NCBI GenBank assembly: GCA_947459175.1 | Contig: CANHCT010000011.1 | Location: 1-40,884 of the forward strand | Direction: 5' to 3' | DNA: 40,884 bases | Origin: Hymenobacteraceae bacterium | GTDB lineage: Bacteria; Bacteroidota; Bacteroidia; Cytophagales; Flexibacteraceae | Position numbers and translations under genes: made by a program | The notes under the pieces: model-generated | What the model saw: only the letters and a program-made list of their open reading frames with translations | Told to the model about the DNA's origin: nothing | The model's database searches: none | In this document: positions 1 to 40,884 of the stretch, in pieces | Layout of the letters: each line of letters opens with the position of its first letter | How positions within the stretch are numbered: the stretch's first letter is position 1

Positions 1-392
1 ACTTTTGACTTGCCTTATCCACTTAAAACTGATTTCTAATTACTAACTACTTGAAAATGCCTCGTTCCGACTATTGACAGGCCTCCGGCCGCTTCGAAAG
101 GGTTTTTGGCAGAAATGCCTTTCTTCATGCGGTGGGTTGTGTGGCCGGAGGCCACCGAATAGTACAGCCGAGGCAGAGCCTCGCCCGAGCCGGGAGCTTT
201 TGATTTTTTACTTTTTACTTTTGACTTGCCTTATCTACTTAAAACTGATTTCTAATAACTGAATTCTTGAAAACCTTTTGATTTTTTACTTTTTACTTTT
301 GAATTGCCTTATCCACTTAAAACTGATTTCTAATAACTAACTACTTGAAAACCTTTTGATTTTTTACTTGTTACTTTTGACTTGTCTCCCTG
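1..392. repeat. 78-bp direct tandem repeat array, interrupted by an inverted-repeat insert
   Basis: A 78-base unit recurs at 197-274, 275-352 and, truncated, from 353 to about 384; an earlier copy runs off the left edge and ends near 58. Each unit begins CTTTTGATTTTTTAC and contains TTAAAACTGATTTCTAAT. The copies differ at only a few positions. Between the first and second copies lie about 138 unrelated bases (59-196), placed at the unit boundary. The last partial copy runs into the hydratase gene, so that gene's final codons and stop lie inside repeat sequence. The array continues outside the window, so the total copy number is unknown. The unit is too long and has no spacers, so it is not a CRISPR. 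Confidence 0.85.
59..196. repeat. GC-rich insert with inverted repeats inside the 78-bp array
   Basis: This segment is much richer in GC than the AT-rich repeats around it. It holds a perfect 11-base inverted repeat, GGCCTCCGGCC at 80-90 and GGCCGGAGGCC at 143-153. It also holds a compact hairpin CGAGGC-AGA-GCCTCG at 169-183. No convincing coding frame is present. It may be a small non-autonomous or REP-like element that entered the array, or the array may have expanded around it; both are inferences. There is no clear target-site duplication. Confidence 0.6.
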
Positions 393-1171
393 AATTCAGC
401 GCTGCGCTTCTCCCTGAATGCCTGTATGCCTTCCGAAAAATCTGCTGTTTTGCCGGCTTTTTCCTGATAGCTCGCTTCCTTCTCCAGCATTTTGTCCAGA
501 CTATGCCCGAATGAGCGGTTCAGCATCTGCTTGATCATGCCCAGGGTTTTCGTGGGGCCGGCAGCATAGCGTTCGGCCAATTCGTTTACTTTTCGGTGCA
601 GGATGTTTTCATGCTCTACCATCATATTGATCATGCCGATGTTGTGGGCATCCTTTGCCGAAAAGGTGTAACCCAGAGAACACAACTCAAAAGCCTTTGC
701 CCTTCCCACAAGCCGCGGAAGAAAATAAGAAGCACCGCAATCGGGCACCAGGCCGAGGTTCACAAACGAAAGGGCGAAACCCGCCGACTCGATGGCCACG
801 GTAATATCGCAGGCCAGCGCAAGAGAGAGTCCGGCACCGGCAGCCATCCCGTTGATTTTCCCGATTATCACCTTGGGACAATTGTGCATGCTCATTATCA
901 GAGGATTGTAGCGATCCTGCAGGACTGCCGCCAACGAAAGCCGCTCCGGCGATTCGTGTTCCCGAAGGTCCTGACCGGAACAAAAGGCCATGCCCTCGCC
1001 CGTAAGGATGATTACTTTTACAGCTTCGTTTTCCGAAAGCCGGTCAAAGGCATGCTTCAATTCCCCGGCCATTGCCGCATTGATGGCATTGCGCACCTGC
1101 GGACGGTTCAGGCAAATGGTGGCAATGGAACTTTTTATTTCTACTTGAATGGTTTCGTAGCTGCTGTGCAT
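371..1171 (-). CDS. enoyl-CoA hydratase/isomerase family protein (PaaG-like)
   Basis: A crotonase-fold protein of 266 residues from the ATG at 1171. Family members hydrate or isomerise acyl-CoA double bonds in the cytoplasm. The sequence shows the crotonase oxyanion-hole patterns, AFCSGQDLRE in the first third and NGMAAGAGLSLALACD in the middle, and the length fits. The GQDLRE and LPRLVGRAKAFEL patterns resemble the PaaG ring-epoxide isomerase branch, but no other phenylacetate genes are nearby, so the substrate is open. An in-frame TTG at 1204 could add 11 residues; the ATG is preferred because family members begin shortly before the YETIQVEI strand. The 3' end lies in the 78-bp repeat, so the C-terminal TSQK may be repeat-derived. 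Confidence 0.85.
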   Translation of the reverse strand: MHSSYETIQVEIKSSIATICLNRPQVRNAINAAMAGELKHAFDRLSENEAVKVIILTGEGMAFCSGQDLREHESPERLSLAAVLQDRYNPLIMSMHNCPKVIIGKINGMAAGAGLSLALACDITVAIESAGFALSFVNLGLVPDCGASYFLPRLVGRAKAFELCSLGYTFSAKDAHNIGMINMMVEHENILHRKVNELAERYAAGPTKTLGMIKQMLNRSFGHSLDKMLEKEASYQEKAGKTADFSEGIQAFREKRSAEFRETSQK

Positions 1172-1211
1172 ATTTTTGGCTGTTTTTCTTAGCCTTTTTT
1201 TCAAAGGGGTG

Positions 1212-1219
1212 CAAAAATA
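1212..1219 (-). promoter_or_regulatory. -7 box TATTTTTG of the hydratase gene
   Basis: On the minus strand TATTTTTG matches the Bacteroidota -7 consensus TAnnTTTG exactly. It lies about 40 bases before the ATG at 1171. A TTTGG about 23 bases upstream is a poor -33 candidate. Confidence 0.5.
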
Positions 1220-1257
1220 AGTTTTTCTTTTTAATTGAAAACCAAATCCTTACCTGT

Positions 1258-2211
1258 ATGACAAGTGCCGAACTGGCTTCTTCCCGCCTTGCACAAAACC
1301 TGAAAAAATGGGCGGCAGAGTATGGATTTTCGAACTGCCGGATTGCCAGAGCCGGCTTTTTGGAAGAAGAAGCCCCCCGGCTGGAAAAGTGGCTCAATGA
1401 AGAAAAACACGGCAAAATGGCCTACATGGCCAATCACTTCGGCAAAAGACTGGACCCAAGGCTGCTGGTAGAAGGCACAAAGTCAGTTATCACTTTGGTA
1501 TTCAATTACTTTCCCGAAAAGGACCAGCTCTCAAAAGGAGATTTCAGGATCTCAAGGTACGCTTACGGCGAAGACTACCACAAGGTATTGAAATCAAAGC
1601 TGAAATTGCTTTGGCATAAAATGGAGGAAGAAATCGGACAGGTGGAAGGCCGCATTTTTGTGGATTCCGCACCGGTGCTCGAAAAAGCCTGGGCAGCCCG
1701 GAACGGAACTGGATGGATGGGCAAAAACACCAACATCATCCATCCCAAAGCGGGTTCCTATTTTTTCCTTTGCGAAATGCTGGTAAACCTCGAACTGGAA
1801 GCCGATCCGCCCATGCCGGACCATTGCGGCAGCTGCACCCGCTGCATAGATGCCTGCCCTACCGATGCCCTTGCTACTCCCTATCAGATCGATGCATCCC
1901 GATGCATCTCCTATCTCACCATCGAACTGAAAGAGGCCATCCCCGACTCTTTCCGGGGAAAAATGGACAACTGGATTTTCGGATGCGACATCTGCCAGGA
2001 GGTTTGTCCGTGGAACCAAAAGTTTTCCCTTGCACACAAAGAAGATGCCTTTCAAATCCTGCCCGGGCTGGAAGATTTTTCTAAAAAAGAATGGCTGGAC
2101 CTGAGTGAGGAAGTTTTCGGGAAAGTTTTCGCCCGCTCGGCCATGAAACGAACCGGCTTTGCCGGCTTGAAAAGAAACATCGCCTTCATTCAAAACAACA
2201 ATAATCCTTGA
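1258..2211 (+). CDS. queG: epoxyqueuosine reductase QueG
   Basis: QueG carries out the last step of queuosine tRNA modification, reducing epoxyqueuosine to queuosine with a cobalamin cofactor and two [4Fe-4S] clusters. The 317-residue protein has the N-terminal cobalamin-binding domain with VDSAPVLEKAWAARNGTGWM (catalytic Asp near residue 136). Two ferredoxin-type cysteine sets follow: Cys190, 193, 196 and 200 (CGSCTRCIDACP) and Cys243, 246 and 250 (CDICQEVCPW), with Cys216 between them. Length and motif order are those of the family. It diverges from the hydratase gene, and its stop overlaps the TTG start of the next gene (TTGA), suggesting translational coupling. Confidence 0.95.
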   Translation: MTSAELASSRLAQNLKKWAAEYGFSNCRIARAGFLEEEAPRLEKWLNEEKHGKMAYMANHFGKRLDPRLLVEGTKSVITLVFNYFPEKDQLSKGDFRISRYAYGEDYHKVLKSKLKLLWHKMEEEIGQVEGRIFVDSAPVLEKAWAARNGTGWMGKNTNIIHPKAGSYFFLCEMLVNLELEADPPMPDHCGSCTRCIDACPTDALATPYQIDASRCISYLTIELKEAIPDSFRGKMDNWIFGCDICQEVCPWNQKFSLAHKEDAFQILPGLEDFSKKEWLDLSEEVFGKVFARSAMKRTGFAGLKRNIAFIQNNNNP

Positions 2212-3113
2212 AAATCGCCCTCCTCACGCAGCCCGGATTCCTGCGGCCTGTACCGGGCAATGCCTATGTGGAAAACATCCTGCTGGAAGACCGCATTCTC
2301 GCTGAATCCCTGAGTAAAGCGGGATTGGAGAGCATGCGCCTGAGCTGGGACCGGAAAGACACCGATTGGTCCGAGTTCGGGCTGGCCATTTTTCGCAGCA
2401 CATGGGATTATTACCACCGCTTTGCGGAATTTTCGGCCTGGCTTGCAGATACAGAAAAGAAGGTGCGCTTTTTAAATGAGCCGGAATTGGTGCGCTGGAA
2501 TTGGGATAAACTTTACCTCCGGGATTTGCAGTCATGGGGCCTGCCCATCCCTCCTACCCTTTTTATTCCGAAAAACTCAGACAAAAGCCTTGAGCAATGG
2601 ATTGAAAGTGTTGATTGGCAGGAATTTGTATTGAAACCTTCTGTAGGCGGTGGCGGCCGCCATACCTACCGTTTCGGAAGAGAAATACCGCATTCAGTAT
2701 CCGGAATTTTTTCACAACTCAATGAACAGGAGGCCTTTCTGCTGCAGGAATTTCAATCATCTGTTTTGCACAAAGGTGAAGTATCGCTCATGGTGATGGA
2801 TGGAAAATTTACCCACGCCATACAGAAAAAAGCCAGACCCGGCGACTTCAGGGTGCAGGACGATTTCGGAGGAACGGTGCATCCGTATGCTGCATCCCCG
2901 ATGGAAACAGAATTTGCAGAACAGGTCTTTTCTTCGTTGAAAATCAAGGCTTTGTATGGTCGTGTGGATGTCATTTGGGACACCAAAGGACAGGCCTGCA
3001 TTTCAGAACTGGAATTGATAGAACCCGAACTTTGGTTCAGAAACTACCCGCCCTCCGCCGATGTGCTGGCACACGCAATTGCCGCCCGGATGCAGAACGA
3101 AAAAATACCCTGA
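2208..3113 (+). CDS. ATP-grasp domain protein of unknown substrate
   Basis: A 301-residue protein with an ATP-grasp fold. The N-terminal part (MKIALLTQPGF) resembles the pre-ATP-grasp domain. FVLKPSVGGGGRHTYRF around residue 140-155 is the nucleotide-binding Lys and glycine loop, and ISELELIEPELWF near the C-terminus carries the metal-binding acidic residues. The overall form is like the group often annotated as DcsG-like or RimK-related ligases, which join a carboxylate to an amine using ATP. The substrate cannot be read from sequence. The start is a TTG inside the queG stop (TTGA); no ATG fits the conserved N-terminus. The overlap implies co-translation with queG, although a functional link to queuosine is not established. 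Confidence 0.8.
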   Translation: MKIALLTQPGFLRPVPGNAYVENILLEDRILAESLSKAGLESMRLSWDRKDTDWSEFGLAIFRSTWDYYHRFAEFSAWLADTEKKVRFLNEPELVRWNWDKLYLRDLQSWGLPIPPTLFIPKNSDKSLEQWIESVDWQEFVLKPSVGGGGRHTYRFGREIPHSVSGIFSQLNEQEAFLLQEFQSSVLHKGEVSLMVMDGKFTHAIQKKARPGDFRVQDDFGGTVHPYAASPMETEFAEQVFSSLKIKALYGRVDVIWDTKGQACISELELIEPELWFRNYPPSADVLAHAIAARMQNEKIP

Positions 3114-3153
3114 CCGGAATCCTGAATACTGCCGGGGACAATCTCCACCAATT

Positions 3154-3309
3154 TCAGGCTTGTGCTGCCTCGATCCGCCGGCTCCGGCATTTGTCAGAAC
3201 AGTACTTTACCTCATCCCAGTTTCTTTCCCATTTCTTTCGCCAGGCAAAGGGACGCCCGCACACGGGACAAATTTTTTGCGGGAGATCCTGTTTTTTAAC
3301 GGATTTCAT
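3154..3309 (-). CDS. DUF2256 family small zinc-ribbon-like protein
   Basis: A 51-codon ORF, easily missed because of its size, fills most of an apparent gap. It starts ATG AAA TCC GTT at 3309 and ends TGA at 3156-3154. The protein contains [20 protein letters not shown] followed by [11 protein letters not shown], giving two Cys pairs (CPVC and CSDKC). This matches the DUF2256 pattern (Cys-Pro-x-Cys, WRKKW, YCSxxCR) as I remember it. The function is unknown; a zinc-binding role is inferred from the four cysteines. It lies downstream of the pfkB-type gene on the same strand, but a strong hairpin separates them, so it may have its own promoter. Confidence 0.85.
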
Positions 3310-3347
3310 TCTTCAGAACAATCAGCCCTTTTTACGGATGGGTATAA

Positions 3348-3386
3348 AAAACAAAACACAGACCATTCCGGCCAGTGTTTTGTTTT
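3348..3386 (-). terminator. Hairpin terminator after the PfkB kinase gene
   Basis: AAAACAAAACAC (3348-3359) pairs perfectly with GTGTTTTGTTTT (3375-3386), enclosing a 15-base loop. Read on the minus strand the stem is followed by further T residues, as expected for intrinsic termination 44 bases after the kinase stop. Confidence 0.65.
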
Positions 3387-3429
3387 GGCTTACAGTAAAA
3401 TTGGAAATTACGCTCTGTAAATCAATATT

Positions 3430-4353
3430 TTACACCAAAGAAATCTCAAACTGCACCAGGTTCACAAAGTCCTGCACCCGGTTTTCCAGCTCGTCATCAG
3501 ACAAATTGACTATGCGCTCCACTCCGAATTTCTCTACACAGAAACTGGCCATGGCCGAGCCGTAAATGATGGCATTTTTCATGGCAGCAAATCCGGTTTC
3601 TCCTTTGCTGGCCATGTAGCCGATGAAACCTCCGGCAAAAGTATCGCCCGCACCGGTGGGGTCGAAAACTTCCTCCAGCGGAAGGGCAGGGGCAAAAAAG
3701 GCCTCGTGCCGGTTGAACAACAGAGCACCATGTTCACCTTTTTTGATGATAACGGCTTTGGGGCCCATGTTCAGAATCTTGTAGGCTGCCCGCTTCAAAG
3801 AATATTCCTTGGTAAGCTGCCGGGCCTCCTCGTCATTGAGGCACAGCACATCCACCATGGAAATGGTCTCCAGCAATTCAGGAAGGGCGATTTCCATCCA
3901 GAAATTCATGGTGTCCATTACAATAAGTTCCGGCCTTTTACGCAGCCTTTGGATCACTGTTTTTTGTACCGATGGCGCCAGATTGCCCAGCATCAGGTAC
4001 TTGCAGTCCTGATAGTTTTCGGGAATGACAGGATCAAAATCCCCCAGTACATTCAGTTCGGTCACCAGGGTATCCCGGCTGTTCATATCGTTGTGATACT
4101 TGCCCGACCAGAAAAAAGATTTTTCATTTTCCCGGATCTGCAATCCTTCTGTATCTACACCGCGCTTTTGCAGCATGGCGATATCAGCTTTGGGGAAATC
4201 GCCGCCAACCACGGCCACGAGATTTACCTTACCGGTAAAATAAGAAGACGACAAAGTGATGTAAGTGGCAGCGCCGCCAATGATTTTGTCTGTTTTTCCA
4301 AAAGGAGTTTCGATGGCATCAAAGGCCACCGATCCCACGACCAAAAGACTCAT
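3430..4353 (-). CDS. PfkB-family carbohydrate/nucleoside kinase
   Basis: A 307-residue member of the ribokinase/PfkB superfamily, which transfers phosphate from ATP to a sugar or nucleoside hydroxyl. The N-terminus has the GG motif (KIIGGAATYITLSS, residues 23-37). DPTGAGDTFAGG at 231-242 is the second PfkB signature with the catalytic base Asp237 and the anion hole GAGD. LIVMDTMNFW and VLCLNDEEARQL match the middle of the fold. The substrate is not determinable; adenosine, ribose or a nucleoside analogue are all possible. It begins 10 bases after the stop of the aminotransferase gene on the same strand and is probably co-transcribed with it. Confidence 0.85.
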   Translation of the reverse strand: MSLLVVGSVAFDAIETPFGKTDKIIGGAATYITLSSSYFTGKVNLVAVVGGDFPKADIAMLQKRGVDTEGLQIRENEKSFFWSGKYHNDMNSRDTLVTELNVLGDFDPVIPENYQDCKYLMLGNLAPSVQKTVIQRLRKRPELIVMDTMNFWMEIALPELLETISMVDVLCLNDEEARQLTKEYSLKRAAYKILNMGPKAVIIKKGEHGALLFNRHEAFFAPALPLEEVFDPTGAGDTFAGGFIGYMASKGETGFAAMKNAIIYGSAMASFCVEKFGVERIVNLSDDELENRVQDFVNLVQFEISLV

Positions 4354-4363
4354 TATAAGAAAT

Positions 4364-5617
4364 TTATGAAACGGTTAAAATACTCTTTTCGATGATGTGA
4401 CAGCATTCCAGCATTTGCGCTTCCGTAATGACAAGCGGAGGAGCAAAGCGGATGGTATGCGTTCGGGTGGGCTTGGCCAGCAGGCCGTTTTTCTTCATTT
4501 CCATACAAACCTCCCAGGCGGTGGTGTTGCCGGTGGGATGAATGTCGATGGCATTGAGCAGGCCTTTCCCCCTGATTTCGCCTACAATGCCGGTCCGGGT
4601 TCTGATTTCCTCCATTTTGGAACGGAATATTTTACCCATCCGGTGGGCATTGTCGGCCAGATTTTCTTCAATCAGCACTTGCAGCGAAGCAATACCCACC
4701 GCACAGGCAAGGGGATTTCCTCCGAAAGTGGAGCCGTGCTCGCCGGGTTGAATGGTCAGCATAATGTCGTCGTCGGCCAGCACTGCCGATACGGGCATGG
4801 TTCCGCCGCTCAGGGCTTTACCCAAAATAAGGACATCCGGACGAACCATTTCATGCTCGCAGGCCAGCATTTTGCCGGTGCGGCACATACCGGTCTGCAC
4901 CTCATCTGCCAAAAGCAGAACCTGATGCCGGTCGCAAAGATTTTTTGCCGCAGCCAGATAGCCATGATCGGGAATGATGACACCGGCCTCCCCCTGAATG
5001 GGCTCTACCCAAAAAGCACAAACGGTCGGGTCCTGCAGGGCCTCAGCCAGCGCTTCGGTATCGTTGTAGGGAATAATCACAAACCCGGGCAGAAAGGGAC
5101 CAAAACCACGGGTACTGTCCCCTTCTGTCGAGGCTGATATGATACCCAAGGTTCTGCCATGAAAATTACTGCTTACTGCAATAATTTTGGCCTGATTTTC
5201 GGGAATTCCCTTCACCTTGTAGCCCCACTTCCTCGCCAGCTTCAGGGCGGTTTCGTTGGCTTCGGCACCCGAATTCATGGTCAGAACTTTATCGTAGCCC
5301 AGCAATTCGCAGATAAATTTTTCAAACTGTCCAAGGCGGTTGTTGTAAAACGCTCTGGAGGTAAGGGTTAGTTTTCCCGCCTGTTCTACCAGAGCTGCAA
5401 TAATTCTGGGGTGGCAATGACCCTGGTTTACAGCACTGTACGCAGACAGAAAATCAAAATAGCGTTTTCCCTCGATATCAAACAGTTCTATGCCCTGTCC
5501 TTTTTCCAGTACTACCGGCAGAGGATGGTAATTGTGTGCGCCAAACCGGTCTTCCCATTCCATAGCCTGAAAGCTGGAATTGGGTTTGCGGCTGGTCAGA
5601 TCGGCTTGGTGAATCAT
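4364..5617 (-). CDS. rocD: ornithine--oxo-acid aminotransferase
   Basis: A class-III PLP aminotransferase of 417 residues converting ornithine and 2-oxoglutarate to glutamate semialdehyde and glutamate, linking arginine and proline metabolism. Diagnostic segments are [17 protein letters not shown] near the N-terminus, [47 protein letters not shown], and the PLP lysine in [16 protein letters not shown]. These fit the RocD/OAT group better than acetylornithine aminotransferase. An upstream GTG/TTG-type start at 5641 is unlikely because the -7 box at 5639-5646 would overlap it; the ATG at 5617 is chosen. It is followed at 10 bases by the PfkB kinase. Confidence 0.9.
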
Positions 5618-5638
5618 GAATAACAGGCAATCGGGCCA

Positions 5639-5646
5639 CAAAACTA
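5639..5646 (-). promoter_or_regulatory. -7 box TAGTTTTG of rocD
   Basis: On the minus strand TAGTTTTG fits TAnnTTTG exactly and would place transcription start about 16 bases before the ATG at 5617. This supports the 5617 start. No convincing TTTG -33 element is seen. Confidence 0.5.
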
Positions 5647-5705
5647 AAACAATAATTCCGGCCTTTGGTTATGACTTTACTTTTTATGTCTGCTTTCCCA
5701 CTTTT

Positions 5706-5900
5706 ATGAACAACGCTTTTCCAAAAAAGAAAAGGGCATTTGTCACCACCGCAGAAAGAAAACATCCCCGCCTCGATGATGGAGATTATTATTACAGCGA
5801 TCAGGGTGTAATCGTTTTTACTACCGCCTACCACCTAAAGCGGGGGTATTGCTGCAAAAGTGCATGCAGGCATTGCCCCTATGATTTCAAAAAAAGTTGA
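5706..5900 (+). CDS. DUF5522 family small cysteine-rich protein
   Basis: A 64-residue protein beginning at the ATG at 5706 (MNNAFPKKKRAFVTTAERKH). The C-terminal half carries GDYYYSDQGVIVFTTAYHLK followed by RGYCCKSACRHCPYDFKKS, with the cysteine pattern CCxxxCxxCPY typical of DUF5522 and related small proteins. The function is unknown; metal binding is a reasonable inference from the cysteine spacing. An in-frame upstream start at 5616 would overlap the divergent rocD promoter and add 30 poorly conserved residues, so it is rejected. It lies 59 bases before the L28 gene, which has its own promoter. Confidence 0.8.
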   Translation: MNNAFPKKKRAFVTTAERKHPRLDDGDYYYSDQGVIVFTTAYHLKRGYCCKSACRHCPYDFKKS

Positions 5901-5907
5901 ACCTTTT

Positions 5908-5937
5908 TTTGACTGATAAAAAAAACTGCTACTTTTG
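5908..5937 (+). promoter_or_regulatory. Promoter of rpmB (TTTG-N18-TACTTTTG)
   Basis: TTTG at 5908-5911 and TACTTTTG at 5930-5937 are separated by 18 bases, matching the Bacteroidota -33/-7 arrangement. Transcription would begin near 5942, giving a leader of about 18 bases before the ATG at 5960. Confidence 0.7.
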
Positions 5938-5959
5938 CGGCCCGATTTAAATATCAGAC

Positions 5960-6196
5960 ATGGCGAAGGTTTGTCAATTAACAGGAAAAAAAACAGTGGT
6001 TGGAAACAATGTTTCCCATGCCAACAACAAGACCAAAAGGAAATTCTATCCCAATCTTCAGAACAAGCGTCTGTTTCTTGAGGAAGAAGGCATTTGGGTC
6101 AATATGAAAGTATCTACCCATGCCCTCCGGATCATCAACAAACTCGGACTCAGCCAGGCCCTGAAGAAAAAGGGACTGGAGATTGTAAGACTTTAA
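5960..6196 (+). CDS. rpmB: 50S ribosomal protein L28
   Basis: A 78-residue basic protein, the normal length for bL28. It begins [20 protein letters not shown] and contains [18 protein letters not shown], the family signature, ending in the typical [12 protein letters not shown]-like tail. It is a component of the large ribosomal subunit. It is flanked by its own promoter and a strong intrinsic terminator, so it appears monocistronic; L33, often its neighbour, is not adjacent here. Confidence 0.97.
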
Positions 6197-6218
6197 TTGT
6201 TCGTTTTACGGAATTTGT

Positions 6219-6245
6219 ATCCCGCTTTCAGCGGGATTTTTTTTT
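6219..6245 (+). terminator. Intrinsic terminator after rpmB
   Basis: ATCCCGCT (6219-6226), a three-base loop and AGCGGGAT (6230-6237) form a perfect 8-bp stem followed by a run of eight or more T. Confidence 0.9.
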
Positions 6246-6330
6246 GCCCGTACTTAAGGCCTTTAGAAAAAATTCTCCGGTTAATTTCTCCAAATCAAAC
6301 AATAAGGGCTTTGCAAATACCGGGAAAACA

Positions 6331-8565
6331 TTAATCCTCTTCCGCCAAAAACCGGCTCAATCCATTCTCATACAAGTCCTTCCCTTCTTTCAATTCCATC
6401 CATACCTTACCATCCAGCTTCAGCTCCTGGCCTGCGTTTACCTCGCCCAGCTCCAGAAAATCCACATGCTTTTCAAAGGCCAGTGCCTGAATGCGTTCTC
6501 CCTGCTCCGGTGCATAAGTTATCAAAACGCGGCTTTGGCCCTCGCCAAACCAAAATGCATCTTTTCGGATGCCCGGCCTGGATTCAACCTCAAAACCCAA
6601 ATTTCCCTGCAAGGCCGATTCGGCCAAAGCCAGCCAAAGCCCGCCGTCGCTTAGGTCATGGCAGGAGGCCGGGAGTCCCTGCTTGATGATTTTTTTTACC
6701 AACTTTTGGGTATTCACCTCCTTTTCCATATCAAAATAAGGAGCGGGCGAAGCCTTCACCTTATGCCAGGAATAGAGGTATTCGGAGCTGGCAATATCCT
6801 CATTTACAGGCCCAAGGAGGGCTATTTTATGTCCCGGCTCTTTAAAAGCAATGGTTGTTTGCTTGTGCAAACCTTCCATCAAGCCCAGCATACCAATGGT
6901 AGGCGTGGGAAATACCGGCCCGTCGTATCCCGATTGGTTGTAAAAACTCACATTACCGCCCGTCACCGGAGTATGGAAAGCCTCGCAGGCTTTTTTCATG
7001 CCCTTGATGCTGTGTACAAACTGCCAGTACACCTCCGGATTGTAGGGATTGCCAAAATTGAGGCAATTGGTAATGGCCACCGGCTCGCCTCCCGAACACA
7101 CAATATTCCGGGCTGCCTCAGCTACGGCAATGGCGCAGCCCTCCTCCGGATCAGCGTACACATATCGGGAATTGCAATCCACCGTAAGCACAATAGCCGT
7201 ATCCCGGGCTTGCTTCACCAACACCACCGCAGCGTCCGAAGGCCTGCCTGACGAGGCATTGGCTGTACCCACCATGCTGTCGTACTGCCTGCTCACCCAT
7301 TTTTTCGAAGCCAGATTCGGATGTTGAAGCAAAAATTTTCCCACCTCAGCCAAAGCATCTGGTTGAGGAATGGCATCAGTTTTAAACTTCTTGTTTTCCG
7401 CAAAATAAGCCGGCTCCTTCCATTCCCGGTGGTAAACCGGAGCCCCGCCGCCCAAAACCAAATCTTCAGCCGGCACATCTGCCACCAGTTCGCCCTTCAT
7501 GTAAAAATGCAGGCGCCTGGTATCCGTAACCACCCCGATTTCAGCACATTGCAAATCCCATTTGTCAAAAACCGACAAAATTTCCTCCTCCCTGCCCTTC
7601 TGCACCACAATAAGCATGCGCTCCTGACTTTCAGAAAGCAATATTTCAAAAGGCTGCATGTTCGCTTGCCGGGTAGGCACCTTATCCAGCCAAATGTCCA
7701 TGCCATGTTCGCCTTTGGCACTCATTTCGGAGGTGGAGCAAATAATGCCCGCCGCCCCCATATCCTGGATGCCGATGACCGAGCCCGAGGCAATCACCTC
7801 CAGAGTAGCCTCCAGCAATAATTTTTCTGCAAAAGGGTCGCCCACCTGAACGGCAGGCAGTTTTTCATTCGATTTTTCGGAAATATCTTCCGAGGCAAAA
7901 GTGGCTCCGTGAATGCCGTCTTTGCCCGTTCCTGAGCCTACAATATATACCGGATTGCCAACGCCGTACGAAATCGCTTTGGCCGTTTTCGAAGTTTCCA
8001 CAACCCCCGCCGAAAAAGCATTCACCAGGGGATTGGTATTGTAGCAATCATCAAAAAAAACCTCCCCACCCACCGTCGGGATCCCGAAAGCATTGCCGTA
8101 GTCACCGATGCCCTTTACCACACCCTTCATCAGAAACCGATTCCGGTCTTTATCCGGATAGCCAAAGCGAAGGGAATTCAATTGTGCAATCGGCCTGGCT
8201 CCCATGGTAAAAATATCCCGGTTTATTCCGCCGACCCCGGTTGCTGCGCCCTGGTAGGGCTCCAGCGCCGAAGGGTGGTTGTGGCTTTCGATTTTAAACG
8301 CAACCGCCAGGCCCTGCCCGATGTCCACCAGACCCGCATTTTCCTCGCCGGCCTTGGCCAGCATCCGCTCCGAATCCCGAGGCAGCGTTTTCAGCCAGAC
8401 AATGCTGTTTTTGTAGGAACAATGCTCCGACCACATCACCGAAAAGATGGAAAGCTCTGTAAAATTGGGCTTGCGGCCCAGAATCTCACAAATGCGGTCG
8501 TATTCTTCTTCAAGAAGGCCAAGTTTTTTGGCTGTTTCCGCGGTTGGAAGGGTCTGAGTTGTCAT
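6331..8565 (-). CDS. purL: phosphoribosylformylglycinamidine synthase subunit PurL
   Basis: A 744-residue small-type PurL, the ATP-dependent synthetase of purine biosynthesis that turns FGAR into FGAM using ammonia from PurQ. Landmarks are [15 protein letters not shown] near the N-terminus, [20 protein letters not shown] (nucleotide and FGAR site), [14 protein letters not shown], and the second half-repeat with GMLGLMEG and [10 protein letters not shown]. Length and the lack of a glutaminase domain mean it needs separate PurS and PurQ, which are not in the window. It has its own -7 box and an interspersed repeat upstream. Confidence 0.96.
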
Positions 8566-8588
8566 TTTAAAAGCAGATTAAAGAGCTG

Positions 8589-8596
8589 CGAAACTA
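8589..8596 (-). promoter_or_regulatory. Candidate -7 box TAGTTTCG of purL
   Basis: On the minus strand TAGTTTCG matches TAnnTTTG except for C at the seventh position. It would give a leader of about 20 bases to the ATG at 8565. TTGG is present about 21 bases upstream. The same C variant precedes dapD, clpC and the S9 peptidase. Confidence 0.4.
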
Positions 8597-8637
8597 GAAA
8601 ACATCCCGCTCAACGGACCAATAATTTCATATTTTTT

Positions 8638-8734
8638 GGGGCTGCCCCCTCCTGCGTCGGGGTCGGGCTATACGCTGCAACTCCGCCGCTGCAACTCCCG
8701 CCCGCTTCGGGGTTTCCGCTTCTATCCCTCAGCC
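8638..8734. repeat. Interspersed GC-rich repeat element, Bacteroidota type
   Basis: Starting with GGGGCTGCCCC and containing GGTCGGGCTATACGCTGCA, the segment ends near GTTTCCGCTTCTATCCCTC. On the minus strand this reads GAGGGATAGAAGCGGAAAC...GCCCGACC...GGGGGCAGCCCC. It resembles, from memory, short interspersed elements found between genes across Bacteroidota (GGGATTGAAGCGGC...GCCCGACC...GGCAGCCCC). An internal duplication CTGCAACTCC occurs twice (around 8675 and 8690). It sits between hppD and purL. Its function is unknown; no coding role is supported. Confidence 0.6.
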
Positions 8735-8942
8735 GGATTGCAGCATTCAGAAATTGGCCTGGGCCGTAAAACAAGCAGAGTGAAATATTCTTCAAATATT
8801 TAGTCCGGCCGTTCATCAGTTCCGAAACTCCCGACATATCCGCACAGGCTCTGCATATTGTTTATCGCCCTTTGCGGCGCAAGCGAAAAACAGGAACAAT
8901 GGGTTACCCCACTGAAAATTCCCTTATCCCATAAAGAAAAAA
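8735..8942. other. Rest of the hppD-purL gap, no gene seen
   Basis: Together with the repeat and the purL leader this makes a 377-base gap between the two genes. I see no supported gene, RNA or convincing terminator in this part. An open frame on the minus strand here runs into the repeat and has no family features. Confidence 0.5.
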
Positions 8943-10070
8943 TCAAAGATTCCCCCTCAGCTCCTGTTCTCTTTCAATGGATTCAAACAGGGCTTTGAAA
9001 TTTCCTTTGCCAAATGATTTTGCACCCTTTCTCTGGATGATTTCATAAAACAGGGTTGGTCGGTCTTCTACCGGCTTGGTAAAAATTTGCAGCAAATAGC
9101 CTTCTTCATCCCTGTCTACCAGAATGTTCAGCGCTTTCAGTGCCTGCAGGTCTTCTTCAATAATGCCAACCCGGGTTTTCAAGTCTTCGTAATAAGTGTC
9201 GGGCACATACAAAAATTCTATGCCCCTGCGCTTCAGTTCGCCCACGGTATGGATGATGTTGTCTGTGGCCAGGGCAAGGTGCTGTACACCGGGACCCTGA
9301 TAGAAATCCAGATACTCCTCTATTTGCGACTTCTTCTTTCCTTCTGCCGGTTCGTTGATGGGGAACTTCACATAGCCGTTTCCATTCGAAACCACCTTCG
9401 ACATCAGGGCCGAATACTCTGTGGAAATATCGCTGTCGTCGAATGTAACCAACAAGTTAAAGCCCATGATGCGCTCGTAATAATCTACCCAGGTATTCAT
9501 TTCTCCCCATCCTACATTCCCCACGCAGTGGTCTATGTGCATGAGGCCAATGGGCTCAGAAAGAGCAGGTTTATCCACTTTGCGGTAGCCGGGCATAAAG
9601 GCCCCCCGGTAATTTTTTCTCTCCACAAAGGTGTGGATGGTTTCGCCGTAGGTCTGGATAGAGGCCAGCACCATAGTCCCGTTCTCATCTTTCAGCTCTA
9701 CAGGTGCCGAAATGCCAATGGCGCCTCTTTTGGTGGTTTCTTCATAGCTTTTAGCCGCATCATCTACCCACAAGGCCAGCACTTTTACGCCATCGCCATG
9801 CTTTTTTACATGCTCCGCTACGGGATGATCGGGATACAGGGCGGTGGTGAGCACCAGTCTTATTTTTCCCTGCTCCAGCACATACGAGGCCCTGTCTTTC
9901 AGGCCGGTTTCGGGTCCGGCGTAGGCTACCCACCTGTAGCCGAATGCGGTTTGATAGTAGTAGGCTGATTGCTTGGCATTGCCAACATAAAATTCAACAT
10001 GGTCGGTTCCGAGCAGGGGCAAAAAATCTTCCTGCATTGTCTTTGATGTAGTTTCGGCAGTTGCTAACAT
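8943..10070 (-). CDS. hppD: 4-hydroxyphenylpyruvate dioxygenase
   Basis: A 375-residue Fe(II) dioxygenase that converts 4-hydroxyphenylpyruvate to homogentisate in tyrosine breakdown. Two vicinal-oxygen-chelate domains are evident: DHVEFYVGNAKQSAYYYQ at about 23-40, and MHIDHCVGNVGWGEM near 177-191. The iron ligands can be placed at His181 (IDHCVGN), His264 (GPGVQHLAL) and Glu343 (LFYEIIQRKG), all present. The C-terminal KSFGKGNFKALFESIEREQ tail matches the family gate helix. The next enzyme, homogentisate dioxygenase, is not in the window. A -7 box lies directly upstream. Confidence 0.97.
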   Translation of the reverse strand: MLATAETTSKTMQEDFLPLLGTDHVEFYVGNAKQSAYYYQTAFGYRWVAYAGPETGLKDRASYVLEQGKIRLVLTTALYPDHPVAEHVKKHGDGVKVLALWVDDAAKSYEETTKRGAIGISAPVELKDENGTMVLASIQTYGETIHTFVERKNYRGAFMPGYRKVDKPALSEPIGLMHIDHCVGNVGWGEMNTWVDYYERIMGFNLLVTFDDSDISTEYSALMSKVVSNGNGYVKFPINEPAEGKKKSQIEEYLDFYQGPGVQHLALATDNIIHTVGELKRRGIEFLYVPDTYYEDLKTRVGIIEEDLQALKALNILVDRDEEGYLLQIFTKPVEDRPTLFYEIIQRKGAKSFGKGNFKALFESIEREQELRGNL

Positions 10071-10089
10071 ACGATTTTTATTTGTCCTG

Positions 10090-10097
10090 CAAAGGTA
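10090..10097 (-). promoter_or_regulatory. -7 box TACCTTTG of hppD
   Basis: The minus strand reads TACCTTTG, an exact TAnnTTTG match, about 20 bases before the ATG at 10070. No clear -33 element is seen in the AT-rich sequence upstream. Confidence 0.55.
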
Positions 10098-10144
10098 TGG
10101 TTCTTATGGTATTAACTTTAAATTTTCGGGGAAGACAAGAATAA

Positions 10145-10177
10145 TTTTTGATATTTTTATATCAAAATGAACCTTTG
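10145..10177 (+). promoter_or_regulatory. Promoter of the acidic 140-residue protein gene
   Basis: TTTTTG ending at 10150, a 19-base spacer and AACCTTTG at 10170-10177 (one mismatch to TAnnTTTG) give a well-spaced promoter. Transcription would start about 18 bases before the ATG at 10201. It diverges from the hppD promoter. Confidence 0.5.
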
Positions 10178-10200
10178 CATCCGCTCATAAAAGTAAGTCT

Positions 10201-10623
10201 ATGAACAAAAACAAATTGAATGCAGATTTAATTGGAATCGCAGAAAAAAGGATAAAGCTCAACCAGATCGATTATGCCGACGAAGCCTACGATGCTGCAG
10301 AAGATGAGCTTCACGAGGCGGAGGATGCCTTTTTGTCGGAGTTCGGCGATTTTCTGGAAGATGCCATGGACGATGTGCATGAGCGCATTTGCTCCAATAC
10401 CGATGTGCTGATTCCTACAGCCTACATCGCCAAAAACTATGTGAAAAAAGGCGAATCGCTTGACGGAGAGCCGCTTTATGACATCAATTCCAAAGAAGGT
10501 GTGCTGGTAGAAGCCGATCAGTATCCGGGCAAAGTGGCCCGCCTGGTTTTGGTACCTTCCCCGGCCCGGCTTATCCTTACCATTAACGGAAAAGCAAAAG
10601 AGGTGGTCTGGCAGCTGACCTGA
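10201..10623 (+). CDS. acidic conserved-type hypothetical protein
   Basis: A 140-residue soluble protein with no signal peptide or membrane segment. The N-terminal half is strongly acidic and probably helical (YADEAYDAAEDELHEAEDAF followed by FGDFLEDAMDDVHE). The C-terminal half looks like mixed strands (KVARLVLVPSPARLILTING). I do not recognise a family. Normal coding character and its own promoter support a real gene. It diverges from hppD, but no link to tyrosine metabolism can be shown. Confidence 0.75.
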   Translation: MNKNKLNADLIGIAEKRIKLNQIDYADEAYDAAEDELHEAEDAFLSEFGDFLEDAMDDVHERICSNTDVLIPTAYIAKNYVKKGESLDGEPLYDINSKEGVLVEADQYPGKVARLVLVPSPARLILTINGKAKEVVWQLT

Positions 10624-10773
10624 AAAGCAGGCAGTACAGCCCATGTTCGGTTAAGAGTTCATGAAAACGCCCGGCTGATTTTCAAAAACTCCCTGCCTGC
10701 GGGCCCTGAAATCATTACCAAAAGAGCATTACACTTTTGTAAACCATTAAATACCAAGCATCTGAATTCACTT

Positions 10774-11127
10774 TTGAGTCGTTTTGAAATTCCTGTGGTC
10801 CACTTCGGGAGGGCAAAAGGCTTTTATGAATATGTTTTTCAGATGCACCTGCAGGTCAGTGTGCTGGGGGAATATACCATGGGTTTTTTCCCGCCCGATT
10901 CCGGGGTTTCGGGTGCTTTGGTGATGGGAGAAGGCTATAAGCCTTCGGTCTACGGTCCCCGGATTTACCTCAATTGCAATCCCGATTTGCAACCTTTTGT
11001 GGGCCGGGCCTTGGAAATGGGTGGCAAAATCATTGTTCCCAAAATGCAGATTTCTCCCGAGGTGGGATTTGTGGCCTTTGTACTGGACTCCGAAGGCAAT
11101 GCCCTCGGATTTCACTCCCTGAGTTGA
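10774..11127 (+). CDS. VOC (glyoxalase/bleomycin-resistance fold) family protein
   Basis: A 117-residue single VOC module. FEIPVVHFGRAKGFYEYVFQ at the N-terminus and VGFVAFVLDSEGNALGFHS at the C-terminus are the usual opening and closing strands of the fold. VOC proteins bind a metal and act as lyases, dioxygenases or resistance proteins; this one keeps neither an obvious glyoxalase I set nor a defined substrate motif. The start is a TTG at 10774 immediately before SRFEIPVVHFGRA, the conserved opening; no suitable ATG precedes it. It lies 150 bases after the acidic protein gene and converges on the M1 peptidase gene. Confidence 0.8.
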   Translation: MSRFEIPVVHFGRAKGFYEYVFQMHLQVSVLGEYTMGFFPPDSGVSGALVMGEGYKPSVYGPRIYLNCNPDLQPFVGRALEMGGKIIVPKMQISPEVGFVAFVLDSEGNALGFHSLS

Positions 11128-11196
11128 AAGCAGTCCGGGATAATATGCTAAATATCAGGGTATTTCAGGAAAAATACCGGATCCGAAGCAGCCGTA

Positions 11197-13587
11197 TCAG
11201 GGTTTCTTTTTTTCTTTATCCTTCTCTGCGCTTTTTTCTCTGGCTTTCTGCATGGGATTCTGACCCACCGGTACCGGACCCCTTCCGAATCGTCCGCCTT
11301 TGAAGAGCTGAAATTTATTGGGCAGTTCCTTCACGGGCCACAAACCGTTTTCCTCATTGATGTCGGCTGTTTCCTTTTCAGGATCCAGTTTGATGCTCTG
11401 CACTTCCTTGTCTTTCATAAACACCTTCTTCACCTTCAGTTCGTTCTTTCTCCAAATCTGGGCCGGGATGCGGTCCACTTCTTTGCTGCCGTCTTTGAAA
11501 GTAAACTCCACGATAATCGGCATCACCAGGCCCCCGGCATTGCGGAAACTGAGTTCATAAAAATTCTTATTTGCCCAGATGGCTTTCAGGCTGTCCATGG
11601 CTTTGTCGGGGCCTGCTGAAGGGGCCTGCGGCATCATCATCCGGCGGAACATGGCCTCATCGTCGTCGCCGCTGCGGTTGTGGTAGTAGAAATCCCGAAG
11701 GCTGGTATCGGCATCTACCGCAAATGTAATGGACTTGTCCTGTGCATTCCTTAGCTGCCCCAAATGCTTGAAATTCTGTCGCTTAAAGGCTATCTCGTTG
11801 GCCGGGGCATCTATTTTATACCATTTCACCGAATCCAGGCTGATGTCTACCGGGTCAATCCCGAAAAACCATCCCCGCCAGAACCAATCGAGGTCTACGG
11901 CCGAGGCATCCTCCATGGTACGGAAGAAATCGGCAGGCGTGGGGTGCCTGAATGCCCACCTTTTGGAGTATGTCTTGAAGGCATAGTCGAAAAGCTTGCG
12001 GCCCATGATGGTTTCCCGCAGAATGTTGAGGGCAGTGGCCGGTTTGCTGTAGGCATTGGGGCCAAATTGAACAATATTTTCTGAATTGGTCATGATGGGC
12101 TCCAGCTGTTCCTTATTCAGGCGCATGTAATCCACTATTTTGTGGGCCGGCCCGCGGCTGCTCGGGTAGTTGTTGTCGAATTCCTGCTCGGTTAGGTATT
12201 GCACGAATGTATTGAGACCTTCGTCCATCCAGCTCCATTGCCGCTCGTCGCTGTTCACAATCATGGGGAAAAAATTATGACCCACCTCATGGATGATGAC
12301 GCCGATCATACCGTATTTGATGGCTTCAGAGTAGGTTCCGTCTTTCTCAGCCCTGCCGTAGTTGAAGCAAATCATGGGATATTCCATGCCGCTGCTGGCT
12401 TCTATACTTTGCGCCACGGGATAGGGATAATCGATAGTGTATTTGCTGTAGGTTTTAATGGTATGCGCCACCACTTTGGTGGAATATTTCCGGTAGAGCG
12501 GATAGGCTTCTTTGCCGTAAAAGCTCATGCACATCACCTTCTTTCCCGATTGATTCAGGGCCATGGCATCCCAAACAAACTTACGGCTGCTGCCCCATGC
12601 AAAATCCCGCACATTCTCTGCTTTAAATTCCCAGGTTTTGGTGGCAGAAGATTTGCTGCCTCCGGGGTTGTCTTTTTCAGCTTTCTTGGCCTCATCCAGG
12701 GTCACAACTTCTACCGGTTCTTTGGCATTTTGAGCAGATTTCCAGCGCTTTAACTGGGCACCGGTCAACACAGAAGCATAATTCTGGCCCTCGCCGGTGG
12801 CACAAACCACATGGTCGGCAGGCACGGTCATCCGCACCCGGTAATTTCCGAATGCCAGAGCAAATTCACCCCTGCCTGTAAACTGATGGTTTTGCCAGCC
12901 CTGAAAATCAGAATATACGCAAAGCCTCGGGAACCACTGACTCATGGTAAAAATATGGTTGCCATCCTCGGGAAAAAACTCCAGTCCTCCCCTGCCGCCG
13001 AATTTCGTACGGTCGATGATTTTGTATTGCCATTCAATCCGGAACACAAATTTCTGACCGGGCATCAGGTCCCTGGGCATATCGATGCGCATCATGGTCT
13101 GGTTGATGGTGAAGGGCAGTTTCTTTCCTGCCGCATCGGTCACCGATAAAATTTTATCCCCGTACTCAGCCAGATTTTTTTTGAATTCAAACCGGGCCAA
13201 ATCCGACTCCGACATTTGGGAACGCATTCGGCTCTCGTCAAAATAATGATTATCGCTCGAAGGATCATGCTCATTTTCATCCAGTTGCAGCCAAATGTAT
13301 TCCAATGGCGAAGGGCTGTTATTGAAATAGGTGACGGTTTCCTTTCCCCTGAGCATTTGATTTTTTTCATCCAGAGTGGCCTCAATGTCGTAATCGGCCC
13401 TTTGTTGCCAGTACCGGGGTCCGGGAGCGCCGCTGGCAGTGCGGTATTCGTTGGGCGATGGAATCAGGTAATCCAGCTGCTCAAAACGGGTGCCATGGTC
13501 GGAGCCGGTATGCCGGTATGCCTGAGAAAATGCCTGACAATGAACCAGAACAGAGCCAATAAGGAAAATGTAGTATCGGATTTGCAT
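11197..13587 (-). CDS. M1 family metallopeptidase, exported
   Basis: A 796-residue gluzincin aminopeptidase-type protein. The N-terminus (IRYYIFLIGSVLVHCQAFSQ) is a signal peptide, so it acts in the periplasm, outer membrane or outside. The zinc site is HEVGH at 433-437 with the third ligand Glu456 in WMDEGLNTF; SGMEYP at 399-404 replaces the classical GAMEN substrate-binding motif, as in many Bacteroidota M1 homologues. The C-terminus is a basic, proline-containing tail rich in Lys and Glu. A -7 box adjoins the start codon, so the message is probably leaderless. It is the last gene before the convergent VOC gene. Confidence 0.92.
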   Translation of the reverse strand: MQIRYYIFLIGSVLVHCQAFSQAYRHTGSDHGTRFEQLDYLIPSPNEYRTASGAPGPRYWQQRADYDIEATLDEKNQMLRGKETVTYFNNSPSPLEYIWLQLDENEHDPSSDNHYFDESRMRSQMSESDLARFEFKKNLAEYGDKILSVTDAAGKKLPFTINQTMMRIDMPRDLMPGQKFVFRIEWQYKIIDRTKFGGRGGLEFFPEDGNHIFTMSQWFPRLCVYSDFQGWQNHQFTGRGEFALAFGNYRVRMTVPADHVVCATGEGQNYASVLTGAQLKRWKSAQNAKEPVEVVTLDEAKKAEKDNPGGSKSSATKTWEFKAENVRDFAWGSSRKFVWDAMALNQSGKKVMCMSFYGKEAYPLYRKYSTKVVAHTIKTYSKYTIDYPYPVAQSIEASSGMEYPMICFNYGRAEKDGTYSEAIKYGMIGVIIHEVGHNFFPMIVNSDERQWSWMDEGLNTFVQYLTEQEFDNNYPSSRGPAHKIVDYMRLNKEQLEPIMTNSENIVQFGPNAYSKPATALNILRETIMGRKLFDYAFKTYSKRWAFRHPTPADFFRTMEDASAVDLDWFWRGWFFGIDPVDISLDSVKWYKIDAPANEIAFKRQNFKHLGQLRNAQDKSITFAVDADTSLRDFYYHNRSGDDDEAMFRRMMMPQAPSAGPDKAMDSLKAIWANKNFYELSFRNAGGLVMPIIVEFTFKDGSKEVDRIPAQIWRKNELKVKKVFMKDKEVQSIKLDPEKETADINEENGLWPVKELPNKFQLFKGGRFGRGPVPVGQNPMQKAREKSAEKDKEKKKP

Positions 13588-13591
13588 GGGG

Positions 13592-13599
13592 CAAATATA
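13592..13599 (-). promoter_or_regulatory. -7 box TATATTTG immediately before the M1 peptidase start
   Basis: TATATTTG on the minus strand matches the consensus exactly and ends five bases before the ATG at 13587. With the usual 4-7 base distance to the start site, transcription would begin at or next to the A of the start codon. A TTTG lies about 22 bases upstream. Confidence 0.55.
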
Positions 13600-13663
13600 A
13601 ATATACCGCCTAAGCCGGAAACAAAAAATTGGCAGGCGGCCGAATCAGAGTACAAATAAAAAA

Positions 13664-14287
13664 TCAGGGTAGATGGCTGGTATCGTTTTTCAGCACGATG
13701 CGCCAGTTTTGTCCGTCATATTCAAGTACATACAAGCACAAATTGGAATGAAGATACTGTTCCATTTCAGACAACTGCGTTTTCATCAAATGAGAAAGCA
13801 AAATGCGCAATGCCCTGCCGTGTATGCACATGAGAATGGTTTTTTCATCCTTCCGGCTCATGATGATTTCCATGGCCTTTTTCATTCGCTGCATCACCTG
13901 ATTGGGACTTTCTCCATTTGCAAAGGACCTGTCCAGAAGGCCGGCTCTCCAGTCGGACAGCATGGCTTGATAGATGCGCTGCTCTGTAGGGTCTATGCGG
14001 GTGCCGTCTTTTTCACCCCATGAAATTTCCCGCAAATCGGTCATAGATTCATGCGGAATGCCCATTTCCAGAAAAGACTGAACGCTCTGATGGGTACGAA
14101 TGAGGTGAGAGGTGTAAATTTTATCAAAGTGTATATGCCTGTATGCCAGGAAAAAATCACGGGCCTGTTGCGTACCGGTTGCATTCAGCGGCGAATCGAG
14201 GCCGCTTCCCTGAATGATAAAATTCTTGTTGGGGTCAGTTTCACCATGCCGTGTCAGGTACAGTGTCTTCTCTGTCGTTAATTCCAT
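13664..14287 (-). CDS. histidine phosphatase family protein (phosphoglycerate-mutase-like)
   Basis: A 207-residue cytoplasmic protein of the histidine phosphatase superfamily. LTRHGETDPN near residues 12-20 holds the catalytic RHG, and ILMCIHGRALRILLSHL holds the second catalytic His. LREISWGEKDGTRID carries the proton-donor Glu region. Members include cofactor-dependent phosphoglycerate mutases, alpha-ribazole phosphatase and broad phosphatases; the shorter length and lack of mutase-specific insertions favour a phosphatase. Upstream in-frame codons to 14365 are excluded because the promoter lies at 14295-14302. It diverges from the tiny membrane ORF. Confidence 0.85.
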   Translation of the reverse strand: MELTTEKTLYLTRHGETDPNKNFIIQGSGLDSPLNATGTQQARDFFLAYRHIHFDKIYTSHLIRTHQSVQSFLEMGIPHESMTDLREISWGEKDGTRIDPTEQRIYQAMLSDWRAGLLDRSFANGESPNQVMQRMKKAMEIIMSRKDEKTILMCIHGRALRILLSHLMKTQLSEMEQYLHSNLCLYVLEYDGQNWRIVLKNDTSHLP

Positions 14288-14294
14288 TGGCCCG

Positions 14295-14302
14295 CAAATG
14301 TA
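14295..14302 (-). promoter_or_regulatory. -7 box TACATTTG of the histidine phosphatase gene
   Basis: The minus strand reads TACATTTG, an exact match to TAnnTTTG, ending eight bases before the ATG at 14287. The leader would be only a few bases. Confidence 0.55.
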
Positions 14303-14310
14303 GTTTTTCC

Positions 14311-14340
14311 TTTGGATTTTGCGGGGAGGACCTATATTTG
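14311..14340 (+). promoter_or_regulatory. Promoter of the tiny membrane ORF (TTTG-N18-TATATTTG)
   Basis: TTTG at 14311-14314 and TATATTTG at 14333-14340 are separated by 18 bases and both match consensus. Transcription is expected near 14345, about 19 bases before the ATG at 14364. Confidence 0.65.
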
Positions 14341-14363
14341 CCCCGCTTAAACAGAAGGAAAAC

Positions 14364-14471
14364 ATGTCGATGGAAATGGTTTCTTATGTGTTTTTTCTGC
14401 TGCTATTTGTCGCCTCCTTCTGGGTGGGGATATGGCTGGAAAATTCAGATAAGGCAAGAAACAAAGGATAA
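14364..14471 (+). CDS. 35-residue single-span membrane protein, unrecognised
   Basis: The ORF begins MSMEMVSYVFFLLLFVASFW and continues VGIWLENSDKARNKG before TAA. It is one hydrophobic segment (about residues 6-25) with a short N-terminus and a basic hydrophilic C-terminus (KARNK), as in small regulatory membrane proteins. GAAGG seven bases before the ATG could act as a ribosome binding site, unusual for this phylum. The reading frame is framed by a good promoter and a perfect hairpin terminator, which argues for a real expressed unit of about 165 nucleotides. I do not recognise a family. It could also be a small RNA with an incidental ORF. Confidence 0.6.
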   Translation: MSMEMVSYVFFLLLFVASFWVGIWLENSDKARNKG

Positions 14472-14483
14472 TTCCTGCAATAC

Positions 14484-14510
14484 AAAGGGTTCGATTCCGA
14501 ACCCTTTTTT
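14484..14510 (+). terminator. Intrinsic terminator after the tiny membrane ORF
   Basis: AAAGGGTTCG (14484-14493), loop ATTC and CGAACCCTTT (14498-14507) form a perfect 10-bp stem ending in a T run. It begins 12 bases after the ORF stop. Confidence 0.9.
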
Positions 14511-14511
14511 A

Positions 14512-14813
14512 TTGTCCTGCCTGGTGGTTTATTTTTCGAATGAGAGGGCCTGAGGATATATTTTTCAAAAAAGAAGAACCATCCTCCCGCCATTTTCAAA
14601 TTGCATTACCTTGAAGACAAGGAAAACCTCCGGCTGTTTTTTAATTCAGCAGGAAGTAAAAAATGAGTTAACCATACAACCGGCTTTGGGTATTAAAATA
14701 TTGGTTTTCAACTTTTTATTGATGTATAAAAAAGCAATGTCCTCAACCCAACTAAAAAATCAGGTTCTGCAATTCAAATCCATTGCCTAATATCGCAGCT
14801 TCAATTTATCTGT
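14512..14813. other. AT-rich gap without a recognised gene
   Basis: About 300 bases between the terminator and the THX gene. No ORF with protein features, RNA fold or repeat is evident on either strand. The THX promoter should lie near the right end; TAATATCG at 14788-14795 is the nearest candidate but is weak. Confidence 0.5.
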
Positions 14814-14996
14814 ATGGGAAAAGGAGACATCAAATCAAGAAAAGGAAAGCTGGCCAATGGTTCGTTCGGTAAAACCAGAAAAAGGAATGAAACCATGCCG
14901 AAGCCGGTAATGGCAGCCAAAGCCGAAAAGGTAAAAGCAACAGAAGAGGCAGAAAAGAAACCCGCCAAGGCCAAAGCCAAAAAAGCAGAGAATTAA
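14814..14996 (+). CDS. 30S ribosomal protein THX (bTHX) with a Lys/Ala-rich extension
   Basis: A 60-residue, very basic protein. Its first half, MGKGDIKSRKGKLANGSFGK followed by TRKRN, matches the THX signature (GKGDxKTxRGKxxxGSxGKxR), a tiny protein that sits in the head of the 30S subunit. Classical THX ends near this point; here the protein continues with a low-complexity tail of Lys, Ala and Glu (KPAKAKAKKAEN). That tail may contact rRNA or be disordered, which is inference. Its stop codon lies in the loop of the terminator shared with convergent dapD. Confidence 0.88.
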   Translation: MGKGDIKSRKGKLANGSFGKTRKRNETMPKPVMAAKAEKVKATEEAEKKPAKAKAKKAEN

Positions 14997-15009
14997 TCTC
15001 TGCTTTTTT
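14979..15009. terminator. Bidirectional terminator between THX and dapD
   Basis: AAAAAAGCAGAGA (14979-14991) pairs perfectly with TCTCTGCTTTTTT (14997-15009) around a five-base loop. Both strands give a stem followed by T, so it serves both convergent genes. It overlaps the last codons of THX and abuts the dapD stop. Confidence 0.88.
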
Positions 15010-15815
15010 TATGCCTCTACCTGAAAATCACGCAGGGTTTGATTCAATGAAACCTTCAGGTCGGTTCCGGGTGTTCTTTTACCGATAATCAGGGCACAGG
15101 GCACATGGTACTGCCCGGCAGGAAAAGTTTTGGGATACGAACCCGGAATAACCACAGATCCGGCCGGAACTCTTCCCTTATAATACACAGGCTCAGAACC
15201 GGTTACATCTATAATGCGGGTAGATCCGGTAATGGTGACCCCTGCTCCGAGGACTGCCTGCTCTTCAACAATGGCACCCTCTACTACAATACATCTGGAC
15301 CCGATAAAAGCCCCGTCTTCGATGATGACCGGATTGGCCTGCAGGGGCTCGAGCACCCCTCCTATTCCAACTCCTCCGCTCAGGTGTACATGCTTTCCGA
15401 TTTGTGCGCAGCTGCCCACGGTTGCCCATGTATCTACCATGGTACCGGCATCTACATAAGCGCCAATGTTGACATAGGAAGGCATAAGAATCACACCCGG
15501 GGCAATGTAGGAACCATACCTTGCTACTGCCGGGGGCACCGAACGAACACCTTTCGATTCAAAGTCCCGTTTCAGGCTCATCTTGTCATAAAATTCAAAA
15601 AATCCGGCCTCCATTTTCTCCATTTTCCTGATTTTGAAGTAGAGTAAAATGGCTTTTTTTATCCATTGATGGGTGTGCCATTCCCCGTTTATCTTTTCTG
15701 CTACCCGCAGTTTTCCCTGTTCCAGTCCGGAAATGACCTCCTCGACTTTACCAATAAGAGCCTGATCCTGAATCTTTTCCGGGTTTTCCCAGATCATTTC
15801 TATGATTTCCTGCAT
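15009..15815 (-). CDS. dapD: 2,3,4,5-tetrahydropyridine-2,6-dicarboxylate N-succinyltransferase
   Basis: DapD succinylates tetrahydrodipicolinate in the succinylase branch of lysine and diaminopimelate synthesis, giving a peptidoglycan precursor. The 268-residue length is typical. The C-terminal two-thirds is a left-handed beta helix of hexapeptide repeats, with PPAVARYGSYIAPGVILMPS and GAYVDAGTMVDTWATVGSCA as diagnostic segments. The SGGVGIGGVLEPLQANPVII stretch is close to the known DapD active-site region. An upstream -7 box of the TTCG type is present. It converges on THX through a shared terminator. Confidence 0.96.
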   Translation of the reverse strand: MQEIIEMIWENPEKIQDQALIGKVEEVISGLEQGKLRVAEKINGEWHTHQWIKKAILLYFKIRKMEKMEAGFFEFYDKMSLKRDFESKGVRSVPPAVARYGSYIAPGVILMPSYVNIGAYVDAGTMVDTWATVGSCAQIGKHVHLSGGVGIGGVLEPLQANPVIIEDGAFIGSRCIVVEGAIVEEQAVLGAGVTITGSTRIIDVTGSEPVYYKGRVPAGSVVIPGSYPKTFPAGQYHVPCALIIGKRTPGTDLKVSLNQTLRDFQVEA

Positions 15816-15832
15816 TTTGTTGAATTTTGGGC

Positions 15833-15840
15833 CGAAAGTA
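15833..15840 (-). promoter_or_regulatory. Candidate -7 box TACTTTCG of dapD
   Basis: The minus strand reads TACTTTCG, the C variant of TAnnTTTG, 18 bases before the ATG at 15815. A TTTTG lies 17 bases further upstream. It is close to the divergent glycosyltransferase start at 15865. Confidence 0.45.
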
Positions 15841-15864
15841 AAAGGGTTTTAGCCAAACAAAAGC

Positions 15865-16989
15865 TTGAAAGTAATTCTGGCACAACTGAAGAAACCCTGG
15901 AATGAAACCAGGCAAAAGGAAAAAATTGGCCATGCTCTGGAAGAATCCGGCCTTACCCATTTGTATTATTTCGGCAAGGCCCATGCATCCGAAACCCAAA
16001 AGCCCGGAGAAGAAGTATTTCAAATTCATGATAATCAGGTGCTTATTTTGAGTTTGTGGCAATTTTTCCGGTATTGCCAAAAGATAAAACCCGAAGCCAT
16101 CATTGTGGCAAATCCGGCTTTATTGTTGCCTGCCGCCTTGTATAAATGCACAGCTGCCACCCGGCTGATTTTCGATTGCCAGGAAAACTTTGAATGGAAT
16201 TTTGTATTTCAGCGTGGCTACCCAACATGGAAATCCCTGATTTTTCCTGCTCTGAGCCGCTTTTTTCTCAGAAATTTATTTGGATTTGCTGACCGGATTT
16301 GGCTGGCAGAAGAAATTTACAGCCGGCAGATTCCCTATCTGCCGCAAGGGAAATGGCAGATTTTTGAAAACAAAGTCCCCGAAGCCTGGACAGAACACCG
16401 TTTTCCTTCTGAAAATAAGACCGGAATTTGCCGGATTGCCATGACCGGCTACCTCAGTGATGAGGCCGGCACCGGAAAAGCATTGGCATTTATGGAAGCC
16501 TTCAGGCGGCAATTCCCGGATGTGAAATTTTCACTTGCCGGGCAAATACCCGACGCAGGACTCCGAAATCAATACATGAGGCAGCATCCTGAGGCAGATT
16601 TCAGTCTAACCAAAACCTGGACAGACAGCCAGACCATTCACCGTGTGCTGGCCGGAGCCGATGCCGTGCTGATCCCCTACCGCATAAGCAAGGCCAATGA
16701 AGGCAAATTTCCCACCAAGATGTTTGAAGCTGTCTATGAAGGCAAGCCCATGCTTTGCCAACAAAACAGCCCCTTCATGGAACTGGCCTGCCGGGAAGGC
16801 AGGGGCATTGCGGTAGACTTCGACCATCCCGAACAGAACGACTTCAATCGTATTTTGGAAGAAATCCGAAAGGCCGGCAAGGGCCAACAGGGCAACCCAA
16901 AATGGGTATTCGAAGGAGAAAGATTACGAAAAGATTTCTTTGGGCTTTTTCCGCAAAAAAAGCTGCCTGAGCAGGCGACCGACGAATGA
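15865..16989 (+). CDS. glycosyltransferase, GT-B fold (GT4-like)
   Basis: A 374-residue cytoplasmic protein. The N-terminal half has Rossmann-like elements (KVILAQLKKPWNE; TRLIFDCQENFEWNF) and the C-terminal half resembles the nucleotide-sugar domain of GT-B enzymes: ICRIAMTGYLSDEAGTGKAL, ADAVLIPYRISKANEGKFPT, KMFEAVYEGKPML. The FPTKMFEAVYEGKP segment corresponds to the conserved E-x7-E region, with one Glu clear. Donor and acceptor are unknown. The start is a TTG at 15865 next to the conserved first strand. Its last 66 bases overlap the 3' end of the convergent LptF/LptG gene. Confidence 0.8.
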   Translation: MKVILAQLKKPWNETRQKEKIGHALEESGLTHLYYFGKAHASETQKPGEEVFQIHDNQVLILSLWQFFRYCQKIKPEAIIVANPALLLPAALYKCTAATRLIFDCQENFEWNFVFQRGYPTWKSLIFPALSRFFLRNLFGFADRIWLAEEIYSRQIPYLPQGKWQIFENKVPEAWTEHRFPSENKTGICRIAMTGYLSDEAGTGKALAFMEAFRRQFPDVKFSLAGQIPDAGLRNQYMRQHPEADFSLTKTWTDSQTIHRVLAGADAVLIPYRISKANEGKFPTKMFEAVYEGKPMLCQQNSPFMELACREGRGIAVDFDHPEQNDFNRILEEIRKAGKGQQGNPKWVFEGERLRKDFFGLFPQKKLPEQATDE

Positions 16990-18384
16990 AAAAAACCGGG
17001 TAAAGTAGTTGTTTTCCAGCAAGGATGAATCTGACCGGGCCTTCATCATAAAATAAAGTCCAACCCAAAAAAGCAGGAAATTGGTAGACCACATACCCAG
17101 GGGAACATCCACCACATCTTCCTTGCTCCATTTCTCGCCGGTAATGGACAGCACATAGTAAACGATGAAGAAGAAAATGGAAATGAGCACCGGCACGCCA
17201 AAACCGCCCTTTCGGATGATGGCACCTAAAGGGGCACCCAGCAGAAACATGATCAGACATGCGATGGCCTGGGTGTATTTTTTAAAGATTTCCACCTCAA
17301 AAACATCCACATCGCGGTAATAATTATTGAGGCGGTCGCGGTTGGTTTCGGAATAATTTTTTATGCTTCTGATTTGATTGTAAGCCGATTGCGTCCATTG
17401 CATACTGTCTGCTGCCCATCGGCCGGCCAGATTGCCGGACAAGGAATCTAAATATTTTTCAGACAATTCCGGTCCCTGCCTTTGCCGCCTGAAATGAGAA
17501 AAATAGGTGAGGAAATTGGTGGAGGAAAACTTCCGCAGGTTTTCGCTTTCCCTTTTTATGGAATCAATATCGCGGTGCAATTCCGAAAGATTCCGCATGA
17601 TTTTATTGCTTGCAAACAACTGAATGTCAGTGCGGCTCATTTCAAAAGAGCTGAGATTGAAAACCAGTTTGCTGTAATCGAAATGGTTGTGGGTAAATTC
17701 CGATTCGCGGCCGGGCGATTTGGGCAGGAGCTCGGTGTAATTGTCACCGCGGAACAACTCCAAAATCAGGTAGCGGTCGTTCCAGATGGTGTACATTTTT
17801 CCGGAATCGGCCATGGTCAGGTTTACATTTCCCCTGTCGTCCTGATGGTTGTAAATCATCACCTTTTTGATGGTGCTGCCATCCGGGTCCTTGTGGTTGA
17901 TTTTTACGGCAAATCCGGGAAGACCGTAGTAAAAAGTACCTTCTTTGATGTTAAAGGCAGCTTTTTTGGTGGTAATATCGTAAAGCAGGCTGTATGCCCG
18001 GAGGTTGGCATAGGGCAAAACGCGGTCGTTGAACCAAAAAGCCAGAAGCGTAAGCAGACAAACCACGAAAAAAATGGGCCTGATAATCCGGAGCAGAGAA
18101 ATACCGGCACTTTTGATGGCCGTCAGTTCGTTGTGCTCACTCAGATTGCCGTAGGTCATGATGCTGGAGAGCAGAATGGAAATGGGCAAAGCCAAAGGCA
18201 CCGAATTGATGCTGAAAAAAAACAACAGTTCCGCGTAAGTGCTGTAGCTCAGGTTTTTCCCCACAAAATCATCAAAATACTTCAGCATAAACTGCGTCAG
18301 CAAAATGAAGATGACTACAAAAAAAGTGAGGAGAAAAGGCGGGAAAAAAGCCTTGATTACCAGTTTATCGAGCTTCTTGAGCAT
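16924..18384 (-). CDS. LptF/LptG family permease
   Basis: A 486-residue inner-membrane permease of the YjgP/YjgQ family, part of the ABC transporter LptB2FG that extracts lipopolysaccharide and passes it to the periplasmic bridge. There are three N-terminal membrane spans (FFPPFLLTFFVVIFILLTQF; LALPISILLSSIMTYGNLSE; a span near residues 100-118), a long periplasmic beta-jellyroll, and three C-terminal spans including LLGAPLGAIIRKGGFGVPVL. Bacteroidota proteins of this family have an enlarged middle, as here. Whether it is F or G is not decided by sequence alone. It follows the START-like gene by 18 bases and overlaps the convergent glycosyltransferase. Confidence 0.9.
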   Translation of the reverse strand: MLKKLDKLVIKAFFPPFLLTFFVVIFILLTQFMLKYFDDFVGKNLSYSTYAELLFFFSINSVPLALPISILLSSIMTYGNLSEHNELTAIKSAGISLLRIIRPIFFVVCLLTLLAFWFNDRVLPYANLRAYSLLYDITTKKAAFNIKEGTFYYGLPGFAVKINHKDPDGSTIKKVMIYNHQDDRGNVNLTMADSGKMYTIWNDRYLILELFRGDNYTELLPKSPGRESEFTHNHFDYSKLVFNLSSFEMSRTDIQLFASNKIMRNLSELHRDIDSIKRESENLRKFSSTNFLTYFSHFRRQRQGPELSEKYLDSLSGNLAGRWAADSMQWTQSAYNQIRSIKNYSETNRDRLNNYYRDVDVFEVEIFKKYTQAIACLIMFLLGAPLGAIIRKGGFGVPVLISIFFFIVYYVLSITGEKWSKEDVVDVPLGMWSTNFLLFWVGLYFMMKARSDSSLLENNYFTRFFSFVGRLLRQLFLRKKPKEIFS

Positions 18385-18402
18385 GCCCGCAGGTGAATGG
18401 AT

Positions 18403-18801
18403 TTACTTTTCCCTGATAACTGTTTTGAGGTTTCCGATCAGATTTTCCCAAAGTTCTTCCAATTCCTGTTGGTTGGTCATGCCGGAGTAGTCGGTCACTT
18501 TGAGGAAGGCCAGCCGGGTCAATTCGTTTTTCTCAATTTCGAACTGCAGAAAAGACGGGTCCAGAGCGTCTTCATTTTCAGCACTTTGGAACTGATATCG
18601 AAGCAGGCGGAAGGGTTTGTTGTGAGTGAGGACGGCCTTGTGGTCTGTTTCATCCCAAATCATGTTCCATATGTTCTGGGGCGAGATGGTGACTTTGTCG
18701 CAAAACCACTGGGCCAGACCTACCGGTGTGCCGATGTATTCGAACAGAATTTTCGGCGAAGCCTGAAACTCAAATTCTCCTGTGAACTTGTATTTTCCCA
18801 T
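18403..18801 (-). CDS. START-like domain protein
   Basis: A 132-residue single-domain protein beginning MGKYKFTGEFEFQASPKILF. The pattern, with YIGTPVGLAQWFCDKVTISP and a long C-terminal helix (TNQQELEELWENLIGNLKT), fits the START-like/SRPBCC helix-grip fold common in Bacteroidota. Such folds hold a hydrophobic ligand, but the ligand here is unknown. It lies 18 bases before the LptF/LptG gene and has the only promoter seen for the pair, so they are probably one operon. A role in lipid or LPS handling is suggested by context only. Confidence 0.8.
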   Translation of the reverse strand: MGKYKFTGEFEFQASPKILFEYIGTPVGLAQWFCDKVTISPQNIWNMIWDETDHKAVLTHNKPFRLLRYQFQSAENEDALDPSFLQFEIEKNELTRLAFLKVTDYSGMTNQQELEELWENLIGNLKTVIREK

Positions 18802-18835
18802 TCAATTTTATCCGGGGTGGTTTATAAAAGGGGCG

Positions 18836-18843
18836 CAAAATTA
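18836..18843 (-). promoter_or_regulatory. -7 box TAATTTTG of the START-like/lptFG operon
   Basis: TAATTTTG on the minus strand matches TAnnTTTG. It is 35 bases before the ATG at 18801. A TTG occurs about 22 bases upstream. Confidence 0.5.
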
Positions 18844-18964
18844 AAATTTATTTTTCTGAAATTTGCAATTGTAATTTAAAACTTTGTCTTTTGCGGGCCC
18901 AAAAATGGAATTAAAGCCTGCTCAGGCCTGATTTTGGGATTAATATTTTTTATACCGACCCTTT

Positions 18965-19038
18965 GGCGGGGTAGCTCAGATGGTTAGAGCGCAGGATTCA
19001 TAACCCTGAGGTCGGGGGTTCGACTCCCCCCTCCGCTA
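18965..19038 (+). tRNA. tRNA-Met (anticodon CAT), elongator-like
   Basis: A 74-base cloverleaf: acceptor GGCGGGG pairs with CTCCGCT using two G-U pairs, D arm GCTC...GAGC, anticodon loop TTCATAA with CAT at 18999-19001, T arm GGGGG-TTCGACT-CCCCC, and discriminator A. The CCA end is not encoded. The last anticodon-stem pair is A-C rather than a canonical pair. The G-U first pair and lack of three G-C anticodon-stem pairs rule out initiator tRNA. Elongator Met is most likely; the lysidine-modified isoleucine tRNA with the same anticodon is not fully excluded. Confidence 0.93.
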
Positions 19039-19044
19039 CACCCC

Positions 19045-19076
19045 AAAAGCCTCTGATTTTCAGGGGCTTTTTTTTT
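19045..19076 (+). terminator. Intrinsic terminator after the tRNA
   Basis: AAAGCCTCTGA pairs with TCAGGGGCTTT (one T-G pair) around a short T-rich loop and is followed by TTTTTT. It lies just after the tRNA 3' end. Confidence 0.85.
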
Positions 19077-19100
19077 GTCCAAAGGAAATAATGCCTGAAT

Positions 19101-20225
19101 TCAGGAAAAGAGCCGGGAGATATTTTGCCGCAGTCGATCCACGGAGAATTTTTCTGCCTGAAGCAAGCCATTGGCTATTTTTGCCTCCATCAATTCCGGA
19201 TTTTTAAAGATTTCCTCCAATTTAGCAACGAGATCATCAACAGATTCATTTTCAATCATAAAGCCGGCATTTCCGAAGTCGAGAACCTCTTTTAGTCCTC
19301 CGGCATTGCTGGCTATCACAGGCACACCAGAGGCCATGGCCTCAAGACAGGCCACGCCCAAAGCTTCCTGACGGCTCATACTGATAAAGACATCTGTCCC
19401 TTCCAAATATTTTTTCAATTCCTCTCTGTTTAATAATCCAGTAATCTTCAGCCCGCCTTTAAAACCTTCTTTTTCAGCTATTTCCCGAATTATATCCTGA
19501 AATTCGGGGGATATTCCTGCAACTGTAAAATGAATTCTTTCCCCGAATGTTACCCGTGAAAATGCTTTTATTATCAGGTCCAGTCCACCCCGTCTCCAGT
19601 CGTTTTTAACAAATAAATAACGAACAGGAGGTGTTGGCTGATATGCTCTCGGAGAAAACAAGGACAGGTCTACTGCCTTATAGAGCAAAAAGACGCGATC
19701 AGAAGGAATTTTGTAAATACTTAGAATCAACCCTTTGGTGTACAAAGAGTTGGCGATTATCATTTTTGCCCTGCGTGAAACAAAAGATTCCAAAAAATAA
19801 CCCAGTCGACGGGCCCAGAGCCGATCGGTACTCATACCCTTCGTATGCTCCCCCTTTTCAAAAATCCTGAGATAATTGTCGTCATTCACCATCGAATAAA
19901 GCCGATTTCTTAAGTCAGAGGTGGAAATGAACAGGCCCAAAGAAAAATCTACAGTCAGGATGGCATCGAAAGGCCGTTCACGATCCAGTTTTTTCAGCGT
20001 CTTGGAATAGTAAAAACTTCTAAATATCCATGCAAGTGGCATCAGACGAATCCAGGCCGGCAAAGAAACCTTCTTCTCCAATTCTGTCCCGGTTACTACC
20101 TGATGGGATATGAATATCATTTCCATTTCATCCCACTGCATTCTCTTCAGGTATTCAGTAAATCTGCCGGGACCTGACTGAACCGTGGTAAATTGATTAA
20201 TCAGAAAGGCTACTCTTTTTTTCAT
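19101..20225 (-). CDS. glycosyltransferase family 4 protein
   Basis: A 374-residue GT-B enzyme. The C-terminal donor domain is clear: VRYLFVKNDWRRGGLDLIIK opens it, and LGVACLEAMASGVPVIASNA followed by GGLKEVL is the E-x7-E nucleotide-sugar site. The N-terminal FLINQFTTVQSGPGRFTEYL is the acceptor-domain start. The start is taken at the ATG at 20225 (MKKRVAFLINQF) rather than 20261, because the conserved strand begins there; this still overlaps the end of the polymerase gene by 29 bases. It is the last gene of the polysaccharide cluster and probably adds one sugar to the repeat unit. Confidence 0.88.
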   Translation of the reverse strand: MKKRVAFLINQFTTVQSGPGRFTEYLKRMQWDEMEMIFISHQVVTGTELEKKVSLPAWIRLMPLAWIFRSFYYSKTLKKLDRERPFDAILTVDFSLGLFISTSDLRNRLYSMVNDDNYLRIFEKGEHTKGMSTDRLWARRLGYFLESFVSRRAKMIIANSLYTKGLILSIYKIPSDRVFLLYKAVDLSLFSPRAYQPTPPVRYLFVKNDWRRGGLDLIIKAFSRVTFGERIHFTVAGISPEFQDIIREIAEKEGFKGGLKITGLLNREELKKYLEGTDVFISMSRQEALGVACLEAMASGVPVIASNAGGLKEVLDFGNAGFMIENESVDDLVAKLEEIFKNPELMEAKIANGLLQAEKFSVDRLRQNISRLFS

Positions 20226-21498
20226 AAAATCTATGTGCTGGATAATCGGGATACGAGCCAATGAGCAAAAGGGCGAGGCTTATCCAAAAAAAGAGAAAAG
20301 AAGGGCTTCCGGGAGAATTTACAGAATCTTCTACCGGCAGGTATAAAACCATCATAATGCCTGCAAATACCCTGAGCATCCTCAGAAATTTAACATTCTC
20401 AGGCAATACATCCCGTGCAGTTGGCCAGAAAAGGACAAGTAAAATGATTCCGGGAATCCAAATAAGGCCAAGTGGTCCAAATTCTGTATAAACCGCCAGG
20501 TAGGTGTTGTGAAAATTAAATTCTTTGTCTCCGTCCGAAACCACTCCGAATGCCTTGCGGGCCAGTCTTTGATTATGGTAACCTACCCCAAAAAAATCCA
20601 TCACATCAGCTACCATCAAGGCCTCCTTAATTAGTTCGGTCCTGTTTCCAAATATATTTCCACCTTCAAATTGTTCAAGCCTGAATTTCTGCAATAAGGT
20701 ATCACTAAAATAAACTGTTGAGAAAAAAATAAAACAAACCAATATCAAAAAACCAAACCAACTACGATTAATATAAGTCAGAAATAACACCCAAAACATA
20801 GCAGAACATGCCATACCAGCCCTATTTCCAATAAAAATTAGAAGTGGATTTAGCAAAATAGCGAAAAAAAAGAAAAAATAAGAGTATGAGGTTCCTTTAT
20901 TTATTTGAAATAAAAACAGACTAAAAACAAGTGTTATAAATGTAATGAATCCTAATGAATTATTGGAACCGAAAACCCCGGAAAATTCCGTAGCCACACT
21001 CATGAGGGAATAATTATACCGATCATCAAAAAATGAATCCAAGCCGAGAACATATGCACCTACCAAACTAACCACTATGGAAACAACTCCGATAATCCAG
21101 ACCGCCATCGAAAACTGATAAAACATCTGCTTAAAAGTCAGTTGGTTTCGAACAAACAAAAATTGATGAATAACCAGATAAGAAGCGATAAGCCACAGTG
21201 AATATTGGGCAGAATTGACACTGTCAATGGATGTGACGATGTTGAATAGCAAAAAGACCAGGAACAGGATGAAAAATAGAGCCAAACCTTTGAATGGAAA
21301 CCTTTTCGGATTTACCGGAAACGAATAAAGAAGCCATAAAAAAGAAATGGCCAGGCTTGGCTGCCTTAAAAAGCGAATAACCTCGATGTTTCTGTTGAAA
21401 ACAGTCAGTCCTATCAAATTTGCTCCAATAATGAAAAGAAACATTCCAAAGTACTTGGGAATAATCTTGTTCTCTGTATTTTGATTTGTTTCAGACAT
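20197..21498 (-). CDS. O-antigen ligase/polymerase family membrane protein
   Basis: A 433-residue protein with about ten to twelve hydrophobic segments, for example FGMFLFIIGANLIGLTVF, WLIASYLVIHQFLFV and FLILVCFIFFSTVYF. A long periplasmic loop in the second half contains FGVGYHNQRLARKAFGVVSD and FNFHNTYLAVYTEFGPLGLI. The H-N-x-Y/L pattern in that loop is typical of the Wzy_C/WaaL family (ligases and polymerases acting on lipid-linked glycans). Sequence alone does not separate ligase from polymerase; the position within an EPS cluster favours a polymerase. It overlaps the upstream glycosyltransferase stop by 8 bases. Confidence 0.85.
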   Translation of the reverse strand: MSETNQNTENKIIPKYFGMFLFIIGANLIGLTVFNRNIEVIRFLRQPSLAISFLWLLYSFPVNPKRFPFKGLALFFILFLVFLLFNIVTSIDSVNSAQYSLWLIASYLVIHQFLFVRNQLTFKQMFYQFSMAVWIIGVVSIVVSLVGAYVLGLDSFFDDRYNYSLMSVATEFSGVFGSNNSLGFITFITLVFSLFLFQINKGTSYSYFFFFFAILLNPLLIFIGNRAGMACSAMFWVLFLTYINRSWFGFLILVCFIFFSTVYFSDTLLQKFRLEQFEGGNIFGNRTELIKEALMVADVMDFFGVGYHNQRLARKAFGVVSDGDKEFNFHNTYLAVYTEFGPLGLIWIPGIILLVLFWPTARDVLPENVKFLRMLRVFAGIMMVLYLPVEDSVNSPGSPSFLFFWISLALLLIGSYPDYPAHRFYEKKSSLSD

Positions 21499-22543
21499 GA
21501 ATCAAAAATAAGGCGAAATCGTCCCACGAGTATTTCATTGCCTCCTGCCGATTCGCTTCACCTATGGCTTCCAATTGACTGCGATTCAGGCTCATCACAT
21601 TCCTCAGTGCAGATTCAAGGCCGGCTTCGGGTGCATACAAGAACTGCTTTTGTGTCCGGAGCCTGAAAGGCAGAAGTCCGATAGAAGGTGCAACCACAGC
21701 TTTGGAAAACCCCATGGCCAACAGGGCAGAGCCGGAATTCAAAACATTTTTAAATGGCAAAACAACCAAATCCGATGCAGCAAAATAAACCTGCAGTTCC
21801 GCATCCGGAATCAATTTCATCGCAAGGCGAATGCCTTGATGTCCTGATGCCATTTCTGCGATAAAATCGGCATATTCTGTATTCCATGGTCTTCCTGCAA
21901 TAATAAGGTCGGTATTTTCAGGTTGAAGTTTCAGATAAGCGGCAATTAATTCCTCCACTCCTTTGTAGGGCCTGAGATTTCCCAGGTACAGCCAAACCCG
22001 ATTCCCTTCAGGAATTTGCAGCATCTTCCTGGCATCGTCTGTCGAAATCCCTTCCGGGTACCAGCCCGCATACGGTCCTTCAGGAATTACCACCAGTTTG
22101 GATTTTGCAACGCCGAGATAGGAACAGATTTCTTCTTCCATGCCCTCGCCTAATATCCTGACCTTTATACAATTGCTGGCAAAAAACCGGGAAATCCACT
22201 GCTCTGTTTTTCGTGGCCGGGGATCGTGGTGCCGGAGGTTGTGCAGGGTCCAGACCAGCTTGGCACGGAACACATACCGTGCCGCCAATACATCCAATAA
22301 GAATAGGAAGGATTTTATCAGAGAAGCGGCCAGTCCGGGAGAAAGACAATACTGATGAATCCAATCCAGACTGATGAGGTCAGGTCTTTGGGCCATACAG
22401 GTCCGGCTGAGCGGAAAAACAGAACCGGGAAGACCATATTCTGCCTCCGCCCCCAGTTTCCTCAATGCCCGCATCTGCTGAATGGGAATGGTTTCGTTTT
22501 GTTTTCCCCAAATGGGTAAAAAGGAAATCCGTTTATTTTTCAT
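21491..22543 (-). CDS. glycosyltransferase, GT-B fold (GT4-like)
   Basis: A 350-residue protein from the ATG at 22543 (a GTG one codon earlier is also possible). The acceptor half has WTLHNLRHHDPRPRKTEQW. The donor half has VWLYLGNLRPYKGVEELIAA (the K of the phosphate-binding loop), DLIIAGRPWNTEY, and ASDLVVLPFKNVLNSGSALL. This profile fits GT4-like transferases of exopolysaccharide synthesis; the donor is unknown. The start overlaps the stop of the preceding transferase (TGATG) and the end overlaps the polymerase start by 8 bases, indicating a tight operon. Confidence 0.85.
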   Translation of the reverse strand: MKNKRISFLPIWGKQNETIPIQQMRALRKLGAEAEYGLPGSVFPLSRTCMAQRPDLISLDWIHQYCLSPGLAASLIKSFLFLLDVLAARYVFRAKLVWTLHNLRHHDPRPRKTEQWISRFFASNCIKVRILGEGMEEEICSYLGVAKSKLVVIPEGPYAGWYPEGISTDDARKMLQIPEGNRVWLYLGNLRPYKGVEELIAAYLKLQPENTDLIIAGRPWNTEYADFIAEMASGHQGIRLAMKLIPDAELQVYFAASDLVVLPFKNVLNSGSALLAMGFSKAVVAPSIGLLPFRLRTQKQFLYAPEAGLESALRNVMSLNRSQLEAIGEANRQEAMKYSWDDFALFLIHV

Positions 22544-23952
22544 CACTTTCCTTTTCCTCCGAGTACAGTCAAAACGGTGTATATCAATATCCTGAAGTCC
22601 ATACCCAGCGACATATTTTCTATGTAGATGATGTCGAATTTCAAGCGGCGAACCATTTGGTCCACATTTTCGGCATATCCGTATTTCACTTGTCCGAGGG
22701 ATGTGATGCCGGGCCGAACCCGGTTCAAGTGCCGGTAATGCGGGGCTACAGCCATGATTTTTTCAATAAAAAATTGTCTTTCCGGTCTTGGACCAACCAG
22801 CGACATATCGCCGATGAGGACATTGAAAAACTGTGGAAATTCATCGATTCGGGTCCTGCGCATAAATCTTCCCCAAGGTGTAATCCGCGGATCGGTGGCA
22901 GAAGAAAGCGCCGGACCCATCTTTTCAGCGTCTACATACATGCTCCTGAATTTTATGATTTTGAAAGGAACCCCATTCTTTCCGATTCTTTCCTGAAAAA
23001 ACAACACCGGGCCTTTGGATGAAAATTTTGTTACCAGGGCTACTGCCAGAAAAAAAGGCGAGCCAAACACCAAAACGAGCAGTGAAGCTGTAATATCCAT
23101 TCCTCTTTTTACAACCTGCTGCCAAACCGGCATCAGATCTTGTTTGATTTCAATGAGAGGTGTACCAAAAACATGCTGCACTCTCACCAATCCAAGTAAA
23201 ATCTGATACATATCGGGCAAAATACTGATAATCAATTTTTTTCCCTCAGTAATATTGAGAATCTCCTCCAGGTGACGATGGTCTGTAGCTTCAACAGCCA
23301 ATATAAGATGCTCAATTTTCTTTTGCTCCAATATGCCTTCCATTTCCCGGTAATGACCCAAACAAGGCAAATGCGTTCGCTCTTCCATAGCAGGGGATTT
23401 TTCCCCCAAATGCACAAAACCCTCAAAACTCAAACCCAAATGGGGATTGTTGCTACGGATGTCGTGGTAAATTTCCCAGGCAGCCGGACCGCTGCCCGCA
23501 ATGAGGGTCGGGAAAGTTATCAACCTGTTCTGTATCAGCTTCTTTACCAGGCTTAGGTACAGCACTTTAAAGAATCCCGAAATAATGAGGTGGATAATAA
23601 AATACAGTGCTGTGGTGCGGTAATACCGCTGATAATTCCGGGTTCCGTCGTCGTCGAGCAGCAGAATAATCATGATGGAGACCACCCCGAAAAGCACTGC
23701 GGACGATAGGTGATACAGTTCCTTTATTCTCGATTTGCGGAAATAATCCTTGTAAAAACCCCAGAAGGCATAAACCAAAACCCAGAACAAGGCTATGGCG
23801 AATGCACTTTTCTCCACCGAAAAAAACTTGCCGGGCCGGAAGTTTTCCAGCACCTGTGTACGGTACCAAAAGAAAAAAAGCCAACCGAGAATGGCAGATA
23901 GCACATCGGTGATGATGTAGCCTGTTTTTACTGCATTCTTGCTGATTTTCAT
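22543..23952 (-). CDS. exopolysaccharide polyprenyl glycosylphosphotransferase
   Basis: A 469-residue initiating transferase (WcaJ/WbaP-like), which moves a sugar-1-phosphate from a nucleotide sugar to undecaprenyl phosphate at the inner membrane. There are about four N-terminal spans (from GYIITDVLSAILGWLFFFWY), a CoA-binding-like middle domain (ITFPTLIAGSGPAAWEIYHD), and the catalytic C-terminal domain starting KRGMDITASLLVLVFGSPFF. Within it, GPVLFFQERIGKNGVPFKII, KFRSMYVDAE, TRIDEFPQFFNVLIGDMSLV and GPRPERQFF are the conserved catalytic segments. This is the gene that commits the cluster to a lipid-linked polysaccharide. It follows the lipoprotein gene by 5 bases. Confidence 0.93.
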   Translation of the reverse strand: MKISKNAVKTGYIITDVLSAILGWLFFFWYRTQVLENFRPGKFFSVEKSAFAIALFWVLVYAFWGFYKDYFRKSRIKELYHLSSAVLFGVVSIMIILLLDDDGTRNYQRYYRTTALYFIIHLIISGFFKVLYLSLVKKLIQNRLITFPTLIAGSGPAAWEIYHDIRSNNPHLGLSFEGFVHLGEKSPAMEERTHLPCLGHYREMEGILEQKKIEHLILAVEATDHRHLEEILNITEGKKLIISILPDMYQILLGLVRVQHVFGTPLIEIKQDLMPVWQQVVKRGMDITASLLVLVFGSPFFLAVALVTKFSSKGPVLFFQERIGKNGVPFKIIKFRSMYVDAEKMGPALSSATDPRITPWGRFMRRTRIDEFPQFFNVLIGDMSLVGPRPERQFFIEKIMAVAPHYRHLNRVRPGITSLGQVKYGYAENVDQMVRRLKFDIIYIENMSLGMDFRILIYTVLTVLGGKGK

Positions 23953-23957
23953 TGGGT

Positions 23958-24851
23958 TCAGAAGTTGATTAAGCGGACATTGTCAATAGAAAAACTGTTG
24001 TTGGCCCCGGGCTGCGGTACAGTCCGGAGGAAAAACCGGAAGCGTGCATTGTTGAAGTATTTCTGGGTTTCTTCCGATAGACTGACATACATTTTGGTCC
24101 ATTTATCGGCGGGAAGCAATACCAAATCAAAGTAAGGCTGCGGCGCCTGTGAACCCACAAAACCCTCAAGGCCAACCTGCAGCGTACAGGTAGAACGGTA
24201 ATCGAATTCAAGATATACCGGCATTCCGTTTTGGCGCAGGGGTACAAAAATATTGTTTGAAAATTCAATGATGTCTTCGTTGGTGCGGGCTGTGAGCTTT
24301 CCGTACCTTGCACCAAAAGCGGCTGAAGGCGCTCCCGGCTCATGGAGAGGTCGTTCCAGTTCGAGATTGCCGTAGCGTCCTTTAGAAAATCCGGAATCGC
24401 TGCTTTCAAAATCCTGATAAAAAATAAAAGGTTTTTTTAGTCCGTCGGAATACCGGAATGCCGGATTGACCTTGCTTACCTTACCTTTCTCTAAATTCAT
24501 TTTAGCTGCATATGCCTGATAGAAAGGATAATATACCCGATTTCCCTTTATTCCGTCTGCAAATACACCTGCCTGAATGGTGATATTGGAAAGCCCTTCT
24601 GCCAAAACCGGAATCTTTCCCGTAGGAACCTGATAGGTTCCGATAATTTGGTTGTTCACATAAATCCAGACATCGCTAATCCTTTCGGTGTTGAAGCCGG
24701 TGCTGTCGGCCGTTTGAAAAGAAAAAGTATCCACCTGAATGTAGGAAGGTACTTTTTCGTCCGGATTGACAAATTCGCAACCGGAGACAATGCACCAGCA
24801 GATGGCCAAAATAAAAAAGAATGGAAAACAGACTGCCCGCCCTGACCTCAT
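23958..24851 (-). CDS. exported lipoprotein of unknown function in the EPS cluster
   Basis: A 297-residue protein from the ATG at 24851. The signal peptide ends in a lipobox, ICWCIVSGCEFVNPDE (cleavage before the Cys of SGC). The mature protein looks all-beta, with repeated strand patterns such as TFSFQTADSTGFNTERISDV and VPLRQNGMPVYLEFDYRST. The C-terminal half from GFSKGRYGNLELERP onward resembles a jelly-roll, possibly carbohydrate-binding; this is inference. A longer frame to 24905 adds 18 residues before the signal peptide and is less likely. As first gene of the cluster it may act in surface display or export of the polymer, but nothing proves it. Confidence 0.75.
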   Translation of the reverse strand: MRSGRAVCFPFFFILAICWCIVSGCEFVNPDEKVPSYIQVDTFSFQTADSTGFNTERISDVWIYVNNQIIGTYQVPTGKIPVLAEGLSNITIQAGVFADGIKGNRVYYPFYQAYAAKMNLEKGKVSKVNPAFRYSDGLKKPFIFYQDFESSDSGFSKGRYGNLELERPLHEPGAPSAAFGARYGKLTARTNEDIIEFSNNIFVPLRQNGMPVYLEFDYRSTCTLQVGLEGFVGSQAPQPYFDLVLLPADKWTKMYVSLSEETQKYFNNARFRFFLRTVPQPGANNSFSIDNVRLINF

Positions 24852-24938
24852 GAAATTCAATCCGATAAGAAAGGTTTCTTTCTTTCGGGCTGCAAAATTG
24901 AGCATTTATTTGATTGGGAAATTACCTTGCGCCCGAAT

Positions 24939-25598
24939 ATGGAGAAACTGACAGATGATTTCCGCTACCAGGGCATGCGACGCAACCTTGTAATAGAGCT
25001 GGAAAAAAAGGGAATCAGAGATGCAGCAGTACTAAGAGCCATCGGAAAAATTCCCCGGCATTTTTTTCTGGATACTGCCCTTGCCATTCACGCTTATCAG
25101 GACAAAGCCTTTCCGATTGGAGAAGGTCAAACCATTTCTCAACCCTACACGGTTGCCCGCCAAACGGAACTGCTGGAATTAAAACCCGGAGATAAAGTTT
25201 TGGAAATCGGCACCGGTTCGGGATACCAGTGCAGCGTTCTGTGCGAGTTGGGGGTCAATGTGTATACCATTGAATTTCAGCCCAATCTGTTTAAAAAGGC
25301 TCAAAAAATCCTGACAAGGTATCTGGGCTGCAAAGCGCAATTTTTTCTTGGAGACGGAAGTATGGGCCTTTCGGCTTTTGCGCCATATGATGCCATTCTG
25401 GTAACGGCCGGGGCACCCTCGGTACCGGCACCACTAATCGACCAACTAAAGCCCGGTGGCCGTTTGGTGATTCCGGAAGGGGACAACGAAAAGCAGGAAA
25501 TGATCCGGATTACGAAGACCCAAACGGGCGAAGTCAAAAGAGAAAAGTTTGGTGAGTTTGCCTTCGTTCCCCTGAGGGGCAATCTGGGCTGGTCCTGA
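24939..25598 (+). CDS. pcm: protein-L-isoaspartate O-methyltransferase
   Basis: A 219-residue cytoplasmic repair enzyme that methylates L-isoaspartyl residues in damaged proteins using S-adenosylmethionine. The start of the fold is MRRNLVIELEKKGI, followed by the signature region GEGQTISQPYTVARQTELLE. The SAM-binding motif is KVLEIGTGSGYQCSVLCELG. A TTG at 24927 would add four residues; the ATG at 24939 is preferred. It diverges from the EPS cluster and its stop lies 3 bases from the stop of the convergent M48 gene. Confidence 0.95.
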   Translation: MEKLTDDFRYQGMRRNLVIELEKKGIRDAAVLRAIGKIPRHFFLDTALAIHAYQDKAFPIGEGQTISQPYTVARQTELLELKPGDKVLEIGTGSGYQCSVLCELGVNVYTIEFQPNLFKKAQKILTRYLGCKAQFFLGDGSMGLSAFAPYDAILVTAGAPSVPAPLIDQLKPGGRLVIPEGDNEKQEMIRITKTQTGEVKREKFGEFAFVPLRGNLGWS

Positions 25599-25601
25599 TT
25601 T

Positions 25602-26696
25602 TTACCAGGAGGTTTTTTTAAGCCGGGCAAACAGGTTGGCCAGTTTTTCATCTCCTGCATAGCCGGAACAAGGATTCTCCTGTATCTGTTTGCGGGCATT
25701 TTCAATTCGCTCGCCGGTAAGCGGATGGGAATTGAAAAAAGAAAAGTCCTTGTTTTCCAAAGCACCATATTTTTTCTGCAAGGCCTTCATCAGCCTGACC
25801 AATCCCTCCGGATTTGCCTTGTTGGCGCATAGATATTCATGGCTCCGTACATCGGCTTCCCGCTCAAAATCACGGGAATAGCTCATTTGCTGGATGTTTT
25901 GAGCGTTCTGAATCAGAATGGCCATTACGCCTGTTACATCACCGGCAATGAATGAAACCACAGCGTAGGCAGAAAGTGCCCGAAACAGGGTGCGCAGGGA
26001 ATGGCGGCCGGCCACATGTCCGGCTTCGTGGCCCAGAATGGCCAGTAGTTCTTCATGGCTGTTCATGGCCTCCAGCGCACCGGTGTAAATGACAATTTTT
26101 CTGCCCGGTATGGCAAAGGCATTGAATTCATCATTTTTTACCACGGTGATTTCAATGGGCAACGAAGGGTGTCCCTCCTCCGGAAGGGCCATGGTTAGTC
26201 CGTAAAACTCCCTGATTACCTCAGTCTTCTGCTGGTCAATTTGCTCTTTTTGAATCAGTTCTGCAGCAATTTTTTCTCCCAGCTGCATTTCCCATTCCCA
26301 TGGAAGCGAGACAGCTGCCCGATCGGCAATCCATGGTGTTGCCTTGTACAATCCGTAAAGAATTCCCGCAGCTGCAAAAACAAAAATCAAGGCAATCCGG
26401 AGCCATGGAAAGGGCATTCCCGGCCGGTTGCCCTTATGCCGATATTCCGGAACTGCCGATATGAGGTGCTCAATCCAGATTTTATCCTCGATCAGAAAAC
26501 CCATTTCCTGCGCCCGGATTTTCAGTTTCCATTTCTCGGCACCGGGCAATTTTTGCAGATCGATCTCCGAAAAAGAAAAGGTCCTGCCCTCCGCTCCCGG
26601 AATGCCCGTACATTTCAGCACCCCCGAATCCTGCTCCAGTTCACAGGTCTGCCCCCGGGCTGAACCATGTTCAAAAAAATACGCATGGGTCTTCAT
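25602..26696 (-). CDS. M48 family metallopeptidase with a membrane anchor
   Basis: A 364-residue protein. Residues 1-90 form a small domain of the type seen before some M48 peptidases (DUF7092-like, from memory). Residues about 98-117 (WLRIALIFVFAAAGILYGLY) form one membrane span. The peptidase domain carries HEAGH at 223-227 (zinc and catalytic Glu) and the third ligand region FEREADVRSHEYL, with NDEFNAFAIPGRKIVIYTGA before it. It resembles BepA/LoiP-type proteases of envelope quality control, but the N-terminal part is different. It is tightly convergent with pcm. Confidence 0.88.
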   Translation of the reverse strand: MKTHAYFFEHGSARGQTCELEQDSGVLKCTGIPGAEGRTFSFSEIDLQKLPGAEKWKLKIRAQEMGFLIEDKIWIEHLISAVPEYRHKGNRPGMPFPWLRIALIFVFAAAGILYGLYKATPWIADRAAVSLPWEWEMQLGEKIAAELIQKEQIDQQKTEVIREFYGLTMALPEEGHPSLPIEITVVKNDEFNAFAIPGRKIVIYTGALEAMNSHEELLAILGHEAGHVAGRHSLRTLFRALSAYAVVSFIAGDVTGVMAILIQNAQNIQQMSYSRDFEREADVRSHEYLCANKANPEGLVRLMKALQKKYGALENKDFSFFNSHPLTGERIENARKQIQENPCSGYAGDEKLANLFARLKKTSW

Positions 26697-26980
26697 TTCT
26701 CTGCAATCGGTGTTTTCGTATTTCCGGCCTTCCGGAATTAAAATTTAAAATTTTGGAAACGGAATCAACCAACCATTTGGCCCTGACCTCCTTTTCAAAA
26801 CCGGAATTTTATAAAAATCCGGAGGCAAAATTGGGTTGAAAATCAGGAAAGAGAAAAAATCCGGCCACCGGAAATGAAATTGCCGCGGCTGCTTCCGGCT
26901 TTTTTCAAAACAAGATTTCCGGAATAGTGCTAAATCGCCCTCCGCAAAATGATTCAAAAGAATTGAGTGAATTTTTGAGA

Positions 26981-27457
26981 ATGGAAAACCCGGGCCGAGT
27001 GCGGCTCATGGGACAAAAAATGAGTATTTCACTGCATCAAACGGAGCAGATACCCTTGCTTTGGAAAAAATTCAAGACCAGCCTATCCATGAATAAATTG
27101 CTGAATAACAGGCGTTTTTTCTCTGTATCTTTATATGGAAATGCTTTGGCTGAAGGTTCATTCGGTCCCGACACTGAGTTTGAAAAATGGGCCGCCACTC
27201 CGATATTAAAGGGGGATGAATTGCCCGAAGGAAATGAAATTCTGGAAATCGAAGCCGGATTATATGCCGTTTTTCTGCACCGGGGCTTTCCGGGCGATTT
27301 TCCGAAAACTGCAGATTTCATTTTCAACCATTGGCTTCCGGGCTCTGATTATCAGCTGGATAGCCGTCCGCACTTTGAAATTATGGATGAAAATTACCGA
27401 ATCAACGACCCGGACACAGTAGAAGAAATTTGGATTCCCGTCAGGCCTAAAAAATGA
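26981..27457 (+). CDS. GyrI-like/effector-binding domain protein
   Basis: A 158-residue protein from the ATG at 26981. The pattern (IPLLWKKFKTSLSMNKLLNN; FEKWAATPI; EILEIEAGLYAVFLHRGFPG; WLPGSDYQLDSRPHFEIMDE; EEIWIPVRPKK) is that of the stand-alone GyrI-like effector-binding fold, also found at the C-terminus of AraC- and MerR-type regulators. There is no DNA-binding domain, so a direct regulator role is not supported; small-molecule binding or hydrolysis is more likely. A GTG at 26927 would add 18 residues. Its stop overlaps the next start (ATGA), so the two genes are coupled. Confidence 0.75.
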   Translation: MENPGRVRLMGQKMSISLHQTEQIPLLWKKFKTSLSMNKLLNNRRFFSVSLYGNALAEGSFGPDTEFEKWAATPILKGDELPEGNEILEIEAGLYAVFLHRGFPGDFPKTADFIFNHWLPGSDYQLDSRPHFEIMDENYRINDPDTVEEIWIPVRPKK

Positions 27458-28062
27458 ATTTCAACTCCACCACCATTCCGCCGCTGTTGGGCCCTGAACT
27501 TTGGCAGTTCAGGCAATGGTCTTTATGCGAAGAGCTGTTGATTTCAAGCCAATTCCCTTTTGAAAGGGGCCGGCCATTTTCGCAAATAAAAATCCTGGGT
27601 TCCAACGGACCGCTTCGGTTCAGCATTCCTGTTAAAAAACATCCTTCAGGCTCTCCTCTTTCCGACATTCTAATGGATCACACTCAAAAATGGCAAAATC
27701 AAATCTGGCGGAGCCTGGTAACCTGTTACAAAAAATCGCCGTATTTCGATTTTTACCAAAAAGAACTGGAAACCCTGTTTTACCGCCGGCCTGAATTTTT
27801 GGTTGATTTTACTCAGCCCGTTTTCATCTGGTTGCTGAAGCAATATTTTCCAAAGAAGTCCGTTTCGGTCATTTTGGCACCTGAATTTCAATCCGGTAGG
27901 ATAGAAAAACCCTATGATTTCAGTCCGGAAATGGACGAAAAGGCAGAAAACAATCTTTGGAAGTATGCCCGGGTTTTTGGTCAGGAATTTGAGAGCAGGG
28001 TGAGTGTGTGGGATGCTTTATTTTGCATGGGACCAAATTTTGGGATAAACAAAACTGAATGA
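27454..28062 (+). CDS. WbqC-like family protein
   Basis: A 202-residue cytoplasmic protein. IKILGSNGPLRFSIPVKKHP, HTQKWQNQIWRSLVTCYKKS and PYFDFYQKELETLFYRRPEF match the WbqC family, whose members occur in O-antigen and other biosynthetic loci but whose activity is poorly known. The sequence is short for the family and the N-terminus lacks the usual YLPWPPYFAL-type opening, starting instead with FNSTTIPPLLGPELWQF. The overlap of 4 bases with the GyrI-like gene suggests co-translation. clpC follows after 96 bases with its own candidate promoter. Confidence 0.75.
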   Translation: MNFNSTTIPPLLGPELWQFRQWSLCEELLISSQFPFERGRPFSQIKILGSNGPLRFSIPVKKHPSGSPLSDILMDHTQKWQNQIWRSLVTCYKKSPYFDFYQKELETLFYRRPEFLVDFTQPVFIWLLKQYFPKKSVSVILAPEFQSGRIEKPYDFSPEMDEKAENNLWKYARVFGQEFESRVSVWDALFCMGPNFGINKTE

Positions 28063-28079
28063 ATCTTTCACCAATTTAT

Positions 28080-28087
28080 TACTTTCG
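28080..28087 (+). promoter_or_regulatory. Candidate -7 box TACTTTCG before clpC
   Basis: TACTTTCG at 28080-28087 is the same eight-base box seen before dapD and the S9 peptidase. It would leave a leader of about 65 bases before the ATG at 28159. No TTTG is present at the expected distance, and no CIRCE or CtsR-like operator is seen. Confidence 0.35.
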
Positions 28088-28158
28088 GAGGGCATCTGAA
28101 AAATGCCCGTCAATCGAATCAAAAAAAAACTTTTCTTTACATCCAATTCCTTAAAACG

Positions 28159-30708
28159 ATGAAGGCAGACGCTAAATTTTCTAACCGGGTAAAAGAAGTC
28201 ATAACCCTCGCCAGAGAAGAAGCATTCCGGCTGGGGCACGAATATTTTGGAGCAGAGCATCTTTTGCTCGGCATGATCAGAGAAGGCGAAGGAATTGCCA
28301 TCGCCTTGCTTAAAAGTCTGAAGGTGTCCATGGACGAACTTCGGGTAGCCATTGAAAGGGCTACCAAAAGTACCGCTACCGGCAATGCCAAGGACTTCAA
28401 CACGATTCCACTCACAAAACAAGGTGAAAAAGTCCTTAAAATTACATACCTCGAGGCACGGATTTCAAAATCTGAAATCATCGGAACCGAGCACCTGCTC
28501 CTTTCCATACTCAGAGACGACGATTGCATTGCTACACAAATTCTGAACCGATTCGATGTAAACTATGAAGTGGTGAAGGAAGCTTTGGAATACCATTCGG
28601 CTTCCAGCCAGAATACAAGCGATACACCGAAAGCATCATCCGATACCGAAGATGGTGACGAAGAACGGGGGCCGGCCTCCTTCGGGTCATCCGGCAAGGA
28701 AGGTTCGAAAGGAAGTGCGGAAAAATCCAGAACCCCTGTGTTGGATAACTTTGGCCGCGACCTTACCAAAATGGCTGAAGATGGAAAACTGGATCCCATT
28801 GTGGGAAGAGAAAAAGAAATTGAGCGGGTAGCCCAAATCCTTTCCCGGAGGAAAAAGAACAACCCCATCCTGATTGGTGAACCCGGTGTTGGTAAAACCG
28901 CCATCGCCGAAGGTCTGGCACTGAGAATCATACAGAAAAAAGTGTCCCGCGTGCTGTTCAATAAGCGGGTCGTTACTCTGGATTTGGCTTCTCTGGTTGC
29001 CGGTACCAAGTACAGGGGACAGTTTGAAGAGCGGATGAAGGCGGTGATGACCGAGTTGGAAAAATCGCCCGAGGTAATTCTGTTTATTGATGAAATTCAC
29101 ACCATTGTGGGTGCCGGCGGTGCTTCCGGATCTCTGGATGCCAGCAATATGTTCAAGCCGGCTCTGGCAAGAGGTGATATTCAATGCATTGGAGCCACCA
29201 CGCTGGATGAGTACAGGCAATACATTGAAAAAGATGGAGCCCTCGCACGCCGTTTTCAAATGGTGGTGGTAGATGCCACATCCATTGAGGAAACCATTCA
29301 GATTTTGGACAACATTAAAGAAAAATACGAAAGCCATCACCATGTGAATTACACCGAAGAGGCTGTAGCTGCCTGCGTGAAATTGTCAGAAAGATACATT
29401 TCAGACCGCTTCCTGCCCGACAAAGCCATTGATGTGCTGGACGAAGCAGGTGCCCGGGTACACATCAACAATATCAATGTCCCTCAGGATATTATACTGC
29501 TGGAAGAGTCCATTGAGAACATCAAGAAAGACAAGAATAAGGTTGTAAAAAGCCAGAAGTATGAGGAGGCAGCCTTGCTGCGGGATAAGGAGAAAAAGCT
29601 CCTTGATCAGCTTGAGCAAGCCAAAGTTCGCTGGGAGGAAGAAACCAAAACCAAGCGCTACACCGTTGATGAAAACAGCATAGCGGAAGTTATCGGGCAG
29701 ATGACCGGCATACCGGTAAACCGGATTGTGAAATCTGAAGGCCAGAAACTCCTCACCATGGCAAAAGACCTTCAGGGCAAAGTAATTGGTCAGGATGAAG
29801 CCATTGTGAAGTTGACCAAAGCCATTCAAAGGACCCGGGTGGGGCTGAAAGACCCCAAAAAACCCATCGGTTCGTTTGTGTTTTTGGGACCAACCGGTGT
29901 TGGAAAAACCGAACTTGCCAAAGTGCTGGCAACCTATCTGTTCGACAAAGAAGATGCACTGGTGCGAATCGACATGAGCGAATACATGGAAAAATTCTCA
30001 GTGTCCCGGCTTGTCGGAGCGCCTCCCGGCTATGTAGGATATGAAGAAGGCGGTCAGCTCACCGAAAAAATCAGGAGAAAGCCCTATTCCGTAGTGCTGC
30101 TGGATGAAATCGAAAAAGCCCATCCGGATGTGTTCAATATCCTGCTTCAGGTGCTGGACGACGGCATTCTGACCGACGGGCTGGGCCGGAGGGTGGATTT
30201 CAGAAACACCATCATCATCATGACCTCCAACATTGGGGTTCGGGATTTGAAAGACTTTGGTGCCGGAATCGGCTTTGCTACAAAAGCCAAAAAAGAAAAT
30301 GCCGATGAGCAGATGAAAGCCACCATTCAAAGTGCACTTCGCAAAGCCTTTTCGCCCGAATTCCTGAACCGTCTGGATGATGTGATTATCTTCAATTCGC
30401 TGCAGCGGGAAGACATCCACAAAATCATTGACCTGTCGCTTGCCAAAGTGTTTGAGCGCATCCGTAATCTGGGATACAAAGTACAGCTTACCGAAAAGGC
30501 AAAGGATTTTCTTGCAGAAAAAGGATACGATTCTCAGTACGGAGCCAGGCCACTGAACAGGGCCATTCAGAAATATCTGGAAGATCTGGTGGCAGAGGAA
30601 ATACTGAAAGGAGAAATCGGGCAGGACAATGTGATTTTGGCCGACCATGAAGAAGGGAAAGAAGAATTGACCCTTCGGGTGATTAAGGAACCTGAAACCA
30701 AAAGCTGA
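28159..30708 (+). CDS. clpC: ATP-dependent Clp protease ATP-binding subunit ClpC
   Basis: An 849-residue Hsp100 unfoldase that feeds proteins to ClpP. Two N-terminal Clp repeats (GHEYFGAEHLLLGMIREGEG; ISKSEIIGTEHLLLSILRDD) precede AAA-1, with Walker A GEPGVGKT at 240-247 and Walker B VILFIDEIH. A short middle domain carries a UVR-like helix pair (KSQKYEEAALLRDKEKKLLD), the mark of ClpC over ClpB. AAA-2 has Walker A GPTGVGKT at 577-584 and SVVLLDEIEKAHPDVFNILL. A linker of Ser/Gly/Glu residues (about 150-185) separates the N-domain from AAA-1. A strong terminator follows. mcsA/mcsB and ctsR are not adjacent. Confidence 0.97.
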   Translation: MKADAKFSNRVKEVITLAREEAFRLGHEYFGAEHLLLGMIREGEGIAIALLKSLKVSMDELRVAIERATKSTATGNAKDFNTIPLTKQGEKVLKITYLEARISKSEIIGTEHLLLSILRDDDCIATQILNRFDVNYEVVKEALEYHSASSQNTSDTPKASSDTEDGDEERGPASFGSSGKEGSKGSAEKSRTPVLDNFGRDLTKMAEDGKLDPIVGREKEIERVAQILSRRKKNNPILIGEPGVGKTAIAEGLALRIIQKKVSRVLFNKRVVTLDLASLVAGTKYRGQFEERMKAVMTELEKSPEVILFIDEIHTIVGAGGASGSLDASNMFKPALARGDIQCIGATTLDEYRQYIEKDGALARRFQMVVVDATSIEETIQILDNIKEKYESHHHVNYTEEAVAACVKLSERYISDRFLPDKAIDVLDEAGARVHINNINVPQDIILLEESIENIKKDKNKVVKSQKYEEAALLRDKEKKLLDQLEQAKVRWEEETKTKRYTVDENSIAEVIGQMTGIPVNRIVKSEGQKLLTMAKDLQGKVIGQDEAIVKLTKAIQRTRVGLKDPKKPIGSFVFLGPTGVGKTELAKVLATYLFDKEDALVRIDMSEYMEKFSVSRLVGAPPGYVGYEEGGQLTEKIRRKPYSVVLLDEIEKAHPDVFNILLQVLDDGILTDGLGRRVDFRNTIIIMTSNIGVRDLKDFGAGIGFATKAKKENADEQMKATIQSALRKAFSPEFLNRLDDVIIFNSLQREDIHKIIDLSLAKVFERIRNLGYKVQLTEKAKDFLAEKGYDSQYGARPLNRAIQKYLEDLVAEEILKGEIGQDNVILADHEEGKEELTLRVIKEPETKS

Positions 30709-30745
30709 GTCTTTTCGTGCGATAAAAATCTGATATTCAATATAC

Positions 30746-30774
30746 AAAGAGGGGAAATATCCCCTCTTTTTTTT
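30746..30774 (+). terminator. Intrinsic terminator after clpC
   Basis: AAAGAGGGG (30746-30754) and CCCCTCTTT (30761-30769) form a perfect 9-bp stem with a six-base loop, followed by a T run. Confidence 0.9.
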
Positions 30775-30872
30775 GCCGGATCTCGATGCGCAGGCTGGAA
30801 AAAATGCTGATTATTTTACCCTGAAAAGTCTGTCTTTTTTCTTCAATCGGAAAAACTAATAAAATCACTTGC

Positions 30873-30880
30873 TACTTTCG
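30873..30880 (+). promoter_or_regulatory. Candidate -7 box TACTTTCG of the S9 peptidase gene
   Basis: TACTTTCG lies 17 bases before the ATG at 30898, a good distance for a short leader. It is identical to the boxes before clpC and dapD. No clear TTTG is seen upstream. Confidence 0.45.
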
Positions 30881-30897
30881 CCCGATTAATTTTGGAT

Positions 30898-33069
30898 ATG
30901 AAAGTAAAGATTGGATTTATTCTATTGTGCCTGGCAGGCAGTATTCAGGCATTTGCCCAACAGCGCAAAGCCTTTACCCTTGAAGATGTGTGGAAAAATC
31001 CCGTCTGGAGGGAGGAAGGATTGGAGGATATCAACTGGCTCAAAACCGGCAGTCAGTATTCTGTGCTTGAAAAAGGAAATATTGAGGTATATGACCTGGC
31101 AACAGGAAAAAAAGTAAAAACCCTGCTGGAGGGAAGCCAACTTACTTTTGACGGAAAACCCATTGAAATAGAAGGCTATACCCTAAGTCCTGATGACAAA
31201 AAAATCCTGATTTCCACAGAAACAGAGCCCATTTACAGGCGAAGCGCCCGGTCCAAATTTTTCCTTTACGACCTGGAAGCCAAAAAATTATCAGCGCTTG
31301 CCGATGGCGGAAAAATCTACCTGGCCACCTTTTCGCCCGATGCCGGACAAATAGCCTACGGATACCAAAACAACCTTTTTGTTTTTGCGATTGCCTCGGG
31401 CAAAATCACCCAAATTACCCAAACCGGCAAGCCCAACGAAATCATTCACGGCAGCACCGATTGGGTATATGAAGAGGAATTTGAATTCTGGAAGGCCTTT
31501 GAATGGTCACCCGATTCCAAAAAAATTGCCTTTTTAAGTTTTGATGAAAGACAAGTACCCACCTATAACATGCAAATGTGGGGAGGCCTTTATCCGAAAG
31601 ACTACACCTTTAAATATCCCAAAGCTGGTGAAAAAAACTCCAGGGTAGATGTATCGGTATTTGATTTGGCAAGCAGCAAGACACTGGACATAGAAGAGGG
31701 TGCTGAAAACGATCAGTACCTGGCCAGGTTTCAATGGACAAAAAACTCCAACATCCTGTCTGTCAGGCGGATGAACCGCCTTCAAAACAAGCTGGAATTG
31801 TTGCATATCGATGCATCAACCGGAAAAATAGAAATACCGCTGACCGAAACCTCCCCTGCCTACATCGACATCAACGACGACCTCGTTTACCTGAGCAATG
31901 GTAAAGAATTCATCTGGAGTTCGGACAGAAGCGGCTATCAGCACATGTATTTGTATGACAACAGCGGAAAACTACTGAGACAACTCACAAGCGGCAACTG
32001 GGAAGTGAGTGATTTTCTGGGAATTGACGAGAAGAAAGAAATCCTGTATTTTCAAAGCACCGAAGACGGCTCTGTGCAGCGTCAATTGTATGCCATTTCC
32101 AAATCGGGCAAAGGAAAAAAGAGACTCAGCCGGGGATCCGGTACCCATTCGGTAAGTTTCAATCCTTCTTTTTCCTGGTATATCGACGATTTTCATTCGG
32201 CAGCCTCTCCGTCTGAGTATTCTTTGTTTCAGGCTGATGGTAAATTGGTAAAAGTACTTCAGGACAACAAAGCCCTGAAAACCAGACTGGAAAGCTTTAC
32301 AATTTCTCCCAAAACCTTTTTTGAAATCCAGATTCCGGGTAATGTGAAACTCAATGCCTGGATGATTAAACCGTCGAACTTCGATCCCCAAAAAAAATAC
32401 CCCGTGCTGATGCATTGCTACGGTGGTCCGGGCCATCAAACGGTAACAGATGCCTGGGGAGGAGCCGATTTTTTCTGGTATCAGATGCTGGCCGATAAAG
32501 GATACATCATTGTATCGGCCGACAACAGGGGAACGGGAGGAAAAGGTGCCGAATTTAAGAAAGCCACCTATGCCCAACTGGGCAAACTGGAATGCGAAGA
32601 CCAGACTGCAGCCGCCCGCTACCTTCAAAGCTTGCCCTATGTGGATGCGAACCGCATCGGAATCTGGGGATGGAGCTTTGGCGGATACCTCACTTCCCTC
32701 TGCATGACCAAAGGAGCCGAAGTGTTTAAAACCGGTATTGCCGTAGCACCCGTGACCAACTGGCGCTTTTACGACAGTATTTATACTGAGCGTTATTTGA
32801 AACTGCCGCAGGAAAATGCATCGGGCTACGACGACAACAGTCCGGCCATGTTTGCCGACAGACTGAAAGGCCATTATTTACTGGTTCACGGAACGGGCGA
32901 TGACAATGTACATTTCCAAAACGCCGTTTCAATGGTAAATGCACTGGTGAAAAGCAACAAGCAATTTGAATCTTTTTACTACCCCAACCGCAATCACGGA
33001 ATTTACGGGGGCAACACACGGCTGCACTTATACCAGATGATGACGGAATTTCTGGAGCGAAACCTGTAA
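30898..33069 (+). CDS. S9 family dipeptidyl-peptidase IV-type peptidase
   Basis: An exported serine exopeptidase of 723 residues. The N-terminus (KIGFILLCLAGSIQAFAQ) is a signal peptide. Numbered from the TTG two codons upstream (30892), a beta-propeller occupies roughly 40-470, containing the double-Glu motif STDWVYEEEFEFW (near 194-195) that binds the substrate amino group. The hydrolase domain has Ser595 in GWSFGGYL, Asp670 in GTGDDNVHF and His702 in NRNHGIYGG. All catalytic parts of the DPP4 branch are present, so it should release X-Pro or X-Ala dipeptides. The ATG at 30898 is preferred over the TTG. It converges on waaA. Confidence 0.93.
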   Translation: MKVKIGFILLCLAGSIQAFAQQRKAFTLEDVWKNPVWREEGLEDINWLKTGSQYSVLEKGNIEVYDLATGKKVKTLLEGSQLTFDGKPIEIEGYTLSPDDKKILISTETEPIYRRSARSKFFLYDLEAKKLSALADGGKIYLATFSPDAGQIAYGYQNNLFVFAIASGKITQITQTGKPNEIIHGSTDWVYEEEFEFWKAFEWSPDSKKIAFLSFDERQVPTYNMQMWGGLYPKDYTFKYPKAGEKNSRVDVSVFDLASSKTLDIEEGAENDQYLARFQWTKNSNILSVRRMNRLQNKLELLHIDASTGKIEIPLTETSPAYIDINDDLVYLSNGKEFIWSSDRSGYQHMYLYDNSGKLLRQLTSGNWEVSDFLGIDEKKEILYFQSTEDGSVQRQLYAISKSGKGKKRLSRGSGTHSVSFNPSFSWYIDDFHSAASPSEYSLFQADGKLVKVLQDNKALKTRLESFTISPKTFFEIQIPGNVKLNAWMIKPSNFDPQKKYPVLMHCYGGPGHQTVTDAWGGADFFWYQMLADKGYIIVSADNRGTGGKGAEFKKATYAQLGKLECEDQTAAARYLQSLPYVDANRIGIWGWSFGGYLTSLCMTKGAEVFKTGIAVAPVTNWRFYDSIYTERYLKLPQENASGYDDNSPAMFADRLKGHYLLVHGTGDDNVHFQNAVSMVNALVKSNKQFESFYYPNRNHGIYGGNTRLHLYQMMTEFLERNL

Positions 33070-33128
33070 ACCAAAAGAAAGAAAGGATACCGGCAGCGTT
33101 GAGGCTACCCATCATTAAATTCTGTAAA

Positions 33129-34403
33129 TCAGATTTTTTCGTTCGGAAACAAAAGGTCCGATAGATAAGCAACTATCCCCTCGGAGGCTCCTTTTTGCCT
33201 GTCAAAATACAACTCTGCCATCCTCCGGTAATTTTCTGCAGCCAGGGGATCCTCGGTTCCGGCCTGAAAAAATTCCCATACGCCGGATGAGACAGAAAAA
33301 CTTTTTGCGAGTCCCAATTCTGTTAAATCGCAGGCCTCCTGAAACTTCTGATACAAAGGGCCAAAACCGACCGGGATTCCGTAAACCGCCGCTTCCAGAA
33401 TATTGTGCAAGCCAGTTTTAAAAGCCCCGCCTATCCATGCAGCATCGGCATAACGATAAGTTCCGGACAACATACCCTGCGTATTGAGCATTAGAATATC
33501 GGTATCGCTGCGGTTTTGTTCCCAATCCGAGAAATACTCGAACGGCAGTTGCAGGGCATGCCTGAGATGCTCAAAATGGCTGCCTGAAATTTCGTGGGGC
33601 GCAATCAACACCCGCCACAGTCCATGAGCCTCTACTACAGCATGTTGCAGGAAATCATGGAGAAAAAGCACATCCTCTGCCCAGGCAGACCCGATCACCA
33701 TCAGCTTATGGTCGCCTTTCCATTCTTCCAGCCAAGGCAAGCCGGGATGGTTGTCTTTAATTTCCAGAACCCTGTCTACCCGCGTATCTCCGTTCAGGGT
33801 AAAATTCATCATACCGGCTTCAGTGAGCAGGCGGGAGGTTTCCACATTCTGCACAAAAAAATGCCAGATCAGCGGAAGTGAATTTTTCATCAGAATGGAG
33901 GAAGGCCAGGATCGGAATTTTTCCTTTTTCAGGATGCAGCAAATGGAAACCACCGGCGTATCAAACCGATGACAGGCCCGCAGGAGGTTGTACCAAAACT
34001 CATATTTCACCAAAACCAATGCAGCAGGATTCAATGACCGAATTAAGACTACATCATTGGAAATCAGGTCGGCAGGGAGATAAAAGGCAACATCCAAAAG
34101 GGGATGTTTGTGCCGCAATTCGTAACCGGAGGGAGAAAAAAAGGAAACCGCCACGCATATGCCGGGTTGTTTATCCTTCAAAATTTTAATGACAGGAAGG
34201 GCTTGCTCAAATTCGCCTGCAGAGGCGGCATGAAACCAAACCACAATGGCTTCCGGGTTCTTCTTTCTGAAGTTTTTGATGATTTCGACTGTACGGGCAC
34301 GGCCACGGAGCATGGTTCTGATTTTCTCCGAAAAAGGAGCCAACAGCCAAAGGAAGAGGTTAAACAACCAGATTCCTGTTTCATAAAATACACCGAATGG
34401 CAT
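33129..34403 (-). CDS. waaA: 3-deoxy-D-manno-octulosonic acid (Kdo) transferase
   Basis: A 424-residue membrane-associated GT-B enzyme (GT30) that adds Kdo to lipid A precursor on the cytoplasmic side. The N-terminal hydrophobic anchor (GIWLFNLFLWLLAPFSEKIR) precedes VVWFHAASAGEFEQALPVIK, a hallmark with the catalytic Glu. LVKYEFWYNLLRACHRFDTP, FTLNGDTRVDRV, LMVIGSAWAEDVLF and WIGGAFKTGLHNILEAAVYG are further family motifs. The length is normal. Together with the LptF/LptG gene this shows an LPS-type outer membrane. It converges on the S9 peptidase and diverges from the aldolase gene. Confidence 0.95.
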   Translation of the reverse strand: MPFGVFYETGIWLFNLFLWLLAPFSEKIRTMLRGRARTVEIIKNFRKKNPEAIVVWFHAASAGEFEQALPVIKILKDKQPGICVAVSFFSPSGYELRHKHPLLDVAFYLPADLISNDVVLIRSLNPAALVLVKYEFWYNLLRACHRFDTPVVSICCILKKEKFRSWPSSILMKNSLPLIWHFFVQNVETSRLLTEAGMMNFTLNGDTRVDRVLEIKDNHPGLPWLEEWKGDHKLMVIGSAWAEDVLFLHDFLQHAVVEAHGLWRVLIAPHEISGSHFEHLRHALQLPFEYFSDWEQNRSDTDILMLNTQGMLSGTYRYADAAWIGGAFKTGLHNILEAAVYGIPVGFGPLYQKFQEACDLTELGLAKSFSVSSGVWEFFQAGTEDPLAAENYRRMAELYFDRQKGASEGIVAYLSDLLFPNEKI

Positions 34404-34498
34404 AAAAGATTTTAATCTAAAAACCTATACATCAAATGAATAGAGCCTGCAAGCAAGGCATGTTTTGATTCATTCTCCAAGTTTTGGCAAAAAAATAT

Positions 34499-34506
34499 CA
34501 TTTTTG
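34499..34506 (+). promoter_or_regulatory. Weak -7 box CATTTTTG of the aldolase operon
   Basis: CATTTTTG differs from TAnnTTTG at the first base and lies 26 bases before the ATG at 34532. Transcription near 34511 would exclude the longer start at 34484. TTTTG sequences upstream are at unusual distances. Confidence 0.3.
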
Positions 34507-34531
34507 CCGCAAATTTATTTTCGTTTTCAAC

Positions 34532-35620
34532 ATGACATCACCGACGCTGGGGACCAGCCAGATTGAAGAACTCCTGGGCAAAGACGCACAAAGTATCCTT
34601 TCGCACCAATCAAAAACTGTAAGCAAAGATCAGCTTCATCTGCCCGGTCCTGATTTTATGGAAAGGGTTTGGCTTCAAACCAACCGAAATCCTCAGGTAA
34701 TCAGAAGTTTAGGACAGCTCTACAATTCAGGCCGGCTGGCCGGAACCGGATATACTTCCATTCTGCCCATCGACCAGGGTATCGAGCACTCCGGCGGTGC
34801 TTCTTTTGCCAAAAACCCGATTTATTTCGATCCTGAAAATATTATAAAACTTGCTATTGAAGGAGGTTGCAATGCAGTAGCCACCACTTTCGGAAATCTC
34901 GCAATGGTTTCAAGGCAGTATGCCCACAAAATTCCATTCATCGTAAAAATCAACCACAACGAGCTCCTCACCTACCCCAACAAAGCAGATCAGATTATGT
35001 ACGGATCGGTACGGGATGCCTGGAACCTCGGTGCCGTGGCAGTGGGTGCCACCATTTATTTTGGCTCCGACAACTCAGCCCGGCAGATCGTGGAAGTTGC
35101 CAAAGCATTTGAAGAAGCCCGTGAACTGGGAATGGCTACTATTCTGTGGTGCTACATCCGCAACAATGCCTTCAAAAAAGATGGTGTGGATTACCATGTA
35201 TCAGCCGACCTTACCGGGCAGGCCAATCACTTGGGCGTTACCATTCAGGCTGACATCATCAAGCAAAAGCTTCCGGAAAACAACGGCGGCTACAAAGCCC
35301 TGAATATGGGCGGAAGCAGCTACGGAAAATTGGATGAGAGAATGTACAGCGACCTGAGCTCAGACCATCCCATTGACCTTTGCCGGTATCAGGTGGTAAA
35401 CTGCTACATGGGAAGAGCAGGATTGATTAATTCCGGAGGCGATTCAAAAGGAGTAACCGATATGGCAGATGCTGTAAAAACAGCGGTTATCAACAAAAGA
35501 GCCGGAGGAATGGGCTTGATTTCAGGAAGAAAAGCCTTCCAGAAACCCATGAAAGACGGAATTGCATTGCTCAATGCCATTCAGGATGTGTATCTGAACA
35601 AAGACATCACCATTGCCTGA
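34532..35620 (+). CDS. class I fructose-bisphosphate aldolase (archaeal/DhnA type)
   Basis: A 362-residue aldolase cleaving fructose-1,6-bisphosphate in glycolysis or condensing trioses in gluconeogenesis. The DhnA/FbaB signature [20 protein letters not shown] is present, followed by [31 protein letters not shown] and [13 protein letters not shown]. The C-terminal [15 protein letters not shown] is typical of the FbaB group. The Schiff-base lysine is not assigned with certainty. The start is the ATG at 34532, because residues encoded upstream to 34484 lie in the promoter region. accD begins 4 bases after its stop. Confidence 0.92.
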
Positions 35621-35624
35621 CACC

Positions 35625-36467
35625 ATGCCCTGGTTTGTTAGAGAAAATAAAGGAATAGTAACTCCGACAGAGCTCAAAAGGGAGACTCCGGACGGGCTTT
35701 GGTACAGGTGTCCGGAATGCAAAACTGTGATTCTGACAAAAGTACACAAGGAAAATGCCTACACCTGTCCGGAATGCAACCACCACGAGCACATTGGTTC
35801 GGCGGACTATTTCGAATTGCTTTTTGACGAGGGCCACCACGAGGCCCTTCACGAAGATTTGCAATCGGGCGATCCGCTGGAGTTTGAGGATACCAAGAAA
35901 TATCCCGACCGGCTGAAGGCCAGCATTGCCAAAACGGGCCTCAAAGATGCCTGCCGCATTGCGGTAGGGCCGCTTGCCGACAAAGAGGTAGTGATTGCCT
36001 GCATGGATTTCAACTTCATCGGCGGTTCGATGGGCTCTGTAGTAGGCGAAAAAATCAGCCGGGGCATCAAAGAAGCCCGGCAGCGCAAAGTACCCTTCAT
36101 AATGATTTCAAAGTCGGGAGGGGCGCGGATGATGGAAGCCGGATTCAGCCTGATGCAAATGGCCAAAACTTCTGCCCAGCTGGCATTGCTGGCCGAAGCC
36201 CGTTTGCCTTATATCAGTGTCCTGACCGACCCCACAACCGGAGGAGTTACCGCCAGTTATGCCATGCTGGGCGATTTCAATCTGGCCGAACCCAAAGCCC
36301 TCATCGGTTTTGCCGGTCCGAGAGTAGTGCGGGAAACCATCGGCAAGGACCTTCCCGAAGGTTTCCAAAGTGCCGAATTCGTTTTGGAACATGGCTTTCT
36401 TGATAAAATTGTAGACAGGAAAGAATTGAAGGATACCATTTCGGCCCTGCTCAGAATGGTTTCCTGA
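35625..36467 (+). CDS. accD: acetyl-CoA carboxylase carboxyltransferase subunit beta
   Basis: AccD, with AccA, transfers carboxyl from biotin to acetyl-CoA to give malonyl-CoA for fatty-acid synthesis. The 280-residue protein opens [10 protein letters not shown] and has the N-terminal zinc ribbon with paired cysteines in [10 protein letters not shown] and YTCPECNHH. The crotonase-like core follows: [58 protein letters not shown] and [24 protein letters not shown] at 35613 would overlap the aldolase stop; the ATG at 35625 is preferred. Its stop shares one base with the bshB1 start (TGATG). AccA is not in the window. Confidence 0.97.
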
Positions 36468-37186
36468 TGATGAAGGCCGATCTGCTTGTTTTTTCTGTAC
36501 ACCCGGATGATGCCGAACTGGCATGCGGGGGTACCATTGCCAAACTTAGTGCCGAGGGAAAAAAGGTGGTGATTGCCGACCTTACCCAAGGTGAAATGGG
36601 CACCAGAGGCAATGAAGAAACCAGAAAAGAAGAAGCGGCTGCTTCAGCAAAAATACTCGGACTTGCCGACCGGATTCAGTTGTATTTGCCTGATACCGAA
36701 TTTGGTACATCAAGAAAAGATCAGATTCCGCTGATTCAAACCATACGCAGGTTTCGGCCGGATATCGTCATTTGCAATGCGCCCGGCGACAGACACCCCG
36801 ACCATGGCAGGGCTGCCAAGTTGGAAAGCGATGCCTGTTTTTATTCAGGCCTGGCCAAGATAGAAACCAGCTGGGAAGGAAAACTGCAGGCGCCCTGGCG
36901 GCCTCGCCTCGTGTTCTTCTACATACAGGATAAGTGGCTTAAGCCCGACCTCGTATTGGACATATCCGGCTTTTGGGAGCATAAAAAACGGGCCATTGAA
37001 GCCTTCAAATCTCAGTTTTATGACCCGGAAAGTAAGGAGCCCGAAACCTATATTTCTACTTCAGATTTTCAGGATTTTTTGGAGGCCCGCGCCCGTGACC
37101 TCGGACATATGATCGGGGTTTCGCATGGCGAAGGGTTCATCGCCGGCCGGACTCCGGGTGTCAAAAGCCTTTTTGACCTCATCTGA
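36467..37186 (+). CDS. bshB1: bacillithiol biosynthesis deacetylase BshB1
   Basis: A 239-residue LmbE/PIG-L-type zinc deacetylase that removes acetate from GlcNAc-malate in bacillithiol synthesis. VFSVHPDDAELACGGTIAKL places the zinc and catalytic residues at His12, Asp14 and Asp15. GDRHPDHGRAAKLESDACFY gives the third metal histidine. DLTQGEMGTRGNEETRKEEA and HKKRAIEAFKSQFYDP are BshB1-specific rather than mycothiol-type. BshA and BshC are not in the window. The start overlaps the accD stop, so it is co-translated with fatty-acid synthesis genes. Confidence 0.94.
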   Translation: MMKADLLVFSVHPDDAELACGGTIAKLSAEGKKVVIADLTQGEMGTRGNEETRKEEAAASAKILGLADRIQLYLPDTEFGTSRKDQIPLIQTIRRFRPDIVICNAPGDRHPDHGRAAKLESDACFYSGLAKIETSWEGKLQAPWRPRLVFFYIQDKWLKPDLVLDISGFWEHKKRAIEAFKSQFYDPESKEPETYISTSDFQDFLEARARDLGHMIGVSHGEGFIAGRTPGVKSLFDLI

Positions 37187-37525
37187 TATTGGGCTGAAAT
37201 TCCTACTGCTGCCGGCATGCTGGTTTTGGGAGGAAGCCGGAAACAGAGTCAGCATTTTTTTTCATGGTTTCCAACCATTTGAAAATCATCCGCGTTCTGA
37301 AAGCAATTCAGGTTTTGTAACTATGTCTTCTTTCATCGCATATTTCAATATTGAGTCGGCTTTGGATTTTTTGTTGCTGGATTCCGATTCATGGTTGAGA
37401 TTGTTTTTCTTTGTAAAAAGAAACATTTTAAGCATGTTTGATGTTGCAAAAGAGGATTCGGAGCAAAAAACCTTTCAATATTTCCTTCCCAACTCCTTGC
37501 CTGTGAAGGCCAAATTTCAAATCAG
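37187..37525. other. 339-base gap; doubtful small ORF from 37323
   Basis: No recognised gene. A frame from ATG 37323 to TGA 37529 would encode a 68-residue peptide (opening MSSFIAYFNIESALDFLLLD) whose stop overlaps the GTG of the next gene (GTGA). The overlap is suggestive, but composition and lack of family features make it doubtful. No terminator hairpin is clear after bshB1. Confidence 0.3.
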
Positions 37526-38479
37526 GTGAAAAACTCTTCATTTTTTTTGTTCATTATTCTCTCAAACTTGTTTGGAGTTTCCTGCGATCAGGTAAGGGAC
37601 CACCCTGTCCCATCTGAAATTCCGGGATACACACCTGCCACATACCGGGCTGTTTTTGATCCCATGCAGCCGGTATCTATCAGCCTTTTTGATTCCCTGC
37701 CTTTTAAGCATGACTTTACTTTAAAGCTGGAAAATCCCTCGTCCGGGACTTTGGAAAAAGGAGCAGAGCCGGGGCAATATATTTACAAGCCCAATCATCT
37801 TTCGGTTGTAAGGGATGAGGCTGCGTATGTTATCTGTCAGGGAAGTGATTGTAAATCAGGCAAAATTGTCTTCGAAGTTTCGCCCGTTACCTGCAGCATG
37901 CGGATTCATGAGGATCATTGGTTTCATTATTTGAGAGATACCATTTTTCTGCCTGTTCAAGACAATGATACCCTGTTTTGTCCTGATATCCGTTTTAATA
38001 ATTTTCAGACCCAAACCCCGGGCGCCCGTATTTTTGGCGACCACCATTTTGCAGCAGTAATTCCTCCTCCTTTCTTCTCCGGAACTTTAAAATTTTCATA
38101 TACCATGTCCAACGGAGTAAAGCAGCAGACGGCCAGGGTGGAATTGGAAACCAAACCGGATACCCTGTACTGCGACAAACATTTCCAACTTACAGACGAT
38201 GTGGTGGTTTTTCCTGCATCCGCCTCAGGAAGCGAAATACCCGTGTTTATCACCGACTTGTTGGCAAACGATAAGTTTTGTCAGGATTACATTAATCCGG
38301 CATCACTGGAGATTTTCACCGATATTGGCCAACAGAATTTGATAACCTATAATGTAGCAGGTAATCAGATACACTTTCAGATTCCTGGCGGAATCAACCT
38401 GGCAGGCTTAAGTTACAGACTTAGAAATCTTTCCGGCACAAAAACCAAAACTGCCCGCATACAATTCAGGAGCGAATGA
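37526..38479 (+). CDS. exported lipoprotein with cadherin-like/Ig-like modules
   Basis: A 317-residue protein starting at a GTG. FFLFIILSNLFGVSC is a lipoprotein signal with the lipid-modified Cys at position 20. The mature part is all-beta. SEIPVFITDLLANDKFCQDY resembles the VxVLANDxx core of bacterial cadherin-like Ig domains, and the segment HDFTLKLENPSSGTLEKGAE followed by PGQYIYKPNH resembles the other half of the same module, so two copies may exist. It probably sits at the periplasmic face or cell surface. It precedes the sigma factor gene by 55 bases and may be co-transcribed with it; function unknown. Confidence 0.7.
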   Translation: MKNSSFFLFIILSNLFGVSCDQVRDHPVPSEIPGYTPATYRAVFDPMQPVSISLFDSLPFKHDFTLKLENPSSGTLEKGAEPGQYIYKPNHLSVVRDEAAYVICQGSDCKSGKIVFEVSPVTCSMRIHEDHWFHYLRDTIFLPVQDNDTLFCPDIRFNNFQTQTPGARIFGDHHFAAVIPPPFFSGTLKFSYTMSNGVKQQTARVELETKPDTLYCDKHFQLTDDVVVFPASASGSEIPVFITDLLANDKFCQDYINPASLEIFTDIGQQNLITYNVAGNQIHFQIPGGINLAGLSYRLRNLSGTKTKTARIQFRSE

Positions 38480-38534
38480 AAACCAAAATCTTACTTTTTG
38501 TCTCACATCTTTTCATCTGATAACATGATCCTGA

Positions 38535-39068
38535 TTGAAAGTCTCCGTTGAACAGCTGATTGCAGATTGCAAAAAAGGAAACCAGCAGGCATGCAGGAAA
38601 TTGTATGAGATGTATGAAAGGAGATTTTATGCATTGAGCCTCCGATATGCCCGAACCACAGCCGATGCCGAAGACATTGCCATTCAAGGATTTACAAAAA
38701 TATTTAAAAACATCAATTCATATGAAAACGGAAATTTTGAAGGCTGGATGAAGACAATCATCATCCACGAAGCCTTGTCTTTTTACCGCCGTGACCAACG
38801 GCAGGTATGGGGCTACACCACCGAACCTGACATCAACATGAAGGGAGATGACTTGTCTGCCTTCGATCAATTGAGTATGGAAGACCTGAACAAAATGATT
38901 GCCACGCTGCCGGAGGGTTGCCGGATTGTTTTCAATTTGTTTGCGATTGAAGGTTACAGTCATGCCGAAATCGGTGAAATGCTGGGATTGAGTGAAGGCA
39001 CGAGTAAAAGTCAGTTTTCCAGAGCCAAATCGCTGCTACGGGAACGATTAATTAAACAGGAAATATGA
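38535..39068 (+). CDS. RNA polymerase sigma factor, ECF-type
   Basis: A 177-residue sigma-70 family protein of the ECF group. Region 2 is evident in ACRKLYEMYERRFYALSLRY and TTADAEDIAIQGFTKIFKNI, with the -10 recognition helix ending at FEGWMKTIIIHEALSFYRRD. Region 4 is the helix-turn-helix GYSHAEIGEMLGLSEGTSKS followed by QFSRAKSLLRERL. The start is a TTG at 38535; no ATG gives a full region 2. It is the type of sigma factor that in Bacteroidota is usually held by a membrane anti-sigma factor, and the next gene overlaps its stop by 4 bases. Confidence 0.93.
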   Translation: MKVSVEQLIADCKKGNQQACRKLYEMYERRFYALSLRYARTTADAEDIAIQGFTKIFKNINSYENGNFEGWMKTIIIHEALSFYRRDQRQVWGYTTEPDINMKGDDLSAFDQLSMEDLNKMIATLPEGCRIVFNLFAIEGYSHAEIGEMLGLSEGTSKSQFSRAKSLLRERLIKQEI

Positions 39069-40441
39069 AGGAACAGGGAAGATTTAAAGATAAATTCAGC
39101 CGGGAAGAAGCCAAACCCAACCGTAGCCTTTGGGATGCCGTTGAGCAAAACCTTCAAAAGGAAAGAAACAAGCGCTTTGCCATGTGGTGGTGGGTACCCT
39201 TTGCCCTTTTTCTGGGTTCAGGCATTGTCTTCTGGATGGCAGCACCGGAATCTGTTTTTCAAAAAGAAGAGGCCTTTGCCATCAGCCATACCAATACCGA
39301 ATCAAAAGAGCCTGCAATTCAAAGCCCTGTTTCTGCGCCGGTTCAGGAAAATCCATCTTTCAGCGAAGAAAAACAGTCTACTCTGCCGGAATCAGACCAA
39401 CAGGCATCAAATGAAGTAAGCCAAAGCGAGGTGAATACAGCGCAACCCCCTCTGAAAAATCAGGCAAAAGACAAGGCAATCAGAAATCAAAAATTGAGGA
39501 AAGCACTGAAAATCCCTGTAAGCATAGTACCGCAAAAACTTGAATTGCAGAGAATTGTACAAAACAACATAAAGCCGGCTGAAGGAGGAAAATCACCTGA
39601 AATTCCGGCCGATGCGAAAGAAAGCAAAGAATCCATGGCCTTCGTGTCCCCCGGTGTTTCAGGGCAGCCACAGCCTGGTTCCAATACTCTGATTGATCCG
39701 CAAGAGAAAAAAGACAGCCTCGCCGGGAAAGAAATTGCCGCAGAAATAAAACCGGACAAAACGGAGGATACTGCAAAACCTAAATCTCCTGTAAAATATC
39801 AAGTGCTGGCAGGAGCATATTTTGCCAATAAAATTCAGGAGCTCAACCGTTTTCCCAATGAAGCCCGGCAGCGGAGCATGGGTCAAAACGAGATCACCGC
39901 CGAACGGTTTTCATTCAGTTTGCAGATAATGGTCAGCAGGCAAATTTTGAAAAAATGGCAGGGAGGACTGGGGGCCGGCCTTACCTACATGGCCGACAAA
40001 ACCATGATAGCGCACAGGGCCCGTACCGGTCATTCTGAGGGAAATATGATTGGTGGCGGCTGGGAAGAAATAAAACCTGGTTTCACAGAAGTTCAAAGGC
40101 AAACCACAAACCGCATGGGCCTGCTGGATATGTCTGCATCCATATGGTCGCCGGCAGTGGCCGGGCCGGTTGGACTGCGGCTGGGCGGAATCTGGAGCCT
40201 TCCGGTTGCCAGTCACTTTACTGAGCAAATCGGCAATACCGTATCCGGCGAAACCACCTGGTTTCCCAAAAATTCGTTTGGAAGCATCCACATGGGCCTC
40301 CCCTTGTCGCTCGCAATCGGAAAACGAAATCTGACCCTGGAGCCTCAGATTCTGTACCCCTTGCAGTCTGTTTTTGATAATGGTTTTGGTTCCCGTAACC
40401 GGCCTGTGCGGTGCGGCATTCAGATTTGGATGGAATTTTGA
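39065..40441 (+). CDS. single-span membrane protein with barrel-like C-terminus, possible anti-sigma partner
   Basis: A 458-residue protein. Residues 1-38 are cytoplasmic and charged (KFSREEAKPNRSLWDAVEQN). A membrane span follows (MWWWVPFALFLGSGIVFWMA, about 40-59). Residues 60-245 are a low-complexity region rich in Glu, Lys, Pro and Gln. From about 245 (KYQVLAGAYFANKIQELNRF) the pattern turns to alternating strands (GGLGAGLTYMADKTM; GLLDMSASIWSP; GLRLGGIWSLPVASHF), ending in aromatic-Phe (GIQIWMEF) like an outer-membrane beta-barrel. ATG overlaps the sigma stop (ATGA), so it is the likely regulator of that sigma factor; a classical anti-sigma domain is not seen. Confidence 0.7.
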   Translation: MKEQGRFKDKFSREEAKPNRSLWDAVEQNLQKERNKRFAMWWWVPFALFLGSGIVFWMAAPESVFQKEEAFAISHTNTESKEPAIQSPVSAPVQENPSFSEEKQSTLPESDQQASNEVSQSEVNTAQPPLKNQAKDKAIRNQKLRKALKIPVSIVPQKLELQRIVQNNIKPAEGGKSPEIPADAKESKESMAFVSPGVSGQPQPGSNTLIDPQEKKDSLAGKEIAAEIKPDKTEDTAKPKSPVKYQVLAGAYFANKIQELNRFPNEARQRSMGQNEITAERFSFSLQIMVSRQILKKWQGGLGAGLTYMADKTMIAHRARTGHSEGNMIGGGWEEIKPGFTEVQRQTTNRMGLLDMSASIWSPAVAGPVGLRLGGIWSLPVASHFTEQIGNTVSGETTWFPKNSFGSIHMGLPLSLAIGKRNLTLEPQILYPLQSVFDNGFGSRNRPVRCGIQIWMEF

Positions 40442-40472
40442 TTTCCCCCCCCGGTTCCCTGAAAAAATATAT

Positions 40473-40500
40473 GCTCCTGTGCACCGCAGGAGCCTTTTTT
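40473..40500 (+). terminator. Intrinsic terminator after the sigma/membrane-protein operon
   Basis: GCTCCTG (40473-40479) pairs perfectly with CAGGAGC (40487-40493) over a seven-base loop and is followed by CTTTTTT. Confidence 0.88.
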
Positions 40501-40512
40501 ATTGTTGGATTC

Positions 40513-40543
40513 TTTGCTTCTGAACAATCGCGGCTTACCTTTG
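40513..40543 (+). promoter_or_regulatory. Promoter of the metH leader (TTTG-N19-TACCTTTG)
   Basis: TTTG at 40513-40516 and TACCTTTG at 40536-40543 are separated by 19 bases, a textbook Bacteroidota promoter. Transcription would start near 40548-40550, exactly at the first base of the riboswitch P1 stem. Confidence 0.75.
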
Positions 40544-40549
40544 CGGCCG

Positions 40550-40654
40550 CTTATCCAGAAAGACGGAGGGATTGGACCCTGCGATGTCTTGGCAACCGGC
40601 GCCATCATGCGCAAGGTGCTACTTTCCACCACGCAGGCAGCGTGGAAAGATAAG
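40550..40654 (+). promoter_or_regulatory. SAM-I (S-box) riboswitch upstream of metH
   Basis: The leader has S-box order: P1 CTTATC at 40550-40555 closing with GATAAG at 40649-40654, the AGA(C)GGAGGGATTGG core, CCTGCGATG, CTTGGCAACC, then a variable hairpin GGCGCCATCATGCGC, GGTGCTACTTTCCACC and GGAAAGATAAGG. These are the conserved features of the S-adenosylmethionine sensor that controls methionine genes. The gene downstream is methionine synthase, which fits. The expression platform in 40655-40739 is not obvious: CCTTCCGG (40680-40687) could pair imperfectly with CCGAAGG (40720-40726) before CTTTTT, giving a weak long-loop terminator. Confidence 0.92.
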
Positions 40655-40739
40655 GCAGGTTGATTCCTTCAACCCTCTTCCTTCCGGATAGCGAGATTTT
40701 CAAACAAAACGCAGACCGACCGAAGGCTTTTTAACTTTC

Positions 40740-40884
40740 ATGATTGAAAAAATTTTACAGGAGCGCATCCTGATTCTGGATGGTGCTATGGGCACCATGA
40801 TTCAACGCTACGACCTTTCAGAAGACGATTTTCGCGGAACCCGGTTTGCCGACTGGCCCCATGACCTGAAAGGCAACAACGACC
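40740..40884 (+). CDS. metH: methionine synthase, cobalamin-dependent (5' part, cut by window end)
   Basis: The first 48 codons ([20 protein letters not shown] followed by [13 protein letters not shown]) are the start of the homocysteine-binding domain of MetH, including the conserved [10 protein letters not shown]. MetH moves a methyl group from methyltetrahydrofolate to homocysteine. The window stops inside the gene, so the cobalamin, folate and reactivation domains cannot be checked; many Bacteroidota split these, so this could be MetH or a shorter homocysteine methyltransferase. The SAM riboswitch supports a methionine-synthesis role. Confidence 0.85.

Follow-up and report, generated by a model that had tools for sequence, protein, structure and literature searches.

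A 35-codon gene for a predicted single-span membrane microprotein, MSMEMVSYVFFLLLFVASFWVGIWLENSDKARNKG, lies in the stretch of 40,884 nucleotides analysed here (the window), which comes from a Hymenobacteraceae genome. Comparison among genomes indicates that the gene is conserved across part of the Cytophagales and is almost universal in one family of this order, and that it stands as a single-gene unit between its own promoter and terminator (Table 1). The product appears to be a microprotein of a known kind, the single-span type, whose family is absent from the Pfam and NCBIfam libraries searched. The best-supported reading of its role, given about even chances, is that of an accessory subunit in some larger complex of the inner membrane, encoded elsewhere.

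Table 1. Elements of the microprotein locus and its divergent neighbour, in window coordinates
Feature	Position	Strand	Basis
Promoter −33 element, TTTG	14311–14314	+	read from the sequence
Promoter −7 element, TATATTTG, Bacteroidota type TAnnTTTG	14333–14340	+	sequence and orthologue comparison
Coding sequence of 35 codons plus stop (ATG at 14364, stop 14469–14471), predicted single-span membrane microprotein	14364–14471	+	homologues, third-position bias, helix model
Intrinsic terminator, perfect 10-bp stem, 4-nt loop and T tract (hairpin 14484–14507, then TTTATT)	14484–14512	+	sequence and orthologue terminators
Histidine phosphatase superfamily (branch 1), divergent neighbour outside the unit	13664–14287	−	PF00300, 2e-47

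The first support for a protein gene comes from the pattern of substitutions. Twelve pairwise comparisons of close homologues gave pN/pS ratios of 0.06–0.42, and codon position 3 holds 158 of the 221 differences found in these pairs (p ~6e-31). When six independent pairs were pooled, 67 of 137 synonymous sites had changed versus 43 of 469 non-synonymous sites. Synonymous-biased change was among the checks proposed in the original prediction, and these values indicate a frame under purifying selection and a real protein gene. The same prediction held that a drifting frame with a persistent hairpin would point to a small RNA; what was found is the opposite, a frame that is kept and a hairpin whose sequence changes. 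A small RNA carrying a fortuitous open frame would suit the distance of ~165 nt from promoter to terminator, but the protein is conserved while the DNA diverges, the hairpin sequence is not, and Rfam offers no convincing family for the locus. Because of the pN/pS ratios and the third-position bias, such an RNA is excluded as the sole explanation, and its probability is negligible.

The transcription signals had been described as a TTTG element separated by an 18-nt spacer from TATATTTG, with a perfect 10-bp hairpin 12 nt after the stop of the 35-codon frame, and all of them are found where they were placed. A scan for E. coli-type sigma-70 promoters is blank at this promoter, as expected for one of Bacteroidota type, and a simple terminator scan on its own is at chance level (2 found versus 2.1 expected in the region). 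The case therefore rests on comparison. Of 64 orthologues, 51 have a TAnnTTTG box in the 150 nt before the gene, against 6.4 expected from shuffled sequences (at most 14 in 300 shuffles) and 8 of the 64 upstream regions in a reverse-strand control. The box is commonest 26 to 60 nt ahead of the start, and a TTG lies 17–23 nt upstream of it in 11 of the 64 orthologues, versus 0.7 expected. Downstream, hairpins followed by a T tract are present within 150 nt in 18 of 30 orthologues, with a hairpin sequence that varies where the hairpin is kept. Conservation, codon-position bias and the conserved promoter and terminator together bear out the earlier view that a short membrane protein is encoded here by a gene complete in itself.

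The genome of the window (96% complete) has one copy, and homologues with 67, 56 and 56% identity were found in three of the four other genomes searched from the same genus, each in the same divergent position beside a phosphatase gene. The fourth (G001) is without the microprotein gene and without the phosphatase gene; since both neighbouring genes are missing together, an assembly gap rather than a loss is suggested. In an order-wide search with a profile grown in two rounds (clear match, E < 1e-9), 36 of 148 sampled Cytophagales genomes gave clear matches (counted by hand from the result table), and homologues span six of the sampled families. One family carries the gene in 196 of 200 genomes and 35 of 36 genera, nearly always as a single copy, and retains it even in genomes of ~2–3 Mb; among its high-quality genomes (completeness of 90% or more, contamination of 5% or less), the count is 166 of 167. 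Two copies each are present in genomes G061 and G112, unlike in nearly all other carriers. Several families of the order are apparently without the gene, either through loss, through gain in a sub-clade or through divergence past detection. In the other orders of the class, no convincing match was seen among ~300 sampled genomes, and searches across the whole class, one of 395 and one of 345 genomes, returned outside the Cytophagales just fragments, every one with an in-frame stop. No match was found in the phage, plasmid and viral collections searched.

The phosphatase is a neighbour common to the genus only, and a hisB-like gene (named by eye from its sequence) lies upstream in 22 loci. In general, the genes closest to the microprotein gene recur among members of a genus or family and are replaced by others from one family to the next. 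This turnover argues for a single-gene unit outside any operon with the phosphatase. The longest open frame of the phosphatase runs from 13664 to 14365 on the reverse strand, and its ATG reaches into the very beginning of the microprotein gene; comparison with relatives places its true start, as is likely, near 14287. The original prediction had named this divergent gene correctly, but the functional link at which it hinted is not supported, as this neighbour is shared within one genus alone. As a functional partner the phosphatase was also rejected on two further counts: several relatives from the window's own family encode the phosphatase although no microprotein gene is detectable in them, and the two genes are far apart in one genome (G009). 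At three loci in two different families (L032 and L034 in f22, L040 in f4), the microprotein gene adjoins a homologous gene called aminotransferase-like from its appearance, without a profile scan, in differing orientation, and this shared neighbour may be left over from an ancestral location. On the other side of the unit, the window encodes ribosomal protein THX (14814–14997, forward strand; TIGR04560, 46 bits versus a cut-off of 26), with a long K/A/E-rich tail beyond the family domain, and a hairpin-plus-T stretch follows this gene near 14984–15010.

At the protein level, an alignment (A6) of 44 members, with lengths of 29–50 residues, yields the pattern M-x-M-E-x-x-A-Y-x-F-F-V-x-L-L-x-x-S-F-x-x-G-x-W-L-E-x-x-E/D-K/R-x-R/Y. 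In this alignment the second copy of G112 has one residue too few (MTMEI in place of MTTMEI), and for a few members a later start was used; both affect the extreme N-terminus alone. As is general for small single-span membrane proteins, the length is at most 50 residues, the frame is under coding selection and one helix is predicted. The single span and basic tail foreseen from the sequence agree with a peak 19-residue hydropathy of 2.28, with a structure model of one helix over residues 2–33 (mean pLDDT 87) and with a C-terminal end that averages 3.7 K/R and, in 43 of the 44 members, carries more positive charge than the N-terminal end. The positive-inside rule places such a K/R-rich tail in the cytoplasm, so that the orientation, judged from charge alone, is probably N-out/C-in. 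Conservation along the helix has a periodicity of 100–105 degrees (permutation p 0.014) and marks a face made of F11, L14, S18, G22 and L25, in which S18-xxx-G22 has a small residue at 18 in 93% and at 22 in 100% of members.

Such a face is open to more than one reading. The main rival to an accessory subunit is a self-associating helix, a lone homo-oligomer that would sense or shape the membrane, for example as a stress-modulating peptide. The S18-xxx-G22 face is what a helix homodimer would also be expected to have, a homo-oligomeric or lipid-interacting role would give the same helix pattern, and the search for a partner described below gave none. Against this, a specific protein contact would account just as well for the conserved charged end and the bulky F10/F11, and carriage by nearly all members of one family points to a steady function; on balance self-association is considered rather unlikely.

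The size, hydrophobicity and basic tail also recall the toxins of type I toxin–antitoxin systems (Hok, Ldr, TisB and DinQ type), small hydrophobic peptides repressed by an antisense RNA. The microprotein differs from them in giving no antisense promoter signal (in a sequence scan, antisense TAnnTTTG boxes lie over the gene in 5 of 64 orthologues versus 5.3 expected), in being nearly always single-copy and near-universal in one family, in being under strong purifying selection and in missing from the mobile-element collections mentioned above, so that a toxin is very unlikely.

The original prediction recognised no family, and the library searches agree with it: Pfam, NCBIfam and PDB profile searches returned chance-level matches at most, no similarity to any solved chain was seen in the PDB, and the literature library searched contained no paper with the motif strings tried. 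Among known small membrane proteins, one of the nearest is CydX (PF08173), the small subunit of cytochrome bd oxidase, with ~35 residues, one helix and a conserved charged end. CydX is characterized by the motif YxxWxxGx15E/D (PMC4325964), which is not present in the alignment of the 44 members; the microprotein has its conserved W at position 24, where the helix nears its C-terminal end, and PF08173 is absent from the matches listed in a Pfam scan of 26 members (E up to 1). The microprotein further differs from CydX in its opposite predicted orientation, in having its own promoter and no cydAB nearby, and in a cydA match that is missing from the window's genome and from most carriers. Single-span transporter regulators such as AcrZ and KdpF share with it a very short gene and a single helix, which in the microprotein would likewise pack on a large membrane protein, but no sequence match links them, and kdpA is missing in most carriers. 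CcoS/FixS (PF03597), the assembly protein of cbb3 oxidase, is equally small and single-span, yet is a distinct Pfam family, and three carriers of the microprotein gene, namely the window's genome, G003 and G004 (assemblies 89–96% complete), gave no FixS match.

Candidate partners were compared between 35 carriers and 32 non-carriers, with COX1 (heme-copper oxidase) searched in 42 genomes (35 carriers and 7 non-carriers), and none of the four markers indicated a partner. The cydA marker occurs in 8/35 carriers (missing in 27) and 5/32 non-carriers, and FixS, with 27/35 and 26/32, has no association. The kdpA marker leans to carriers (13/35 versus 5/32, p 0.058) but is missing in 22 of the 35. 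In the genome of the window no match to cydA, kdpA or FixS/CcoS (the cbb3 marker) was found, and its one heme-copper oxidase match falls in the aa3-like score group. Comparable length, one helix and a charged end speak for a small subunit of CydX, KdpF or cbb3 type, serving cytochrome bd oxidase, the Kdp pump or cbb3 oxidase, while the missing CydX motif and Pfam match speak against it. Because the markers are missing in the window's genome, and cydA and kdpA in most carriers, these three roles are disfavoured and taken together highly improbable.

Oxidases commonly have short single-helix subunits, and an orphan respiratory subunit of the aa3-type cytochrome oxidase or of an alternative complex III supercomplex, expressed from its own promoter, would be in keeping with this habit, with COX1 in 35/35 carriers, with exactly one heme-copper oxidase in the window's genome and with retention of the gene in the small genomes. 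The oxidase is also present in 7/7 of the non-carriers tested, however, which makes the pattern uninformative; moreover, the microprotein resembles no solved chain, and no oxidase gene was seen beside it among the nearest genes, most of which were judged by comparison among themselves rather than by a profile scan. Such a subunit is possible and unsupported, and is regarded as distinctly unlikely.

The accessory-subunit reading accommodates these observations as follows. The helix would span the membrane with its short N-terminus outside and its K/R-rich tail inside; the conserved face (F11, L14, S18-xxx-G22 and L25) would pack on a membrane protein or complex of larger size; and contact with this partner at the cytoplasmic surface of the membrane would be made by the conserved WLExxE/D-K/R-x-R/Y end. 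The effect may be to stabilise the complex or to tune it, much as CydX, AcrZ or KdpF do. The modulating function suggested in the original prediction is likewise inferred. Action in trans on a complex encoded elsewhere fits because no neighbour is conserved across families, and the partner would most likely be some housekeeping complex that all carriers possess. The apparent absence of the gene from several families that are expected to share housekeeping complexes counts against this reading.

The surprise lies in the near-universality within one family. A gene present in 166 of 167 high-quality genomes of this family, with no match to a model in the Pfam and NCBIfam libraries searched, points to a definite omission among the core genes of a large group, and the family profile can be used to find the gene in assembled genomes. 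Since the gene stands outside any operon, with a promoter and terminator of its own, it lends itself to a clean deletion, which together with a tagged pull-down in a cultured member could reveal the partner. More tentatively, and as a possibility that we consider somewhat unlikely, the microprotein may be obligatory for a core membrane complex that only part of the Cytophagales possesses, as a subunit present in essentially all members of one family and overlooked until now for want of a family model.
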